Below, in pieces: positions 1 to 64,000 of a DNA stretch of 64,000 bases. The position numbers and the translations under genes are program-made. Source of the stretch: Barnesiella sp. An55 (GTDB lineage: Bacteria; Bacteroidota; Bacteroidia; Bacteroidales; Barnesiellaceae); the NCBI RefSeq assembly GCF_002161555.1, contig NZ_NFHZ01000009.1:1-64000 (forward strand). The letters run 5' to 3'. The notes beneath the pieces are model-generated. The model saw only the letters and a program-made list of their open reading frames with translations. It made no database searches and was not told the DNA's origin. Positions within the stretch are counted from its first letter, which is position 1. Every line of letters starts with the position of its first letter.

Positions 1-84
1 TACTTTTTTATGCTGTAAAACATACTTTTTCTCCAACTCCCCCATTTTCACCCTATTATACACCAATATTTTTTTATAAAATTT

Positions 85-118
85 TCGTCCCTGCCTCGTT
101 TCTTCGCGACAGGGACGA
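85..118 (-). terminator. possible terminator hairpin after ald
   Basis: A 9-bp perfect inverted repeat (85-93 with 110-118) lies just downstream of the alanine dehydrogenase gene. On the minus strand it is followed by an A/T-rich stretch rather than a clean T run, so termination activity is uncertain. Nothing else is recognised in bases 1-150. Confidence 0.4.
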
Positions 119-150
119 TAATAGGGGATATAATTAACCTGAGGTTGTGA

Positions 151-1251
151 CTAAATTTTCTCGCAAGGCAACCCGAAGGCTTCGGCTACGGCCGGATAGA
201 CGACTTTCCCATCGACTACATTCAAACCTTTGTATAGGGCTTCGTCTTCGGCACAGGCTTTTTCCCAACCTTTATCGGCCAACTTGATGGCATAGGGAAG
301 GGTGGCATTGGTCAGAGCCAAGGTCGATGTGGCCGAAACGGCTCCCGGAATATTGGCTACGCAATAATGAATGATGCCATTGACTTCATAGACGGGCTCG
401 GAGTGCGTAGTGGGATGCGAGGTCTCGAAGCATCCGCCTTGATCGATAGCGACATCGACCAGAACCGATCCTTTTTCCATCAGGCCCAACATATCGCGGG
501 TAATGAGGTGCGGTGCTTTGGCTCCCGGGATGAGCACGGCTCCGATAACCAAATCGGTCGTGGGAAGCTCGGCGCGTATATTGAACTCAGAGGAGTAGAG
601 TGTCTTGATGTTGGCCGGACGGACTTCGTCGATATAACGCAGGCGCGCCAGCGAGAGGTCGGTAATGGTGACATCGGCTCCCATGCCGGCAGCCACACAA
701 GCGGCAGCATACCCCACGACTCCGGCTCCGATTACCAGCACTTTGGCAGGTTTCACACCGGGTACACCACCCATCAGTTTGCCTTTACCGCCTTGGGGAC
801 GTTCCAGGAAACGGGCTCCTTCTTGTGTAGCCATGCGACCGGCTACCTCGGACATGGGGATGAGCAACGGCAGGCTGTGGTCTTTCAATTCGACCGTTTC
901 ATAGGCCAGGCAGGTGGCTCCGCTGGCCAACATGGCGTCGGTGAGTTTGCGATCTGAAGCAAAATGGAAATAGGTGAACAACAATTGCCCTTTGCGAATG
1001 AGGGGATACTCGGGCTCGATAGGCTCCTTGACCTTGACAATCATTTCGGCCACTGCATATACATCGGCTATCGTGGGCAATATGTGGGCACCTACCCGCT
1101 CGTATTGCTCGTCGGGGAAGCCGCTATTTTCGCCTGCACCTTTCTGCACATACACGGTATGACCTCTCCGTACCAGTTCGTTCACTCCGGCGGGAGTCAT
1201 TCCCACACGATTCTCGTTGTTCTTGATTTCTTTGGGGATTCCTACAATCAT
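151..1251 (-). CDS. ald: alanine dehydrogenase
   Basis: NAD-dependent L-alanine dehydrogenase (366 aa), a cytoplasmic enzyme interconverting alanine with pyruvate and ammonia. The N-terminal domain opens with the family start MIVGIPKEIK and keeps the expected catalytic lysine (K75 in KVKEP) and histidine (H96 in YFHFASD). The Rossmann domain has the NAD-binding GAGVVG loop at residues 175-180. Length is normal for the family. It stands alone on the minus strand. Upstream a TATCTTTC element resembles the phylum -7 box but lacks the last G, so the promoter is not firmly placed. Confidence 0.96.
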   Translation of the reverse strand: MIVGIPKEIKNNENRVGMTPAGVNELVRRGHTVYVQKGAGENSGFPDEQYERVGAHILPTIADVYAVAEMIVKVKEPIEPEYPLIRKGQLLFTYFHFASDRKLTDAMLASGATCLAYETVELKDHSLPLLIPMSEVAGRMATQEGARFLERPQGGKGKLMGGVPGVKPAKVLVIGAGVVGYAAACVAAGMGADVTITDLSLARLRYIDEVRPANIKTLYSSEFNIRAELPTTDLVIGAVLIPGAKAPHLITRDMLGLMEKGSVLVDVAIDQGGCFETSHPTTHSEPVYEVNGIIHYCVANIPGAVSATSTLALTNATLPYAIKLADKGWEKACAEDEALYKGLNVVDGKVVYPAVAEAFGLPCEKI

Positions 1252-1337
1252 AGTTTAAGATTTATTAGATTAGATTAATTCGGTTGAAAGATAAGAAATT
1301 TATTCGTTAAATCCTCATGCCCAAGCCGATTTTTCGA

Positions 1338-1382
1338 CAAAAAAAGACAACAGACACCGGTACATACCGACGCCTGTTGTCT
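1338..1382 (-). terminator. terminator of the ABM-domain gene
   Basis: Stem AGACAACAG/CTGTTGTCT (1345-1353 with 1374-1382) with a second internal stem CGGTA/TACCG. Read on the minus strand it is followed by seven T residues, a typical intrinsic terminator directly after the gene ending at 1414. Confidence 0.8.
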
Positions 1383-1413
1383 GTGAAGTCATTTACCCGA
1401 GGCAGGTCGAGAG

Positions 1414-1689
1414 TCAGAATTCAAATTTCTCTTGTTTCATCTCGGCCATGGCATGCATCTGCCCCACATAGGTAACAAAATGAGGAGTCTGCTCGTGCGT
1501 GTGCAGGGCATCGGCATCTTTCCAGGTTTCGCAAATCATCAACACATCGCTGCGGGTGGCACTCTCGAAGATATCGTAGGCTACACAGCCGGTCTCTTTC
1601 AACGAACATTCGGTCAGTTTTTTAGCAATCTCGAGGAATTGGGCCCGATGAGCCTCATCGACCCTCACAAATACATTCAATCTAATCAT
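1414..1689 (-). CDS. putative quinol monooxygenase (ABM domain)
   Basis: A 91-residue protein of the antibiotic-biosynthesis-monooxygenase family (YgiN-like ferredoxin fold). It shows the typical N-terminal strand MIRLNVFVRV, then the ETGCVAYDIFES and ICETWKDADALHTHEQTPHF blocks. Members are small dimeric enzymes or heme/quinone-handling proteins, and the actual substrate cannot be read from sequence. The open frame runs further upstream, but ATG at 1689 is chosen because the homologous region starts there and a promoter (1726-1756) lies only about 35 nt upstream. The gene is flanked by its own promoter and terminator. Confidence 0.82.
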   Translation of the reverse strand: MIRLNVFVRVDEAHRAQFLEIAKKLTECSLKETGCVAYDIFESATRSDVLMICETWKDADALHTHEQTPHFVTYVGQMHAMAEMKQEKFEF

Positions 1690-1725
1690 CGTTTTTCTGT
1701 TTTTACAAGATTTCTTATCACGGGG

Positions 1726-1756
1726 TAAAAATAGTCTTTTCCTGCTCAATAACAAA
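1726..1756 (-). promoter_or_regulatory. promoter of the ABM-domain gene
   Basis: Minus-strand TTTG (1756-1753), 19-nt spacer, then TATTTTTA (1733-1726), one base from the Bacteroidota -7 consensus TAnnTTTG. Confidence 0.6.
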
Positions 1757-1775
1757 GAAGCCGAGCAATAATACA

Positions 1776-1810
1776 AAAAGAAAAGGTTGTGCCTGTTGCA
1801 GACACAACCT
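1776..1810 (-). terminator. terminator of the DUF3127 gene
   Basis: Stem AGGTTGTG/CACAACCT (1784-1791 with 1803-1810), extended inward by CTG/CAG, followed on the minus strand by TTTTCTTTTT. It sits about 60 nt after the DUF3127 stop codon. Confidence 0.7.
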
Positions 1811-1871
1811 CTCGAACAAAATTTTACGCGTCGTTTCCCCGGATATCGACACCCGGCCCTACGCAGTCCCT

Positions 1872-2255
1872 TTAGAAGGGCAGATCGTCGGTCGAAGAGG
1901 GAGCCAAATCGGGGGCTGCCGAAGCCGGCGGAAACGGAGGTATATCGTTGGGCATAGGCGGCATATCGGGTACAGACTGGGCTGCGGGAGCCACCTTGTC
2001 TATTTTCCAGGCTCTCACGTCGGTGTACCAACGGCCGTTGAACTCGCGGCTTTCGAGATCGAAGCTGACTACTACGTCATCGCCAATGGCTGCCGGATAT
2101 TGATCGACCTTATCGCCAAAAAGATTGAAGCAAACTTTTCGAGGATATTGCTCCTCGGTCTCCAACACATACTCTTGTTTCTTCCACGGGTTACCGGCCT
2201 TGGATACTCCCTCCTGCAACGGCAACACATGAATGATTCTTCCTTTGATTTCCAT
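1872..2255 (-). CDS. DUF3127 (OB-fold-like) protein
   Basis: A 127-residue protein of the Bacteroidota family DUF3127. The start MEIKGRIIHVLPLQEG and the block YPRKVCFNLFGDK are characteristic. The family is thought to adopt an OB fold, and the C-terminus is a proline-rich tail ending in acidic-hydrophobic DDLPF, a layout also seen in single-stranded DNA-binding proteins (inference, not proof of DNA binding). A longer in-frame start at 2327 is rejected because a TATATTTG -7 box lies at 2283-2290, inside that extension. Confidence 0.85.
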   Translation of the reverse strand: MEIKGRIIHVLPLQEGVSKAGNPWKKQEYVLETEEQYPRKVCFNLFGDKVDQYPAAIGDDVVVSFDLESREFNGRWYTDVRAWKIDKVAPAAQSVPDMPPMPNDIPPFPPASAAPDLAPSSTDDLPF

Positions 2256-2282
2256 ACTGAATTTTACAAAATTATTTGGCAA

Positions 2283-2290
2283 CAAATATA
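2283..2290 (-). promoter_or_regulatory. -7 box of the DUF3127 gene
   Basis: Perfect TAnnTTTG match (TATATTTG) on the minus strand, about 28 nt before the chosen ATG. No good -33 element is seen at the usual distance. Confidence 0.5.
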
Positions 2291-2441
2291 ACAAAAGCAA
2301 TCGGACCTCGGGGTCAAACTTTTTCATTTTTTATCTGTTATTCTGCAAAATGCTATTATGCCTGCACTTAGCAAAAGGAGATTTTAACTAAAGGCTTAAT
2401 TTTATAACAAAGCTCTTTCCTCGTATTCGGAAAAATCGCAT

Positions 2442-2449
2442 TATCTTTG
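2442..2449 (+). promoter_or_regulatory. -7 box of the rsfS-ftsH unit
   Basis: TATCTTTG, an exact TAnnTTTG match, about 27 nt before the rsfS ATG. It overlaps a possible upstream TTG start codon at 2447 and therefore argues against that start. Confidence 0.6.
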
Positions 2450-2476
2450 CAAAATGAGAATATATACATTAAACAA

Positions 2477-2833
2477 ATGAAAGAAAAGCAATTAATCGAC
2501 ACTATCATAGAAGGTATTCAAGAAAAAAAAGGAAAGAAGATCACCACTGTAGATTTATCGGATATAGAATCGGCCGCCGCCTCGTACTTTGTGATATGCG
2601 AAGGGCAATCGACCACCCAGGTGGCCGCCGTTGCCGACAGCATAAGAGAGTATGTACAACAACATACCGGCATAAAACCTTTTGGATATGACGGATACCA
2701 AAACAGCCAATGGATCATTATCGACTATGGCAGCATACTGGCACACGTTTTCCTGCCCGAATACCGGGACTACTACAAACTTGAGCAACTGTGGAATGAT
2801 GCCAAATTGACAGAAATTCCCGATGTGGAATAA
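2477..2833 (+). CDS. rsfS: ribosome silencing factor RsfS
   Basis: A 118-residue RsfS/Iojap (DUF143) protein. The family binds uL14 on the large ribosomal subunit and blocks subunit joining under low nutrient supply. The sequence shows the conserved blocks KKITTVDLSDIESAAASYFV, the GQSTTQVAAVADSI helix and the C-terminal DYGSILAHVFLPEYRDYYKLEQLW motif. The in-frame TTG at 2447 lies inside the -7 promoter box, so ATG at 2477 is used. It is followed after 37 nt by ftsH in the same direction, probably co-transcribed. Confidence 0.95.
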   Translation: MKEKQLIDTIIEGIQEKKGKKITTVDLSDIESAAASYFVICEGQSTTQVAAVADSIREYVQQHTGIKPFGYDGYQNSQWIIIDYGSILAHVFLPEYRDYYKLEQLWNDAKLTEIPDVE

Positions 2834-2870
2834 TTTTTGATACACTCTTTGCACATTATATAATTGAAAT

Positions 2871-4946
2871 ATGGGAAACAACAACATGTCTCCATTAGGT
2901 CCTAAAAAGAAACGGATTCGGTTCAATCTCTATTGGATGTATGCGATTATCGCTCTGCTCCTTTTTGGGTTGTACTATGCCAATGATCCTTCGATGAAAA
3001 AAGAGGTGAACTGGTCGGAGTTTGAAAAAATAGCCAAGGAGGGCGGCATGACCAGTGTCACGGTTCACGCCAAGAAAGACTATGTCGAGGCTCAGCTCAA
3101 CGACAGTACGGCCAAGGCGGTTTTCAAGACCGACAATATCACCGGCAAGCCCATCATATCGACCAACATACCGTCGGGCGACAGTTTTGCCACTACCCTC
3201 GAAGGGTGGAAAAAAGACAACGGCTTCAAAGCCGAAGTCAACTACGAAAACAGCAGCGACTTGACCAACATCCTGTGGACGTTTGGCCCCATCGTATTCT
3301 TTATCATATTCTGGATTTATCTGGCTCGCCGAATGACCAACCAAGGCGGTGGTGGCGGCGGTGGCGTATTCAATGTGGGCAAGGCCAAAGCGCAGCTCTT
3401 CGATAAAGACGGTGCGGTAAAGGTAACCTTCGACGACGTGGCCGGGCTGTCGGAAGCCAAACAGGAGGTCGAGGAGATTGTAGAGTTCTTGAAACACCCG
3501 AGCCGATATACCGACCTGGGTGGCAAGATACCCAAGGGTGCGCTGCTGGTAGGCCCCCCGGGAACGGGTAAAACCTTGCTGGCCAAAGCCGTAGCCGGCG
3601 AAGCCAACGTACCGTTCTTCTCGCTGTCGGGTTCCGACTTTGTCGAGATGTTCGTAGGCGTGGGAGCTTCGCGTGTGCGCGACCTCTTCCGCCAGGCCAA
3701 GGAGAAAGCCCCCTGTATTGTCTTCATCGACGAAATCGATGCCGTGGGCCGGGCCCGTGGGAAAAACCCCAACATGGGTTCCAACGACGAACGCGAGAAT
3801 ACCCTGAACCAACTGCTCACCGAGATGGACGGGTTCGGATCGAACAGCGGCGTGATCATTCTGGCTGCCACCAACCGGGCCGACATTTTGGACAAAGCTC
3901 TGTTGCGGGCCGGACGTTTCGACCGCCAAATCTATGTCGAGCTGCCCGAGCTGAACGACCGTAAGGCCATATTCAAGGTACACCTGCGCAACGTGAAGAT
4001 AGACGACTCGGTCGATGTCGATTTGCTGGCACGCCAAACCCCGGGCTTCTCGGGTGCCGATATCGCCAACGTGTGCAACGAAGCCGCCCTTATCGCAGCC
4101 CGCAAGAACAAGAAGAGCGTACAGCGCCAAGACTTCATGGATGCTGTCGATCGCATCGTAGGTGGTCTCGAGAAACGTTCCAAGATTACTACTCAGGAGG
4201 AGAAACGCTCCATTGCCATACACGAAGCCGGGCATGCCTCGATCAGTTGGTTGCTGCAATATGCCAACCCGCTTATCAAGGTAACCATCGTGCCGCGTGG
4301 GCGAGCCTTGGGTGCCGCCTGGTATCTGCCCGAAGAGCGGCAAATCACCACCCGCGAGCAGATGCTCGACGAGATGTGTGCCACCTTGGGTGGACGAGCC
4401 GCCGAAGAGGTATTCCTCGGGCGCATCTCGACCGGTGCCTCGAACGACTTGGAACGTGTCACCAAACAAGCCTACGCCATGGTCGTCTATTTTGGCATGA
4501 GCGAGCAGCTACCCAACCTCTCCTACTACGACTCCACGGGACAGGAATATGGTTTCACCAAACCATATAGTGAAGATACGGCCAAACTCATCGACAAGGA
4601 GGTGAGCCGAATCGTAAACGAACAGTACGAACGCGCCAAATCGATTCTGCGCGAAAACGCCGAGAAACATGCCAAACTGGCCGAGGTCCTGATTACTCGC
4701 GAAGTAATCTTTGCCGAAGACGTGGAGCAGATTTTCGGGAAACGCCCGTGGATATCGCGTACCGAAGAGATTCTGCAAGACGAAGAAGAGGCCAAGAAAG
4801 AAGAAGAGGCCGCCAAGGCCGAAGGCAAACAGGAAGGCTCGACCGGCGAAAAGCCGCAAGAAAAGGCCGACCACACAGCTACCACACAAGAGCCGGATCA
4901 AGAAAAGAAGGAGCCGAAAAAAGGCACCTCCGAGGCTGGACAATAG
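2871..4946 (+). CDS. ftsH: ATP-dependent zinc metalloprotease FtsH
   Basis: Membrane-anchored AAA+ protease (691 aa) that degrades damaged membrane proteins and regulatory proteins. Two transmembrane segments (about residues 22-39 and 130-150) flank a periplasmic region and are followed by a glycine-rich linker. The AAA domain has Walker A GPPGTGKT at 228-235, Walker [12 protein letters not shown] and the pore/SRH region [20 protein letters not shown]. The zinc-protease domain has HEAGH at 451-455. The C-terminal 55 residues are a Lys/Glu-rich low-complexity tail, longer than in E. coli FtsH but common in this phylum. A strong terminator follows. Confidence 0.98.
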
Positions 4947-4981
4947 TTCATGTCCACTGGCTCAATGCAATAGCCCCATTC

Positions 4982-5018
4982 AAGAGATACCGTTCTTTGC
5001 AACGGTATCTCTTTTTTT
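4982..5018 (+). terminator. terminator after ftsH
   Basis: Perfect 13-bp stem (4982-4994 with 5001-5013), 6-nt loop, then a run of T. It separates ftsH from cdsA. Confidence 0.92.
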
Positions 5019-5073
5019 ATGAAGTCCGGCAAAAAAGAGGACCGAAGAAGGACCGTCTTTAGGTGATAATAAC

Positions 5074-5081
5074 TATATTTG
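5074..5081 (+). promoter_or_regulatory. -7 box upstream of cdsA
   Basis: TATATTTG exactly matches TAnnTTTG. It would give a leader of about 155 nt before cdsA. The -33 element is not clear. No known riboswitch fold was recognised in the leader. Confidence 0.45.
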
Positions 5082-5244
5082 TAGGTCATATAAGGCGACT
5101 GTCATAGTTCAATTGAGTTCCACCGGATTCTCATGAACCAGAACTTTCACCTTACATATATATAAGAGAGACAAGCAAGAGATTGAGCCTGGCTCTTTAC
5201 ATTGCCTCTCACTTGTATTAATTATTCATCAAAAATAAGAGACC

Positions 5245-6090
5245 GTGAAAAATCTACTGACCCGAACCTTTACCGGTATTTTATTCATCGCGATCGTCAC
5301 GGCAGCAGTCCTGACAGGCGCCTATGCCTTTTTATGTGTATTTGGTATCATTGCCCTGTTGGGGTATGTCGAGTTTCTCAACCTCACCCGATTCGGACGA
5401 CCTTTCGACCAATTACTATTTGTCATCGACCTGGCAGGAGCCTGCGCTCTCTTCCTCTCGACCTTCACCTTTTCGGGACAATTCCCCGAGTCACTGCACA
5501 AAGCCTCGATACTCACCTACCTGATTTATCTGATTGCCCGCCCCATCATCCAACTCTATATCTCGCCCGAGAAATCGCCCATCGCCAGTTGGGCCTACAG
5601 CATACTGGGGCACATCTACATCGTACTGCCCCTCGCATTGCTGGGCGTGTGGGGATACAACACCGAGTACCAATTGCTATACGGGCACCCCGAATACATA
5701 CTGATGGCTCTCTTTGCCTTCATCTGGATCAACGACACCGGTGCCTATGTCGTAGGCAGTACTCTGGGACGCCACCGGCTCTTCGAGCGCATCTCGCCAA
5801 AAAAATCGTGGGAGGGATTCTTCGGCGGTCTGCTCTTCTGTATCATCCTCGGCCTGTGCCTCAACTACATCATACCCGGCATGCTCACCACTATACAATG
5901 GGTTGTCATGGGCGTGCTCACCTCGGTATTCTCGACCTGGGGTGACCTGTGCGAATCGCTGCTCAAGCGCACCGCCGGAGCCAAGGACTCGGGCAAACTG
6001 CTCCCCGGCCACGGTGGTATCCTCGACCGGTTCGACAGCGAGCTGCTGGCCTCACCCATCATATACATCTTCTTGACATTCGTTTTATAA
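5245..6090 (+). CDS. cdsA: phosphatidate cytidylyltransferase
   Basis: Integral membrane CDP-diglyceride synthetase (281 aa) that makes CDP-diacylglycerol from phosphatidate and CTP, the entry point to phospholipid synthesis. Several hydrophobic helices cover most of the protein, and the CdsA signature region near the C-terminus (SWEGFFGG, GDLCESLLKRTAGAKDSG, LPGHGGILDRFDS) is intact. The start is GTG at 5245; no ATG fits better. It has its own upstream -7 box and a terminator separates it from ftsH. Confidence 0.95.
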   Translation: MKNLLTRTFTGILFIAIVTAAVLTGAYAFLCVFGIIALLGYVEFLNLTRFGRPFDQLLFVIDLAGACALFLSTFTFSGQFPESLHKASILTYLIYLIARPIIQLYISPEKSPIASWAYSILGHIYIVLPLALLGVWGYNTEYQLLYGHPEYILMALFAFIWINDTGAYVVGSTLGRHRLFERISPKKSWEGFFGGLLFCIILGLCLNYIIPGMLTTIQWVVMGVLTSVFSTWGDLCESLLKRTAGAKDSGKLLPGHGGILDRFDSELLASPIIYIFLTFVL

Positions 6091-6099
6091 TACAGATAC

Positions 6100-6130
6100 T
6101 TGCACCGATATCTTTTTTACACTAATTTTG
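6100..6130 (+). promoter_or_regulatory. promoter of purM
   Basis: TTG at 6100-6102, 20-nt spacer, TAATTTTG at 6123-6130: a near-ideal Bacteroidota promoter. The expected start site gives a leader of about 16 nt. Confidence 0.75.
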
Positions 6131-6152
6131 TAATCGACAATTACACACACCT

Positions 6153-7322
6153 ATGAGCGACCAACGTTACAACCTGCGCGGCGTATCGGCTTCGAAAGAA
6201 GATGTGCACAACGCAATCAAGAATATAGACAAGGGTATCTTTCCCAAGGCTTTCTGCAAAATCATCCCCGACATACTGGGAGGCGACCCCGAGTACTGCA
6301 ACATCATGCATGCCGACGGGGCCGGCACCAAATCGTCGCTCGCCTACATGTATTGGCGTGAAACCGGCGATCTGAGCGTGTGGCGAGGCATTGCCCAAGA
6401 CGCCCTCATCATGAACATCGACGACCTGCTCTGTGTAGGAGCCACCGACAACATACTCGTCTCATCGACCATCGGGCGCAACAAGCTGCTGGTTCCCGGC
6501 GAAGTCATCTCGGCCATCATCAACGGCACCGAAGAGCTGCTTGCCGAGCTGCGCAGCCTGGGTGTAAATGCCTACAGTACCGGTGGCGAAACCGCCGATG
6601 TGGGCGATCTGGTGAGAACCATCATTGTCGATAGTACCGTGACTTGCCGCATGAAACGGAAAGATGTGGTATCGAACGAACACATACGTCCCGGCGATGT
6701 TATCGTAGGTCTATCGTCCTACGGCAAAGCCTCTTACGAGAAAGAGTACAACGGCGGTATGGGCAGCAACGGGCTCACCTCGGCCCGCCACGATGTCTTT
6801 GCCAAATACCTGGCCGAAAAATACCCCGAGAGCTACGACAACGCCGTGCCCGAAGAGTTGGTTTACTCGGGCAAACTGAAACTCACCGACCAGATAGCCG
6901 AGCTGGGTATCGACGCCGGCAAGCTGGTACTCTCACCCACCCGCACCTACGCCCCCGTCATCAAAAAGCTGCTCGACGAGATGCGTCCGCGCGTACACGG
7001 CATGGTACACTGCTCGGGTGGAGCCCAAACCAAAGTAATGCACTTTGTCGAGAACATGCGGGTTATCAAGAACAACCTCTTCCCCGTGCCCCCCTTGTTC
7101 AGTATCATCCAAGAGCAATCGGGTACCGACTGGCACGAGATGTATAAAGTATTCAACATGGGTCACCGCATGGAGATCTATGTCGATGCCGAAGATGCAC
7201 AGCGCGTGATCGACATCAGCCGGTCGTTCGACATCGACGCCCGCATTATTGGATACACCCAGGCAGCCGATCACAACGAATTAATTATCGAATCGGACAA
7301 AGGCCGGTTTGAATACAAATAA
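6153..7322 (+). CDS. purM: phosphoribosylformylglycinamidine cyclo-ligase (AIR synthase)
   Basis: AIR synthase of purine biosynthesis (389 aa), converting FGAM to aminoimidazole ribotide with ATP. The glycine-rich block HADGAGTKSSLAY, the metal/nucleotide region NIDDLLCVGATDN, STGGETADVGDLV and the C-terminal MVHCSGGAQTKVMHF are typical of the PurM superfamily. It is somewhat longer than the E. coli enzyme (about 345 aa), as is usual for this Bacteroidota form. It has a good promoter of its own and is followed by udk after 30 nt. Confidence 0.9.
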   Translation: MSDQRYNLRGVSASKEDVHNAIKNIDKGIFPKAFCKIIPDILGGDPEYCNIMHADGAGTKSSLAYMYWRETGDLSVWRGIAQDALIMNIDDLLCVGATDNILVSSTIGRNKLLVPGEVISAIINGTEELLAELRSLGVNAYSTGGETADVGDLVRTIIVDSTVTCRMKRKDVVSNEHIRPGDVIVGLSSYGKASYEKEYNGGMGSNGLTSARHDVFAKYLAEKYPESYDNAVPEELVYSGKLKLTDQIAELGIDAGKLVLSPTRTYAPVIKKLLDEMRPRVHGMVHCSGGAQTKVMHFVENMRVIKNNLFPVPPLFSIIQEQSGTDWHEMYKVFNMGHRMEIYVDAEDAQRVIDISRSFDIDARIIGYTQAADHNELIIESDKGRFEYK

Positions 7323-7352
7323 AAATCGTTTCACCCTTCAAACCAAACCATT

Positions 7353-7964
7353 ATGTTGATCATAGGAATAGCCGGTGGAACCGGGTCGGGCAAAACCACC
7401 GTCGTAAGAAAAATCATCGAAAGCCTGCCTCCCGGGCAAACAGCCGTTATTCCGCAAGACTCCTATTACTGGGATAGCAGCGACGTACCGGTAGAGGAAC
7501 GCCAGAATATCAACTTCGACGAGCCGGCCGCCATCGACTTCGACCTGTTGGTCAACCACCTCAAGGAGCTGAAGGCAGGCCGTCCCATCCAACAACCCAT
7601 CTACTCGTTTCTCACCTGTACCCGGTCGAAAGAGACGATTACCGTCGAGCCACGCGATATCATCATCGTCGAGGGTATCCTCATCCTCTGCAACGAAGAG
7701 CTGCGCAACATGATGGATATGAAAGTCTTTGTCGATGCCGATGCCGACGATCGCCTCATACGGGTAATCAACCGCGACATCATCGAGCGGGGACGCACCG
7801 TCGAGATGGTCATCGATCGCTACCAGCGAGTACTCAAACCCATGCACCTGCAACACATCGAGCCCACCAAACGCTATGCCGACATCATCATCCCGCAAGG
7901 CGGCCACAACACGGTGGCTATCGAGATTATGACCAACTTCATCTCTCACAAGCTCAACGGGTAA
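7353..7964 (+). CDS. udk: uridine kinase
   Basis: Uridine/cytidine kinase (203 aa) of pyrimidine salvage, phosphorylating uridine and cytidine to UMP/CMP. Walker A GGTGSGKTT is at the N-terminus, followed by QDSYYWDSSDVP, the substrate region NFDEPAAIDFDLL and IIVEGILIL. It lies between purM and the transglycosylase gene (gap only 4 nt), suggesting one nucleotide-metabolism/cell-wall transcript. Confidence 0.95.
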   Translation: MLIIGIAGGTGSGKTTVVRKIIESLPPGQTAVIPQDSYYWDSSDVPVEERQNINFDEPAAIDFDLLVNHLKELKAGRPIQQPIYSFLTCTRSKETITVEPRDIIIVEGILILCNEELRNMMDMKVFVDADADDRLIRVINRDIIERGRTVEMVIDRYQRVLKPMHLQHIEPTKRYADIIIPQGGHNTVAIEIMTNFISHKLNG

Positions 7965-7968
7965 GCCT

Positions 7969-9363
7969 ATGTCGAGGACCCTATCCCGCTGGATATACAC
8001 GCTTCTTGCCCTCTGCCTGGTCACAGCCTGCGGCGGGAAAAAGCAGCACACCTCAGAAGATGTGCCCAACGACTTCGACTCCATTTGTGAACGGGGCGAA
8101 CTGCGGGTCCTCACACTTTACAGCTCGACCTCCTACTTCCTCTACCGGGGCGAGGAGATGGGTTATGAATATGAACACATCAAACAATTTGCCGACCACT
8201 ACGGGCTGAAAACCACCGTCATCGTGGCCGACAACATCAAGCACCTCACCGAGATGCTGCAACGGGGCGAAGGCGATATCATCGCCTACGAGATGCCCAT
8301 CATTGGCGATGCCAAAGACGAATGGATCTATTGCGGCGCCGAAAACATCACCCACCAGGTGCTCATCCAACCCCGCAAGCCCAAGAGCGAGATGATCAAC
8401 GACGTGGTCGATCTCATCGGGAAAGACGTCTATGTCGAAGCCGGGTCGAAATATGAGGAGCGCATCAACAACCTCAACAACGAGTTGGGCGGCGGCATAC
8501 ACATACACCACATCAACAAAGACACGGTGGTGACCGAAGAACTCATCGAGATGGTATCGACCGGCGAGATTCCCTATACCCTGGCCGACAACAACCTGGC
8601 CCAGTTGAACCGCACCTACTACAACAACATCGACATACACCTGCAGGTGAGTTTTCCCCAACGGGCATCGTGGGCCGTGCGCAAGAGCTCGCCGGCCCTG
8701 GCTCAAGCCATTGACCAATGGGTCAAGGAGAACCAAAAGTCCGACTCCTACCGCAGCATCTCACGCCGTTATTTCGAGTTGAGCAAATCGTTTCCTACCT
8801 CGGCCGTGCTGTCGGTATCGAAGGGTCAGATATCAATCTATGACCACCTGTTCAAGAAATACGCCCGTGAAATCGATTGGGATTGGCGCATCCTCGCCGC
8901 CCAAGCCTATAACGAGTCGCACTTCGACACGCTGGCCGTATCGTGGGCTGGAGCCCGGGGACTCATGCAACTGATGCCCCGCACAGCCCAAGCCTTCGGG
9001 GTGTCGCCCCAAGAGATTACCAATCCCGAGAAGAACCTGAGTGCAGCGGTCAAAAGCATCCAATCGCTCAACAAGAGCCTTGCAGCCATACAAGACAAAA
9101 ACGAACGGCTCAAGTTCATCCTGGCCGCCTACAACGCCGGGCTGGGACACGTGCTCGATGCCATGGCCTTGGCCGAAAAGTATGGGAAGAATCCCTATGT
9201 GTGGGACGACAACGTGAGCGAATTCATCCTGCTCAAGAGCAACCCCGAATATTTCAACGACGAAGTGTGCAAATTCGGCTATTTCAGAGGACGTCAAACC
9301 GTAGCCTATGTACACGAAGTGTTACGATATTACAAAATATACCGAGAAAAAATACCTTTATAA
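7969..9363 (+). CDS. MltF-like membrane-bound lytic transglycosylase
   Basis: A 464-residue lipoprotein with the two-domain layout of MltF. The signal peptide ends in a lipobox (LVTAC). An extracellular solute-binding (family 3) domain follows, about residues 45-265, and then a transglycosylase SLT domain from about 285. The catalytic glutamate is E316 in AAQAYNESHFD, followed by SWAGARGLMQLMPRTAQAFG and AAYNAGLGHV. Such enzymes cleave peptidoglycan glycan strands to 1,6-anhydro products. It starts 4 nt after udk and is probably the last gene of that transcript. Confidence 0.92.
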   Translation: MSRTLSRWIYTLLALCLVTACGGKKQHTSEDVPNDFDSICERGELRVLTLYSSTSYFLYRGEEMGYEYEHIKQFADHYGLKTTVIVADNIKHLTEMLQRGEGDIIAYEMPIIGDAKDEWIYCGAENITHQVLIQPRKPKSEMINDVVDLIGKDVYVEAGSKYEERINNLNNELGGGIHIHHINKDTVVTEELIEMVSTGEIPYTLADNNLAQLNRTYYNNIDIHLQVSFPQRASWAVRKSSPALAQAIDQWVKENQKSDSYRSISRRYFELSKSFPTSAVLSVSKGQISIYDHLFKKYAREIDWDWRILAAQAYNESHFDTLAVSWAGARGLMQLMPRTAQAFGVSPQEITNPEKNLSAAVKSIQSLNKSLAAIQDKNERLKFILAAYNAGLGHVLDAMALAEKYGKNPYVWDDNVSEFILLKSNPEYFNDEVCKFGYFRGRQTVAYVHEVLRYYKIYREKIPL

Positions 9364-9386
9364 AAACTATTTTCTCCAAAAATTTT

Positions 9387-9394
9387 TATCTTTG
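9387..9394 (+). promoter_or_regulatory. -7 box of the DUF3332 gene
   Basis: TATCTTTG matches TAnnTTTG and implies a leader of about 95 nt. The -33 region is poor. Confidence 0.45.
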
Positions 9395-9496
9395 TATAGA
9401 TGAATTGCTGCACGGCCTCTCTTCGAGTGCCATGCATTTCTCTTCACACACTGAATTTTGTACATTACATAATTTTCTAACTAAAAATTTAAAACG

Positions 9497-10054
9497 ATGA
9501 AAAAGAACAAACTGAACATGGCCATGGCCCTTACATTAGCAGCTACTCTTTGCTTCTCTTCCTGTATCGGTTCTTTCAGTCTCACCAACAAAGTTCTCAG
9601 CTGGAACGAAGGCGTAGGCAATAAATTTGTAAACGAACTCGTGTTTATCGCATTCCATATCATCCCGGTTTATGAGTTAACCGTGGCAGCCGATGTCATC
9701 ATCCTCAACTCCATTGAATTCTGGACCGGAAACAACCTCGTAGCCAAATCTTCGACTAAAGAGGTGAAAGGCGAAAACGGCGATATCTATCTGGTAAAGA
9801 CCGACAAAGACGGCTACACGATTACCAACACGGCCGACAACTCGACCATCGGTTTCGTATTCGACAGCAGCGACAACTCGTGGTCTGTATCGGCCAATGG
9901 CGAAACGACCAAATTCATGACCTTCGTCGATGAGAACCATGTAAAATTGCCGGGGGTTGACGGTAACGAAGTAGTGGTTGAACTTTCTCAAGCCGGCGTA
10001 ATGGCCTATCAAGAAGCAGCCCAACACTGCAATCTCAACCTGGCTCTGAAATAA
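9497..10054 (+). CDS. DUF3332 lipoprotein
   Basis: A 185-residue lipoprotein of family DUF3332, function unknown. The signal peptide ends in a lipobox (CFSSCIGSF). The mature part begins with the conserved SLTNKVLSWNEGVGNKFVNELVF block, has a hydrophobic segment (VYELTVAADVIILNSIEFW, about residues 56-75) and a polar beta-rich C-terminal half. It is monocistronic, with its own -7 box and a strong palindromic terminator after it. Confidence 0.85.
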   Translation: MKKNKLNMAMALTLAATLCFSSCIGSFSLTNKVLSWNEGVGNKFVNELVFIAFHIIPVYELTVAADVIILNSIEFWTGNNLVAKSSTKEVKGENGDIYLVKTDKDGYTITNTADNSTIGFVFDSSDNSWSVSANGETTKFMTFVDENHVKLPGVDGNEVVVELSQAGVMAYQEAAQHCNLNLALK

Positions 10055-10071
10055 GACCTTATAGATTCCAT

Positions 10072-10103
10072 AAAAAAGGGGAGGCAATTGCCTCCCCTTT
10101 TTT
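10072..10103. terminator. bidirectional terminator between DUF3332 gene and pepD
   Basis: A perfect palindrome, A6-GGGGAGGC-AATT-GCCTCCCC-T6, symmetric on both strands. It can end transcription from both convergent genes. Confidence 0.95.
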
Positions 10104-10181
10104 ATGCTTGACCGCGGCTCCAAAACCGTTGGGCAGCAAACGAAGGAGATCAACCTCCTCCGCTCACCAAACCCCTTTCGA

Positions 10182-11639
10182 TTACTCGGCAGCCACCTTT
10201 TCCAAAATCAATACCAGGTGATTCCAGAACTTCTCTACGGCCGGGATATGCATCATCTCGTCGGGCGAGTGAACACCCCGCAGTGTGGGACCGAACGAAA
10301 TCATATCGAGTTGCGGATACTTCGTCAGGAACAGGCCGCACTCGAGACCGGCATGGATAGCCTTGATAGCCGGTGTCTGTTGATACAACTCCTCATAGGC
10401 AGCCACAGCCACATCCTTGATGTGAGAGTGCATATTGGGTTTCCATCCAGGATAGCCATCGCCATGCGTAGGCTCGGCACCAGCCATGCGGAAGAGACAC
10501 TCGATTTGATAGGCAATATCGTATTTCTCCGACTCTACCGAGCTGCGCTGACTCGTAGCCACCACAATCTTGCCCGGCTCGGTCATCTTCACCGAGGCCA
10601 GGTTGGTCGAGGTCTCTACCAGCCCCTCGATATCGTGACTCATGGCAATCACCCCGTGAGGTGCGGCATAGAGCGCGCTTATCAATGAGCGAGCCACCCG
10701 GTCTTCAATCATAAACTCGGGGGTATCGGCCGTAGCCACATCGACTGTCACTTGCGGATCTACGCTACTCAATTCGGCAGCCACGTCGGCAGCAAAATGG
10801 TTCACCTCGGCACGAATCGTCTCCTTATCCTCGGGGTTCACGGCAATCACGGCCATCGCCTCACGCGGGATGGCATTGCGCAAGTTACCACCGTCGATGG
10901 CACACAAATGCATCTCGTGACGTTGCATGCACATCCACAAGAAACGCGCCAGCAACTTGTTGGCATTGCCACGTCCCAGGTGAATATCGCCACCCGAGTG
11001 ACCACCCAACAGGTTCTTCACCTCGACCCGCAAAAAGAACTTGCCGGCCGGAACAGGCTCCTGTTTGTAGGTAAAAGTCGAAGTAGTGTCGATACCACCG
11101 GCACACCCAATAAAGATCTCGGCCTCATCTTCCGAGTCGAGGTTCAACAGATACTTGCCATCGATCATGCCGGCTTCCAACCCGAAAGCTCCAGTCAGGC
11201 CCGTCTCCTCATCGACGGTAAACAGAGCCTGTACACGGCCATGCTTCAGCTCCTTGTCAGAGAGCACAGCCAACGAGGCAGCTATACCTATACCGTTGTC
11301 GGCACCCAGGGTCGTACCCCGAGCCTTCACCCACTCGCCATCGACATACGTCTCAATGGGGTCGTGCTCAAAATCATGTTTCACATCGCCGTTCTTCTCG
11401 CACACCATATCCATGTGAGCCTGCAAGATAACCGTGGGGGCACCTTCGCAACCGGGCGTAGCCTCTTTGGTAATAACCACATTGCCCGTTTTATCGACCC
11501 GGGCATCCAGATTTTGCTCCCGAGCGAAAGCCAACAGGAACTCGCGGATACACTCCTCCTTTTTCGAAGGACGAGGAACTTTGGTAATGGCATCAAAATA
11601 GTGCCAAATTGATGATGGTTTCAGTTCTTTAATCTCCAT
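10182..11639 (-). CDS. pepD: aminoacyl-histidine dipeptidase (PepD/M20 family)
   Basis: Cytoplasmic zinc dipeptidase (485 aa) of the M20C group, cleaving Xaa-His and other dipeptides. Metal-binding blocks are visible: VILQAHMDMVCEKN, GTTLGADNGIGIAA, FTVDEETGLTGA, LNLDSEDEAEIFIGCAGG and, near the C-terminus, HAGLECGLF. Length matches the family. An upstream dispersed repeat (11862-11936) carries a minus-strand promoter that points at this gene, which would give a leader of about 215 nt. Confidence 0.96.
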   Translation of the reverse strand: MEIKELKPSSIWHYFDAITKVPRPSKKEECIREFLLAFAREQNLDARVDKTGNVVITKEATPGCEGAPTVILQAHMDMVCEKNGDVKHDFEHDPIETYVDGEWVKARGTTLGADNGIGIAASLAVLSDKELKHGRVQALFTVDEETGLTGAFGLEAGMIDGKYLLNLDSEDEAEIFIGCAGGIDTTSTFTYKQEPVPAGKFFLRVEVKNLLGGHSGGDIHLGRGNANKLLARFLWMCMQRHEMHLCAIDGGNLRNAIPREAMAVIAVNPEDKETIRAEVNHFAADVAAELSSVDPQVTVDVATADTPEFMIEDRVARSLISALYAAPHGVIAMSHDIEGLVETSTNLASVKMTEPGKIVVATSQRSSVESEKYDIAYQIECLFRMAGAEPTHGDGYPGWKPNMHSHIKDVAVAAYEELYQQTPAIKAIHAGLECGLFLTKYPQLDMISFGPTLRGVHSPDEMMHIPAVEKFWNHLVLILEKVAAE

Positions 11640-11775
11640 ATTCTTCTATTTTAGTTACAATCTGTTCATTGCTAAACTATCTGTACTCAAAAAAAATTAT
11701 GTTAAAATTCCCGTTTTTACCGATTCTATCGTCAAAATATTTCTATTCTTCGACCAAATTCACATTTTCCTTTCC

Positions 11776-11783
11776 TATATTTG
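11776..11783 (+). promoter_or_regulatory. possible -7 box upstream of small membrane protein gene
   Basis: TATATTTG on the plus strand. It would give a leader of about 170 nt to the gene at 11956 and run against the minus-strand promoter in the repeat at 11862-11936. No -33 element is obvious. Confidence 0.35.
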
Positions 11784-11861
11784 CACAGCAAAGACAACCG
11801 TAAGGCATACACAACCAAGCCGTTTGTTATTACCCTGCCGAGAGTCTTTGTTTTTACTATA

Positions 11862-11936
11862 CAAATATAGTGAAAGGAGTGTGCAAAGACAAATGAAAAC
11901 CAAGTTTTCAAATGCCTGCACCCAACCGGCTCCTAT
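11862..11936 (-). repeat. promoter-bearing dispersed repeat, copy 1 (toward pepD)
   Basis: Minus-strand TTTG (11893-11890), exactly 20 nt, TATATTTG (11869-11862). Upstream of the -33 is the hairpin GAAAAC-CAA-GTTTTC and then CCAACCGGCTCCTAT, matching other copies (TACCGAACCGCATCCT). It points to pepD. Confidence 0.65.
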
Positions 11937-11955
11937 ATTTTTAAGTACAATAAGG

Positions 11956-12147
11956 ATGTGGAATATTTTACTTTTTACCGCAGGATTTCTTGCATTGGCT
12001 GTAGCTCTTTTGGGGGTAAGAGTTTTCTTTGTAAAAGGAGGTCGGTTTCCCAGTATGCACATCGGCGACAACAAATATCTGCGTAAAAAAGGGATCTCCT
12101 GCGCTGTCTCTACCGATGCTCAGGAGAGGAAGGAGAAAGGTATATAA
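11956..12147 (+). CDS. small single-pass membrane protein, function unknown
   Basis: A 63-residue protein with one N-terminal transmembrane helix (about residues 3-24) and a basic cytoplasmic-type tail beginning FFVKGGRFPSMHIGDNK. The layout (helix, FxKGG motif, short polar tail) recalls small conserved Bacteroidota membrane proteins and, more loosely, NqrM-type maturation factors, but the cysteine cluster of NqrM is missing (only one Cys). The frame is open further upstream, but the hydrophobic start at ATG 11956 is the natural one. It is 29 nt ahead of the OmpH-like gene and probably co-transcribed with it. Confidence 0.55.
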   Translation: MWNILLFTAGFLALAVALLGVRVFFVKGGRFPSMHIGDNKYLRKKGISCAVSTDAQERKEKGI

Positions 12148-12176
12148 CGATATAAAATTTTAGACTGATAAATAAC

Positions 12177-12776
12177 ATGAAGACTTTTACCCTTGCAATC
12201 CGGACTACAGCTGTGATTGCCATTTCTTTACTGATGGTACAATGTGGTAACAAACAAAACACATCCAATCAACCCTCCAACGATGCCGCTTCGGCTACTG
12301 CCCTCGAGGGAACATTACCCATCGCCTACATCAACGTGGACTCGTTGCTCTCTAAATACAACTTCGCCAAAGATCTCAACGAGAAGATGATCAACAAACA
12401 GGAAAATGCCCGTGCCTCAATCAACGAAAAGGCAAGACAGCTGAAGAAAGAGCAGGACGATTTCCAACGGAAATATCAAAACAATGCCTTCCTCTCGCCC
12501 GAAAGAGCTCAACAAGAGTACCAACGTCTCGAAAAGAAAGCTGCCGATTTGCAAGAGTATGCCCAACGTCTCGACAACGAGAATATGCTCGAGCAACAAA
12601 AAATGCTCATGCAAATGAACGACTCGATCAACACCTTCATCAAAGAATACAACCAAGACAAAAAATACGAGGCTATCTTCAACAACGCCAGCACCCTCTA
12701 CATCAACCCCGCCTACGATATCACCAACGAGGTTGTCGAGTTGCTGAACAAACGTTATGCCGCAGCCAAGAAATAA
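12177..12776 (+). CDS. OmpH/Skp-family lipoprotein
   Basis: A 199-residue protein of the OmpH (Skp) periplasmic chaperone family. An N-terminal signal with lipobox (LMVQCGNK) is followed by a low-complexity spacer, a short strand PIAYINVDSLLSKY typical of OmpH, a long charged coiled coil (about residues 65-150) and the C-terminal YEAIFNNASTLYINPAYDITNEV. Skp-type proteins hold unfolded outer-membrane proteins; the lipid anchor is a variation common in this phylum. It ends in a clear terminator. Confidence 0.88.
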   Translation: MKTFTLAIRTTAVIAISLLMVQCGNKQNTSNQPSNDAASATALEGTLPIAYINVDSLLSKYNFAKDLNEKMINKQENARASINEKARQLKKEQDDFQRKYQNNAFLSPERAQQEYQRLEKKAADLQEYAQRLDNENMLEQQKMLMQMNDSINTFIKEYNQDKKYEAIFNNASTLYINPAYDITNEVVELLNKRYAAAKK

Positions 12777-12802
12777 GGAATATCCTTGATTTATTTATAA
12801 TA

Positions 12803-12835
12803 AAAAGCCTGTTACTTTTTGGATAACAGGCTTTT
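12803..12835 (+). terminator. terminator after the OmpH-like gene
   Basis: A 12-bp perfect stem AAAAGCCTGTTA/TAACAGGCTTTT with a 9-nt loop, just 26 nt after the stop codon. Confidence 0.9.
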
Positions 12836-12847
12836 GCATATAATCCT

Positions 12848-13708
12848 ATGAAACGCCACTCGATTATCATCTCCATTGCCATGTTTGCTTTTGCACTTGT
12901 CGCTTGCCAATCGCACGACAACGAGCAACCCTATGAAAAACCTCTGTCACTCGCTGGTAAACAAATGGTTGCAATGGGCAACAGCATCACCTCGCCATCC
13001 AACTCGTGGGCCTGGGTCACAGCCCGGCACTTCGACATGGAACTGACCAACCTGGCCGTACCGAGTGCCTGCTGGGCCGACTATCCCTACACGGCCGTCG
13101 ATACCAATCCCGACCCCCGATACAATGGCAACAATACCAACAACGTCATATCCAACCAGGTATTTCGGTTTCTGCAAATGGTAGTACCCGAAGGGACCGT
13201 TATTCCCGAAGCCGAAGGCAAACCGTTTCATAGCGAAACACCTTCGCCTCTCACGGGCCGCAAGAGTGCCGACTCTACATTCGACCCCTTCCTGGTAATC
13301 ATCTCGTGCGGCACAAACGACTCGGGCAGCGGAACTATCGGCGACATTTCCGAACTGGAGAAACCCTACGACGAAGCCAATCGGGAGACACTCTACGGGG
13401 CCATCAACTGGGCCGTATCGGTCATTCGCAAATACTGCCCTTCCTCCCAAATAGTCCTGCTCACCCCCATACAACGCTCGCCCCTACCGCCACGACTGCC
13501 CCTGTTTGTCGAAGCCATACAACTGGCCGGAGAGAAACTGGGCTGCCCCACGATTGATATGTATAACGAGTCGGGAATTACCGAAGCCGAAGAGGCTCTG
13601 GCACACAAATATCTCTACGACGGACTACACCCCACAGAAGAAGGGAGTATCTTGATGGGCAACACCGTTATCCGTCACCTCGAAATCTTATACGGTATAA
13701 GCCAATAG
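12848..13708 (+). CDS. SGNH/GDSL-type hydrolase lipoprotein
   Basis: A 286-residue secreted esterase-like protein. The signal peptide ends in a lipobox (ALVACQSH). SGNH blocks are present: block I MGNSITSPSNSWAW (Ser in GNS), block III SCGTNDSG and block V DGLHPTEEG with the catalytic Asp/His pair. The substrate is unknown; the family includes carbohydrate esterases and lipases. It begins only 13 nt after a terminator, so its promoter must overlap the terminator region or it depends on read-through. Confidence 0.85.
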   Translation: MKRHSIIISIAMFAFALVACQSHDNEQPYEKPLSLAGKQMVAMGNSITSPSNSWAWVTARHFDMELTNLAVPSACWADYPYTAVDTNPDPRYNGNNTNNVISNQVFRFLQMVVPEGTVIPEAEGKPFHSETPSPLTGRKSADSTFDPFLVIISCGTNDSGSGTIGDISELEKPYDEANRETLYGAINWAVSVIRKYCPSSQIVLLTPIQRSPLPPRLPLFVEAIQLAGEKLGCPTIDMYNESGITEAEEALAHKYLYDGLHPTEEGSILMGNTVIRHLEILYGISQ

Positions 13709-13735
13709 ACGATATCACCAAAGGGAGAATGGGAG

Positions 13736-14437
13736 TCACAAGCGACCCTCGTCGGCATAGCTGAAATAGCCCTCCTCGCCCACGATAATATGGTCGAGCA
13801 CGGCAATATCGAAAAGCGAGGCAGCCGCCTTGATCTTGCTGGTTACCTTATCGTCGGCACCACTGGGAGCCAGGTTGTTCGACGGGTGATTGTGGCATAG
13901 AATAAGAGCCGAGGCCAACTGCTGCAAGGCCGACCGCATGATCAGCTTCACATCGACCACCGTCGCCGAGGTACCGCCCTGGCTCACCCGCAGCGTATCA
14001 ATTACCCGGTTGGCCCGGTTGAGCAAAAGGACCCAGAACTCCTCGTGAGGCAAATCGATCATCTGCCCACGCAACAGATTATACACATCGGCACTGTGAT
14101 TGATTGCCGGTCGTTTAGGCACCTCCTCGTCGCGCCGGCGCCGACCTATCTCGAGAGCCGCCATAATCGTAATGGCTTTGGCCTCGCCTATTCCCTTGAA
14201 AGGCTTCACAAAATCGTCTATTCCATATTTCCCCAACTTGTTCAGACTGTTGTCGGCAGCATTGAGAATACGCTGCGAGAGCTCGACAGCCGTCTCGTCC
14301 ACGTTACCCGAGCCAATGAGAATCGCTATCAACTCGGCATTACTCAACGACCGGATGCCATGCAGCATCATCTTCTCGCGCGGACGGTCCTCGGCCGCCC
14401 ATTCGGCAATAGTCAACTTCTCGCGGTTACGACCCAT
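13736..14437 (-). CDS. radC: RadC family protein (JAB/MPN domain)
   Basis: A 233-residue RadC protein. N-terminal helix-hairpin-helix region (LSNAELIAILIGSGN, FKGIGEAKAITIMAALEIGRRR) precedes a JAB1/MPN metalloprotease-like domain with the metal motif ILCHNHPSNNLAPSGADD. Despite the name, a role in DNA repair is not established. It starts 2 nt after the stop of the glycosyltransferase gene, so the two form an operon. Confidence 0.95.
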   Translation of the reverse strand: MGRNREKLTIAEWAAEDRPREKMMLHGIRSLSNAELIAILIGSGNVDETAVELSQRILNAADNSLNKLGKYGIDDFVKPFKGIGEAKAITIMAALEIGRRRRDEEVPKRPAINHSADVYNLLRGQMIDLPHEEFWVLLLNRANRVIDTLRVSQGGTSATVVDVKLIMRSALQQLASALILCHNHPSNNLAPSGADDKVTSKIKAAASLFDIAVLDHIIVGEEGYFSYADEGRL

Positions 14438-14439
14438 GG

Positions 14440-15435
14440 CTACTTGCCTTTACGCAGACGCACCTCCTCGGCCTCGTCTCGACCACGTCCCAATACCACT
14501 TTCAGGAAGAAGGCTTTCAAGAAACCCAAGCCGTATCCGCCCAGCTGTATCACACTGGCCACGACCGAGAGAGCTGCAATCTTGAGCCGCTTGTTCACAC
14601 ACCACGAGACTACAAAGATAGCCAGCAGATAGGCCACCAGCGGCAATATGGCCGGCCACCAGAAACAGGCCCCCACAATCATCGCCAGCGACCCCACCAC
14701 AAAACAGGCCGGGAGCCAGTGCACCAGCTTCAACGTATCGGGATAGAGCAGATAGAGCGAGATGCGCGACATTCCAAAAATATAGATCTGACGGAAAAAG
14801 AGCCGCAAGTTTACCCTACGCTTGTGATAGACAAAGGCCTCGCGGATGAGCGAGATACCGAACCCGGCCTGCCGGATACGGGTACTCATGTCAATATCTT
14901 CGCTGAACATCTCGCGGAAACCGCCTACCCGCTCATAGACCTCGCGCGAAAATCCCATGTTGAAGGTGCGCGGCGTGAACTTCTCGAGCTGCACCTTTCC
15001 ACCCCGGATACCCCCCGTAGTGAGAAACGAAGTCATCGAATAGTTGATGGCCTTCTGCACATCGCTGAAGGAGTCGTGAGCGGCATCGGGCCCCCCGAAG
15101 CAATCGGTATAGTGCCGTTGCAAAGCCTTGCCCAACACCTCGAAATAACGCTCGGGTATCACGCAATCGGAGTCGAAGAAGATGAAATAGCGACCCGAAG
15201 CCCGCTCCATCCCATAGTTGCGGGCGATACTACGCCCCTCGTTCTCCTTGTAATAATAGTGTATATCGACCGCCGACTCATAGCGAGCTACCGCATCGGC
15301 ACACCGCACCGTCGAGCCATCCTCTACCAGGATAACTTCAAAATCCTTACAAGTCTGCTGTGACAAACTCTTGAGCAGGTCATTCACTTCGTCGGGCCGA
15401 TTATACACCGGCACTATAATCGAGAAATAGGGCAT
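14440..15435 (-). CDS. family 2 glycosyltransferase, membrane-anchored
   Basis: A 331-residue GT2 (GT-A fold) glycosyltransferase. The N-terminus SIIVPVYNRPDEVNDLL, the VILVEDGSTVRC block and the metal/nucleotide motif FFDSDCVIPE are typical. Two or three hydrophobic helices follow in the C-terminal third (about 225-310). The basic C-terminal tail is probably cytoplasmic. The sugar donor and acceptor cannot be predicted. It is first in a two-gene unit with radC and has a TATATTTG -7 box 24 nt before the ATG. Confidence 0.92.
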   Translation of the reverse strand: MPYFSIIVPVYNRPDEVNDLLKSLSQQTCKDFEVILVEDGSTVRCADAVARYESAVDIHYYYKENEGRSIARNYGMERASGRYFIFFDSDCVIPERYFEVLGKALQRHYTDCFGGPDAAHDSFSDVQKAINYSMTSFLTTGGIRGGKVQLEKFTPRTFNMGFSREVYERVGGFREMFSEDIDMSTRIRQAGFGISLIREAFVYHKRRVNLRLFFRQIYIFGMSRISLYLLYPDTLKLVHWLPACFVVGSLAMIVGACFWWPAILPLVAYLLAIFVVSWCVNKRLKIAALSVVASVIQLGGYGLGFLKAFFLKVVLGRGRDEAEEVRLRKGK

Positions 15436-15458
15436 AGCGACAAATATTCTGTTTTGTA

Positions 15459-15466
15459 CAAATATA
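15459..15466 (-). promoter_or_regulatory. -7 box of the glycosyltransferase-radC unit
   Basis: TATATTTG on the minus strand, close before the ATG at 15435. The -33 element is unclear. Confidence 0.5.
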
Positions 15467-15519
15467 CATTTTTAATTTCAAACCGCCACCAAATTGCCCG
15501 GGCTAAACTTGCCGGGAGA

Positions 15520-15557
15520 AAAAAGCGGGTACTATCCATTGGTAGTACCCGCTTTTT
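15520..15557. terminator. bidirectional terminator after efp
   Basis: A 15-bp perfect stem AAAAAGCGGGTACTA/TAGTACCCGCTTTTT with an 8-nt loop. It ends efp on the minus strand and separates it from the glycosyltransferase promoter. Confidence 0.92.
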
Positions 15558-15582
15558 ATCGTTATCTCGTTTGACGTTACAA

Positions 15583-16146
15583 TTATTTGGCACGCTCGAT
15601 ATACGAACCGTCGCGAGTATCGACAACGATCATCTCGCCCGTCTCGATAAAGAGAGGCACACGCACCGTGGCACCCGTCTCTACGGTAGCCGGTTTGGTC
15701 GTGTTGGTTGCGGTATCGCCTTTCAAGCCCGGCTCGGTGTAGGTAACCTCCAGTTGAACTTTCACCGGCAGTTCGGCAAAGAGTACCGTATCGGTCGAAG
15801 CGTCAGAAACTACCTCGACAACCATACCCTCTTTCAGGAAATCAACGCCCGTGATGAGGTTTTTGTTGATAATCAGGTCGTCCCAAGTCTCTTGGTTGAG
15901 GAAGTGATAGTGCTCACCCTCGTTGTAGGAATATTGATACGGACGACGTTCTACCCGTACATCTTCCAGTTTCTCACCAATGTTGAAGCGGCGCTCAATC
16001 ACACGACCCGATACCACATCCTTGAGTTTGGTACGCATAATCGTGTTGCCCTTACCCGGTTTTACATGCAAAAATTCTACACAGAAATAGAGCTTTCCGT
16101 CCAAACGGATACAGGTCCCGTTTTTAATGTCTTGCGAGTTAATCAT
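15583..16146 (-). CDS. efp: elongation factor P
   Basis: Translation elongation factor P (187 aa), which relieves ribosome stalling at polyproline stretches. The KOW-like N-terminal domain contains the tip loop HVKPGKGNTIMRTK, with the usual modifiable lysine at position 32. The central signature region and the C-terminal OB domain (TGATVRVPLFIETGEMIVVDTRDGSYIERAK) are complete. It has its own promoter and terminator. Confidence 0.98.
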   Translation of the reverse strand: MINSQDIKNGTCIRLDGKLYFCVEFLHVKPGKGNTIMRTKLKDVVSGRVIERRFNIGEKLEDVRVERRPYQYSYNEGEHYHFLNQETWDDLIINKNLITGVDFLKEGMVVEVVSDASTDTVLFAELPVKVQLEVTYTEPGLKGDTATNTTKPATVETGATVRVPLFIETGEMIVVDTRDGSYIERAK

Positions 16147-16205
16147 ACTTTATCTTATATTATTATTTCGATTATATTATTCTTTGTCTCTGAAGTTTCG
16201 GCCTA

Positions 16206-16236
16206 CAAAAGTAAACTAAATCAATAAAATCTCAAA
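16206..16236 (-). promoter_or_regulatory. promoter of efp
   Basis: Minus-strand TTTG (16236-16233), 19-nt spacer, TACTTTTG (16213-16206), giving a leader of about 55 nt. Confidence 0.65.
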
Positions 16237-16264
16237 AAGAAATTCCCCAAAAATAGGTTTTCTC

Positions 16265-16295
16265 TTGGTTTATTAAAAAAAAGTATCTATTTTTG
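16265..16295 (+). promoter_or_regulatory. promoter of rpmH
   Basis: TTG at 16265-16267, 20-nt spacer, TATTTTTG at 16288-16295. It diverges from the efp promoter. Confidence 0.75.
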
Positions 16296-16337
16296 CAGTC
16301 CGAAAATAAAGAATAATAACGATAAAATATAACGGCA

Positions 16338-16493
16338 ATGAAAAGAACATTTCAACCTTCGAACAGAAAAAGAATTAACAAACACGGATTCCGTTTGAGA
16401 ATGTCAACTGCAAACGGTCGTCGCGTATTGGCCAGCCGTCGTGCAAAAGGTCGTGCCAAACTGACGGTTTCGGACGAAAGACATCCTTTCTAA
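16338..16493 (+). CDS. rpmH: 50S ribosomal protein L34
   Basis: A 51-residue, very basic protein that reads [19 protein letters not shown] at its start, the universal bL34 sequence, and ends in VSDERHPF, a usual Bacteroidota extension. It is monocistronic, with a good promoter and a long terminator hairpin. It is not next to rnpA/dnaA here, unlike in many other bacteria. Confidence 0.99.
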
Positions 16494-16508
16494 AAAAATT
16501 TATCCGAC

Positions 16509-16551
16509 ATATGAAAAGGGGCTGTATCGATGATACAGCCCCTTTTCATAT
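16509..16551. terminator. bidirectional terminator between rpmH and the PAP2 gene
   Basis: A 20-bp perfect stem with a 3-nt loop; the GC core GGGGCTGTATC is flanked by A4/T4. Confidence 0.93.
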
Positions 16552-16567
16552 AGTATTACCAACAGAA

Positions 16568-17899
16568 TTAAAAGAGTATATTGGCCGAAGCACCCCAGGT
16601 GAGTGCATGAATCGCGCTGTTGCCCGAGCGAGCGGTCTGTATGCCCAGTTCCTGCGAAGGCAACAGGCTGTACGACGTCGAAGTCGAGGTATAGTCGCAA
16701 AAGAAACGAGCACCCAAATTGCGCTTCATCATGTATCCTATCGACACGCCGGCACTCCACACAAAACCATTGCGATTAAAATCGATCTCGTCGCATCCCA
16801 AGGTATGCGATGGGATGTAATTATAACCGGCCAATGCCTTGCAGCCTACCGACCAACGGCTCGTACAGGGATACTGCAGATAGGCCCCCGCCATGGCCCG
16901 GCCTTCGTCAAGAGGCTCGAGAGCGGCATCGGGTTGGGTATTGAGCGATACCGGTATGTTCGAGACCGTAGCCAAACCTCCGCACCCGATATATTGGTTG
17001 AAGAAATAGGCACCCTCCACACCTATGCGGCTACCGATACCGGTATTGAGCCTCATCCCCTGACCCAAATCTATACGGCCAAGCCCCGACGAAAATCCCA
17101 TGTAAAGGCCTACAAACGAAGGCTTCTCGAGCAACGGATAATAAGTAGGGTCGAAGTTCAACCCCTTATCCTTAAATATCAAGTCGGCCAAATAGTAACC
17201 CAACTCGGTCGAAAGAATACCTATACCGGCTCCGGCCAGCACATCAGATACCCAGTGACGGTTGTTCAACTGGCGGCTCACACCGGTCACAGCCGCTACC
17301 GTAAAGGCCGAGATACTGTACCACGGACTGCGGTCGCCATACTCCTTGTGCATCATCATTGCCGTCATAAAGGCGGTAGCCGTATGGCCCGAGGGGAACG
17401 ACTTGTAGTTGCTGCCATCGGGGCGCTGCACATGTGCCGTATATTTTATGGTGTTGACCACCGTAGCCATGATGGCTGCCGAAAAGGCATCGGAGACCAG
17501 CATGCGGCCCCACGAGCTGCGGCTCTCCACGCCAAAGCCCTTCAATCCCAGCATCACCACGGCCGGTGCATATTGCAGATAGTTGTCATACTCATATTTA
17601 AATCGGGGGACGTAGTCGTTGCGCAACTGGCGAAAACGCTCACGCCCCGGTATGGTGGAGACTCCGGCCACGACGAGCGGCACACCCACATAGGTCATCT
17701 GGAACCACTTCGACGAAGTGGCCTTATCGACCTTCTGGTTGAAGCGCTGCCACGAGTTGAGCGGGCGCAAATCGACTGCCGTATCACGAGAATCGGCCAC
17801 CGTATCACGGGCAACCGATCGCAGAGTAATCTCTCCCCGGCTCGGGAATACCGAAGTAATCAACAGAGCGACTGTCAAGAATCGTATAATGTGTCTCAT
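16568..17899 (-). CDS. PAP2 phosphatase with outer-membrane-barrel-like C-terminus
   Basis: A 443-residue secreted or membrane protein. After an N-terminal signal comes a type 2 phosphatidic acid phosphatase domain with all three motifs: K152...R159-P160, P169-S-G-H172 and S208-R209...H215...D219. The C-terminal 190 residues have no PAP2 helices; instead they alternate aromatic and polar residues as in a small outer-membrane beta-barrel and end in hydrophobic-F. Similar fusions are lipid phosphatases acting on the outer membrane, for example lipid A phosphate removal; the substrate here is inference. Confidence 0.85.
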   Translation of the reverse strand: MRHIIRFLTVALLITSVFPSRGEITLRSVARDTVADSRDTAVDLRPLNSWQRFNQKVDKATSSKWFQMTYVGVPLVVAGVSTIPGRERFRQLRNDYVPRFKYEYDNYLQYAPAVVMLGLKGFGVESRSSWGRMLVSDAFSAAIMATVVNTIKYTAHVQRPDGSNYKSFPSGHTATAFMTAMMMHKEYGDRSPWYSISAFTVAAVTGVSRQLNNRHWVSDVLAGAGIGILSTELGYYLADLIFKDKGLNFDPTYYPLLEKPSFVGLYMGFSSGLGRIDLGQGMRLNTGIGSRIGVEGAYFFNQYIGCGGLATVSNIPVSLNTQPDAALEPLDEGRAMAGAYLQYPCTSRWSVGCKALAGYNYIPSHTLGCDEIDFNRNGFVWSAGVSIGYMMKRNLGARFFCDYTSTSTSYSLLPSQELGIQTARSGNSAIHALTWGASANILF

Positions 17900-17985
17900 T
17901 GGTCAAAAAAAAACTTTTAGCATAGTGTATGGTTCGGCAAAGGTCCGGCAATTATTCGGGATATCCAAAAAACGGCTCCCTATAT

Positions 17986-20900
17986 TTATTCAACCGGTAC
18001 TATCTTTCCCAAAGAGAGATACCAGATAAAACCGGTTACCCGGGCATATCCCATCCCGCCGATAAGCTCCATGTAGGTACGCACCTGCCGCTTGTAGGAC
18101 GACCGTTCGACGGCTCCGAACTTATAGTCGATAACCGCCACACCATCGGGGGTTTCGACTACCCGGTCGGGACGATAGAACGAACCGTCGGCTTGCAAAA
18201 TCTCACGCTCGGTCCACACCTTTGCCCCGAGCGAGAACCACGGCTTCACCCGCTCGTCGCCCAGCCACTCTTCGAGCTTGCCGAGCGTCTCTGTGGCTTC
18301 GGCCACCGACAATTCGCCGGTCTGTACAAAGGAGGCCACCGTATCGTCCAGCCGGTCGAGGGTATCGACCTCGCTCAAGATACGGTGCATGAGGGTACCG
18401 TAGGCCCGGTCGTTCCCCTCGCCGAATACTCCCTTGCCCTGCAACCGCAAGTGCAGGCGGTTGCCCGGCTCGATAGAGCGATACACTCCCGAGGCGATGG
18501 TATGCCCCGCAACCTCGCTCACCGGCCTGTCGCCAGCCCGCCAGTCGCTGCCGGTCTCGTAATGCAAATCACCGCCGTCGCCACCCTCGGGGAAAAGTAT
18601 CTCGTTCAACAACGCCGATATACTGCCTGCGCTCTCTCGCTTCGCCCGGTTCTTCTGTGCCGGTGCAAAGATATGTAGCTCTTCGCCGGCCCGGGTAAAA
18701 GCCACATAGGCCACATTGAGGTTATCGATGTAAGCGTGCATCTTCTCGTCGAAATATTCGGTAGCATAATAGGTCTGAGCCAGACGACTGCTGTATCGTA
18801 AGGGAAGCACGGGAATCTGCGAAAAGGGCTCGCCCTGCGTGCGGCACCAGATAAAGTTGGTCTTGTCGGAACGATGATCGAGTTTCCAGTTACAAAACGG
18901 GATAATCACCACCTTGAATTCCAACCCCTTCGACTTGTGAATCGTCATCACCCGCATGGCATCCTGTTCCTGCGGGGTTGTCACCGAGAGCTTCTCCTCG
19001 TTGTCGTCCCACCAGGCCAGGAACGAAGCCAAATCGGCCGTGTGGGTGCGGCAATAGTCCAGCACATAATCCTGGAAAGCCTGTATATACACCCGTTCGC
19101 CCCGATCGTTCCCTACCCGGGTAAAGCGGGCAATGATGCGTTCGCACATTTCATACAAAGGCTCCTTGCGCACACTGTCGATAAAGTGCAGGAAATCGTC
19201 GTCGAGATGCTGCCCCATGTCGCCGCGATGTTCGAAATAGGAGAGTAGCACCGCCTCGTCGCTCCCGGCCGACTTCTGCCGGTTATACTCATAAACCGCC
19301 ATCACCCGGTTCAGTTCGTCGGATGGGTTTTGGATGTATCGCAAGATTCCCACCAGCAACCCGATAACCGGCGAGTTCTTGATGAGCAGCGACTCGCTCG
19401 AAATGACATCGTAGCGATAGCGTGGGTCGCGATTCTCGTCGTTGAGCCGCAACAAGAGATCGACCAGTAGGGTACCCTCGCGAGCCGTTCGTGTGAGAAA
19501 GGTGATATCGCCTGGCGAATAGCCCCGGTCTTGCAGGTCGCGCAACAGGTCGGGGATGCGCGACAAGGCCTCGTCGCAGAAATCGTCGCGGGTATCGGCC
19601 TCCCACAGGGTCACTTCTACCCGACCGCCCCGCGAGAGATTCGAGTCGCACACCTTCTGCTCGATATCGGCATAAGCCTTGCGCACCTTCACCTCAAAGT
19701 CTCCATCGACCAGAGCCGACTCCTGCACCTCGCGTTCCAACTCCTGCTGAAGCCGCTCGGCCGCCTCGCCGAAGATGCGGTTGTTGAACTCGACAACCCG
19801 GGCACAGCTGCGGTAATTCGTATCCATGGACCGCTCGCTATACTGCGACGGTCGGAAACAGGACTGAACCCCCTCATTGAGCAGCGACCAGTCGGAGTTT
19901 CGCCACCGGTATATACTCTGCTTCACATCACCCACAATCAGGTCGGTATGGTCGTGACTGAGACTCTCGCCGATGAGCGGAGCGAAATTGCGCCACTGCA
20001 GATTCGAGGTATCCTGAAACTCGTCGATCATAAAGTGATTTACCCGCGTCCCTATCTTCTCATAGATAAAGGGGGCATCGTTTTCGTTGATGACCTCGTT
20101 GAGGATACCGGCCGTATCGGAAAGCAGCAGCACGTTGTGCTCGCGTTCATACTCCTCGATGCGGCGGTCGATATCGACCAGGATACCCAGCGCATAGATA
20201 TATTTGGCACTTTGCAAGGCCGTATTGTAACGGACATAGGGCTCCCCGAAGGCAGTCACCACCTCCTGCATCACCGGGTTTAGCTCGGCATACAGCGAGT
20301 CGATGCACTCGGGGCGGTCGCTTTTGGCAAACCAGTTGTCGCGATTATCGACATTGTCCCTGAAGGTCTGGGTAGGCGGGTCATACTTGCCATCGGCCAA
20401 CTTGCCAAAGTAGAGTGCCCACGAGCGGCTCTTGCCCTTGAATCGGTCCATCGGCACGCCATGTCTCTCGATAATCGACCGGGCCGTCTCGCCCAGTTGG
20501 CGCAAAAGCGATTCAAACTCGCTCTTCAGGCGGCGCATCTCGCGCAGATAGCGGTCGAGCACTGTCTTGTCCTTGATTTGGGTCAGAATCGATTCGCGAA
20601 ACAGTTTGTAATTCTCCTTCGACAACTCGCCGGCCAACTCTCGCAAGTCGTCCTTGCGATCGGCCCGGTTGCCCAGGCTCCACCAGTTGCCCGACTCGAT
20701 GCGCTCCTGGGCATAATGCACCAGCCAGTTGAGCAAGCCCTTCTGGTCGTCGTCCGAGAGATCGGAGTACATGCGGTCGATAGCCGAGGCGGTCACGAAA
20801 TCGTTGTCCATCTCAACCTCGAAACTGCCCTGCAACCCCACCTCGCGGGTGAAATTGCGCAACACCTGCTGAAAAAAGCGGTCGATAGTACTGATATTAA

Positions 20901-21240
20901 AATAGGAAAAGTCGTGCAGCAACACATAGAGCGTCTCGGCAGCCGTAGCCTGTACCTGCCCGGGGTCACAGCCAAAAAGCCGTGTAAGCGTATCGAGGTA
21001 GGGCGACTGGTCGGGGTGGTGAGCCAACAAGTCGAGCTGAGCCACAATGCGGTGCTTCATCTCCTCGGTAGCCTTGTTGGTAAAGGTCACCGCCAGGATG
21101 CGCCGATGCGCCGAGTCGTTGCGACGGTAAATGCGATAGCGGCCCTCCTCGTCGCGATAACCCAACAACAGTTTGATATACTCGAGTGTGAGTGTATAGG
21201 TCTTTCCCGACCCTGCCGATGCCTTGTAGATGTGTAACAT
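17986..21240 (-). CDS. RecB/AddA-like UvrD helicase-nuclease
   Basis: A 1084-residue superfamily 1 helicase with a C-terminal PD-(D/E)XK nuclease. Walker A ASAGSGKT is at residues 7-14, motif Ia ILAVTFTNKATEEMK follows, Walker B is FMIDEFQDTSNLQW, and late motifs include VMTIHKSKGLEFKVV. The nuclease domain near the end shows YRPDRVVETPDGVAVIDYK and the QVRTYMEL (QxxxY) motif. It should act in double-strand-break processing as the large subunit of an AddAB/RecBCD-type enzyme. The expected partner nuclease gene is not adjacent. It starts 10 nt after the SUI1 gene, so the two are co-transcribed. Confidence 0.93.
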   Translation of the reverse strand: MLHIYKASAGSGKTYTLTLEYIKLLLGYRDEEGRYRIYRRNDSAHRRILAVTFTNKATEEMKHRIVAQLDLLAHHPDQSPYLDTLTRLFGCDPGQVQATAAETLYVLLHDFSYFNISTIDRFFQQVLRNFTREVGLQGSFEVEMDNDFVTASAIDRMYSDLSDDDQKGLLNWLVHYAQERIESGNWWSLGNRADRKDDLRELAGELSKENYKLFRESILTQIKDKTVLDRYLREMRRLKSEFESLLRQLGETARSIIERHGVPMDRFKGKSRSWALYFGKLADGKYDPPTQTFRDNVDNRDNWFAKSDRPECIDSLYAELNPVMQEVVTAFGEPYVRYNTALQSAKYIYALGILVDIDRRIEEYEREHNVLLLSDTAGILNEVINENDAPFIYEKIGTRVNHFMIDEFQDTSNLQWRNFAPLIGESLSHDHTDLIVGDVKQSIYRWRNSDWSLLNEGVQSCFRPSQYSERSMDTNYRSCARVVEFNNRIFGEAAERLQQELEREVQESALVDGDFEVKVRKAYADIEQKVCDSNLSRGGRVEVTLWEADTRDDFCDEALSRIPDLLRDLQDRGYSPGDITFLTRTAREGTLLVDLLLRLNDENRDPRYRYDVISSESLLIKNSPVIGLLVGILRYIQNPSDELNRVMAVYEYNRQKSAGSDEAVLLSYFEHRGDMGQHLDDDFLHFIDSVRKEPLYEMCERIIARFTRVGNDRGERVYIQAFQDYVLDYCRTHTADLASFLAWWDDNEEKLSVTTPQEQDAMRVMTIHKSKGLEFKVVIIPFCNWKLDHRSDKTNFIWCRTQGEPFSQIPVLPLRYSSRLAQTYYATEYFDEKMHAYIDNLNVAYVAFTRAGEELHIFAPAQKNRAKRESAGSISALLNEILFPEGGDGGDLHYETGSDWRAGDRPVSEVAGHTIASGVYRSIEPGNRLHLRLQGKGVFGEGNDRAYGTLMHRILSEVDTLDRLDDTVASFVQTGELSVAEATETLGKLEEWLGDERVKPWFSLGAKVWTEREILQADGSFYRPDRVVETPDGVAVIDYKFGAVERSSYKRQVRTYMELIGGMGYARVTGFIWYLSLGKIVPVE

Positions 21241-21250
21241 ACAGCCCCCC

Positions 21251-21595
21251 TCAGATTATGCGTGCCTTGTACCCGTCGGCCAACAAGAGTTCCAATACCT
21301 TCTGGCGGAAATCGCCCTGAATCAGAATCTCGCCATCCTTGTCCGAACCGCCCACGCCACACTTGGTTTTCAACTTCTTAGCCAAGGTGTGCAGGTCGTC
21401 GTCCGTACCTACGAAACCGGTCACGAGCGTGACCGACTTGCCGTTGCGGTTACGCTTGTCGAGCGAGACGCGCAACTGCTGTTTCGCCGGGGGCAAAGTT
21501 TCAACCTCTTCCTCCTCGTCCACTTCGAATTTGAAATCGGGATTGGTCGAATAGACCACATTCAATCGATCTTTCCAGTCGTTATTTTTTTTCAT
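21251..21595 (-). CDS. SUI1/eIF1-family translation factor (YciH-like)
   Basis: A 114-residue protein with an acidic linker (FEVDEEEEVETLPP) and a C-terminal SUI1 domain (SVTLVTGFVGTDDDLHTLAKKLKTKCGVGGSDKDGEILIQGD). Bacterial YciH proteins resemble eIF1 and may influence start-codon fidelity. Starts further upstream at 21616 or 21688 are possible, but the nearest -7 box (21634-21627) puts transcription start near 21620, so ATG at 21595 with a leader of about 25 nt is preferred. Confidence 0.9.
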   Translation of the reverse strand: MKKNNDWKDRLNVVYSTNPDFKFEVDEEEEVETLPPAKQQLRVSLDKRNRNGKSVTLVTGFVGTDDDLHTLAKKLKTKCGVGGSDKDGEILIQGDFRQKVLELLLADGYKARII

Positions 21596-21626
21596 TGCGG
21601 CTTTTCTTGGGTTCATTTTTGTGTAA

Positions 21627-21695
21627 CAAAGATAGGCAAAGTCGAAAGTAGAAAAACAAGCTTGCTTGATTTTTATACTGAGACGCATCCTATTT
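21627..21695 (-). repeat. promoter-bearing dispersed repeat, copy 2 (toward SUI1-recB)
   Basis: Minus-strand CTTG (21660-21657), 22 nt, TATCTTTG (21634-21627), then hairpin CAAGC-TT-GCTTG flanked by A and T runs, and the conserved distal block ending CGCATCCTAT. It closely resembles copy 7 at 58057. Confidence 0.75.
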
Positions 21696-21699
21696 TATC

Positions 21700-21782
21700 C
21701 AAAGATAGGCAAAGTCGAGTGCAGTGACAAACAGAAAACAAAGTTTTCAAAGTTTGACTATGCCAAACCGAATTCTATCTTC
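21700..21782 (-). repeat. promoter-bearing dispersed repeat, copy 3 (tandem)
   Basis: Minus-strand TTTG (21731-21728), exactly 20 nt, TATCTTTG (21707-21700), hairpin AGAAAAC-AAA-GTTTTC(A), and the distal block GACTATGCCAAACCGAATTC. It is directly behind copy 2 in the same orientation. Confidence 0.75.
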
Positions 21783-21784
21783 TG

Positions 21785-21825
21785 TAAAGATAACGAAAAG
21801 AGCGTGAAAAACAAAAACCGACTCT
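21785..21825 (-). repeat. partial promoter repeat, copy 4 (tandem, degenerate)
   Basis: TATCTTTA (21792-21785) and TTTG (21815-21812) with a 19-nt spacer, directly behind copy 3. The distal hairpin part is absent or decayed. Confidence 0.5.
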
Positions 21826-21875
21826 CCCGTTTCTCTTTGCAATAATCGGGCAAATTCCACGTTATATAGGATACA

Positions 21876-24800
21876 ATGAAGACGAACGCTACACACTATA
21901 TATATACAAAAAGAACTTTGATGCGCTTGTGCATGGGAATATTTCTATGCATGATAGCATTGATATACAATCCATTGCAGGCTCTCAACGCCAGCCATTA
22001 CGCCTCGCGGTCGCAACTGGCCGAGGGGTTATGGGTCAAAGTATCGGTGGGCGAATCGGGCATTCACCAAATCACCTACCAGGAGTTGAAAAAGTGGGGA
22101 TTCTCCAACCCCGCAGCCGTCACGGTATATGGCTACGGTGGTGCCATACTGCCCGAGACCTTCTCCGACGACGACATCGACGACCTCAACCAACTGCCCG
22201 TTCTCGACACCGGCTCCAAGATACTCTTCTATGCACAAGGGCCCGTATCGTGGAGTTACGACGAGAAGAGCCAGGAGTACAAGCACACGCAAAACCCCTA
22301 CTCTACGGCCGGATACTACTTCCTCACCGACAGTAAAAGCCGCACGGCCACCCTCACCGACCGCACCACGGCGAGTGTGGCAGGAGCGACCGACATCACC
22401 TCGTTCGACGAACATGCCGTCTATGAGCAAGACCAGTATTCGCCCGGGGCCACGGGTCGCACCTTCCTGGGCGAGGATTTCCGCTATACCACCTCGCGCA
22501 ACTTCACCTTCGAGCTGCCCGGTGTGGACAACTCCGAACCGGTAAAACTGCGCACCGTATTTGCCGCAAAGGTAGTGGGGGGAACCAGCAAGCTGGTGTT
22601 TACCTACCAGGGAGAAACAATGCCCGAAAGTTCGACCGACAATATCTCGGCCGGATCGGAGAGTTCCTACGAATTCTTCAAGAATACCTCGACCCTCAAG
22701 GAGTTCAACCTCGACAGCGAAGAGCTCGCCTTCTCACTGCTCTTCCGGCAAAACGGGGGGAGCCTCTCCCTGGCCCGGCTCGACTACTTCCGGTTCAACT
22801 ACAAGCGCAAGCTGCAGCTCTACAACGGCAGCATCCAGTTCAGGCTGAAACAAATGCCACAGAACGGCTGCTATGCCCTGCCCGGCTACACGACAACCAC
22901 GCACATTTGGGACATATCGAATCCTCAAAACCCCGTCAACATCATCCCCAGCGTCGAGAACGGAGTGGCACGTTTCGGCATTACCGCAGCCCATGAAGAG
23001 TATGTGGCCTTCGACACCCAGGCAAGCGTAGGCTCGGTTACCTTTGTCGAGACCGTAGCCAATCAAGACCTGCACGGCATGGCCACCCCCGACATGGTGA
23101 TTCTCACCCCCAAGGAATATCTCTCCTACGCACAAAGCATTGCCCAACTTCACCAGGAAACCGACGGACTCGAAGTCGCTGTAATCGAACACACCAAGGT
23201 ATTCAACGAGTTTTCGTCGGGTACCCCCGACGCCACGGCCTACCGCCGGCTGATGAAGATGTTTTTCGACCGCGAAGGCGGTATCGGGGGCAAACAACTC
23301 TATCTGCTGCTTTTCGGTAAGGGACTCTACGACAACCGCAAGATCGGCGAGACCGGCAAGTATGTGAAATATCCCACCCTGCTCACCTACCAGCACGGCT
23401 CCGGCAACGACGAGCGCGCCTCCTACACGACCGACGACTACTTCGGGTTCCTCGACGACGGCTCGGGCGTGCGCATTGCCTCCGACAAGCTGCGCGTGAG
23501 TGTAGGCCGCCTGCCGGTCAAGAGCGAACAAGAGGCCAAAGATGTGGTCGATAAACTGCTCAACTATGTAGCCAACACCGATAAAGGCTCTTGGAAAAAC
23601 CAGGTATGCGTCGTAGCCGACGACGAAAACTATGCCACCCACATGAAACAGGCCGAGGATATCTGTAACATCCTCGAGAACAGCGATGCCCATTGCTTTG
23701 TCAATAAAATCTATACCGATGCCTACACGGCCGAGATTACCTCGACCGGCCGCACCTACCCCTCGGCCAAGAAGAAACTCTTCCAGGTACTCGCCGACGG
23801 AGTGCTCGTGGTCGATTACATCGGTCACGGCAGCACGGTAGCCTGGACTCACGAAAACCTGCTCAATATCACCGACATACAGTCGATGTACCTGAGACGG
23901 CTGCCCCTCTTCATCACCGCAACCTGCGACTTTGGGCGCTATGACCACGAAGATACCTCGGGTGGCGAAATCCTCTGCCTCAACCCCAGCGGTGGCGGCA
24001 TCGCCCTCATCACCACCACCCGTGTGGTCTATATCAGCGACAACCACTACCTCAACAAAGGGGTAGCCCAAGAGATTTTCAAGAAAGACGAAAACAGCGG
24101 ATATCCCCGGTTGGGCGACATCCTGCGCGAGGCCAAATGCAACATCCAGCAAACCGACAGCAACAAGCTCAACTACACGCTGTTGGGCGACCCGGCTCTG
24201 AAACTGCTTTACCCCGATTACCAAATCAAGGTAACCGAAATCAACGGCCAGGACATTACCCAAACTACCCCCACCATACAAGCCCGCGACTCGGTCGTTA
24301 TCAAAGGCGAAATCTATACGCCACAGGGCGAGAAGGCAACCGACTACAACGGTATCATCTGCCCCACGGTCTATGATTCGGAGGTATCGGTAGTGACCCA
24401 CGGATATGGCGAGGAGGGTGAAGTCTTTGAATTCTCGGAACGAAGCAACCGCCTCTATGTGGGGAAAGACTCGATTGTGGGCGGGCAGTTTGAAATCGCC
24501 TTCAAAATGCCGCGTGAAATCAACTTTGCCGATGACCGAGGATTAATAAACCTCTACTGCTACAACGACCAGGATCAGGAGGGCAGCGGCAACGAATCGA
24601 ACTTTATCATAGGCGGGTTCAACGACAACTCGAACGACGACTTCGACGGGCCCGAAATTTACTATGCCTTCCTCAACTCGCAGGACTTCCAGAACGGCGA
24701 CGAAGTAAACGAGTCGCCCATGCTCATTGCCGAAGTCTATGACCCCTCGGGCATCAACATCTCCGACGCCGGGATAGGCCACCAGATGACTGTCACGATC

Positions 24801-25304
24801 GACAACCAGACGCTATACACCGATGTGGCATCCTATTTCGATCCCGCCATCGGCGACCCCGGCCGTGGATTTATCAACTACCCCCTGAGCGACCTGAGCG
24901 AAGGAAACCACACCTTGAAACTGAAGGTATGGGATACCGAGAACAACTCGTCGGAAGTGGAGTTGGCCTTCACCGTAAAAGCCGGACTCAAGCCCGTCAT
25001 CTACGACCTGTATGCCGACCAGAACCCGGCCAGTACATCGACCAATTTCTACCTCAGGCACAACCGCCCCGACGCCATCATCAACGTCACCATATCGGTC
25101 TATAACCTCATGGGTATCGAAGTATGGCGCTACACCGGCCGAGGGCTCTCAGACATGTATCGCTCCTACCCCATCAGCTGGGATTTGACCGACAGCAGCG
25201 GCCGACGGGTGCCCGGTGGTATCTACCTCTACAAAGCCCTCATCTCGACCGACAACGAGCACGAAGCCACCCGCTCGAAAAAACTTTGTGTCACCGGCCA
25301 GTAG
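21876..25304 (+). CDS. PorU-like type IX secretion sortase (first paralogue)
   Basis: A 1142-residue cell-surface gingipain-family (C25) cysteine protease. The signal-anchor-like N-terminus is followed by beta-rich modules, then the C25 core from about residue 395 (GTPDATAYRRLMKMFF, RASYTTDDYFGFLDD). The catalytic pair is H651 (DYIGHGS) and C684 (TATCDFGRYDHEDTSGGE), which resembles the canonical PorU sites. The C-terminus has an Ig-like region and a FlgD-like/type IX-type tail (GRRVPGGIYLYKALIS). PorU removes the C-terminal signal of type IX cargo and attaches it to A-LPS. It is a diverged relative of the gene at 26798; which of the two is the main sortase is not certain. Confidence 0.88.
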   Translation: MKTNATHYIYTKRTLMRLCMGIFLCMIALIYNPLQALNASHYASRSQLAEGLWVKVSVGESGIHQITYQELKKWGFSNPAAVTVYGYGGAILPETFSDDDIDDLNQLPVLDTGSKILFYAQGPVSWSYDEKSQEYKHTQNPYSTAGYYFLTDSKSRTATLTDRTTASVAGATDITSFDEHAVYEQDQYSPGATGRTFLGEDFRYTTSRNFTFELPGVDNSEPVKLRTVFAAKVVGGTSKLVFTYQGETMPESSTDNISAGSESSYEFFKNTSTLKEFNLDSEELAFSLLFRQNGGSLSLARLDYFRFNYKRKLQLYNGSIQFRLKQMPQNGCYALPGYTTTTHIWDISNPQNPVNIIPSVENGVARFGITAAHEEYVAFDTQASVGSVTFVETVANQDLHGMATPDMVILTPKEYLSYAQSIAQLHQETDGLEVAVIEHTKVFNEFSSGTPDATAYRRLMKMFFDREGGIGGKQLYLLLFGKGLYDNRKIGETGKYVKYPTLLTYQHGSGNDERASYTTDDYFGFLDDGSGVRIASDKLRVSVGRLPVKSEQEAKDVVDKLLNYVANTDKGSWKNQVCVVADDENYATHMKQAEDICNILENSDAHCFVNKIYTDAYTAEITSTGRTYPSAKKKLFQVLADGVLVVDYIGHGSTVAWTHENLLNITDIQSMYLRRLPLFITATCDFGRYDHEDTSGGEILCLNPSGGGIALITTTRVVYISDNHYLNKGVAQEIFKKDENSGYPRLGDILREAKCNIQQTDSNKLNYTLLGDPALKLLYPDYQIKVTEINGQDITQTTPTIQARDSVVIKGEIYTPQGEKATDYNGIICPTVYDSEVSVVTHGYGEEGEVFEFSERSNRLYVGKDSIVGGQFEIAFKMPREINFADDRGLINLYCYNDQDQEGSGNESNFIIGGFNDNSNDDFDGPEIYYAFLNSQDFQNGDEVNESPMLIAEVYDPSGINISDAGIGHQMTVTIDNQTLYTDVASYFDPAIGDPGRGFINYPLSDLSEGNHTLKLKVWDTENNSSEVELAFTVKAGLKPVIYDLYADQNPASTSTNFYLRHNRPDAIINVTISVYNLMGIEVWRYTGRGLSDMYRSYPISWDLTDSSGRRVPGGIYLYKALISTDNEHEATRSKKLCVTGQ

Positions 25305-25404
25305 CCGCGATACACCAGCCTAACGCCCGTCTCGACGAGACAACCGGGAGAGAGAAAAGCAGAGGAGCCGAAAAATATTTGTCTCAAAATTCGGTATTTT
25401 ATTA

Positions 25405-25412
25405 TATCTTTG
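25405..25412 (+). promoter_or_regulatory. possible upstream -7 box for rex
   Basis: TATCTTTG with a TTG 23 nt further upstream. It lies 73 nt before a second, better promoter; rex may have two start sites. Confidence 0.35.
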
Positions 25413-25454
25413 TAAATCAAATGAAACAAGCCTCATCCGGCCAGGCGGGCGAGC

Positions 25455-25485
25455 TTGTCAGTACCGGAGGTTTGTTGTAAATTTG
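25455..25485 (+). promoter_or_regulatory. promoter of rex
   Basis: TTG at 25455-25457, 20-nt spacer, TAAATTTG at 25478-25485, leaving a leader of about 16 nt to the rex ATG. Confidence 0.7.
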
Positions 25486-25507
25486 TATCGTCAAAACAGA
25501 CAAAAAG

Positions 25508-26155
25508 ATGGAAAGCTCTGAATCAAAATCTACCGTTAAGTTACCGGAGCCCTCGCTTCGCCGGCTCCCCTGGTATTTGGCTTACATCAAACTGCTGCAA
25601 ACCAAAGGAGAGGAATATGTATCCTCGACCCAAATAGCCAAAGAGATAGGCGTCGATTCGTCAAAAATAGCCAAGGATCTCTCGTTCATCAACATCTCGG
25701 GAAAGACCCGTGTAGGATACGAAATCAATTCGCTGGTAGCCGTGCTCGAGGAGTTCCTTGGGTTCACCTCCATGCACAAGGCCTTTATCTTCGGGGTGGG
25801 CAGTCTGGGAGCCGCCCTCATGCAAGACTCGGGTCTGTCGCAATATGGACTCGAGGTTGTCGCCGGCTTCGACATTAAGCCCGAGCTGGCCGGCACCTTT
25901 GTCAACCACATCCCCATCTATCACCTCTCCCAGTTTGCCCAAAAGCAAAAGGAGCTGGGCGTGCAGATCGGTATCCTCACCGTGCCCATCGACAAAGCAC
26001 AAAGCGCCACCGAAGAGATGATTGCCGGCGGTATCAAGGCGATATGGAACTTCACCCCCTATCGTATCCGAGTGCCCAAGCACATTGTTATCCAGAACAC
26101 ATCGATCTATGCCCATTTGGCCGTCATGTTCAACCGGCTGAACAACCTCAAATAA
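25508..26155 (+). CDS. rex: redox-sensing transcriptional repressor Rex
   Basis: Rex (215 aa) senses the NADH/NAD+ ratio and represses fermentation and respiration genes. The N-terminal winged helix (TQIAKEIGVDSSKIAKDLSF) carries the DNA-recognition helix. The Rossmann domain starts with FIFGVGSLGAALM (GxGxxG NAD site), and the C-terminal helix for domain swapping is present. It sits between the two PorU-like genes; this looks like chance packing rather than a functional link. The downstream FAH-family gene follows after only 9 nt. Confidence 0.95.
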   Translation: MESSESKSTVKLPEPSLRRLPWYLAYIKLLQTKGEEYVSSTQIAKEIGVDSSKIAKDLSFINISGKTRVGYEINSLVAVLEEFLGFTSMHKAFIFGVGSLGAALMQDSGLSQYGLEVVAGFDIKPELAGTFVNHIPIYHLSQFAQKQKELGVQIGILTVPIDKAQSATEEMIAGGIKAIWNFTPYRIRVPKHIVIQNTSIYAHLAVMFNRLNNLK

Positions 26156-26164
26156 ATCGCACGT

Positions 26165-26782
26165 ATGAAAATTATTGCCGTCGGCTGGAATTATCAATCG
26201 CACAATGCAGAGATGGCTCAGAAAGAGCTGCCCAAAGTCCCCGTCGTATTTACCATGCCCGAGACCTCCCTGCTCAAAGACGGAAAACCCTTTTTCCTGC
26301 CCAACTTCTCCAACCGCATCGAATACGAAACCGAACTGGTGTTTCACGTCTCCCGCCTGGGCAAGAACATTGCTCCCAAATTTGCCCACCGTTACTACGA
26401 CGCCGTGACCGTAGGCATCGACTTTACCGCCCGCGACATCCAGGCCGAAGCCCGGCGTGCAGGCAACCCCTGGGACATCTCCAAAGGGTTTGACTACTCG
26501 GCCCCCATCGGCCGGTTCCTCCCCCTGCCCGAGCTACCGCCCAAGGCCGACAACATCACCTTTTCCATGTCGATCAACGGCACCCAAGTGCAACAAGGCA
26601 ACAGCAGCGACATGATTTTCCCTATCGACCAGATTATCGCCTATGTGAGCCAGTTCTACACCCTCAAGATAGGCGACATCATTTTCACCGGCACCCCGGC
26701 CGGTGTCGGCCCGGTGAAGATAGGCGACCACATCGAAGGATTCATCGGCAACACCCAGGTGCTCGATTTTTTTGTTAAATAG
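26165..26782 (+). CDS. fumarylacetoacetate hydrolase family protein
   Basis: A 205-residue single-domain FAH protein. Metal-binding acidic residues are visible in FSNRIEYETELVFHVSR (E-x-E) and VTVGIDFTARDIQ. The C-terminal GDIIFTGTPAGVGPVKIGD is the family hallmark. Members are hydrolases, decarboxylases (oxaloacetate, acylpyruvate) or isomerases; the short form fits an acylpyruvase or oxaloacetate decarboxylase, but the substrate is not determined. It is co-transcribed with rex (gap 9 nt) and ends 15 nt before the second PorU-like gene. Confidence 0.88.
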   Translation: MKIIAVGWNYQSHNAEMAQKELPKVPVVFTMPETSLLKDGKPFFLPNFSNRIEYETELVFHVSRLGKNIAPKFAHRYYDAVTVGIDFTARDIQAEARRAGNPWDISKGFDYSAPIGRFLPLPELPPKADNITFSMSINGTQVQQGNSSDMIFPIDQIIAYVSQFYTLKIGDIIFTGTPAGVGPVKIGDHIEGFIGNTQVLDFFVK

Positions 26783-26797
26783 CCATTTGTCAAACCA

Positions 26798-29700
26798 ATG
26801 CCCCATACAATCGACTTTGTCAAAAAAAACACGATAACACTTCTCCTGTCGGCCATATTCATGCTCATGGCCTCCGCAACCTACGGGCGGGCAAGCAGCG
26901 ACTATGCCGCCAACTCGGTGCTGGCCGACGGAAACTGGATAAAAATATCGACCACCGAAGCGGGTATCTATCAAATTACCGACGATTCTCTGCGGGCCTG
27001 GGGATTCTCCGACCCGTCGAAAGTCAAGCTCTTTGGCTACGGCGGCCGTGTCATCGACGAACTCTTCTCCAACAGCGACGGCTACATCGACGACCTGCCA
27101 CAAATCCCCCTCTGGCGGCAAAACGGCCGACTCTATTTCTACTCCACGGGGACGACCCTTTGGGAGTTCGACGACAACAGTCTCGAGTTTACCCACCGGC
27201 TGCAACCCTACTCGACCCATGCCTGCTACTTTCTCACCGACAAGGAGGTGACGCCCGCCCAGTTTACCACCCTCGACGGCACCCCTTCGGGCAACGAGAC
27301 AACGGTCTCGACCTTCGACGACTACACTGTGCACGAACAAGAACTTGTCTCGGTAGGCAATACGGGACAAAACTTCTTTGGCGAGGATTTCATGACAAAC
27401 TCCAGCCAAGATTTCACCTTCCACCTCACAGGAGCCCAACCCGAACCCATCAAGATACGAGTGGGATTCGGAGCCCGGATAAGCGGCAGCGAGGGCTACA
27501 TCTACATCTCGTACAACGGGACCGAACTCACCACAAGCACAGCCAACCGCATCTCAAAATATTACGACTCGCACGAGTTTCTGCGCCAGGCTACCCCCTT
27601 GCGCACCTTCGGGCAAGCCGCCGAAGAGAGCACCATAGGACTTCGCTACGAGTGTAGCGGGACAACCGAGCGTGCCTACCTCGACTACATCAGGCTCAAC
27701 TACCGGCGCGCACTGCAACTCTACGACGGGCAGGTGTCCTTTCGCTTTATCAATCGCACGGCCAACGACTGTTACCAGATAAGCCACACCACCGATTCGA
27801 CCCTCGTGTGGGACATCACCACGCCCCATGCCCCTCGTCTCGTCTCGAGCTCTTTCGAAGGGGGAACAACCCGCTTCACCCCAAGCGACACTCAATTGCG
27901 GGAGTATGTAGCCTTCGACCCAGGCCAAGAGTTCCCCTCCCCGGTCTTTGTCAAGCGGGTCGAAAACCAGAATCTGCATGCCTCGACCTCGCCCGACCTC
28001 ACCATCATCACCACAGCCGCCCTGCAAAGCGAAGCCGAGCGGATAGCCCGGCTGCACCAGACCGAAGGGCTCACCACCCTCGTGATCGATCAGGAAAAGA
28101 TATTCAACGAATTTTCGTCGGGGACCCCCGATGCCACGGCCTACCGACGGCTGATGAAGATGTTTTACGACCGCGCTTCCAACGATAGCGAGCGGCCTCG
28201 ATACCTGCTGCTTTTCGGCAATGGATCCTACAACAACCGCAAAGCCATGGAATCGTTGTACGCCCCCGATTGCTGCATGTTGCTCACCTACCAGTCACCG
28301 GGCAGTATCGACGAACGCGAGTCTTTTGTTCTGGAAGACTACTTCGGATTTCTCGAGGACAACTCGGGCACAGAAATCAAAAAAGACAGAGTGTGCCTGG
28401 GCATCGGCCGATATCCCGTCACCTCACTCCAAAGCGCCCGCACGGCTGTGGACAAGCTCTACCGTTATGTACAAAACACCGACCTCGGTCCGTGGAAAAA
28501 CATAGTCTGCCTGGCTGCCGACGACGGCGATGAAGCCGTACACACGAAACAGGCCGACCAGGGAGGCGACACCCTGTTACTCAAAAACACCAGTACCCCC
28601 AGGCTGGGATTCAGAGTCAACAAACTCTATGTCGATTCATACTATCTGGACCCCGATACCAAGGCCTGCCCCGAAGCCAATCGTGCCCTGATGAAGGCCT
28701 TCGACGAAGGGATGCTCGTCTTCAACTACATCGGCCACAACGACCCCGAGGAGGGATTCACCGGCGAAAAGCTCTTCTCGCGATATGAGATGGAGAGCCT
28801 CACCAACAACCGGTTACCTCTCTTCATTGCCGTCACCTGCGGATATACCCGTTTTGACGAAAAAGACATCACGGCCGGCGAAAGCGTACTACTCAACCCC
28901 ACGGCCGGTGCCATCGCCCTCATCACCACCACCCGCGTGGTCTATACCGACGGGAACGACAAGATGAACCGGCGGCTCATGAGCCGGCTGTTGTCGCGCG
29001 ACGACAACGGTAACCCCTTGCGGCTGGGCGATGTGTTGCGGCTGGCCAAACGCGACTTCGGGACCGAAACCGACAAAAACAAACTCAACTTCGTCCTCTT
29101 GGGCGACCCGGCCCTGCAGCTCCTCTATCCGCAAAACGAAATAGAGGTAACCCTCATAAACGGCAGTCAAGGGCTATTCTCGACAATCATGACCGCAGGT
29201 AAGAGCTACACGGTCGAGGGCGAAATTCACGCCTACGGAGGGGAGCTCCTCGACGACTTCAACGGCGAAATCTATTACTCGCTCTACGACGAAGAAAAGA
29301 GTTTTACCACGCTGACCCACCAGGACAAAAAGACCTACACCTATGACTACCGGCCCAACTTGCTCACAACCGGCAAAGGTACGGTAACCAACGGAAAATT
29401 CCGTATCAGCCTCACTCTGCCCATCGAAAACTCCCATTCGGGCAAATCGGCTCTGCTCAACCTCTACGCCTGCGATCCGTCGTCGGGACGTGAGGCCAAC
29501 GGATATACCGAGAAGCTGCTCATCGGCACCACCATCGTGGACTCGACAACCGACACCCAGGGACCGGCAATCGAGTTTGCCGGCATCGAGAGCGACCACT
29601 CTGGCGAGGGAACGGCCGTCACAAACCCGGCCACTTTCATAGCCCGGCTCTCCGACCCCTCGGGCATCTATACCGGTACAGCCTTGGGCCGACAGATGGT

Positions 29701-30205
29701 TCTGCTGCTCAACGGAACCAGCCTCGACGACAATCCGGCACGATACTACCAACCCTCGAGCGACGATTCGTCGAGCGGACAATTCACATACCCGCTGACC
29801 CAATTGAGCGAAGGATTCTACACCATTACCCTCAAGGTATTTGACAACATGAACAACTCGTCAGAGGTTTCGACCACCTTCGAAATTCGCCCGGCCGATG
29901 CAGGCTATACCCTCTCGATCGACGAAGAACCCGCCATCGAGCAGGCTACCCTCTCGTGCTTCGACAGTGAAGGTCGTACCCCCGAAGGGGTGAAACAGGC
30001 CCGCATCTCCATCACCAACGGTCTGGGTCAGGAAGTATGGTACCGCGAGACAACCGGCAGTACCCCCTTCCCCATCACCTGGAACCTGCTCGACAACAAC
30101 GGCCAACGGGTACCCGCCGGGCAGTACGACTGCCGGGTCTATCTCGAAACCGCGGCCGGAACCACCGTCACCCCGGCTAAAAAAATCGTGGTCATCACGC
30201 AATAA
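26798..30205 (+). CDS. porU: PorU-like type IX secretion sortase (second paralogue, next to porV)
   Basis: A 1135-residue C25-family protease with the same domain plan as the gene at 21876: signal peptide, beta modules, core with GTPDATAYRRLMKMFY, and a C-terminal FlgD-like tail (GQRVPAGQYDCRVYL). The catalytic residues are H647 (NYIGHNDPEEG) and C681 (VTCGYTRFDEKD). The usual GHGS context is changed to GHND here. The gene lies directly upstream of porV, the order known from Porphyromonas gingivalis porU-porV, so synteny favours it as the orthologue, whereas active-site context favours the other copy. The symbol is assigned by synteny. Confidence 0.82.
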   Translation: MPHTIDFVKKNTITLLLSAIFMLMASATYGRASSDYAANSVLADGNWIKISTTEAGIYQITDDSLRAWGFSDPSKVKLFGYGGRVIDELFSNSDGYIDDLPQIPLWRQNGRLYFYSTGTTLWEFDDNSLEFTHRLQPYSTHACYFLTDKEVTPAQFTTLDGTPSGNETTVSTFDDYTVHEQELVSVGNTGQNFFGEDFMTNSSQDFTFHLTGAQPEPIKIRVGFGARISGSEGYIYISYNGTELTTSTANRISKYYDSHEFLRQATPLRTFGQAAEESTIGLRYECSGTTERAYLDYIRLNYRRALQLYDGQVSFRFINRTANDCYQISHTTDSTLVWDITTPHAPRLVSSSFEGGTTRFTPSDTQLREYVAFDPGQEFPSPVFVKRVENQNLHASTSPDLTIITTAALQSEAERIARLHQTEGLTTLVIDQEKIFNEFSSGTPDATAYRRLMKMFYDRASNDSERPRYLLLFGNGSYNNRKAMESLYAPDCCMLLTYQSPGSIDERESFVLEDYFGFLEDNSGTEIKKDRVCLGIGRYPVTSLQSARTAVDKLYRYVQNTDLGPWKNIVCLAADDGDEAVHTKQADQGGDTLLLKNTSTPRLGFRVNKLYVDSYYLDPDTKACPEANRALMKAFDEGMLVFNYIGHNDPEEGFTGEKLFSRYEMESLTNNRLPLFIAVTCGYTRFDEKDITAGESVLLNPTAGAIALITTTRVVYTDGNDKMNRRLMSRLLSRDDNGNPLRLGDVLRLAKRDFGTETDKNKLNFVLLGDPALQLLYPQNEIEVTLINGSQGLFSTIMTAGKSYTVEGEIHAYGGELLDDFNGEIYYSLYDEEKSFTTLTHQDKKTYTYDYRPNLLTTGKGTVTNGKFRISLTLPIENSHSGKSALLNLYACDPSSGREANGYTEKLLIGTTIVDSTTDTQGPAIEFAGIESDHSGEGTAVTNPATFIARLSDPSGIYTGTALGRQMVLLLNGTSLDDNPARYYQPSSDDSSSGQFTYPLTQLSEGFYTITLKVFDNMNNSSEVSTTFEIRPADAGYTLSIDEEPAIEQATLSCFDSEGRTPEGVKQARISITNGLGQEVWYRETTGSTPFPITWNLLDNNGQRVPAGQYDCRVYLETAAGTTVTPAKKIVVITQ

Positions 30206-30257
30206 TCGGGGGTAATCTCTGTTTATTATATACATATAATTTGTAACACAACGCACG

Positions 30258-31466
30258 ATGAAAAGAGTCTCGTTTTATATCATAGCCATTACTCTTGTGT
30301 CGATACTCTTCCCGGTTGGCGCCTGGGCCGCCGACGGGGGTACGACCAAGAACGAATTCAACCCCATCAACACCGGCGTTACCTCGCTGAGCATCACGCC
30401 CGACTCGCGCGGTGCATCGCTGGGCGACCTGGGTGCCGCTACCGACCCCGACGTCAACTCGCAATTCTGGAACCCTGCCAAATATGCCTTTGCCTATAGC
30501 CAGGCCGGAGTATCGCTATCATACACCCCGTGGCTGCGCAAGTTGGTCAACGACATCTACCTGGCCTACCTGGCTGGTTACTGGAAACTGGGCAGCAGCG
30601 ACTTGCAGGCATTAAGCGCCTCGTTGCGTTACTTCTCACTGGGCGAAATCGTCCTCACCGACAACCAGGGTAATGCCCAAAACAGCATCACCCCCTACGA
30701 GATGGCCTTCGACGTGGGCTACTCGCGCAAACTCTCCGACAAGTTCTCGATGGGTGTCGTATTCCGTTACATCTACTCCGACCTGGGATTCCACTACGAC
30801 GAGACAAGCGTATCCGATGCCTCGGGCGCCTCGGCCTTTGCCGCCGACGTAGCGGGTTACTACACCACCTATCCCATCATTGGCCGCAGCGAATGTCAGT
30901 GGTCGTTGGGTTTCAATATCTCCAACATCGGTACCAAGGTGTCGTATGACGGCGGTAACGAGAGTGCATTCCTCCCTACCAACCTGAAGATAGGGACCTC
31001 GTTCCTCTTCCCGTTGGCCGACTACAACACGCTGTCGCTCAACCTCGACTTCAACAAGCTGCTGGTACCCTCGACCCCTCAGGTAGCCAACTACGAGACC
31101 GATGCCGAGTATGAAGAAGCCAAAGAAAAATGGCAAAATACCTCGCCCATCTCGGGTATATTCCAGTCGTTCAGCGATGCCCCGGGCGGCTTCAAGGAGG
31201 AGTTGCGCGAAATCAACTTCTCGATTGGTGCCGAGTACTCCTACAACCAGCAGTTCTTCCTGCGGGCCGGATACTTCAACGAAAACAAATACAAGGGTAA
31301 CCGCAAATATTTCTCCTTCGGAGCCGGCTTTTCGCTCAACGTGCTCAAAATCGATGCCGCCTACATGGTGGCTACGGCACAAACGAGCCCGCTGGACCAG
31401 ACCCTGCGTTTCACCCTCTCATTCGATATGGACGGGCTTAAGGAACTCATAGGACATCGCCGATGA
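30258..31466 (+). CDS. porV: type IX secretion outer-membrane channel protein PorV
   Basis: A 402-residue outer-membrane beta-barrel of the PorV (LptO) family. The signal peptide ends at AWA. The conserved TSLSITPDSRGASLGDLGAATDPDVNSQFWNPAKYAFA block, typical for PorV/PorP-type FadL-like barrels, is at residues 40-80. PorV is the shuttle that carries type IX cargo from the translocon to the PorU sortase. It lies 52 nt after the PorU-like gene and overlaps ispF by 4 nt (ATGA). Confidence 0.95.
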   Translation: MKRVSFYIIAITLVSILFPVGAWAADGGTTKNEFNPINTGVTSLSITPDSRGASLGDLGAATDPDVNSQFWNPAKYAFAYSQAGVSLSYTPWLRKLVNDIYLAYLAGYWKLGSSDLQALSASLRYFSLGEIVLTDNQGNAQNSITPYEMAFDVGYSRKLSDKFSMGVVFRYIYSDLGFHYDETSVSDASGASAFAADVAGYYTTYPIIGRSECQWSLGFNISNIGTKVSYDGGNESAFLPTNLKIGTSFLFPLADYNTLSLNLDFNKLLVPSTPQVANYETDAEYEEAKEKWQNTSPISGIFQSFSDAPGGFKEELREINFSIGAEYSYNQQFFLRAGYFNENKYKGNRKYFSFGAGFSLNVLKIDAAYMVATAQTSPLDQTLRFTLSFDMDGLKELIGHRR

Positions 31467-31939
31467 AAACCCGGGTAGGATTTGGATTTGACGTGCACCG
31501 GCTGGTCGAAGGCCGGGAGCTGTGGCTGGGCGGCATACGCATCGAACATTCGCTGGGCCTGCTGGGCCACTCCGATGCCGACGTGCTCATTCACGCCTTG
31601 TGCGATGCCCTGCTGGGTGCGGCCAACATGCGTGATATCGGGTTTCACTTTCCCGATACGGCCGGCGAATACAAAGGCATCGACAGCAAAATTCTTCTGC
31701 AAAAGACAGTCGAACTGATTCGGGAGAAGGGTTACTCCATAGGCAATGCCGATATTACGGTCTGTGCAGAACGTCCCAAACTCAACCCTCACATCCCGGC
31801 CATGCAACAGACCCTGGCGGCCTGCATGGGTATCGACCCCGACGACATCTCGATCAAAGCCACCACTACCGAGCGGCTGGGCTTTACCGGTAGAGAAGAG
31901 GGTATCTCGGCCTATGCTGTAGTCCTCCTCGAAAAATAA
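31463..31939 (+). CDS. ispF: 2-C-methyl-D-erythritol 2,4-cyclodiphosphate synthase
   Basis: IspF (158 aa) of the MEP isoprenoid pathway, forming the cyclodiphosphate with release of CMP. It is a cytoplasmic homotrimer. The zinc ligands are in FGFDVHRL (D-x-H) and GLLGHSDADVLIHALCDALLGA; the C-terminal IKATTTERLGFTGREEG block is complete. It overlaps the porV stop codon (ATGA), so it is translated from the type IX secretion transcript. Confidence 0.97.
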   Translation: MKTRVGFGFDVHRLVEGRELWLGGIRIEHSLGLLGHSDADVLIHALCDALLGAANMRDIGFHFPDTAGEYKGIDSKILLQKTVELIREKGYSIGNADITVCAERPKLNPHIPAMQQTLAACMGIDPDDISIKATTTERLGFTGREEGISAYAVVLLEK

Positions 31940-32124
31940 GCGAAGGGAAAGCCTTTTGTTCGGCCTCCCCTTCGCACTCCTCTGCGAACAAGCAAACCAA
32001 ACAATATGACAGGGATACGAACTATGACCCAATAAGTAGTTCATATACCTTATTCGTTTATGGCTTTTCGCAGAAAAAATAATCGAGAATCCCCTCTTGC
32101 AGTCCCACCTGAATATAGCTCAAC

Positions 32125-32320
32125 GAGCTAAAAAAAATAAAGAAGCGTGAGCTCGATGGTTTATCCTATTCGAGGTCCAGCAAAAACCTTAGGTGGACAA
32201 ACAACCAGCCCACGCTTGTTTATAACAAGCGCAGGCGTTTAGCTGTTGATTACCTCACCTAAAAAGAATTTTGCTGATTCCGAATAGAGGTAATATTCTA
32301 AACGCTTATATTTCCAATAT
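32125..32320 (-). ncRNA. structured small RNA candidate, 6S-like rod
   Basis: The minus strand folds into one long rod. Paired arms from base to tip are ACGCTT 32302-32307 with AAGCGT 32143-32148; CGAATAG 32281-32287 with CTATTCG 32166-32172; TTTTGCTG 32269-32276 with CAGCAAAA 32178-32185; CACCTAA 32256-32262 with TTAGGTG 32189-32195; a GCTGTTG/CAAC-AGC arm; and an apical 8-bp hairpin 32213-32231. A strong promoter lies just upstream (32326-32358), and the closing stem is followed on this strand by a U-rich tract ending in eight T. No reading frame is plausible. Size and shape suit 6S RNA, but the large central bubble is not obvious, so the identity is open. Confidence 0.72.
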
Positions 32321-32325
32321 TTTTT

Positions 32326-32358
32326 CAAAGATAATCCTTTTTTGCCGAGATAGCCAAA
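32326..32358 (-). promoter_or_regulatory. promoter of the small RNA
   Basis: Minus-strand TTTG (32358-32355), 21-nt spacer, TATCTTTG (32333-32326). The predicted start site is near 32320, a few bases before the first paired arm of the RNA. Confidence 0.8.
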
Positions 32359-32432
32359 AGCTCCCCCACTTTTAACATTTTGGCGTTATATGTTTTTTAG
32401 AATATATTGCTCCCCGCCTCATAAAAGTTAGT

Positions 32433-32440
32433 TATTTTTG
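32433..32440 (+). promoter_or_regulatory. -7 box directly before mnmA
   Basis: TATTTTTG exactly matches TAnnTTTG and ends only 4 nt before the mnmA ATG at 32445, suggesting a leaderless or almost leaderless message. A TTG lies 23 nt upstream of the box. Confidence 0.55.
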
Positions 32441-32444
32441 TATT

Positions 32445-33563
32445 ATGAAACGTATCGAATCCAACAAACGAGTATTGATAGGCATGAGCGGTGGTATCGA
32501 CAGCTCGGCTGCCTGCATGATTTTACAGGAACAGGGCTACGAAGTCGTGGGGCTTACCATGCGCATGTGGGACCTCCCCCGGCACTTTCCCCGCGAAGGT
32601 CAAACCATCCCCCAGTTTGCACTGGAGGCTCGCGAGCTGGCCGAAAAGATAGGCATCGAGCACCACATTCTCGATGTGCGCGAGGAGTTCAAGGGGTCGA
32701 TTATCAAAGGCTTTATCGACGAATATCTCAAAGGCAACACCCCCAACCCGTGTGTCATGTGCAACCGCCAGTTCAAGTGGCACTACCTCTTGCAGGAGGC
32801 CGACCGCCTGGGCTGCTCATGGGTGGCTACCGGCCACTATGCCCGCATTATCGACCGCGACGGCTACCGGGTGCTGGGTCGGGGAGCCGACAAGAAGAAA
32901 GACCAGTCGTACTTCTTGTGGCGACTGGGTCAGGAGGAGCTCTCGCGCACCATCTTCCCGCTGGGCGAGATTACCAAGGAGGAGATAAAGAAATATGTCG
33001 AAGGGAAAGGCTTCCACGAAAAGGTCGAGAAGAAAGAGAGCATGGAGGTGTGCTTCATCCCAGGCGACTATCGCGACTTCCTGCGGGAGCAGCTCCCCCA
33101 GCTCGACCAACAGGTGGGTGGAGGCTACTTCATCGACGCCACCGGCCGCAAGTTGGGCCAGCACAAGGGATTCCCCTTCTACACCATCGGCCAGCGCAAA
33201 GGGCTCGAGATTGCCTTGGGCAAACCCATGTTTGTAACCCGCATAAACCCGATCAAGAACACCATACGCTTGGGCGAGCGTGACGAACTGCTCACCCTCC
33301 GGATGGTCATTACCGACACCCTCGAGGCCATACCCGGTATTTTGGAGACAGCCGGCCCCGTCGATGTGCAGATACGCTACCGCAGTGCCGCTATACCGGC
33401 CACGCTCCAAAAAGGCGACACCCCCGGCGAGTGGATAGTCTGCTTCGAAAGCGACGCCTCGGCCGTAACCCCGGGACAGTCGGCCGTCATCTATCGCGAC
33501 AACACCGTCATCGGCGGCGGCATCATCGCCGACCAGCGGCTTCTGAAAAAATACAAAGCATGA
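32445..33563 (+). CDS. mnmA: tRNA 2-thiouridylase MnmA
   Basis: tRNA-specific 2-thiouridylase (372 aa) that thiolates U34 of Lys, Glu and Gln tRNAs using ATP and persulfide sulfur. The PP-loop is GMSGGIDSSAA near the N-terminus. The two catalytic cysteines are in NPCVMCNRQFKW and MEVCFIPGDYRDFL. GQRKGLEIALG and the C-terminal beta-barrel domain are complete. Its stop codon overlaps the start of the subtilase gene (ATGA), starting a run of tightly packed genes to waaA. The nearest promoter implies a leaderless start. Confidence 0.93.
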   Translation: MKRIESNKRVLIGMSGGIDSSAACMILQEQGYEVVGLTMRMWDLPRHFPREGQTIPQFALEARELAEKIGIEHHILDVREEFKGSIIKGFIDEYLKGNTPNPCVMCNRQFKWHYLLQEADRLGCSWVATGHYARIIDRDGYRVLGRGADKKKDQSYFLWRLGQEELSRTIFPLGEITKEEIKKYVEGKGFHEKVEKKESMEVCFIPGDYRDFLREQLPQLDQQVGGGYFIDATGRKLGQHKGFPFYTIGQRKGLEIALGKPMFVTRINPIKNTIRLGERDELLTLRMVITDTLEAIPGILETAGPVDVQIRYRSAAIPATLQKGDTPGEWIVCFESDASAVTPGQSAVIYRDNTVIGGGIIADQRLLKKYKA

Positions 33564-35167
33564 AACTACGCCTCTATACCGCCATCATGCTACTCGCGAC
33601 ACTCCTCGGCAGTAGGGCTCAGGAATCGAAAGAGCAGCACTACCGCATCTGGTTCGACGACAAAGGCGAGTCGGCCTGTTCGATTGAAAGGCCGCTCGAG
33701 TTCCTTTCGCCCCGCGCCATAGCCTATCGCGAGAAGTTTGGCATTGCCATCGACTCGACCGACCTGCCCATAGCCCCGGCCCGGCTGCAACAGCTATCGG
33801 CATTGGGGGCCCGCATCCTGGCCGTGTCGAAGTGGCTCAACACCGCCACCATCGCCCTTGACGACCCGTCACGGCTCACAGCCATCGAGCAGTTGCCATT
33901 TGTCGAGCGGTATGACCCCCTGGGCTCTCCCACCCAAGCGGGAGGTACCGTTGGGCCCCATCTGAAAAAACTCGAAAACGACTCGACCTCGCCCTACGGC
34001 GATGCCGCCTGGCAAATCGCCGTCCACAACGGCGACCGGCTGCATCGGGCCGGATTCTCGGGCGAAGGCATGACCATAGCCGTTATCGACGGTGGCTTTC
34101 TCAACGCCGACCGCAATCCCCGTTTCGACCAAAACCAGATAGCCGGCTACCACGACTTCATCGACGAGACGATGGATTTTCGCAACGGAAACAGCCATGG
34201 GTCGTCGGTACTCTCGACCATGCTGGTCAACGACAGTAACCTGTTCATAGGCACGGCACCCCGGGCCTCCTACTGGCTGCTGCGGTCGGAAGATACCGCC
34301 ACCGAGTACCCCACCGAAGAGGATTATTGGGCTGCGGCCCTCGAATATGCCGATAGCCTGGGAGTCGATGTCGTTGTCTCGTCGTTGGGATATACCCGGT
34401 TCGACGATTCCCGATTCGACCACACCTGGGCCGATCTCGACGGCCGCACCTCGTTCATCTCGCAGGCAGCTGCCCGGGGCGTGGCCAAAGGGATGCTCAT
34501 TGTCGTGAGTGCCGGCAACGAAGGGAGCAACGACTGGAAAAAGATAACCGTGCCCGGCGATGTCGATGGGCTCCTCACCGTGGGCGCCATCACCACCGAA
34601 CGGAAACCGGCCTACTTCACCGGCTGCGGCCCGACGGCCGACGGCCGCATCAAACCCGATGTGGTAGCCCTGGGAGCCGCGGCCGCCACCATCTCGCCCG
34701 AAGGCAATCTGCAGCCCAAGGACGGCACCTCGTTCTCGACACCCATCATTGCCGGCCTTACGGCCTGTCTGCGACAAGCCTTGCCCCAACTCTCGGCGCG
34801 AGAAATCATCGAGCTTATCCGGCAGAACAGCTCGCAATACCTCACCCCCGACTCGCTCATGGGTTATGGCATCCCCGACTTCTACGCCGCCTATCGCCAG
34901 GGGGCAGGCATCTCGACGGTACGGCCCGACGATTCGCCCCTGCGACTGACCTATCGCGGGGGAAGTCCCGTCGTCACCATCGGCACCCTCCCGCCCGACG
35001 AAGAGAAGATCACCCTCAGCATCTACACCCTCGAGGGGGCGATAATGGCCGAATACCGCCTGCCCGAAGGAGCCGAACTGGCTCTTACCGATTTGGGGAA
35101 AGGCATATACCTGCTGTCGGCACGCAGCCGGCAACACTGTTGGACCCAAAAGATACAACGCCTATGA
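33560..35167 (+). CDS. secreted subtilisin-family (S8) serine protease with type IX-like tail
   Basis: A 535-residue exported protease. The signal peptide ends near GSRAQ. After a pro-region comes the S8 catalytic domain with the triad: Asp in IAVIDGGFLNAD, His in NSHGSSVLSTM and Ser in GTSFSTPIIAGLTA. The last roughly 80 residues form a beta-rich module (ITLSIYTLEGAIMAEYRL...GKGIYLLSARS...WTQKIQRL), which resembles the type A C-terminal signal of type IX secretion. ATG at 33560 overlaps the mnmA stop. Export by the PorU/PorV system of this same window is a reasonable inference. Confidence 0.9.
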   Translation: MKLRLYTAIMLLATLLGSRAQESKEQHYRIWFDDKGESACSIERPLEFLSPRAIAYREKFGIAIDSTDLPIAPARLQQLSALGARILAVSKWLNTATIALDDPSRLTAIEQLPFVERYDPLGSPTQAGGTVGPHLKKLENDSTSPYGDAAWQIAVHNGDRLHRAGFSGEGMTIAVIDGGFLNADRNPRFDQNQIAGYHDFIDETMDFRNGNSHGSSVLSTMLVNDSNLFIGTAPRASYWLLRSEDTATEYPTEEDYWAAALEYADSLGVDVVVSSLGYTRFDDSRFDHTWADLDGRTSFISQAAARGVAKGMLIVVSAGNEGSNDWKKITVPGDVDGLLTVGAITTERKPAYFTGCGPTADGRIKPDVVALGAAAATISPEGNLQPKDGTSFSTPIIAGLTACLRQALPQLSAREIIELIRQNSSQYLTPDSLMGYGIPDFYAAYRQGAGISTVRPDDSPLRLTYRGGSPVVTIGTLPPDEEKITLSIYTLEGAIMAEYRLPEGAELALTDLGKGIYLLSARSRQHCWTQKIQRL

Positions 35168-36429
35168 CCACTGCAAGAAAAGAGCTCTCGCTTCTCGAAC
35201 TGAACGCCCGGGTGCGTGAAGCCGTGCAGGAGTCGCTACCCGAGCGCTACTGGGTACGGGCCGAAATCAGCGAAGCCCGCATACACCCCTCGGGGCACTG
35301 CTACCTCGAGCTCATCGAAAAAGAGGAGGCTACCGGGCGCACTCTGGCCAAAGCCCGAGCCACGATATGGGCCACCACCTTCAGGCTGCTGCGTCCCTGG
35401 TTCGAGCAATCGACCGGACAACTCTTCACCGCCGGCATCAAGATACTCATTCTCGTGAGCCCCACCTTCCACGAGCTCTATGGCTACAGCCTCACCATAC
35501 ACGACATCGACCCGGCCTATACGCTGGGCGACGCCGCCCGTCGGCGTGCCGCCATTCTGCAACAGCTGCGCGACGAGGGGGTGGCCGACATGAACAAGGA
35601 GCTCTCGTGGCCGGCCCTGCCGCAACGTTTCGCCATCATCTCTTCACCCTCGGCCGCCGGGTATGGCGACTTCATGAACCAGATACAGAACAACCCCTAC
35701 GGCTACCGGGTCTATACCGCACTCTTCGCCGCCTCGATGCAGGGCGAGCAGACCGAGAGCTCCATCATCGAAGCCCTCGACCGCATTGCCCGTCACGAGA
35801 GTCTGTTCGACGGAGTGGTCATTATTCGGGGTGGAGGTGCCACCTCCGACCTCAACAGCTTCGACAGCTACGCCCTGGCGGCCAACGTCGCCCAGTTTCC
35901 CCTGCCCGTCATTACCGGTATCGGCCACGAACGCGACGATACCGTCATCGACCTGGTGGCCAACACCCGGGTCAAGACCCCCACGGCTGCGGCCGAATGG
36001 ATCATTGCCCGCCTGCACGAAGCCGACCTGCATGTCGCCGGCCTCTCCCTGACGATAAGTGACGAGGTGCGCAACCGCATCCAACGCGAGAAACAGAACC
36101 TGCAACGCACCACCTCGGCCCTTCCGCTGCTGGTCGAGCGGCGCATCTTGAACGAACGGCACAAAAACGAGCTTTGGCTCGAACAGATAAAACACGCCCT
36201 GCGCTCCCGGCTCGATGCCGAGCGCTCCCGACTCGACACCCTCGAGACCACCGTCACCCTGGTATCGCCCCAGTCGCTGCTGCAACGGGGATACAGCCTC
36301 ACCCTGCACCAGGGACGAGTGGTCAAAAGCGTGGCCGAAATCGCACCCGGCGAAATCGTCGAAACCCTGTTGGCCGACGGCTCCGTCACCAGCCGGGTCG
36401 AAACCATACAACCCACCGAAACCAAATAG
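35164..36429 (+). CDS. xseA: exodeoxyribonuclease VII large subunit
   Basis: XseA (421 aa), catalytic subunit of exonuclease VII, which degrades single-stranded DNA from both ends. An N-terminal OB-fold (SLLELNARVREAVQESLPERYWVRAEIS) is followed by the catalytic core (AIISSPSAAGYGDFMNQI, IIRGGGATSDLNSFDSYALA, ITGIGHERDDTVIDLVANTRVKTPTAAAE) and a coiled-coil C-terminus that binds XseB. The start ATG at 35164 overlaps the stop of the protease gene. XseB follows after 8 nt. Confidence 0.96.
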   Translation: MTTARKELSLLELNARVREAVQESLPERYWVRAEISEARIHPSGHCYLELIEKEEATGRTLAKARATIWATTFRLLRPWFEQSTGQLFTAGIKILILVSPTFHELYGYSLTIHDIDPAYTLGDAARRRAAILQQLRDEGVADMNKELSWPALPQRFAIISSPSAAGYGDFMNQIQNNPYGYRVYTALFAASMQGEQTESSIIEALDRIARHESLFDGVVIIRGGGATSDLNSFDSYALAANVAQFPLPVITGIGHERDDTVIDLVANTRVKTPTAAAEWIIARLHEADLHVAGLSLTISDEVRNRIQREKQNLQRTTSALPLLVERRILNERHKNELWLEQIKHALRSRLDAERSRLDTLETTVTLVSPQSLLQRGYSLTLHQGRVVKSVAEIAPGEIVETLLADGSVTSRVETIQPTETK

Positions 36430-36437
36430 ATAACGAT

Positions 36438-36641
36438 ATGCCCCAGAAAAAAGAACTCTCCTACGCCGAAGCAATGGCCGAGCTGGAATCGATTGTCACC
36501 AAGCTGCAAAACAACGAATACGAAATCGACGAGCTGCAAAAGTGTACAGCCCGCTCGCTCGAGTTGCTCAAATTCTGCAAGTCGAAACTCTTTGAGACCG
36601 ACGAGGCTTTGCAAAAAATACTGAACGAACTGAACGATTAG
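36438..36641 (+). CDS. xseB: exodeoxyribonuclease VII small subunit
   Basis: A 67-residue helical protein with the XseB signature SYAEAMAELESIVTKLQNNEYEIDEL. It forms the small subunit that wraps the coiled coil of XseA. It lies 8 nt downstream of xseA in the usual order. Confidence 0.95.
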   Translation: MPQKKELSYAEAMAELESIVTKLQNNEYEIDELQKCTARSLELLKFCKSKLFETDEALQKILNELND

Positions 36642-36719
36642 CCCCGCCGGTCAGTCCCATAAGGAGTAGCCCGATAGAGAATATATGGCGGGCTTATAGG
36701 CTAAATCAAAAAAAATGTT

Positions 36720-36727
36720 TAATTTTG
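36720..36727 (+). promoter_or_regulatory. -7 box of gltX
   Basis: TAATTTTG exactly matches TAnnTTTG. It falls inside a possible longer gltX frame starting at 36715 and so supports the ATG at 36751. Confidence 0.55.
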
Positions 36728-36750
36728 TCGAGTTTTTCAACATCAAGAAT

Positions 36751-38268
36751 ATGACCGAAAGAAAAGTACGGGTGCGTTTCGCACCAAGCCCGACAGGCGC
36801 TTTACACATTGGCGGAGTCCGTACCGCTCTCTATAACTACCTGTTTGCCAAGCAACACCATGGCGAAATGATTTTCCGCATCGAAGATACCGACTCCCAA
36901 CGTTTCGTGCCGGGAGCCGAAGCCTATATCATCGAGGCCCTCGAATGGCTGGGCATCCACTTCGACGAAGGAGTGAGCTACGGAGGCAACTATGGTCCCT
37001 ACCGTCAATCGGAACGAAAAGAGATCTATCGCCAATATGTCGATCAGCTGCTCGATGCCGGCAAAGCCTACATCGCTTTCGACACCCCCGCCGAGCTGGA
37101 GGCCAAACGCAAGGAGATACCCAACTTCCAATACGATGCATCGACCCGCATGCAGATGCGCAACTCGCTCACGATGAGCAAAGAGGAGGTCGATCGCCTC
37201 ATCGCCGACGGCACCCAGTATGTGGTGCGGTTCAAAATCGAACCGGGCGAAGACGTGGTCGTGCACGACCTCATCCGGGGCGACGTCACCATCAACTCGT
37301 CGATTCTCGACGACAAGGTGCTCTACAAGTCGGCCGACAACCTGCCCACCTACCACCTGGCCAATATCGTCGATGACCACCTGATGCTCGTCTCGCACGT
37401 CATCCGCGGCGAAGAGTGGTTGCCCTCGGCCCCCCTGCACGTTCTGCTCTACCGGGCCTTCGGCTGGGAAGACACGATGCCCTACTTTGCCCACCTGCCG
37501 CTGCTGCTCAAACCCGACGGCAAAGGCAAACTGAGCAAGCGCGACGGCGACCGGCTGGGATTCCCCGTATTCCCCCTCGAGTGGCACGACCCCAAGACGG
37601 GAGAAGTCTCGTCGGGATACCGCGAATCGGGCTACCTGCCCGAAGCCGTGGTCAACTTCCTCGCCCTGCTGGGCTGGAATCCCGGCAACGACCAGGAAAT
37701 CATGTCGATGGACGAGCTCATCCAGCTCTTCTCGCTCGAGAAGTGCAGCAAGAGCGGTGCAAAATTCGACTACGAAAAAGGCAAATGGTTCAACCACAAA
37801 TATATCCAGGCCAAGAGTAACGAAGAGCTCACCACACTCTTCATGCCCATCCTCAAAGAGAAGGGCATCGAAGCCGACCCCGCCACCGTGGCCCGCATCA
37901 TTGGGCTGGTAAAGGGACGCGTAAGTTTCGTCAAGGAGTTGTGGGACCAGGCCGCCTTCTTCTTTGTCGCTCCCACCAGCTACGAAGAGAAATCGGTGAA
38001 AAAACGCTGGAAAGAGGATACCCCCGCCATCATGCGCGAGCTCATCGAGATTCTGCGTAACCTCGACGACCTCTCGTCGGCCCACGCCGAGAAAGTGGTT
38101 CTCGACTGGATCGAGCGCAACGGCTATCACCTGGGCAACGTGATGAATGCCTTCCGCCTGGCCGTAGTAGGCGAGTGCAAAGGCCCCCACATGTTCGACA
38201 TCACCGAAATCATGGGTAAGGAAGAGACTATCAAACGCATCGAGAGAGCCATCGAATATTTGGGTTGA
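36751..38268 (+). CDS. gltX: glutamyl-tRNA synthetase
   Basis: Class I aminoacyl-tRNA synthetase (505 aa) charging tRNA-Glu. The HIGH motif is in [13 protein letters not shown] and the KMSKS equivalent in [10 protein letters not shown]. Zinc-region cysteines are not evident, as in many non-discriminating types. The frame extends upstream to 36715, but the ATG at 36751 ([16 protein letters not shown]) matches the family start and the promoter -7 box lies within the extension. The stop overlaps the ATG of the next gene (TGATG). Confidence 0.97.
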
Positions 38269-39347
38269 TGAACCATCGTCACATATATACACTGCTGATT
38301 GTCGCACTCACAGCCGCTCTGCTCCCCGCCAAGGCGCAGCAAGTGGCATGGAGTGTCGATATGACGGCATTTTTCGACAACCGGGAATACAGCTACAACA
38401 AGGTCGAGTCGCAAACCTTCTTCGGCACACGACTCTCGCCCGAGATAGGTTTGCGCATGGGCCACAGCGCCATCATGGCCGGAGCCTCGTGGGTACAGCC
38501 CATCGACGGCTCTACCGACAACGCCCGCATACACCCCACGGCCTATTACCGCTACACGTCGTCGCGATTCCGCATGTCGATGGGTATGTTTCCCCGCACC
38601 CAACTGATTGAGAATGTACCCGCCATCCTGCAGTACGATTCGCTCACCTACTTCAGGCCCAACATCGCCGGTGCCCTCTTCCAGTACATACACCCCAAAG
38701 GCTTTGCTGAGCTTTATGCCGACTGGCGTCAGGTACAGACCGAAGTAAAACGCGAAGCCTTCATGGTCGTATTCAACGGACGGTGGCAACCGCTGCCCTA
38801 CCTCTTTGCCGGTGGGCACCTGGTGATGAACCACCTGGCCCGGCCCCGCAACTCGGACGACCGCTACACCGTGACCGACGACCTCATCGCCAGCCCCTAC
38901 GTGGGAATAGACCTCACCCCTTGTACCCCGCTCGACACGCTCACCCTCAAGGTGGGCTATCACATCAGCCTCGAGCGGCTGCGCAACGTGGGCACCTGGC
39001 ATCACCCGCAGGGCATCCTCATCGACCTGTTGGCCGAATGGCGATTCCTGGGACTGCGCAACACCTTCTACAAGGGAGGAGCCCAAATGCCGTTCTATCC
39101 CCAACTGGGTGCCCAGCTCAACCAGGGCGACCCCTTCTACCAGTCGCCCACCTACAACCGCACCGACATCTATGCCTATATCTTCCGCAAGAGTTACCTC
39201 AACTGCATGGCCTCGATCAACCTGCACTACACGCCAGGCAACTTCGACCTGCAACAACAGCTTATCGTGCGGTTCTATCTCGATGACCAAGCGTGGAAAA
39301 ACCGGGGGGACGAAAAGAAACGGGAATATCTGAAAAACATCTTGTAA
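38268..39347 (+). CDS. putative outer-membrane beta-barrel protein, function unknown
   Basis: A 359-residue protein with a signal peptide (cleavage near LPAKAQ) and, after it, a long run of alternating aromatic/polar strands (FDNREYSYNKVESQTFFGTR, YRYTSSRFRMSMGMFPR, LKVGYHISLERL) typical of an outer-membrane barrel. No known family is recognised with certainty. Translation is probably coupled to gltX through the TGATG overlap, and waaA follows after 25 nt. A link to lipopolysaccharide assembly is only suggested by position. Confidence 0.65.
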   Translation: MNHRHIYTLLIVALTAALLPAKAQQVAWSVDMTAFFDNREYSYNKVESQTFFGTRLSPEIGLRMGHSAIMAGASWVQPIDGSTDNARIHPTAYYRYTSSRFRMSMGMFPRTQLIENVPAILQYDSLTYFRPNIAGALFQYIHPKGFAELYADWRQVQTEVKREAFMVVFNGRWQPLPYLFAGGHLVMNHLARPRNSDDRYTVTDDLIASPYVGIDLTPCTPLDTLTLKVGYHISLERLRNVGTWHHPQGILIDLLAEWRFLGLRNTFYKGGAQMPFYPQLGAQLNQGDPFYQSPTYNRTDIYAYIFRKSYLNCMASINLHYTPGNFDLQQQLIVRFYLDDQAWKNRGDEKKREYLKNIL

Positions 39348-39372
39348 ACCTGACACGAGAATTTGGTTGGCT

Positions 39373-40608
39373 ATGAAATGTATCTATAACTTTGGAATAT
39401 ATTGCTACAAACAACTGGTTGCCCTGGCCGGCATACGCAACGCCAAGGCTCGCAAACTGACACAGGGACAAAAAGGCATCTTCGACTACCTGGAACAGAA
39501 GGCACGGCCACAAGGCGGATACCTGTGGATACACGCTTCGTCGCTGGGCGAGTTTGAGCAAGGCCGACCGCTCATCGAGGCCATCCGCAAAGCCCGCCCC
39601 GAGACCCGCATCCTGCTCACCTTCTTCTCCCCCTCGGGCTACGAAGTGCGCAAAAACTACGACGGGGCCGATCTCGTGTGCTACCTGCCCTTCGACCTGC
39701 CGGGCAACGTGAAACGATTCCTCGACATCACCCGCCCCACCGAAGCCATATTCATCAAATATGAATTCTGGGCCAACTACCTCAACGAACTCAAACGACG
39801 GAATATCCCCACCTACATCATCTCGGCCATATTCCGTCCCAAACAGATATTCTTCCGCTTCTACGGCGGCTACTTCCGCCGCATCCTGCGCAACTTCACC
39901 CACCTCTATATCCAGAACGAACAGTCGCGCCAACTGCTGGCCGGCATTGGCATCACCAACGTGTCGGTCGTGGGCGACACCCGCTTCGACCGCGTGAGCG
40001 ACATTCGCCGCTCGGCCAAGGATCTGCCCCTCATCGAACGCTTCGCCCAAGGGAAAAAGGTACTCATTGCCGGCAGCTCATGGCCCAAAGACGAAGAGTT
40101 TATCATCGACTACTTCAACCGTCGCAACGATATCAAGCTCATTCTGGCTCCGCACGAGATTCACGAGTCACACCTGCTCTTCATCGAAAGCCTGCTGAAA
40201 CGTCCCTCCCGGCGCTATACCCAGGCCACCGAGGACGAAATGGCATCGTGCGACTGCCTCATCATCGACTGCTTCGGACTGCTCTCGTCGATCTACCGCT
40301 ACGGCACTCTGGCCTATGTAGGCGGCGGATTCGGAGCCGGCATCCACAACATTGCCGAGGCAGCCGTCTATGACCTGCCCGTCATCTTCGGGCCCAACCA
40401 CCAGCGGTTCAAAGAGGCCCATGAGTTGATAGCCTGCGGCGGCGGATTTGCCATCGCCTCGGGTGAGGAGTTCGACACCACGGCCAACCGCCTGCTCGAC
40501 AACCCCGACACTCTGGCCACAGCCAGCCACAACGCCGGTCATTACATCGCCTCGCACACAGGTGCCACCCGCCTCATCCTCAAGGAGCTTTTTAACATCG
40601 AGGCCTGA
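39373..40608 (+). CDS. waaA: 3-deoxy-D-manno-octulosonic acid transferase
   Basis: Kdo transferase (411 aa), an inner-membrane-associated GT-B enzyme that adds Kdo to the lipid A precursor. Conserved blocks include LWIHASSLGEFEQGRPLIEAI, LLTFFSPSGYEV, YLPFDLPGNVKRFLDITRP, IKYEFWANYL, VVGDTRFDRV and YVGGGFGAGIHNIAEAAVYDLPVIFGPN. The frame has a TTG start two codons upstream, but ATG at 39373 is taken. It is the last gene of the plus-strand run from mnmA. Confidence 0.95.
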   Translation: MKCIYNFGIYCYKQLVALAGIRNAKARKLTQGQKGIFDYLEQKARPQGGYLWIHASSLGEFEQGRPLIEAIRKARPETRILLTFFSPSGYEVRKNYDGADLVCYLPFDLPGNVKRFLDITRPTEAIFIKYEFWANYLNELKRRNIPTYIISAIFRPKQIFFRFYGGYFRRILRNFTHLYIQNEQSRQLLAGIGITNVSVVGDTRFDRVSDIRRSAKDLPLIERFAQGKKVLIAGSSWPKDEEFIIDYFNRRNDIKLILAPHEIHESHLLFIESLLKRPSRRYTQATEDEMASCDCLIIDCFGLLSSIYRYGTLAYVGGGFGAGIHNIAEAAVYDLPVIFGPNHQRFKEAHELIACGGGFAIASGEEFDTTANRLLDNPDTLATASHNAGHYIASHTGATRLILKELFNIEA

Positions 40609-40678
40609 CCTCTCCAGACAAAAAACAATCGCCCCCGCCCACGACAGGCGAGGGAAAGAATAAAATATGTCTGCACGG

Positions 40679-41170
40679 TTAATCCTCTGTAAACGAATCG
40701 ATCAGCCCCTCACAGGCATCCTCGAGCACATTCAGCACATTTTCAAAGCCATCGGCCCCACCATAATAGGGGTCGGGGATACAATCGACCGGATAGTGAC
40801 GGCAATAGTCGGTCATGCGCTGCACCTTGGCCGTCTGTTCGGGCGTATCGGCCATCGAGCGAAGCGTATCGATGTTATAGTCGTCCATGCCCAGAATCAA
40901 GTCGAAGCGATCGAAATCGTCGGGCTGCACCTGACGGCTGCGATGCTCCAGCAGGTAGCCCCGCCGGGCAGCATGCGCCCGCATGCGAGGGTCGGGCAAA
41001 TCACCCGCATGACCGCCGTAAGTCCCGGCCGAATCGACCTCGAAACCATCGGTCACCCCACGTTCACGCGCCAGGTGCAGAAACACCCCTTCGGCTGCCG
41101 GCGATCGGCAGATATTACCCAGGCATACAAACAAAATTTTCACCGGTTTCTTTATCTCTTCTTTTTTCAT
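40679..41170 (-). CDS. low-molecular-weight protein-tyrosine phosphatase
   Basis: A 163-residue cytoplasmic phosphatase. The P-loop is VCLGNICRSPAAEG near the N-terminus and the general-acid aspartate is in IPDPYYGGADGFENV. Length and layout are normal. ATG at 41170 is used; the frame extends a little upstream. It is convergent with waaA. The target is unknown; in some bacteria such enzymes regulate polysaccharide export. Confidence 0.93.
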   Translation of the reverse strand: MKKEEIKKPVKILFVCLGNICRSPAAEGVFLHLARERGVTDGFEVDSAGTYGGHAGDLPDPRMRAHAARRGYLLEHRSRQVQPDDFDRFDLILGMDDYNIDTLRSMADTPEQTAKVQRMTDYCRHYPVDCIPDPYYGGADGFENVLNVLEDACEGLIDSFTED

Positions 41171-41302
41171 TATGCTATTTATTGGGTCTAATAGATATTG
41201 CAAAATAAATAAAAAGCGGGCAAACTCAAGGAGCCATATGACATTTTCATTAAAAAAAGAAAGATTCTCCCAAAAAACCTTTTACTTTCAAGAACGATTT
41301 TA

Positions 41303-41310
41303 TATTTTTG
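41303..41310 (+). promoter_or_regulatory. -7 box of the secreted modular protein gene
   Basis: TATTTTTG matches TAnnTTTG and would give a leader of about 60 nt. No clear -33 is seen. Confidence 0.4.
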
Positions 41311-41375
41311 TTATCCCTTAGCTAATAGACTAAAAACAAATCATCTAGGATACGAGAACTCTAAATATTATATCT

Positions 41376-43589
41376 ATGAAGAAAAATTACTTTTTACGCA
41401 CAGCTATCTTGTTGGTAGCTCTGTTGTGTGGAGTCAGCACCGGTTGGGCTGCCACCTATACCAAAATCTCCACCCTCGAAGAACTGACCGACGGCAAATA
41501 TGTGATTGCCTATGGCACAACATATGCCATGGAAAATGTTGCAAACGGAACTCGTATTGCCGCTACGACAATTACAGTTAGCGACAATAGTCTCCTTAAT
41601 CCCGACGCCTCAATTGTTTGGGACATCACAACGACAGATAATGGAAGAAGCATTATGAGCGGAAACGTTTATGCAGGATTCAATGGTAGTAAAAACACTG
41701 CCACCTTATACAAAACTTTTACCGCTCAAAATTGCGAATTTACATTTTCGGCTAACAACGATGGCACTTTCAAATTGTTAAATGTAGCTTCCCCCACTTT
41801 TTATCTTCAATACAATACAAGTTCAAAGTGGTTTGCCTGCTACGCTGCGTCGAGTAATCAAAAAGATGTTACTCTCTATAAGCTGGAAGAATCAGGTAAA
41901 TCAGATCCCAACCTGGCCTTTACGGGCATCACGGGCGATGTAACCAAACAGTTGAGCGAAGGCAGCTACAGCAGTGTGGCCACTACGGCTTCCGACGCCA
42001 CCATCACGTATAGCAGCAGCGACCAAGAGGTTGCCACCATCGACCAAAGCGGTCTCGTTACACTGGTTGCCGGTGGTACAACGGTTATCAAAGCCGAAGT
42101 CGCTGAAACAGCTACCTACGATGCTTCTTCCGTAGAATATACCTTGACCGTTGTTGACCCGGCTCTGATTAAGACCTTTGCCAAAGTAACCAGCGGTGCC
42201 GTAACCGATGGCAAATACATCATCGTATATCAGAACGGAAATGACGCTACCTCGGTAATGGCCATGAACTCCACCAATACAAAAGATTATTTCGAGTATT
42301 CGGAAATCAACCTCACCGACGGTAAAATCGTAACCGATAACCAATCGATTATCTGGGACATCACCACCGAGAGCGATGGCAACTATTCAATCTCCAACAA
42401 CGGCATCTATGTAGCTTATAACGGCTCAACTTCGACCAGTGGCGGAAACAATGCTTATGCCGATTCGGAATATGCTACCGAAAGAGCCGGGTGGAGAATT
42501 GAGTACGATGCCGAACAAGATGTATTCCTCTTCAAGAATGCGGAAGTCGAAGCTCGTATATTACAATTCAATACAAACGCAAACCAAGGGAGATTTGCTT
42601 GCTACCGCAGCGAACAAGGTAAAATCACCCTCTACAAACTCGAGAGCGGTAAACAGGCTGTAACCGTAGCTTTCAACGAGGTTAGCGGCGACAAAGAGTT
42701 CTTCTTTGCCGAAGGTATTACCTACAACAGCGCCGCCACGGCTACTCCCGAGCGTCCCATCACCTACAGCAGCAGCAACCAGGGCGTTGCCACCATCAGC
42801 ACCGAAGGTATCGTAACGGTAGTAGGTCCCGGTACGACAATCATCAAAGCCATTGCCGCAGGCGATGACACCTACGAAGAGGGTGCCGCCCAATACACCT
42901 TGACGGTACGGGCCTCGTCGGTTACGCTGCCCTACTCGACCGACTTCAAGTCGGGCCTGGGCGACTGGCTCACCTTTGTAACCTACGGCACTACCGAATG
43001 GGGCTCGACCTCTTACGGTGCACAAGCCAACGGCTATAACAAGGGCGACGGCGAGACTTACCTCGTTTCACCTGCCGTAAGTGCTTCCAGCATCGTGCTC
43101 TCCTTCGGTAGCGAAGTGGCTTTCACCGGTCCCGATATTCAACTCTTCTACTCGAGCAATTTCGATCCCAACTCGATGACGCAACCCTCCGAGGCTACTT
43201 GGACCGAAATTACCGACATGGCCACTTGGGCATCGTCGCAAGAGACTACCCCCTCGGGCGACATCGAACTGAAGAATCTCACCGCTCCTATCCGCTTTGC
43301 CTTCAAATACACCTGCTCCGCAGAGGATGGTGCTGCCCGCTGGACCATCACCGACCTCAGCATTAAAGAGGGTGTTTCTTCGGCTATCGAAACGGTAGAA
43401 GCCAACGGCATGAAGATCATCAACGGTAAAGGCCAGGTAACCATCGAAACAGCCGAGGCTGCCCGGGTTGCCGTGTATGCCCTCACCGGTGCACAAGTGC
43501 GTCAACTCAACCTCACCGAGGGTACCAATGTCGTAGAGTTGCCTGCCGGCATCTACGTAATCGGTCGCCAAAAAGTAGTGGTATTCTAA
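41376..43589 (+). CDS. large secreted modular protein with duplicated domains and type IX-like tail
   Basis: A 737-residue exported protein with a signal peptide ending at TGWA. Its order is: module A (about 26-172), a Big2-like Ig domain (176-260), a second module A (264-423), a second Big2-like domain (426-511), a jelly-roll/cleaved-adhesin-like domain (513-668) and a C-terminal tail (672-737) of the type IX sorting type (VAVYALTGAQVRQL...ELPAGIYVIGRQKVVVF). The module A copies share TDGKYVIAY/TDGKYIIVY, VWDITT/IWDITT and FACY...VTLYKLE. The function is unknown; adhesion or glycan binding is possible. Lower GC than its neighbours in the first 500 bp suggests different constraint or origin. 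Confidence 0.8.
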   Translation: MKKNYFLRTAILLVALLCGVSTGWAATYTKISTLEELTDGKYVIAYGTTYAMENVANGTRIAATTITVSDNSLLNPDASIVWDITTTDNGRSIMSGNVYAGFNGSKNTATLYKTFTAQNCEFTFSANNDGTFKLLNVASPTFYLQYNTSSKWFACYAASSNQKDVTLYKLEESGKSDPNLAFTGITGDVTKQLSEGSYSSVATTASDATITYSSSDQEVATIDQSGLVTLVAGGTTVIKAEVAETATYDASSVEYTLTVVDPALIKTFAKVTSGAVTDGKYIIVYQNGNDATSVMAMNSTNTKDYFEYSEINLTDGKIVTDNQSIIWDITTESDGNYSISNNGIYVAYNGSTSTSGGNNAYADSEYATERAGWRIEYDAEQDVFLFKNAEVEARILQFNTNANQGRFACYRSEQGKITLYKLESGKQAVTVAFNEVSGDKEFFFAEGITYNSAATATPERPITYSSSNQGVATISTEGIVTVVGPGTTIIKAIAAGDDTYEEGAAQYTLTVRASSVTLPYSTDFKSGLGDWLTFVTYGTTEWGSTSYGAQANGYNKGDGETYLVSPAVSASSIVLSFGSEVAFTGPDIQLFYSSNFDPNSMTQPSEATWTEITDMATWASSQETTPSGDIELKNLTAPIRFAFKYTCSAEDGAARWTITDLSIKEGVSSAIETVEANGMKIINGKGQVTIETAEAARVAVYALTGAQVRQLNLTEGTNVVELPAGIYVIGRQKVVVF

Positions 43590-43619
43590 TCGAATACAGC
43601 AATCAATCATCATACACAG

Positions 43620-43648
43620 GAGACGGGCTCGCGCCCGTCTCTTTTTTT
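43620..43648 (+). terminator. terminator after the modular protein gene
   Basis: Stem GAGACGGGC/GCCCGTCTC with a TCGC loop and seven following T. Confidence 0.95.
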
Positions 43649-43709
43649 ATGCCCGAAGGTAGGTGAGAGTACACACAGAGGTATTTCGCCCAACAGCCTC
43701 TTCTCCCCC

Positions 43710-43750
43710 AAAAACAGTTCACCCCGAGGAGAGTCTCCCTCGGGGTGAAC
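43710..43750 (-). terminator. terminator of the phosphodiesterase gene
   Basis: A 13-bp stem GTTCACCCCGAGG/CCTCGGGGTGAAC (43717-43729 with 43738-43750); on the minus strand it is followed by TGTTTTTGGGGG. Confidence 0.8.
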
Positions 43751-43782
43751 TTGATTACCCGACAACTAACTTGCTGTCGGTT

Positions 43783-44553
43783 CTATTTCTTCAACAGGTC
43801 GAGCAGCGACACCGGCTCGTTGGTTGTAATAAAGTCGGCCTTGTGGTCGATGAAATATTGCAAATCGCGCGGTTTGTTGACCGTCCACACATTCACGGTG
43901 AGCCCCAGGCGATGCGCCTCGTCGATCCACTGGCTATTCTTTTTCAGCACCCCCGAAGCATAGTCGAGCCCCGTATAACCCAGCTTCTTGAGTTCAGCCG
44001 GACTCTTGTCGCCATTGAGATAAGCCACTTTGGCATCGGGTACCAGACGAATCAATTCGGTTCCCACCCGGTTGCTGAAAGCGATATACTCCACTTGGTC
44101 CTCCATCGCCTTGGCCTTCACCATAGCCACCACCTTCCGGGCCAACTCGTCGTTGCGTTCGGAGGTCGATTGGGTTTTCAGTTCCAACACCAGAATCATG
44201 GGCGACAACTTCTTGCCAGCCTCGAGATAGGCATCGAGCGAAGGGAGAGTTTCGCCATTCTTCAGTTTCGATTGGGTGAGCCGGGCAAAATCGCTCTTTT
44301 CGATTTCCAACCCATCGAGTGTGTGGGCATCGTGATTCACGACCAACTGTCCGTCGGCTGTGAGCCATATATCCAGCTCCGAGCCCCAGCAACCGGCCTC
44401 ATAGGCCTTTTGCAACGAAGCGAGCGAATTTTCGGCCGAGCCTTCGCACTTCCAATACCCGCGATGAGCCACCACCTTTGTAGCGTGTTGAGCACAAATC
44501 CCCTGCGAAAGGGCTATGCACACCGCCATGACCATACCTAATTTTGTTTTCAT
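43783..44553 (-). CDS. glycerophosphodiester phosphodiesterase family protein
   Basis: A 256-residue secreted GDPD. The signal peptide ends around GICAQ. The catalytic TIM-barrel motifs are present: VAHRGYWKCEGSAENSLAS, GSELDIWLTADGQLVVNHD and the C-terminal LTVNVWTVNKPRDLQYFIDHKADFITTNEP. The family cleaves glycerophosphodiesters to glycerol 3-phosphate and an alcohol; a periplasmic place of action is expected. Monocistronic with a TATATTTG -7 box at 44680-44673. Confidence 0.93.
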   Translation of the reverse strand: MKTKLGMVMAVCIALSQGICAQHATKVVAHRGYWKCEGSAENSLASLQKAYEAGCWGSELDIWLTADGQLVVNHDAHTLDGLEIEKSDFARLTQSKLKNGETLPSLDAYLEAGKKLSPMILVLELKTQSTSERNDELARKVVAMVKAKAMEDQVEYIAFSNRVGTELIRLVPDAKVAYLNGDKSPAELKKLGYTGLDYASGVLKKNSQWIDEAHRLGLTVNVWTVNKPRDLQYFIDHKADFITTNEPVSLLDLLKK

Positions 44554-44952
44554 AATCCCATTGTTTTATATAGGTTTCATACTTTGAAATTCAATCAAAT
44601 AGTTTCGACTCCTGCCCAAACGGCAAGTCTCACACGGGCGGGATAATCGTGACTCTCCCCCCTGCTTACTGGCAAATATAGAAGTTTTATCCTGTCCGAC
44701 TTATTTCAAAAAGAATAAAAAACGAGCCGCCGCCAATTTTTTTATTCTGTTGACAATGAACACGATACAGAAAATTATCAAAATTTTTTTCAAGACAGGT
44801 AGGGGGATTTTCAAAAACAGACGTTATAAGGTCAAAATCACATAGCTAAGTGAAGCGAACGGGAAAGCAAAAGCAGCCGGCTTCCCACCCCGCCCAAGTT
44901 GCGGAGAGAACAAAACGGCTCAAGTTTATTCACCGAAAAAAATTAACAAGTT
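44554..44952. other. 400-bp intergenic region with no recognised gene
   Basis: It contains a minus-strand TATATTTG box (44680-44673) that probably serves the phosphodiesterase gene and AT-rich sequence from about 44700 to 44830. The last 120 bp form the leader of the barrel protein gene, with no promoter or known RNA fold that could be recognised. A TTGACA-like hexamer at 44750 is considered chance. Confidence 0.5.
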
Positions 44953-45579
44953 ATGAAAATCAAATTTATTGCATTACTTTTGTGCGCAGCCGTAAGCAGC
45001 AACGTAGTAAAAGGAGAAGAACCCACCAATACCGCCCAATCAATGAACCGACACGAAATACGCATCTCGGCCAGCGACGGTCTCACCCTCGGACTTGCAA
45101 ACATCTTTGGCATGGGTCTCTCCGATGCCGTAACCGGCAGCAAGCGCAGCGACGAGAAATCGAGCCTGGTATATGGCTTGGGCTACCGCTACTCGATCAG
45201 CCGTTTCAGAGTAGGTGCCGACCTGGGATTTGTACAATCGACCAGCAAACTGACCCTGATTGGCGAAACGGCTCCCTCCTTAAAAGAGAAAGATCTCAAC
45301 TTCATGTTGTTGCCTACCGTCGAATTTGTTTACTTCAAACGTGGTGTCGTTGAACTGTATGGTGGAGCCGCAGCCGGCGTGAACCTGGTAAACCACAGCG
45401 AAACCAGCCTGACCAAAACAGCCAACGCCAATGCGAAGAAAAACGATCTCTCGACTACATTTGCCTACCAGGTGAACCCCATCGCCCTGCGAGTTGGCAA
45501 CCACCGCATCGGCGGATTCCTCGAAGCCGGCCTCGGATACAAAGGATTCCTCACGGCCGGAGTCAGCTTAAGATTCTAA
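44953..45579 (+). CDS. small outer-membrane beta-barrel protein
   Basis: A 208-residue protein with a signal peptide (cleavage near VVKGEE) and an OmpA/OmpW-like eight-strand pattern: SSLVYGLGYRYSISRFRVGADLGFVQ, LNFMLLPTVEFVYFKRGVVELYGGAAAGVNLV, and a C-terminal strand LTAGVSLRF ending in phenylalanine, the barrel assembly signal. No specific family is recognised. It lies 28 nt upstream of the sigma factor gene and may belong to the same unit. Confidence 0.72.
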   Translation: MKIKFIALLLCAAVSSNVVKGEEPTNTAQSMNRHEIRISASDGLTLGLANIFGMGLSDAVTGSKRSDEKSSLVYGLGYRYSISRFRVGADLGFVQSTSKLTLIGETAPSLKEKDLNFMLLPTVEFVYFKRGVVELYGGAAAGVNLVNHSETSLTKTANANAKKNDLSTTFAYQVNPIALRVGNHRIGGFLEAGLGYKGFLTAGVSLRF

Positions 45580-45607
45580 TCACCCCCATAAACAGCGAGT
45601 GCTACAT

Positions 45608-46174
45608 ATGCAAGAGAATAGAAAAGAAGTCTTTAAAGGCCTGTTCCAAAAACACTATCCCTGCCTATGCCATATCGCCTATGGGTATGTGTTGGACCGA
45701 GACGAATCGGAAGACATTGTACAGGAACTCTTTATCAATGTCTGGGACAAAGGCAAAGACACCTTGCCCGAGAAAGAGTTTGCCGCCTACATGACCACTG
45801 CAATAAAAAACAGCTGCATCTCTTTCTTGCGCAAGAAACAGGGAAACTTCGTCTCTATCGACGACTATCCCACCACTGCCATCGATCAACCGGATGAAAT
45901 CTACGATGAAGTCGATGAGGCGAAATCGCCCGAAAATCTCCTGCAGGTAGCACTCGCTTCTTTACCTCCCAAATGCAAAGAGGTCTTTTTGATGGCCAAA
46001 CTCAAAGGGATGAAATACCGCGAGATTGCCGAGAAACTGAACCTTTCGGAGAAAACCATAGAGAATCAAATGACCCGAGCCATCAGGCTCCTACGCACCT
46101 ATGTGGCAGAATACAATTCCTTGCGAATTGCCATTATCACAATCGTTTTATCAATCCTCTTAAACTACAAGTAA
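45608..46174 (+). CDS. ECF RNA polymerase sigma factor
   Basis: A 188-residue extracytoplasmic-function sigma factor of the Bacteroidota FecI-like group. Region 2 covers FKGLFQKHYPCLCHIAYGYVLDRDESEDIVQELFINVW, and region 4 covers LPPKCKEVFLMAKLKGMKYREIAEKLNLSEKTIENQMTRA with the helix-turn-helix. The last 17 residues (LRIAIITIVLSILLNYK) form a short hydrophobic tail. A GTG at 45599 is also possible. The FecR gene begins after 1 nt, so this is a sigma/anti-sigma pair. Confidence 0.95.
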   Translation: MQENRKEVFKGLFQKHYPCLCHIAYGYVLDRDESEDIVQELFINVWDKGKDTLPEKEFAAYMTTAIKNSCISFLRKKQGNFVSIDDYPTTAIDQPDEIYDEVDEAKSPENLLQVALASLPPKCKEVFLMAKLKGMKYREIAEKLNLSEKTIENQMTRAIRLLRTYVAEYNSLRIAIITIVLSILLNYK

Positions 46175-46175
46175 A

Positions 46176-47141
46176 ATGGGAAACCACGATGACATAGACG
46201 AACTGTTGGCCAAGCACTTTGCCCACGAACGGCTCACCGCCGCCCAACAGGCCAGACTGGATCAATGGAAAGCTGCCTACCCCGAAGAGAGCCAACGATT
46301 GCAACGGCTTATCGATATGCCCATCTTCAGCGATACTTCGTTCAAGGTCGATACCGAAAAGGCCTGGGCCAAAATCGAACCGCAACTCAAGGAGCACTCG
46401 CTCAAAATCGGATTCCTTGGTAAAAAAGCCTGGTTCTACTCTGCGGCGGCCGCCATTGCCCTGATCCTGGTAACCACACTGTTACTTCTCTCTCGCGAGA
46501 CCGATACTCAAACTGTACGCTACGCCGATATAACCCAAACCGAAAACGTTCTTTTGCCCGATGGGTCGGAGGTAACTCTTTACCCTCATGCGACCCTCAC
46601 ATTCCGATATGCCGACGACGGGACCGCCCGCCAGGTAGAGCTCTCCGGGAAAGCCTTCTTCCACGTAAAGAACCGCGACAACGCTCCGTTCAAGATCTCT
46701 ACCGCCAAGATGACGGTCGAAGTCCTGGGAACCTCGTTCCTCGTCGATGCCGTTCACGACAACAAGGCTGGCGTGTTTGTCAAGAGCGGCCGGGTAAAGG
46801 TCTCGACCTCATACAACAATGTCATCCTCGAAGCCAACGAAAAAGTCGAGGTGACCGACGGCCAAATGACTTTGGGAATTATCGAGGACCCCGACTCCTT
46901 CTTTGGCAGAAGCGACTCGATGCTGGTCTTCAAAAGCACTCCCATCACCACGGTCGTCCAAGAGGTGGAAAAGCAGACCGGTGTGAAAATCGAGTTGGGT
47001 AAAGGACTCGAAAACAACACGGTCACCACCAAAATCAATATGAGCGAGAAAGAGAGCATTGCAGCCGAACTGGCTTTTGTGTGCGGCTGCCAGTGCGACA
47101 CCCTGGAAAAGGAGCGGTATTACAAACTATATTATGAATAA
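46176..47141 (+). CDS. FecR-family anti-sigma factor
   Basis: A 321-residue single-pass inner-membrane protein. The cytoplasmic N-terminal domain (residues 1-80) binds the sigma factor; a transmembrane helix (about 86-107, FYSAAAAIALILVTTLLLL) follows; the periplasmic part holds the FecR domain (VLLPDGSEVTLYPHATLTF, VELSGKAFFHV, FKISTAKMTVEVLGTSFLV) and a C-terminal STN-like DUF4974 domain (FKSTPITTVVQEVEKQTGVKIEL). It relays the signal from the TonB receptor encoded next; their frames overlap by 8 nt. Confidence 0.95.
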   Translation: MGNHDDIDELLAKHFAHERLTAAQQARLDQWKAAYPEESQRLQRLIDMPIFSDTSFKVDTEKAWAKIEPQLKEHSLKIGFLGKKAWFYSAAAAIALILVTTLLLLSRETDTQTVRYADITQTENVLLPDGSEVTLYPHATLTFRYADDGTARQVELSGKAFFHVKNRDNAPFKISTAKMTVEVLGTSFLVDAVHDNKAGVFVKSGRVKVSTSYNNVILEANEKVEVTDGQMTLGIIEDPDSFFGRSDSMLVFKSTPITTVVQEVEKQTGVKIELGKGLENNTVTTKINMSEKESIAAELAFVCGCQCDTLEKERYYKLYYE

Positions 47142-49572
47142 GCTACATCTCTTATTCTTTATATTAGCACTACTTTGGGGTCAATCATCGTTAGGTGAAA
47201 ATACAAAAAGACCCGATGCGATAGCAGAAGAGCGGATCTCAGTTTCCGCCTCTTCTGCTACTGTGTTACAGTGGTTCGAACAAATCGAGGAGCAATGCCA
47301 CATCACGCTCTCCTACAACCCGTCCGATATAGACCTCGACCAAGTCTGTACCTTCAAGACCTCGGGTACCACGACCGTGAGGAAACTGTTGAAGGAGATT
47401 CTGAGGGACTACTCGTTCAAGACCACAGTCATTCCACCCCGCAAACTGGTGATTCAAATAGGTAAAGAGAAATTCTTCACTCTCACCGGTACCATCTATG
47501 AAGAGGGCAGCAGCGAGAAGCTCTATGGAGCCATCGTCTCGCTCTACAACGAAAACGGGAAAAAACAATATACCTTCTCCGACGAAAACGGAAGGTTCAA
47601 ACTGCCGTTACCCGAGGGAAGCTACTACCTCGGAATTACCTGCATGGGCTATACCCCTTACGAAGAAGAGATTGTCATGAACCGCGACCTCTCGCTGCAA
47701 CCTCAGCTGAAGGCTCAACTTTTCGAGATCGAAGAAGTCACCGTCAAATCGCACAAGTTGGGCAACTCGCTCAACGAGCTGGCCCCTTCGAGCATGTTGT
47801 CGTTCAACAGCAACGACCTCTTTTCACAGATATGGATTCTGCCGGGCGTGACCGGCATCCCCACCGGCAACAACTTCCTGGTCGATGGCGGAGGATACGA
47901 CGAAAACCAGCTCCTGCTCGACGGTGTACCGGTCTATCACCCGGGGCACCTCAACCTGATGCTGCCGGTATTCAACGGCGACGCCGTGAAAAATATCGTC
48001 TTTCACAAAGGTTTCTTCCCCACCAAGCTGGAGGGGAAACTCTCGTCGATTACCGAAATCAACCTCAAGGAGGGGAACAAGCAGGAACACATGCGCACCC
48101 TGTCGCTCGACATGCCCGCCGCATCGGTCATGCTCGAAGGCCCCATCGTCAAAAACAAGCTCTCCTATCTGGTAAGTGCCCGGCGCAGCTGGCTCGACCT
48201 GCTCGACGAGTTTCTGTCGGAAGAGGATCGGCTCAACCACTCGACACTCGACTTCAATGCCAAGCTGTCATACGACATCTCGCCATCGAGTTCACTCAAA
48301 GCCCTGGCCTACCATGCCCAGGATATCTACCGCCAACCCATAGGGCCCAAAGAAAAAACTACGGTGCTTCGATGGACCAACCAAATCTACCAGCTCTCCT
48401 ACAATTTCTCCAAGGGGAAACTGAGCAACACCACCGCGCTCTTCTATACCTCGCACGAGAATGTCGCCAACGCCGGTATTCTGGGATTCGAAATCAACGA
48501 CAACAACTACATACACAGCGGTATCAAGTCGTTAAACCTCTCGACCGAGTTCAGTTACAGCTACGACAACATTTATACTACCCGCTGGGGTGCGAAATAT
48601 GCCCACGAGATTTACGACCTGGCCATCTTTGGCGACAATGTACGGGTGCGACACGAACCCATCGACCAGTTCTCAATCTTCTACGACAACCTCATACGCA
48701 TCACCCCCCAGCTCTTCACCCAGGTAGGTGTCCACTTCATCGGCTATCTGCCCGAGAAACACCGCGACTATTACAGCATACAGCCCCGGTTCTCGCTCAA
48801 GTATTCGCCCAGGACCAACGACCTGTTCTACCTCAACTTCTCACGCATGGAGCAGTTCTATCACTACCTGCGATTCAACACCTTCTACCTGCCCACCGAC
48901 TTCAGGATGCCCAGTATCGAAGCATACAAACCCCGCTCGTCGGAACACTACGAGATGGGCTGGAAACACAACCTGCCTAACGGAGCGCTCGAGATGTCGG
49001 CTTATTACAAAACCCGCCGCAACATCGTGGCACTGCGTCCCGAAACCTATGTCGAAGATACCGAGTGGGGGAATTATATCATGACAGGCGATGGCGACAG
49101 CTACGGTATCAAATGCTACTTCTACAACTACTGGAGTCACTGGCTGCTGCAACTCTCCTACACCTATGCCCGCAGCCGGGAGTGGTTCGACGAGTTGAAG
49201 GCCAACGGCAAGCTCCCCTCGCTTTACGACATACCCCACCAACTGAACGGAGCCCTCTCCTATACCCTCAACACACACTCCACCTTCTCGGTGGGCGGAC
49301 TGCTGCGGTCGGGCAAAGTGCTCGAGATCGACGAGACCACATTCGATCCCTTCACCAAAGACAAGTTCCGCAAAAAACGGGCGCCGCTCAATTACCGGGT
49401 CGATGCCGGCTACTCCTTCAAAAAGACTTTCGGTGACGACAAATTGCTGTTGCTCAGGGTAGGACTCTACAACATTGTGGGCAATCCGCCCGAAGAGGAG
49501 ATTCTCGACTTCTATTCTGTACACTGGCCCTACAACTGCATGCCTTACGGCAGCATCAGTTTCAAGTTCTAA
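47134..49572 (+). CDS. TonB-dependent receptor with STN signalling domain (FecA type)
   Basis: An 812-residue outer-membrane transporter/transducer. Signal peptide (residues 1-21), then an STN domain (about 35-110, ISVSASSATVLQWFEQIEEQ...), a carboxypeptidase-regulatory-like domain (about 120-200, LTGTIYEEGSSEKLYGA), a plug (ILPGVTGIPTGNNFLVDGGGYDENQLLLDGVPVYHPGHL) and a 22-strand-type barrel ending in SISFKF. The STN domain is the part that signals to FecR, so this trio is a cell-surface signalling system. No SusD-like gene follows, so the substrate may be an iron chelate, small glycan or other ligand. ATG at 47134 overlaps the fecR end. Confidence 0.94.
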   Translation: MNKLHLLFFILALLWGQSSLGENTKRPDAIAEERISVSASSATVLQWFEQIEEQCHITLSYNPSDIDLDQVCTFKTSGTTTVRKLLKEILRDYSFKTTVIPPRKLVIQIGKEKFFTLTGTIYEEGSSEKLYGAIVSLYNENGKKQYTFSDENGRFKLPLPEGSYYLGITCMGYTPYEEEIVMNRDLSLQPQLKAQLFEIEEVTVKSHKLGNSLNELAPSSMLSFNSNDLFSQIWILPGVTGIPTGNNFLVDGGGYDENQLLLDGVPVYHPGHLNLMLPVFNGDAVKNIVFHKGFFPTKLEGKLSSITEINLKEGNKQEHMRTLSLDMPAASVMLEGPIVKNKLSYLVSARRSWLDLLDEFLSEEDRLNHSTLDFNAKLSYDISPSSSLKALAYHAQDIYRQPIGPKEKTTVLRWTNQIYQLSYNFSKGKLSNTTALFYTSHENVANAGILGFEINDNNYIHSGIKSLNLSTEFSYSYDNIYTTRWGAKYAHEIYDLAIFGDNVRVRHEPIDQFSIFYDNLIRITPQLFTQVGVHFIGYLPEKHRDYYSIQPRFSLKYSPRTNDLFYLNFSRMEQFYHYLRFNTFYLPTDFRMPSIEAYKPRSSEHYEMGWKHNLPNGALEMSAYYKTRRNIVALRPETYVEDTEWGNYIMTGDGDSYGIKCYFYNYWSHWLLQLSYTYARSREWFDELKANGKLPSLYDIPHQLNGALSYTLNTHSTFSVGGLLRSGKVLEIDETTFDPFTKDKFRKKRAPLNYRVDAGYSFKKTFGDDKLLLLRVGLYNIVGNPPEEEILDFYSVHWPYNCMPYGSISFKF

Positions 49573-49671
49573 AAAAAAATCGCAGCACCAGGCTTTTCCC
49601 GGAACTGCGTTTCTCACAGGCCGTCGAGTTGCCCCCGACCACCTTACACGGAGCGGAATCACCCGCGCCGA

Positions 49672-49851
49672 TTACCAGAACTTGTTCTGGCTGGGATTGT
49701 ACTCAAAACCCACACTCCCCAACTTGGCTACCAAATCGGCCTTGCTGATGTGCATATCGTCACACAAAGCATCGAGCGAAGCGTAATTGTCGCGCAACTT
49801 CGTGTTGATAAACGAAAAAAGAATCATCGGATCCTCGGGTAATGTATTCAT
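49672..49851 (-). CDS. DUF4250 protein
   Basis: A 59-residue protein of family DUF4250, function unknown. It reads MNTLPEDPMILFSFINTKLRDNY at its start, followed by a helix-turn-helix-like segment LDALCDDMHISKADLVAKLG and the end GFEYNPSQNKFW. The open frame continues far upstream, but the promoter repeat at 49879 leaves only ATG 49851 with a 20-nt leader. The gene is therefore driven by repeat copy 5. Confidence 0.88.
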   Translation of the reverse strand: MNTLPEDPMILFSFINTKLRDNYASLDALCDDMHISKADLVAKLGSVGFEYNPSQNKFW

Positions 49852-49878
49852 AATCTGTATCCTTTTTATTTCGGGGTG

Positions 49879-49957
49879 CAAAGATAGCGAAAGGTGAGCG
49901 TAGAGACAAACAGAAAACGAAAGTTTTCTACGTTTGGCTATACCGAACCGCATCCTT
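49879..49957 (-). repeat. promoter-bearing dispersed repeat, copy 5 (toward DUF4250)
   Basis: Minus-strand TTTG (49910-49907), exactly 20 nt, TATCTTTG (49886-49879). Upstream hairpin AGAAAAC-GAAA-GTTTTCT within CAAAC/GTTTG, then GGCTATACCGAACCGCATCC. This is the best-preserved copy. Confidence 0.82.
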
Positions 49958-50066
49958 TTTTCTATACCAACAGCAATTTGCTCATAGGCACGGCAAGAGA
50001 GCAGAGATAAGAATCGTCCACCGGGTCTTCGAGAGAAAGACCGGGCCGACAACCGGGGCAACCGTC

Positions 50067-50705
50067 TCACTCTCCAGCCAAAGGCAGGTCGGGCAACCGC
50101 CCATCCTCGATTTGCATCGTCTGCATCCGGCTCTTCGATACCCCAAACTTACGCCCGAAGGCCGTCCAGTAATAGGTCGAAGCCCATATAAACAACCGCT
50201 TGCTCAATGGCATGGTAGCCTTTATCGTGCGATGCTCACCATGGGCAACCGACCGGGCCAACCGCTTGATGGCTCGCACGGCTACATACTTGAAGGGTGT
50301 CCCCAGAATAGCTTCACCGCTCCCCAACTCCAGAATCGAGCCCACCCGATAATCGTTCTTCCGGCAGAAGATATGCATCATCTCTATGGCAATCTCATTT
50401 TGGCTATATTCCAAAAAACCACAGTTAATCAAGATCGACACCATCGGCTTGCGGGCCGGCGGATTGGCCTCCAGTTCTTTCAAGAAATCGAGAAACCCCA
50501 CCGGCAAGGCATCGGCATACAAGGGGAAAACAAAGAGCACATCGCTGTAACCCGCCATCAGTTCACACAACTGGCGGTGGTTCCGCTTCGTGAGGTTGTA
50601 GTAGTCGGTCTCGACCGGACAATACCGCGAAAAAAGCTCGGCATACCGTTTCGAATTCGATTTCGGTGCCCGAGGGCTACCGTTGATTATCATTATCCGT
50701 TCCAT
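50067..50705 (-). CDS. flavodoxin-like NAD(P)H oxidoreductase-type protein
   Basis: A 212-residue protein with a flavodoxin-like start RIMIINGSPRAPKSNSKRYAELF, the FMN-phosphate loop of NADPH-dependent FMN reductases, and the second block VLFVFPLYADALPVGFLDFLKEL. The C-terminal part (KRLFIWASTYYWTAFGRKFGVSK) is basic and aromatic. It starts inside the end of the upstream flavodoxin gene (13-nt overlap), so both are translated together. The specific substrate is unknown. Confidence 0.75.
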   Translation of the reverse strand: MERIMIINGSPRAPKSNSKRYAELFSRYCPVETDYYNLTKRNHRQLCELMAGYSDVLFVFPLYADALPVGFLDFLKELEANPPARKPMVSILINCGFLEYSQNEIAIEMMHIFCRKNDYRVGSILELGSGEAILGTPFKYVAVRAIKRLARSVAHGEHRTIKATMPLSKRLFIWASTYYWTAFGRKFGVSKSRMQTMQIEDGRLPDLPLAGE

Positions 50706-51205
50706 CGCTCCACAATCTTTTTTACACAATCATCCAATTCGGCCTCGGGGGTAAACACCACCTCATGGCTCTCAAAACTCATATTGCTCGCATTGCGGGC
50801 CACCAGCTTCTCAAAGAGAGCTCGCTCCTCGGCATCGATATCGCCATAGGCCACAATCGTCGCCCGCTTGGGCACCACGGCACGCTGCACATGATGCGTC
50901 TCGTTCTTGAAAATGCGAATAAAAGCCTGTTGCACAGGGATAGCACGCTCGAGCATACGCTTCATCACCGAGTCATACCCGCCATACTTCACACGGCTCA
51001 CATAGAGCACCGTGTCGCTGGCCGCGATATAGGGATAGACCCGGGTGGCATCGTCGCGCATCACACACTTACCGGGCGTGCGGGTCCAGCAGCCAAAACA
51101 GCCGGTGCAGTTGGCAATCTTCAGCGAAGACAAGTCGATATACTTTATATCCGAATTGTCTCGAATGTTCACTTGAATAGGTCGGTCACACATTATCAGT
51201 TTCAT
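50693..51205 (-). CDS. cysteine-rich flavodoxin-family protein
   Basis: A 170-residue protein resembling multimeric flavodoxins (WrbA/iron-sulfur flavoprotein group). It has the motif NCTGCFGCWTRTPGKC (residues 34-49), a cysteine pattern typical of Fe-S or thiol-reactive flavoproteins, but the usual N-terminal phosphate loop is degenerate. A plus-strand-independent promoter (51292-51323) lies upstream with a leader of about 80 nt. It overlaps the second flavodoxin-like gene by 13 nt. Confidence 0.72.
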   Translation of the reverse strand: MKLIMCDRPIQVNIRDNSDIKYIDLSSLKIANCTGCFGCWTRTPGKCVMRDDATRVYPYIAASDTVLYVSRVKYGGYDSVMKRMLERAIPVQQAFIRIFKNETHHVQRAVVPKRATIVAYGDIDAEERALFEKLVARNASNMSFESHEVVFTPEAELDDCVKKIVERWNG

Positions 51206-51291
51206 AATCAATCGTTTTAAAGGTCAATTTTCCACAGCAATCTTACCGGCCGAGTTTATATCAATTCTAAATAACGCCCCAAAGAGGGGAG

Positions 51292-51323
51292 CAAAAATAG
51301 TTCATTCACAAACCACTGCCAAA
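51292..51323 (-). promoter_or_regulatory. promoter of the flavodoxin pair
   Basis: Minus-strand TTTG (51323-51320), 20-nt spacer, TATTTTTG (51299-51292). Confidence 0.7.
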
Positions 51324-51541
51324 ACAAAGGCAACCGGTCTATTTATTTTTATGACTTTTTACTGTTTGTTTTCAACTGGCCACAGCAGCTCCCAACTCGA
51401 GCCTCTGTCAAGATACAAACACCCTGACTCCACCCTTTAGCAACCGCACCAAAACCTCATTTCATAGAAACATCCATCACCTACACACTGTTCATTCGGA
51501 GTAACTGCCCTACACAAATTTCTAAAAAAAAAGCTCAAGAT

Positions 51542-51572
51542 TTTGTACGTTCACACAATGTTCGTATATTTG
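51542..51572 (+). promoter_or_regulatory. promoter of arsR
   Basis: TTTG at 51542-51545, 19-nt spacer, TATATTTG at 51565-51572. The -7 box forms the centre of the operator at 51559-51578. It lies inside a possible longer frame and supports ATG 51591. Confidence 0.78.
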
Positions 51573-51578
51573 CGAACA
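51559..51578. promoter_or_regulatory. ArsR-type operator O1
   Basis: Perfect inverted repeat TGTTCG-N8-CGAACA whose 8-nt centre is the -7 box TATATTTG. It matches O2 and O3 in arm sequence and spacing. Confidence 0.75.
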
Positions 51579-51590
51579 ATTATTTACCGC

Positions 51591-51920
51591 ATGGACGAGA
51601 AGAGAGACTATACCCCCACCCAAGAGCAATTGGCCCGATATGCCAAGGCACTGGGACATCCGGCCCGGATAGCCATCCTGCATTTCCTGGCCCAACAAGA
51701 GACCTGTTACTTCGGCGATATTCACGAAGAATTACCAATCGCCAAAGCTACCGTGTCGCAACACCTCAAGGAGCTCAAGGAGGCGGGCCTCATCCAAGGC
51801 GAAGTCGAGACCCCCAAAGTGCGATACTGCATCAACCGCCAGAACTGGGAAAGAGCCCGCCAACTCTTCGGAGAATTCTTCGAGCAGTGCGTCGCCTCGT
51901 CGGGGAAATGCTGTAGATAA
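51591..51920 (+). CDS. ArsR-family metalloregulator
   Basis: A 109-residue winged-helix repressor: [46 protein letters not shown]. Cysteines lie at the end of helix 3 (QETCYFG) and in the C-terminal tail ([14 protein letters not shown]), candidates for metal or arsenical sensing. A start at 51558 would put the -7 box inside the gene, so ATG 51591 is used. It heads a three-gene set (regulator, thiol-redox protein, permease) with a matching operator before each gene. Confidence 0.92.
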
Positions 51921-51946
51921 CAGCCTCCCGATTTTTTTAATTTTAT

Positions 51947-51966
51947 TGTTCGTTGTTTTGCGAATT
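51947..51966. promoter_or_regulatory. ArsR-type operator O2
   Basis: TGTTCG-N8-CGAATT, the same spacing as O1; the centre TTGTTTTG is a near -7 box. It lies 26 nt before the thioredoxin-like gene. Confidence 0.6.
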
Positions 51967-51992
51967 ACGTTTAACTTATAAATATCACCAAG

Positions 51993-52253
51993 ATGGAAAT
52001 TAAAATTTTAGGAACCGGCTGTGCCGGATGCAAAGCTTTGTATGAACGAGTAGAACAGGTAGTCAATGAACTGGGAATATCGGCCACCCTCACCAAAGAA
52101 GAGGACCTGATAAAAATCATGGCTTACAATGTGATGACACTCCCCGCCCTCGTCGTGGACGGCAAGGTGGTTGCCAAAGGCAAAATATCGACCGACGAAA
52201 TTAAAGCTATCCTCACCCGATTCCTCCATACCGAGATGCTGGATAAAGATTAA
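51993..52253 (+). CDS. small thioredoxin-fold redox-active disulfide protein
   Basis: An 86-residue glutaredoxin/thioredoxin-fold protein with the motif GTGCAGCKALYERVE (CxGC at about residues 9-12) and a typical cis-proline region MTLPALVVDGKVVAKG. This family is often encoded beside ArsR regulators and permeases of the ArsP/YraQ type. A role in reducing or transferring the permease substrate is inference. Confidence 0.88.
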   Translation: MEIKILGTGCAGCKALYERVEQVVNELGISATLTKEEDLIKIMAYNVMTLPALVVDGKVVAKGKISTDEIKAILTRFLHTEMLDKD

Positions 52254-52292
52254 CCCCAATACCTTTTCTATATATAATTTTTTTAGCTTAAT

Positions 52293-52312
52293 TGTTCGTA
52301 TTATTACAAACA
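52293..52312. promoter_or_regulatory. ArsR-type operator O3
   Basis: TGTTCG-N8-CAAACA within ATTG...CAAT, one mismatch from a perfect 8-bp arm pair, with the same 8-nt centre (TATTATTA). It lies 15 nt before the permease ATG. Confidence 0.65.
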
Positions 52313-52327
52313 ATATTCTCATTTATC

Positions 52328-53296
52328 ATGATTCAACAACTGGCCGACTGGCTAATATACGGGTTACTGGGATTGAGTGCCGATACTGCACTCGGGAGTG
52401 CCCTCAACTTCTTCATCTACGATTCGATAAAGATTGTCCTGCTGCTCTTCCTCATCAGTGTAATTATGGGCATCGTCAATGCCTACTTCCCCATCGAGAG
52501 GCTGCGCAACTACCTCACCTCGCACCGGCTCTACGGACTCCAATATCTTTTTGCGTCACTCTTCGGAGCCATCACACCCTTTTGCTCCTGCTCGTCGATA
52601 CCGCTCTTCATCGGATTCGTCAAGGGAGGTATTCCCCTGGGAGTCACCTTTGCTTTCCTCATCACCTCGCCACTGGTCAACGAAGTAGCCGTGGCCATGT
52701 TTCTCGGCACCTTCGGGTTGCGCATCACCCTCATCTATGTGGTGAGCGGCATCCTGTTGGGAATGATCGGAGGGTTCGTACTGGGCCGGATGAAACTCGA
52801 GCCCTATCTGAGTGACTGGGTAAGACAGATACAACAGAACGCATCGGCCGACTTCAACACCTGGGAACGCGAACACACCCCCTTTGTAAAACGACTGCCA
52901 TCCATCCTGCGCGAGGCTTGGAGCATTGTAAAAGGTGTGCTCCTCTATATCATCATAGGTATAGGCATAGGAGCTTTCATGCATGGCTATGTGCCCGAAG
53001 GATTTTTTGAGCACTACCTGTCGCGCGACAATGTATGGGCCGTGCCGCTTTCGGTACTGCTGGCCGTGCCCATGTATGCCAACGCCGCCGGTATCGTACC
53101 CATCATCGAAGTGTTTGTAGCCAAAGGCATACCCATCGGCACCGCCCTGGCCTTCATGATGGCCGTCGTAGGGCTATCGCTACCCGAAGCTACCCTGCTG
53201 AAAAAGGTGATGTCCTGGCGACTTATCGGTATCTTCTTCGGGGTAGTCACCCTCATCATCATCCTCTCGGGATATCTGTTCAACGCCATTCTGTAA
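52328..53296 (+). CDS. ArsP/YraQ-type permease (DUF318)
   Basis: A 322-residue membrane protein with about eight transmembrane helices. The conserved cysteine pair and proline are in TPFCSCSSIPLFIGFVKGGIPLG, and the pseudo-repeat GIVPIIEVFVAKGIPIG occurs in the second half. ArsP, a member of this family, exports trivalent organoarsenicals; others are of unknown substrate. An upstream TTG start is ignored; ATG 52328 lies right after operator O3. The regulator and redox protein upstream support a role in metal or arsenical resistance. Confidence 0.88.
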   Translation: MIQQLADWLIYGLLGLSADTALGSALNFFIYDSIKIVLLLFLISVIMGIVNAYFPIERLRNYLTSHRLYGLQYLFASLFGAITPFCSCSSIPLFIGFVKGGIPLGVTFAFLITSPLVNEVAVAMFLGTFGLRITLIYVVSGILLGMIGGFVLGRMKLEPYLSDWVRQIQQNASADFNTWEREHTPFVKRLPSILREAWSIVKGVLLYIIIGIGIGAFMHGYVPEGFFEHYLSRDNVWAVPLSVLLAVPMYANAAGIVPIIEVFVAKGIPIGTALAFMMAVVGLSLPEATLLKKVMSWRLIGIFFGVVTLIIILSGYLFNAIL

Positions 53297-53340
53297 TCGC
53301 CGTTTACAAAAGGAGACGAGTATAATATTCCCCGTTCACC

Positions 53341-53381
53341 AAGTCTGCCGTTGCTACTCAACGGCAGACTTTCCCTTTTTC
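53341..53381 (+). terminator. terminator of the permease gene overlapping the DUF190 stop
   Basis: A 13-bp perfect stem AAGTCTGCCGTTG/CAACGGCAGACTT with loop CTACT followed by TTCCCTTTTT on the plus strand. The stop codon of the convergent DUF190 gene lies in the loop. Confidence 0.8.
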
Positions 53382-53713
53382 AGGAAGAGTACCGCCGTAT
53401 CCTGGCAGGTAACCAAGCAACCCTTGGGCAACGATTCGAGCCATGGAGTCACCTGCTCGACAAAGGCCTCTATCTGGCAAGCCTCATCCACAAACTCGAC
53501 GATAACCGGCACCTTTTCGATTAGCTCCCAAAACTTGACCGGATTCAATTCACTACTGGCACCATAGCCCATAATCCCCTTATAGACTGTGGCCCCGGCC
53601 AGTCCAAACTGCTTGGCCTTATATGCTATCGTTTCATAGGCCGACGCATGATCTGCCTTATCGGTATTGCTCAAATAGATACGCAACACCTTATACGTTT
53701 TTCCCAAATCCAT
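53354..53713 (-). CDS. DUF190 (PII-like) protein
   Basis: A 119-residue protein of family DUF190, which has a PII/CutA-like fold and is commonly encoded next to crcB. It shows YKVLRIYLSNTDK, AYKAKQFGLAGATVYKGIMGYG and PVIVEFVDEACQIEAFV. A supporting role in fluoride resistance is inferred from location. It begins 1 nt after crcB, on the same transcript. The stop codon lies inside a terminator hairpin used by the opposite gene. Confidence 0.9.
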   Translation of the reverse strand: MDLGKTYKVLRIYLSNTDKADHASAYETIAYKAKQFGLAGATVYKGIMGYGASSELNPVKFWELIEKVPVIVEFVDEACQIEAFVEQVTPWLESLPKGCLVTCQDTAVLFLKKGKSAVE

Positions 53714-53714
53714 A

Positions 53715-54092
53715 TCACAACCATTTTATGAGAGAGTATCCCAAATAGACCATAAAGAGCCCGACCAATAGACTCATACCCACATAGATAGAAAGGTAAA
53801 AGAAGTTGGCATCCTTAATCATCTGGAAACTCTCGTTGATAAACGTCGAAAAGGTGGTAAAGCCACCGCACAGCCCCACGGTGAGGAACAGGCGCAAATT
53901 CACATTCATCAGGTTGCTCCGCTCAAACAGCCCGTAAAAGAGACCTATAGCCAGGCAACCCAGTATATTCACCAAAAAAGTTCCGGCCGGGAAAGAGTGG
54001 AAACCCCAGTTTTGCACGACCTTAGACAGGAGATAACGCAGTATCCCTCCGGTAAAACTGCCAGCCCCTACAATCAGTAATGTCTTCAGCAT
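53715..54092 (-). CDS. crcB: fluoride ion channel CrcB (Fluc)
   Basis: A 125-residue inner-membrane fluoride exporter with four helices. Family motifs: [36 protein letters not shown] and [20 protein letters not shown] (the sodium/fluoride site TTFSTF). It works as a dual-topology dimer. A fluoride riboswitch lies in the leader and the promoter is part of a dispersed repeat (copy 6). Confidence 0.96.
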
Positions 54093-54116
54093 AAAATGTC
54101 ATTTTATTATTGTATC

Positions 54117-54170
54117 TCAAGTAGGGATCATCAGCACATAAAGGCGGTTAAAGGCTAATCCCATAGCCGG
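54117..54170 (-). promoter_or_regulatory. fluoride riboswitch (crcB motif)
   Basis: On the minus strand stem GGCTA/TAGCC (54168-54164 with 54157-54153) encloses the loop TGGGAT; it is followed by TTTAACCGCC and then CTGATGATCCCTAC (54134-54121). The loop GGGAT pairs with ATCCC, the long-range pairing that defines the crcB motif, and both GATG and CTAC conserved elements are present. It lies between the promoter and crcB. Confidence 0.88.
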
Positions 54171-54172
54171 GA

Positions 54173-54246
54173 CAAAGATAGCGAAAGGTGAGAGGAGAAG
54201 CAAACCGAAATGAAATTTCGAGTTTGATTATCCCGAACCGACTCCT
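54173..54246 (-). repeat. promoter-bearing dispersed repeat, copy 6 (toward crcB)
   Basis: Minus-strand TTTG (54204-54201), exactly 20 nt, TATCTTTG (54180-54173), hairpin CGAAAT...ATTTCG in place of GAAAAC/GTTTTC, and the distal block ATTATCCCGAACCGACTCCT. The start site falls at the 5' edge of the riboswitch. Confidence 0.8.
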
Positions 54247-54292
54247 GTAATTCCATAAAGGCAGAATACGGTCAATCGAAACACGGCTGGAA

Positions 54293-54640
54293 TCACTTGC
54301 CATACTTCCGCTCAAACAGCGCTTTGTTTTTCGTGCCCCACTCGAGCATGGCATCGATAATAGGAATCAAGGTCATACCCAACGGCGTGATGGAGTATTG
54401 CGAACGTGGCGGCAACTCGGCATAGATGGTCTTTTCGACCAGACCATCCTCGACCAGCTCTTTCAACTGCAAGTCGAGTACCCGCGGGGTAGCTTCGGGC
54501 AACGCCTTGTGCAGTTCGCTGGGACGCATCGACCGGTAGCGGAGTTCGTCCAAGATACACGATTTCCACTTCGAGTCGATCAGACTCATGGTCAGCCGCA
54601 AGGGGCAATCCAAATCGACAGGTATTTTACGTTCATACAT
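54293..54640 (-). CDS. HxlR-family transcriptional regulator
   Basis: A 115-residue winged-helix protein: CPLRLTMSLIDSKWKSCILDELRYRSMRPSELHKALPEATPRVLDLQLKELVEDGLVEKTIYAELPPRSQYSITPLG is the HxlR signature. Two cysteines (C11 and C29) could act as redox or aldehyde sensors, as in HxlR/HypR. It is divergent from the NTF2-like and flavodoxin genes it probably controls. A TACATTTG -7 box lies at 54675-54668. Confidence 0.93.
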   Translation of the reverse strand: MYERKIPVDLDCPLRLTMSLIDSKWKSCILDELRYRSMRPSELHKALPEATPRVLDLQLKELVEDGLVEKTIYAELPPRSQYSITPLGMTLIPIIDAMLEWGTKNKALFERKYGK

Positions 54641-54667
54641 AATCGCACTCCTTTCTGGTTACAGTCA

Positions 54668-54675
54668 CAAATGTA
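54668..54675 (-). promoter_or_regulatory. -7 box of hxlR
   Basis: TACATTTG on the minus strand, about 28 nt before the ATG. The -33 is not clear. Confidence 0.45.
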
Positions 54676-54739
54676 CACATACTCCCCGAAAGAGTGGCAT
54701 ACCGAAAAAATTTTCAGTACTCGAATAATTTTACGGTAC

Positions 54740-54770
54740 TTGTAAAAACCGCGATTACCCCATAGCTTTG
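54740..54770 (+). promoter_or_regulatory. promoter of the NTF2-flavodoxin pair, with possible HxlR site
   Basis: TTG at 54740-54742, 20-nt spacer, TAGCTTTG at 54763-54770. Two GTACT words (54717 and 54736) lie over and upstream of the -33 element, in the form TTTTCAGTACT...GGTACTTG, and could be bound by the divergent HxlR protein. Confidence 0.65.
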
Positions 54771-54795
54771 CCTCAACCAATAAAACCAACCCATT

Positions 54796-55179
54796 ATGAG
54801 AGCAAGTATTGCAGAGTACAAGGCAGTCGAAGCAGCTGCCATGAAGTTTGTCAAGAGTGTGGCAGAGGGCAACAGCCGCTATGCCAAAGAGTTGTTTGTC
54901 GATGAAGCCGTTCTCTTCGGCTTCCTGGACGGGAAACTGGAACACGGCTCTATCGAGCAGTTCTATCACAACGTCGATACGGTGGGAGCCGGCCACGACT
55001 TCGATGCCCGCATCGACATTATCGCCCTCGAAGAGACGGTGGCCGTCGTACGGGTGCTCGAGGAGAAGTGGGGTGGACGTATCGACTTTACCGACTATCT
55101 GCTCCTGCTGAAAATCGACGGCGAGTGGAAGTGCGTGGCCAAAGCCTATAACCAGAATTCCAATACGATTCAACAATAA
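54796..55179 (+). CDS. nuclear transport factor 2-like protein
   Basis: A 127-residue protein of the NTF2-like (lumazine-binding/SnoaL-type) fold: YKAVEAAAMKFVKSVAEGNSRYAKELFVDEAVLFGFLDGKLEHGSIEQFYHNVD and the C-terminal DYLLLLKIDGEWKCVAKAYN. Members are small enzymes or binding proteins; the function here is unknown. It lies 18 nt before the flavodoxin-family gene and is divergent from hxlR. Confidence 0.88.
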   Translation: MRASIAEYKAVEAAAMKFVKSVAEGNSRYAKELFVDEAVLFGFLDGKLEHGSIEQFYHNVDTVGAGHDFDARIDIIALEETVAVVRVLEEKWGGRIDFTDYLLLLKIDGEWKCVAKAYNQNSNTIQQ

Positions 55180-55197
55180 GAAAGGAGAAAAACAACC

Positions 55198-55737
55198 ATG
55201 AAAATAGTAGTAATCACCGGCAGTCCTCGCAAAAACGGCAACAGTTTTGCCATGACCGAAGCCTTTATCCACGAAGCCGAGCAACGGGGCCACACGATAC
55301 GTCGCTTCGATGCCGCCTTCCTGAAGATAGGCGGTTGCCACGCCTGCATGACCTGTTACAAAACAGGCAAAGCCTGCTCGTTCGACGACGATTTCAACGA
55401 CATTGCCCCGGCAATTCTCGAGGCCGATGCCGTGGTATTCACCATGCCGGTCTATTGGTATTCGATACCCGCACAGATTAAAGGAGCCATCGACCGCCTC
55501 TTCTCGCTCGTAGTCGGCGGCAAAGAGGTAGCCGGCAAGAAATGGGGCCTGATTGCCTGCTGCGAAGAAGACGATACCACCGTGCTGGATGGTGTACGCA
55601 TCCCCATGGAGCGCACCGCCGCCCTGCTACAATGGGAGATGGTAGGCGAAGTCCTCATTCCCGGCGTGCTCAACGTCGGCGACATCGACCACACCGACGG
55701 TTGCAAACAGGCTGCTGCCCTGGCCGACAAATTCTGA
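55198..55737 (+). CDS. NADPH-dependent FMN reductase/flavodoxin family protein
   Basis: A 179-residue flavoprotein with the N-terminal FMN loop VVITGSPRKNGNSFAMTEAF, the cysteine motif GGCHACMTCYKTGKACS and the aromatic block FTMPVYWYSIPAQIKGAIDRLFS. It belongs to the iron-sulfur flavoprotein/WrbA-like reductases. Probably part of an oxidative or electrophile stress response under HxlR control (inference from context). A strong terminator follows. Confidence 0.92.
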   Translation: MKIVVITGSPRKNGNSFAMTEAFIHEAEQRGHTIRRFDAAFLKIGGCHACMTCYKTGKACSFDDDFNDIAPAILEADAVVFTMPVYWYSIPAQIKGAIDRLFSLVVGGKEVAGKKWGLIACCEEDDTTVLDGVRIPMERTAALLQWEMVGEVLIPGVLNVGDIDHTDGCKQAAALADKF

Positions 55738-55760
55738 TTACCCTCTTCATTTACAAGCAC

Positions 55761-55803
55761 CCCCCGAGCCCTTGCATCACCGCAGGGCCCGGGGCCTTTT
55801 TAT
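55761..55803 (+). terminator. terminator after the flavodoxin gene
   Basis: GC-rich stem CCCCGAGCCCTTGC/GCAGGGCCCGGGG with a short loop, followed by a run of T. Confidence 0.85.
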
Positions 55804-55869
55804 AGTCCTACGAATCCCTCATTTTTTTACGTTGAGCCACACTCACCATCTGAGACAGAAGAAGAGAGG

Positions 55870-55908
55870 ATATAAAAGAAAAGCGACCGCCTCATTGAGG
55901 TGGTCGCT
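55870..55908 (-). terminator. terminator of tRNA-Lys
   Basis: A 12-bp stem (55882-55893 with 55897-55908) with a 3-nt loop; on the minus strand it is followed by TTTTCTTTTATA. Confidence 0.85.
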
Positions 55909-55917
55909 CTCTTTCGG

Positions 55918-55990
55918 TGATCCGCCTGGGGCTCGAACCCAGGACCCCAACATTAAAAGTGTTGTGCTCTACCAGCTGAGCTAGCGAATC
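55918..55990 (-). tRNA. tRNA-Lys (anticodon TTT)
   Basis: The minus strand folds as a complete cloverleaf: acceptor GATTCGC/GCGGATC, D arm GCTC...GAGC, anticodon stem CAACA/TGTTG with loop CTTTTAA (anticodon TTT), and T arm CCTGG-GTTCGAG-CCCAGG. CCA is not encoded. It is a single tRNA with its own terminator; a substrate of the MnmA encoded at 32445. Confidence 0.97.
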
Positions 55991-56088
55991 TAACCTTGGT
56001 GCTTTTTGGAAAAGCGATGCAAAGGTAATGCGATTTTTTGACTTTACAAAACAATACCTCCGCAAATTTATGTTAAAGAGCAGTTTTT

Positions 56089-57246
56089 TTACTCTTCCCC
56101 CGATTTTGCCTTCCTGCCAGATACCGATTCATCGGCCGGCGTTTCGGCCGCTGCCTGGGGCGGAGTTTCCGGATCGTTGCCTATCACATAGCGTTCGTAA
56201 TACGACAGGCACAACGTGGTGAGCGGCAAGGCGATAATCATACCCACAAAGCCGAGCAACGTGCCCCATATCGAGAGCGAGAGCAAGATGATGGCGGGGT
56301 TCAACCCGGTAACCTTGCCCATCACCCGCGGTACGATGAAGATATCTTCGATGAGTTGCACCACGATAAAGACCAGCACACAGGCCCCGAAGAGAAGCCA
56401 GAAGTTGGTTCCCGTCTCCGATGCCGAGACGAGACACAGCAGGATGGTAGGGATGAACCCGACGAGTTGCAGATAGGGTACCATGTTGAGCAACCCGATG
56501 AAGAGCCCCAGCACGATAGCCATGGGCAGCCCTACAATGAGGAACCCGATACAGAAGAGTATTCCCACCAGACCGGCCACGACTGCCTGTCCGCGGAAAT
56601 AGCGATTCATGCTCACCTCGACATCGTTGACAATCGAAAGCACCGTGGGGCGATACTTCTGCGGAATCATGCGCCGGAATCCCGACAAGATCTTGTCATA
56701 ATCGAGCAGAATGAAAACGATATAAAGCAGCACGATGAGCCAGCTCACAATGTTGATAATCTCGCCTACCGACCCGGTAATGAACCCCCAGGCTCCCGAA
56801 AAACTCTCCTTGATCACCGAGAGCCATTGCTCTTGACTGAGCAGCCCCGACAGCTCGGCAAAGTCGATATTCTTTTTGATGAAATCGTGCACCGACTCGG
56901 GTACAAACGGTATGCTCGACGATTGATATACATACTCGCTCAACAACTGGCGCAACAGCCCTATCTCGTCGATAATCGACGGCACCACCAGCACACCCAG
57001 CAGACCAAGGGTCACCAGCACTTCGACAAAGGTGAGAGCGATGGCAACTACGCGCCCCTTCAACTTGAACACCCGCTTGTTATACACCACCAGCGGATTG
57101 AGCATATAGGCAATAATCCAAGCCACAAGAAACGGGAGCAACGCCCCACGAAGGATGTATATGAGATAAAACAGACCTACGACAAAAACGGCCCCGAACA
57201 AAATGCGGATGACCCGGTCGAAGGTATATGGCTGGCGTTCGGTCAT
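56089..57246 (-). CDS. AI-2E family transporter
   Basis: A 385-residue inner-membrane protein of the AI-2E/PerM family with about eight helices. Typical blocks: FDRVIRILFGAVFVVGLFYLIYILRGALLPFLVAWIIAYMLNPLV, LGLFIGLLNMVPYLQLVG and VIILLSLSIWGTLLGFVGMIIALPLTT. Some members export AI-2 or act as ion antiporters; the substrate is undetermined. The frame is open upstream to 57282, but ATG 57246 (MTERQPYTFDRV) fits the family. It lies 53 nt after tdk, in the same orientation. The C-terminal 30 residues are charged and low-complexity. Confidence 0.92.
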   Translation of the reverse strand: MTERQPYTFDRVIRILFGAVFVVGLFYLIYILRGALLPFLVAWIIAYMLNPLVVYNKRVFKLKGRVVAIALTFVEVLVTLGLLGVLVVPSIIDEIGLLRQLLSEYVYQSSSIPFVPESVHDFIKKNIDFAELSGLLSQEQWLSVIKESFSGAWGFITGSVGEIINIVSWLIVLLYIVFILLDYDKILSGFRRMIPQKYRPTVLSIVNDVEVSMNRYFRGQAVVAGLVGILFCIGFLIVGLPMAIVLGLFIGLLNMVPYLQLVGFIPTILLCLVSASETGTNFWLLFGACVLVFIVVQLIEDIFIVPRVMGKVTGLNPAIILLSLSIWGTLLGFVGMIIALPLTTLCLSYYERYVIGNDPETPPQAAAETPADESVSGRKAKSGEE

Positions 57247-57299
57247 AGCTATCGATTTTTGAACACTTATTCTTTCTAACAAATGCGAGGCTCAACGGT

Positions 57300-57902
57300 T
57301 TACCCCTCGTGAGCTCTCTCCTTGCGCTCCTGTATCTCTTGCAGGTAGCAACGGCGGCACAGGGGCTGATACTCGTTTTTCTCGCCCAGCAGTACCCGTT
57401 TGTCGTTATCGACCAAACGGTAGGAGTAGTTGGCCAGATGGCCACACTTCACACAGATGGCGTGTACCTTGTACACATCGTCGGCAATAGCCAGCAGCGC
57501 CGGCATGGGGCCGAAGGGGACCCGGCGGAAATCCATGTCGAGGCCGGCCACAATCACCCGGGTACCGTTGTTGGCCAGTTCGGAGCAAACCTCGATGATG
57601 CCGTCGTCGAAAAACTGGGCTTCGTCAATACCCACCACATCGACCCCCGAGGCCATGAGCAGGATGCTGTGCGAGTTATCTACCGGGGTAGAGAGTATCG
57701 AAGTACTGTCGTGCGAAACGATATTCTCCTCGGAGTAGCGCACATCGATGGCCGGTTTGAAAATCTCGACCTTCTGGCGGGCAATCTTAGCCCGTTTCAG
57801 GCGGCGTATCAGCTCTTCGGTCTTACCCGAGAACATCGAGCCGCATATCACCTCGATGCTTCCACGGCGACTGGTTTCGTAATTACTTTCGGTCAAAACC
57901 AT
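57300..57902 (-). CDS. tdk: thymidine kinase
   Basis: Type II thymidine kinase (200 aa) that phosphorylates thymidine. The Walker [16 protein letters not shown], the [13 protein letters not shown] block, the lasso region and the zinc-binding cysteines ([13 protein letters not shown] and [10 protein letters not shown]) are all visible. It has its own promoter upstream and is followed by the AI-2E-type gene. Confidence 0.97.
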
Positions 57903-57946
57903 AGTTATATGTCTCTATTTCTCTTTCGGTTAATTAAATGATGCAA

Positions 57947-57977
57947 CAAAAGTAAAAAGATAGTTCGATTTTGACAA
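57947..57977 (-). promoter_or_regulatory. promoter of tdk
   Basis: Minus-strand TTG (57977-57975), 20-nt spacer, TACTTTTG (57954-57947). The leader is about 40 nt. Confidence 0.7.
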
Positions 57978-58018
57978 CCTTTACCCCGCCTATTTATCTC
58001 AAGAGCTGTCGGTAAAAC

Positions 58019-58050
58019 TTGTCACGGCTCTCGCCTTTCGCCTGTCTTTG
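58019..58050 (+). repeat. degenerate promoter repeat upstream of copy 7
   Basis: TTG (58019-58021), 21 nt including CTCTCGCCTTTCGCC, then TGTCTTTG (58043-58050), followed by the distal block of the next copy. Looks like a decayed tandem partner. Confidence 0.45.
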
Positions 58051-58056
58051 AAGAAG

Positions 58057-58127
58057 ACAGGAAGCGGTTCAGTATAAAAAATTCAGGCAAGCTTGTTTTT
58101 TTCTGCTCTCACCTTTCTCTATCTTTG
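58057..58127 (+). repeat. promoter-bearing dispersed repeat, copy 7 (toward dacB)
   Basis: Distal block AGGAAGCGGTTCAGTAT, hairpin around CAGGCAAGCTTG, CTTG at 58092-58095, and TATCTTTG at 58120-58127 (spacing 24). Its reverse complement matches copy 2 over most of its length. Confidence 0.75.
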
Positions 58128-58153
58128 TAGGCGTGAAACCCAAACCATTCATC

Positions 58154-59560
58154 ATGCGACAAGCCTCTGTTTTTGTACTGATTACCCTCTTTATACTCCT
58201 GCATGGCACAGCCCGGGCCCAAACACTCGAAGGCTTTCTTGCCGACCCGGCGTTCTCCCCTGCATCGATAGGCATCTGCATCACCGATGTCAACACGGGC
58301 GAGACCCTCGTCGCCCATAACGAGCGCCAGGCCATGATACCGGCATCGACCGCCAAGGTCATCACCACCGCTACGGCTCTGCGCCTGCTGGGTCCCGACT
58401 ATCGCGCCACGACGTCCGTGGGATACACCGGCCGCATCGACGAGAGTGGACAACTGCATGGCAACCTGGTGATACACGGTGGAGGCGACCCCACCCTGGG
58501 GTCGGACTTCGGCAGCCGCCCTCCCCGCCACTTTACCGACCAGATTGTCGCCGCCCTCACGACTCACCACATCCGAGCCATCGAGGGGTCGATTGTCATC
58601 GACGAGTCGCTGTTCGACGGGCCCGCCGTATCGCCCAAATGGATGCTCGAAGATATCATCTGGGACTATGGCACAGGCTGTCACGCCCTCTCCTATCGCG
58701 ACAACCGGGTGCAGATAGAGCTGCGGTACAGCGACCACCGGTACAACGTGACCCGCGTAACCCCAGCCAACTACTACACCATCGACACCCAACTCGTGCC
58801 CGGCGAGAAGGAGGATGTCACCGTAACCCAAACAGGCAACCATTTTACCGTTACCGGCACCATTCCCCGCAAACGGAACCGCTACCAACTCGACCTCTCG
58901 ATCGAGCGCCCCGACAGTCTCTTTGCCCGGGAACTGACCGAACGGTTGCAACAGGCCGGCATCACCGTAGGTCCATCGCCCATCACAACAGCCCCAGGAG
59001 ACGAAACCCTGCTGCTCGACTACCCCTCCGACTCGCTCGCTTATATTGTGCGCAGCCTCAACGTGCGCAGCGACAACCTCTATGCCGAGAGTCTGCTGCG
59101 ACATATAGCCCTCACCTCGGCTCCCCGGGGTAGCGCCTCGAAAGGTATCGAGACCATACGACGCTACTGGCAACCCCTCGGTGCCGACTCGCTCGAGCTA
59201 TTCCTCTACGACGGCTCGGGGCTGGCCCGCAACAACAAAGTATCGGCCCGATATCTGGCCCAAGTACTTGCCGCAACCGCCCGAGACCCACAGGTGGGCA
59301 AAACCTTCGTCCAGTCGCTGCCCCTCGCCGGGCGCGAAGGCTCGGTGGCCACTTTCATGCGCAACAGCTCTCTCCCGGGCGAGTTGAGACTGAAAAGCGG
59401 CAGCATGAGCGACGTGCACGCCTATGCCGGCTACTACACCACACCTGCCGGGAATCGCTATGCTATTGCTCTGATGTTCAACAACTACACCTGCAACCGC
59501 TCCCAGCTGAAGCAAAAAATTGCCGCTTGGCTCACCACGGCACTTTCTAAAAAAAAGTAA
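58154..59560 (+). CDS. dacB: D-alanyl-D-alanine carboxypeptidase/endopeptidase (PBP4, class C)
   Basis: A 468-residue periplasmic penicillin-binding protein of the S13 family. The signal peptide ends at TARAQ. Active-site motifs are SxxK in MIPASTAKVITTATAL, SxN in LNVRSDNLYAESLLR and KTG-like KSGSMSDVHAYAGY near the C-terminus. It trims peptidoglycan side chains and cross-links. GTG at 58133 would fall on the start site of the repeat promoter, so ATG 58154 with a leader of about 20 nt is chosen. It is transcribed from repeat copy 7. Confidence 0.94.
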   Translation: MRQASVFVLITLFILLHGTARAQTLEGFLADPAFSPASIGICITDVNTGETLVAHNERQAMIPASTAKVITTATALRLLGPDYRATTSVGYTGRIDESGQLHGNLVIHGGGDPTLGSDFGSRPPRHFTDQIVAALTTHHIRAIEGSIVIDESLFDGPAVSPKWMLEDIIWDYGTGCHALSYRDNRVQIELRYSDHRYNVTRVTPANYYTIDTQLVPGEKEDVTVTQTGNHFTVTGTIPRKRNRYQLDLSIERPDSLFARELTERLQQAGITVGPSPITTAPGDETLLLDYPSDSLAYIVRSLNVRSDNLYAESLLRHIALTSAPRGSASKGIETIRRYWQPLGADSLELFLYDGSGLARNNKVSARYLAQVLAATARDPQVGKTFVQSLPLAGREGSVATFMRNSSLPGELRLKSGSMSDVHAYAGYYTTPAGNRYAIALMFNNYTCNRSQLKQKIAAWLTTALSKKK

Positions 59561-59573
59561 CAGCCTCTAAAAT

Positions 59574-59617
59574 TTTTTACTCTCCTGCTCGCATCTGTCA
59601 TTTTATTACTACCTTTG
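59574..59617 (+). repeat. degenerate promoter repeat upstream of copy 8
   Basis: Ends in TACCTTTG (59610-59617) followed by GGATAA as in copy 8, but the -33 and hairpin are poorly kept. Confidence 0.4.
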
Positions 59618-59633
59618 GATAATTGGATAAACC

Positions 59634-59714
59634 GAAGATAGGATGCGGTTCGGCTAAGCCAAATGAGAAAACTTCGTTTTCCTTTGTCTTTGCGCTCACC
59701 TTTCGCTACCTTTG
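59634..59714 (+). repeat. promoter-bearing dispersed repeat, copy 8 (toward 324-aa protein)
   Basis: Distal block AGGATGCGGTTCGGCTAAGCC, hairpin GAAAAC-TTC-GTTTTC, TTTG at 59683-59686, exactly 20 nt, TACCTTTG at 59707-59714. It is almost the exact reverse complement of copy 5. Confidence 0.82.
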
Positions 59715-59746
59715 GATAACATAGTGAAACCTCTAAATTCGATTCC

Positions 59747-60721
59747 ATGTCACGAGACAGTCGCATCGCATACATTATCAACCAGTTGGGCGAACTGCGT
59801 GAGCTCCTGCTCGTCATCGAGCAGGCCGGCCAAGATGCCCCCGGTATTCTACTGAAGTTGGCCCGTGAAAAAGCCGAATCTATCGACCGCTCTACCCGAG
59901 AGTTGCGGTCGTCACAGTTCTGGGCCGAATTGCAAAAGCACGATCCTTTTGACAGCGTTGCGCCCCAAAAGAGCGAAGCGCCCAATGACGACACCGACAC
60001 GCCTGCCGATTATATTACTGCCGAGACCGAGGAGCACCACGAATCGCATCCCGCCGAAGAGGTGAATGATAGCTCCTTCGAAGACTCTTTCGACGAACCG
60101 TGGAATATGCCCGTAACCCCGACTCAAGAGGTAGAAATCGAAGAGCCCGTCCTGGCCACCACAATCGAAGAGGAGGCCGAACCTACACCCGAACCTGCAC
60201 CTCATGCCAAGGAGCACGAAGTTCAACCTGCGCCCTCGGTTCACGAAGAGACTCCGCTCGATACACCGGCAGCCCCCTCGGCCGAAACTCCTGTCGAGAA
60301 AGAGGAGCCCCTCTACCCCTGGGAACAGATGAGCGACGAAGAGCTGTCGGCCGCCCAAGACGACCACAACGACTACGACGACGATACCGATGACACCGAC
60401 TACGACGAGGCCGACTACGAGGATACTCCCACAGCCGACCTGCCGGCCGACGACACCTCGGCACCGGTCACCCTCGAAGAGGCCCTGCAACGCCAACAGG
60501 CCAAAGAGTTGCGCAAGGCATTGAGTCTGAACGACCGATTCCGGTTCCGTCGCGAACTTTTCGGTAACAGCGATATCCGCATGAACGAAACCCTGGCTCT
60601 CATCGACGCCATGAACTCCTACGAAGAGGCCGAGGACTACATCCTCAACGACCTCAACTGGGACATGGACAATCCCGAAGTCGCCGAGTTTATGAAAATC
60701 GTACAGAAACACTTTCTATAA
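59747..60721 (+). CDS. acidic conserved protein with disordered centre, function unknown
   Basis: A 324-residue soluble protein with three parts. The N-terminus is helical (residues 1-70, RIAYIINQLGELRELLLVIEQAG). The centre (75-250) is strongly acidic and rich in Pro/Glu/Asp/Thr with no fold expected. The C-terminus (250-324, LRKALSLNDRFRFRRELFGNSDIRMNETLALIDAMNSYEEAEDYILNDLNWDMDNPEVAEFMKIVQKHFL) is helical and conserved in look across Bacteroidales. No function is known. It is driven by repeat copy 8 and followed by rsmI after 12 nt. Confidence 0.75.
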   Translation: MSRDSRIAYIINQLGELRELLLVIEQAGQDAPGILLKLAREKAESIDRSTRELRSSQFWAELQKHDPFDSVAPQKSEAPNDDTDTPADYITAETEEHHESHPAEEVNDSSFEDSFDEPWNMPVTPTQEVEIEEPVLATTIEEEAEPTPEPAPHAKEHEVQPAPSVHEETPLDTPAAPSAETPVEKEEPLYPWEQMSDEELSAAQDDHNDYDDDTDDTDYDEADYEDTPTADLPADDTSAPVTLEEALQRQQAKELRKALSLNDRFRFRRELFGNSDIRMNETLALIDAMNSYEEAEDYILNDLNWDMDNPEVAEFMKIVQKHFL

Positions 60722-60733
60722 CCGCGCAGCACC

Positions 60734-61459
60734 ATGTCGAAGCTCTATGTAGTCCCTACACCGGTAGGCAATCTCGAAGATATGACCTTCAGGGCCATTG
60801 CCGTGCTGCGGGAGGTCGATTGCATCCTGGCCGAAGATACCCGCACCAGCAGCGTCCTGCTCAAGCACTACGACATACACACCCGCATGCAGTCGCACCA
60901 CAAGTTCAACGAGCACCAAACGGTCGAAGGCATCGTCGCCCGCATCGAGGGTGGTGAAACGATAGCCCTCATCTCCGACGCCGGTACACCGGCCATCTCC
61001 GACCCGGGATTCCTCCTGGTGCGGGAGTGCCGCCGCAGAGGCATCCCCGTCGAGTGTCTGCCCGGAGCCACCGCTTTCGTGCCGGCGCTGGTCGCCTCGG
61101 GACTGCCCAACGAGAAGTTCTGTTTCGAAGGATTCCTCCCCCAGAAGAAAGGACGTGCCACCCGGCTGGCCCAACTGGCCGACGAACCCCGCACGATCAT
61201 CTTCTACGAGTCGCCCTTCCGCCTGCTCAAAACCCTGGTACAGTTCAAAGAGACCTTTGGCGGCGAGCGCGAAGCCTCGGTGAGCCGCGAGATCTCCAAG
61301 ATTCACGAAGAGACGGTGCGAGGCACCCTCGACGAACTCATCGCCCACTTTACCGAGCACGAGCCCAAAGGCGAAATCGTCATTGTCGTGGCCGGTGCCC
61401 CCGAAAAACCCAAAGAGAAAAAAAGAGACAAATACGCCAAAAGCGATACACAACTATAA
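60734..61459 (+). CDS. rsmI: 16S rRNA 2'-O-methyltransferase RsmI
   Basis: RsmI (241 aa) methylates the ribose of C1402 in 16S rRNA with SAM. The signature start LYVVPTPVGNLEDMTFRAIAVLREVD, AEDTRTSSVLLKHY, ALISDAGTPAISDPGFLLVRECRRRGIPVECLPGATAFVPALVASGLP and FEGFLPQKKGRATRL are complete. A short basic tail (PKEKKRDKYAKSDTQL) ends the protein. It lies 12 nt after the acidic-protein gene. Confidence 0.97.
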   Translation: MSKLYVVPTPVGNLEDMTFRAIAVLREVDCILAEDTRTSSVLLKHYDIHTRMQSHHKFNEHQTVEGIVARIEGGETIALISDAGTPAISDPGFLLVRECRRRGIPVECLPGATAFVPALVASGLPNEKFCFEGFLPQKKGRATRLAQLADEPRTIIFYESPFRLLKTLVQFKETFGGEREASVSREISKIHEETVRGTLDELIAHFTEHEPKGEIVIVVAGAPEKPKEKKRDKYAKSDTQL

Positions 61460-61477
61460 ATTTAATTTTTAACCATT

Positions 61478-62353
61478 ATGAAAAAGGCTATTACCGCTGC
61501 CATCGCAGCATCTGTTCTGATGATTGGCTGTACCAATCAATCGACCGAAGTGAAGAGACTGCAAGCCGAGAACGACTCGTTGCTCCAAGTCAATGCACAG
61601 ACGACTGCCGACTTCAACGAAATGATTCAACTCATCAACGACGTAGAAGAGGGATTCCGTCAAATGAAAGAGGCCGAGAATTATCTGGTCACCCAAAAAG
61701 ATGCCAACGGAGAAGTTTCGCTTACCACCCGGGAACAAATCAAAAACGATATGACACTGGTCGCCGAGACTCTGCAGAAAAACAAAGAGCGACTGGACAA
61801 ACTGCAACAACAACTCAAGCAGAGCAAGAACCAGTCGGCATCTCTGCAAAAGACCATCGAGCGCCTGCAAGCAGAAATTACCGAAAAGACCGAACTGATT
61901 ACCTCGCTGCAAGAGTCGCTCGCCAAACGCGATGTGCGCATTGCCGAGCTCGATGATGCCGTGAACAACCTCATCGGTCAAGTAGAGAACCTGGCTACCG
62001 AGAACCAGCAGCAAAAAGAGGTACTCCAAAGCCAGGACGAAGCGCTCAATACCGTTTATTATGCCTTGGGCACCAACAAAGAATTGAAGGAACAGAAGAT
62101 TGTCGAGGGTGGCGGTCTCTTCTCGTCGAAAAAGGTGATGGAAAGCGACTTCAACAAAGACTACTTCACCACGGCCGACATGCGCAAACTGCACGAAATC
62201 CCCTTCGACAGCAAAAAGGCCAAGTTCCTCACCAAGCATCCCGAAGGCTCTTATGAACTGCAAAAAGACAACGAGGGGTACCTCACACTGGTAATCACCA
62301 ACCCCGAGAACTTCTGGAGCTTGAGCCGCTACCTGGTGGTAGAGCTTAAATAA
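61478..62353 (+). CDS. coiled-coil lipoprotein, function unknown
   Basis: A 291-residue protein with a lipoprotein signal (MIGCTNQS). A long alpha-helical coiled coil covers about residues 25-205 (VKRLQAENDSLLQVNAQ, LVAETLQKNKERLDKLQQQLKQ, ERLQAEITEKTELITSLQESL). The C-terminal 85 residues form a globular part (DYFTTADMRKLHEIPFDSKKAKFLTKHPEGSYEL...FWSLSRYLVVELK). This C-terminal pattern occurs in Bacteroidales lipoproteins of unknown role. It starts 18 nt after rsmI, likely the same transcript. Confidence 0.78.
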   Translation: MKKAITAAIAASVLMIGCTNQSTEVKRLQAENDSLLQVNAQTTADFNEMIQLINDVEEGFRQMKEAENYLVTQKDANGEVSLTTREQIKNDMTLVAETLQKNKERLDKLQQQLKQSKNQSASLQKTIERLQAEITEKTELITSLQESLAKRDVRIAELDDAVNNLIGQVENLATENQQQKEVLQSQDEALNTVYYALGTNKELKEQKIVEGGGLFSSKKVMESDFNKDYFTTADMRKLHEIPFDSKKAKFLTKHPEGSYELQKDNEGYLTLVITNPENFWSLSRYLVVELK

Positions 62354-62376
62354 CCGACCATTCACCCCATTTGGAG

Positions 62377-62405
62377 CGAGGCTGGAGACGGCATCTCCAG
62401 CCTCG
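62377..62405 (+). terminator. hairpin after the coiled-coil lipoprotein gene
   Basis: A 12-bp perfect stem CGAGGCTGGAGA/TCTCCAGCCTCG followed by a pyrimidine-rich tract (TCTGTTTCTCTC), a weak terminator type. Confidence 0.6.
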
Positions 62406-62448
62406 TCTGTTTCTCTCTCTGCTACACACCTAAACCCTGCTTGAGTGT

Positions 62449-63096
62449 ATGAACCGCTATACTGCCATTTTAGTGATACTCCTGCTGCTCGTCTCGTCGT
62501 GCGACAGTTTCTTCGAGAAAGAGTCGCCCCTGCCTCACAACCCCGAGCGGCCCGTGCTGCCCCCGGCTCGCGACCGACGCTTTGTCGTTGACAGTATCCG
62601 ATACTACTTCGACTATTGGAGCAGCAAAAACACCCAACTGGCCGACGAGACCTGTGTCGTCATCATCTCAAACTCACTCGACAAAGAATGGCACGATACC
62701 CCCTCGCCCCCACAAGACCCGCTCTACAACTACTCCTATTTCTCCAGCGAAGACCCCTTGCTGGCCCAAATCTACACCGACACCCTGCGGGTGAGAACCC
62801 CTTGTTATGTCGATGACGACAACCGCATCGTATTGGGCGATTCGCTATATAGTTTTCAATCCTTCTCGGCAGAACTGACCCTGGCCGAAATCGACCGGAC
62901 TATCGACGAGATATGCGTTCCCCCTCATACCGAAACTTACGTCTATGGCCAGTACAGCATCAGCTACTACCACATAGCCTACACCGCCTGGCTCACCGAA
63001 ACAACCAGCAACACCCCCATCACCATCGAGGGCATGTGGGAGGGCAACATCATCAACGACGACTTTACGACACGCACTGAGTCGAAACCGTTATAA
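62449..63096 (+). CDS. small lipoprotein, function unknown
   Basis: A 215-residue protein with a clear lipoprotein signal (LLLLVSSCDSFF). The mature part is acidic and polar with no recognised domain: DRRFVVDSIRYYFDYWSSKNTQLADETCVVIISN, then a Tyr/Thr-rich C-terminal region. The gene is preceded by a terminator-like hairpin, followed by a strong convergent terminator, and shows usual codon choice, so it is likely expressed. Confidence 0.62.
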   Translation: MNRYTAILVILLLLVSSCDSFFEKESPLPHNPERPVLPPARDRRFVVDSIRYYFDYWSSKNTQLADETCVVIISNSLDKEWHDTPSPPQDPLYNYSYFSSEDPLLAQIYTDTLRVRTPCYVDDDNRIVLGDSLYSFQSFSAELTLAEIDRTIDEICVPPHTETYVYGQYSISYYHIAYTAWLTETTSNTPITIEGMWEGNIINDDFTTRTESKPL

Positions 63097-63146
63097 CCCT
63101 GTCGGCCGGTATAGCCGCAATCCGGGGTATGCAACACGCCATAAAC

Positions 63147-63193
63147 AATAATCCCCGCAAAAACTCTTTTACCAAGTTTTTGCGGGGATTATT
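63147..63193. terminator. bidirectional terminator between lipoprotein gene and ribBA
   Basis: A 19-bp perfect stem (63147-63165 with 63175-63193) with GC core CCCCGC/GCGGGG flanked by A5/T5 on each side, serving both convergent genes. Confidence 0.95.
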
Positions 63194-63254
63194 TTATCGA
63201 TTCTCATGTCGTCGGTTCCCGGTTTTCATTCGTGGACCCGGACGCCACTCGGTT

Positions 63255-64000
63255 CTACTCTTCATCGACATGCAGCGTATGCCCCATGCGTTTCTCTTTG
63301 GTGAGCAGATAGCGACGATTATAGGGATTGGGAGTCACCTCGATGGGTACATTCTCGACAATCTCCAGACCGTAAGCCTCGAGGCCGATACGCTTCACCG
63401 GATTGTTGGTCATCAGGCGCAGCTTGTGCACACCTATATCGCGCAGGATGCTGGCTCCCACACCATAGTCGCGCTCGTCGGCCTGGTGTCCCAGACACAG
63501 ATTGGCATCGACCGTATCCATACCCTCCTCCTGAAGTTTATAGGCCTTCATCTTTTCCATCAGTCCTATTCCACGGCCTTCCTGATTCAGGTAGATAACA
63601 GCACCTTTCCCCTCTTTCTCGATCAGTTGCATGGCTTTGTGCAGTTGCTCCCCGCAATCGCAACGCATGGACCCGAATATGTCGCCCGTGGCACAGGACG
63701 AATGTACCCGCACCAATACCGGCTCATCCTTTTCAAACGAACCTTTGATCAAGGCAATATGCTCCAGCCCGTTGCTTTTCTGGCGGAAGGGAATCAGCCG
63801 GAAGTGGCCATACTCGGTAGGCATATCCACCTCGACCCCTCTCTCAATCAGCGACTCCTGTTTCAAGCGATAGGCAATCAGGTCGCGTATGGCGATAATC
63901 TTGATGCCAAACTTCTGAGCCACCTGGGTCAACTGCGGCAACCGGGCCATCGTACCGTCTTCGTTGAGAATCTCGATGAGCGCGGCAGCCGGATACAACC
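63255..64000 (-). CDS. ribBA: RibBA, C-terminal part (GTP cyclohydrolase II), truncated by window edge
   Basis: The last 247 residues of a bifunctional riboflavin-biosynthesis enzyme; the gene continues beyond base 64000. The visible N-terminal piece ([36 protein letters not shown]) is the end of the DHBP synthase domain. The rest is GTP cyclohydrolase II, with the zinc cysteines in [22 protein letters not shown], the catalytic region [19 protein letters not shown] and the end [18 protein letters not shown]. It catalyses opening of GTP to start riboflavin synthesis. The start codon is outside the window. Confidence 0.96.

Follow-up and report, generated by a model that had tools for sequence, protein, structure and literature searches.

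The window, by which we mean the whole 64,000-nt stretch of Barnesiella sp. An55 DNA that was analysed, holds a minus-strand RNA in a gap bounded by ispF (31463-31939, plus strand) and mnmA (32445-33563, plus strand). The original prediction placed a near-consensus promoter, six successive paired arms and a closing U-rich tract here, all on one strand. Each of these components was recovered on the minus strand: the promoter is also kept in congeneric genomes, and the fold has at least six arms. The interval 32125-32325 folds with a minimum free energy of -63.1 kcal/mol, compared with -41.1 +/- 4.2 in 200 dinucleotide shuffles (z -5.2, 0/200). The proposed length of about 195 nt is plausible, while the proposed 3' end is less certain: further hairpins stand 3' of the U-tract. 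The features discussed below are as follows.

32326-32359, minus strand: putative sigma-ABfr-type promoter, recognised from sequence and congeners; -33 element TTTTG at 32359-32355, -7 element TATCTTTG at 32333-32326
32141-32309, minus strand: RNA core in the rod state (P1, bubble, P2, P3, P4, apical hairpin), matched by covariance models R1 and R2 (see below)
32302-32307, minus strand: 5' strand of P1, AAGCGT; rod partner ACGCTT at 32148-32143
32280-32288, minus strand: 5' strand of P2; partner at 32173-32165
32269-32277, minus strand: 5' strand of P3, TCAGCAAAA; partner at 32186-32178; region of the C1 hairpin loop in the two-hairpin state
32206-32237, minus strand: apical hairpin region; its 3' strand doubles as B5, the 5' arm of hairpin B
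32287-32305, minus strand: 5' arm of hairpin A in a forced fold of the window copy, GCGTTTAG at 32305-32298 and ATTACCTC at 32294-32287
32235-32256, minus strand: 3' arm of hairpin A, GAGGTAAT at 32256-32249 and CTAAACGC at 32242-32235
32195-32217, minus strand: 5' arm of hairpin B, AAGCGTGGGCT-GG-TTGTTTGTCC
32143-32166, minus strand: 3' arm of hairpin B, GGATAAACC...AGCTCACGCTT; together with the U-tract, shaped like an intrinsic terminator
32130-32144, minus strand: U-tract TTCTTTATTTTTTTT
31982-32073, minus strand: second long hairpin, downstream of the U-tract and genus-specific; its loop segment ACTACTTATTGGGTCATAGT (32041-32022) is nearly invariant

The RNA is a rod of about 170 nt, with a model core of 169 nt, and was found in 7 of the 9 genomes of the genus. 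In the six other congeneric genomes the interval is 86-94% identical. Their alignment revealed a conserved core, promoter boxes and U-tract between diverging flanks, and the TAnnTTTG motif is present in 7/7 aligned congeners. The RNA is adjoined by mnmA in all of them and by ispF in all but one, where the corresponding stretch gave no ispF match.

Downstream of the U-tract we observed a bidirectional terminator-like hairpin in addition to the second long one. The stem flanking the invariant loop of the latter covaries within the genus, and its G.U strand signal is split. Across 295 Bacteroidales genomes, its loop motif ACTACTTATTGGGTCATAG was detected in this genus only. This hairpin may be part of the same transcript or of the 3' end of ispF.

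A plain DNA search over Bacteroidales yielded, outside the genus, short chance matches alone, and covariance models were therefore used. The first, R1, was built from the genus copies and one from Bacteroides finegoldii, a record with 70% identity over 69% of the query whose match ends about 50 nt before a gene for a WG-repeat protein. The second, R2, was built from 75 copies. Of 295 Bacteroidales genomes, at least 32 had R1 matches, frequently several each. With R2 we detected at least 8 copies in the genome of the window, the window copy included, and copies in at least 63 of the 395 Bacteroidota genomes sampled; the own-genome and phylum counts are lower bounds, as the large scans scored no more than 7-9 candidates in each genome. 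A pattern derived from R1 matches recognised stretches in named genomes, at least 119 in all; among the matches listed, nearly every one comes from Bacteroidota, where the genera include Bacteroides, Parabacteroides, Pedobacter, Flavobacterium and Maribacter; a few pattern matches (L091, L130, L197, L203) proved false on inspection. R1 also scores the flavobacterial and Pedobacter copies, with a best E of about 1e-11, though it was built without them.

Two records with doubtful labels were encountered in the course of these searches. MT836897.1 (L270), labelled 'Bacteriophage sp.', carries this RNA as well as ispF and mnmA. The identity of these two genes (91% and 84%, respectively) marks the record as bacterial chromosome, and a phage origin was rejected. 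Similarly, NZ_OY725915.1 (L010), 'Plasmid 13' of Bacteroides finegoldii, has nadC and rlmH and looks chromosomal.

The copies occupy a characteristic position. Among 85 testable copies from named genomes, 71 have an ORF (ATG, at least 100 aa) that starts no more than 260 nt downstream in the same orientation, compared with 10/85 in a mirror control. In a set of 43 copies found without requiring a U-run, the motif TAnnTTTG lies 5-75 nt upstream in 34, where 2.5 were expected; the sigma-ABfr promoter consensus is TAnnTTTG / TTTG (PMC7366714). In the same set a U-run of at least four closes the RNA in 38 copies and is missing from 5. Five of the seven paralogues in the window's own genome (on contigs C8, C12 (twice), C13 and C47) have a same-strand ORF start within about 110 nt. 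The next listed ORF after the C10 copy begins at 326 nt, and the C18 copy, near a contig end, has a degraded 3' end. Promoter, U-run and same-strand ORF, taken together, point to a dispersed family of 5' leaders.

Proteins encoded downstream are often exported-like, as called by a home-made hydrophobicity rule: 55/91, compared with 111/492 among neighbours (OR 5.2, p 3e-12). Apart from this, searches for a shared protein function or anti-phage defence (PADLOC, Pfam) gave only scattered matches to many families. Some copies precede a Wza-like (Poly_export/SLBB) polysaccharide export gene (L101, L196, L088 and L106, from Bacteroides fragilis, B. timonensis and B. cutis), and two from Parabacteroides distasonis (L117, L132) precede dynamin-family GTPase genes. 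A mobile gene cassette was rejected as an explanation of the dispersal, since the stretch of DNA that is homologous between copies often ends with the RNA and not past the gene.

Neither at gathering nor at permissive thresholds did any Rfam family match the RNA in the window and at about 45 loci of relatives. In the literature searched we found no description of the family; unnamed fragments of it may stand in supplementary tables of predicted RNAs. On the evidence of sequence, the window RNA is thus a member of a dispersed, multicopy Bacteroidota 5'-leader family absent from Rfam.

Detailed analysis of the copies revealed two structures. The rod consists of P1, P2, P3, P4 and the apical hairpin. 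In the other structure, hairpin A joins the 5' arm to the strand before the apical hairpin, and hairpin B joins the 3' strand of the apical hairpin to the 3' end, with the U-run directly after it; small hairpins, C1 and C2, sit in the loops of A and B. In the window copy, A would form by pairing of GCGTTTAG with CTAAACGC and of ATTACCTC with GAGGTAAT, and B by pairing of AAGCGTGGGCT with AGCTCACGCTT.

It had been proposed that arm pairing be checked in aligned relatives. The check was favourable: covariation is evident against the B. finegoldii homologue (in hairpin B, GCGTGGAC/GTCCACGC there and GCGTGGGC/GCTCACGC in the window) and extends through the family. Over 53 copies, 87.4% of cells pair in the rod and 33 of its 62 pairs change on both sides; P1 is paired in 99% of cells, and P2 has two-sided changes in 9/9 pairs. 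In the two-hairpin fold 85.2% of cells pair, with two-sided changes in 26/53 pairs. The covariation score of the rod was 0.375, compared with 0.158 in shuffled and about 0.1 in slid controls, and that of the two-hairpin fold 0.223, compared with 0.154 and at most 0.10; both structures were derived from one aligned sequence, which favours them in the slid control. For both, pair counts exceeded all 500 shuffles on nearly every measure.

An alignment-free test compared, in 68 non-redundant copies, the duplex energy of a segment with its own partner and with the partners of other copies. Own partners were preferred for the two arms of hairpin A (-14.3 vs -9.8 kcal, z -12.8) and for P2-P4 (-18.8 vs -9.9 kcal, z -24). 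They were also preferred for the arms of hairpin B (-23.1 vs -21.3 kcal, z -8.3), a figure that is not as independent as the other two because the copies in the pairing, strand and covariation tests were mostly picked by the pattern, which fixes part of B. The control combinations A5:B5 and A3:B3 gave no own-versus-other signal in these copies. Thus, the RNA has two mutually exclusive predicted folds, rod and A+B, and both are supported by covariation. The helices of the two share some strands, and part of the complementarity could be a by-product of this.

Folding favours the modelled strand over its complement in 68/68 copies, and G.U pairs favour the sense strand in 61/68 copies for hairpin A and 66/68 for hairpin B. 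This shows that selection acts on the modelled RNA strand, which is the functional one. It also bears on the idea that the copies are DNA-level elements, either palindromic recombination sites or miniature transposons, that lie near genes by chance. The abrupt end of inter-copy homology, often at the ends of the RNA, and the inverted form of those ends (AAAAGCG/CGCTTTT) would agree with such elements. The strand-specific use of G.U pairs, the polar position relative to genes, the promoter that precedes the copies and the persistence of orthologous loci in the genus all argue against them, and we regard this explanation as very improbable.

The original prediction favoured 6S RNA (SsrS), that is, a single-copy rod whose central bubble mimics an open promoter and which binds RNA polymerase. 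Like RF00013 and RF01685, the window RNA has the form of a rod whose internal loop lies close to the closing stem (14/17 nt, above a short stem, with a possible mini-hairpin on the 3' side); its length also fits, 6S being about 160-200 nt long, and 6S-Flavo occurs in Bacteroidota. Additionally, a 6S RNA has been reported in Bacteroides (PMC7366714). Against this identity stand the multicopy occurrence upstream of genes and the lack of a match to either model. Across the window region RF00013 matched nothing up to E=5, and its best match in the own genome, off the window locus (C49:121004-121182), reached 12.5 bits against a cut-off of 46.4. RF01685 was not found in the own genome, nor in the controls of that search, while the model matches 49/395 genomes. 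Moreover, in 28 flavobacterial genomes a single 6S-Flavo locus coexists with R2 copies at other coordinates (in G402, C1:3084971 and C1:733468 and 1073451, respectively), and the bubble strands have covarying partners within hairpins A and B. We find a 6S identity hardly credible. As regards the reported Bacteroides 6S RNA, it is the multicopy leader position, not a sequence comparison, that argues against identity.

Among the Bacteroidales RNA models, a class proposed for comparison, Bacteroidales-1 (RF01693) resembles the window RNA in its occurrence in Bacteroidales and its length of about 180 nt. It likewise has no match in the window; the match in the own genome (150.6 bits, G000:C34:145011-145191, L001) lies on another contig. 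The second suggestion, a different Bacteroidales RNA, was correct in that the RNA is not 6S and too narrow in its taxonomy, as the family also occurs in Flavobacteriia and other Bacteroidota.

By eye, most paralogues in the own genome (L241-L245) have a short hairpin, which we call P0, just 3' of the promoter and 20-50 nt before the RNA; ACATATT often comes next, and the window copy has no P0. Many copies have, again by eye, a further small hairpin with a G-rich loop, e.g. UUGGGGACU, between the U-run and the start codon; examples at 10-60 nt after the U-run are L088, L090, L178 and L186.

The usual order of modules in the family is promoter, P0, an RNA of about 160-220 nt, the U-run and, a few tens of nucleotides on, a start codon. 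Hairpin B with the U-run, placed between promoter and gene, has the anatomy of an attenuator, with B as a putative intrinsic terminator. The rod would act as the antiterminator: P1 would withdraw the 3' arm of B and the U-run, and the apical hairpin would withdraw the 5' arm. The choice would be made during transcription, so that formation of A+B would stop the polymerase and release an RNA of about 200 nt, while formation of the rod would let it read on into the gene. Some factor or signal would tune the balance. The fold that contains B lies 6.4 kcal/mol above the rod in the window and, on average, 14 above it in the family; with the rod favoured at equilibrium, B would need a co-transcriptional (kinetic) route or a bound factor. 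On balance, we lean, with modest confidence, towards the family being a bistable transcription attenuator and the window copy a small RNA derived from such a leader and probably standing alone. The want of a common function among downstream genes counts against attenuation, and so do the greater stability of the rod, the five copies (of 43) whose U-run is shorter than four, and the strands shared by the two folds.

The leader could instead act after transcription, on mRNA stability, on translation or through a protein that binds the rod, and the U-run would then be no functional terminator. The strong thermodynamic preference for the rod, the P0 hairpin beside the start site in paralogues and the G-rich hairpin that, judged by eye, often separates the U-run from the ATG are consistent with this. 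It is less easily reconciled with the canonical terminator shape of hairpin B plus U-run, with the covariation of the B pairing or with the retention of the U-run in most copies, and we consider it rather unlikely.

Attenuation would ally the family with riboswitches, T-box leaders and pT181-type leaders, the last of which are controlled by antisense RNA. They share a promoter, a structured leader, an alternative terminator-like hairpin with a U-run, and a gene. The family differs in matching no known aptamer and in preceding unrelated genes, many for exported proteins. Unlike those of the known leaders, its alternatives are a complete rod and a tandem pair of hairpins whose loops are complementary. 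Cis-regulatory leaders with alternative folds are a known kind of RNA; what appears to be new, in the sources read, is the present family with its breadth and its rod/two-hairpin design.

FopS and GibS are paralogous Bacteroides sRNAs, and FopS is about 65-70 nt long with an R1 seed (PMC11697453). They too form a multicopy Bacteroides RNA family with sigma-ABfr promoters (PMC11697453). The RNAs studied here, by contrast, are 160-220 nt long, mostly leaders and phylum-wide; membership in the FopS family was set aside by length alone.

The window copy itself keeps the promoter, both folds and the U-tract, and no same-strand gene lies downstream of it, the next gene being the convergent ispF. A 227-aa ORF on the minus strand runs antisense to ispF and has an ATG that relatives do not conserve. 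Lacking both P0 and a downstream gene, the copy probably arose from a leader and stands alone as an sRNA, and its product would be mainly the short RNA. As this is the only evident product of the locus, a role in trans and a leader retained without its gene are both possible. It is conceivable, in our opinion doubtful, that the window copy works in trans, as an sRNA with targets of its own, and that its leader-like relatives are mere ancestors. Its own promoter and U-tract, the missing gene and P0 and the conservation of the core amid diverging flanks agree with this; the conserved two-fold design and the further downstream hairpin, on the other hand, suggest that a cis logic partly persists. 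In a wider reading, the family might tentatively be seen as a general-purpose switch used across the phylum, which would flip between rod and tandem hairpins ahead of unrelated genes, many of them for exported proteins, and whose stand-alone members would act in trans on other copies or on a factor that senses the fold.

If this interpretation is true, a major gut phylum with few known classes of regulatory RNA has a large undescribed RNA family. Among the genes that follow its copies, in Bacteroides, Parabacteroides and other genera, are ones that encode exported proteins, polysaccharide export functions or regulators. The two covarying folds predict a switch in a form that can be tested directly, and the window copy, having no gene, could serve to examine a role of these leaders in trans.

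As a general rule, the RNA showed no own-versus-other pairing signal with its upstream or downstream flanks; flank pairing was seen in a few flavobacterial copies (L121, L180, L179, L191). In six copies from Flavobacteriia (L121, L180, L179, L187, L191, L202) the C1 loop sequence of the leader recurs in the opening codons of the gene that follows, e.g. AAAATCGCCAAC (Lys-Ile-Ala-Asn), which leaves the C2 loop with two possible pairing partners. In L133 the loop is of the ATCTCC type and the gene begins with Lys-Ile-Ser-Asn, not Lys-Ile-Ala-Asn. Elsewhere in the window, we found a fluoride riboswitch of the known class RF01734 (46.4 bits, 54115-54177, minus strand) and a tRNA (55918-55990, minus strand).
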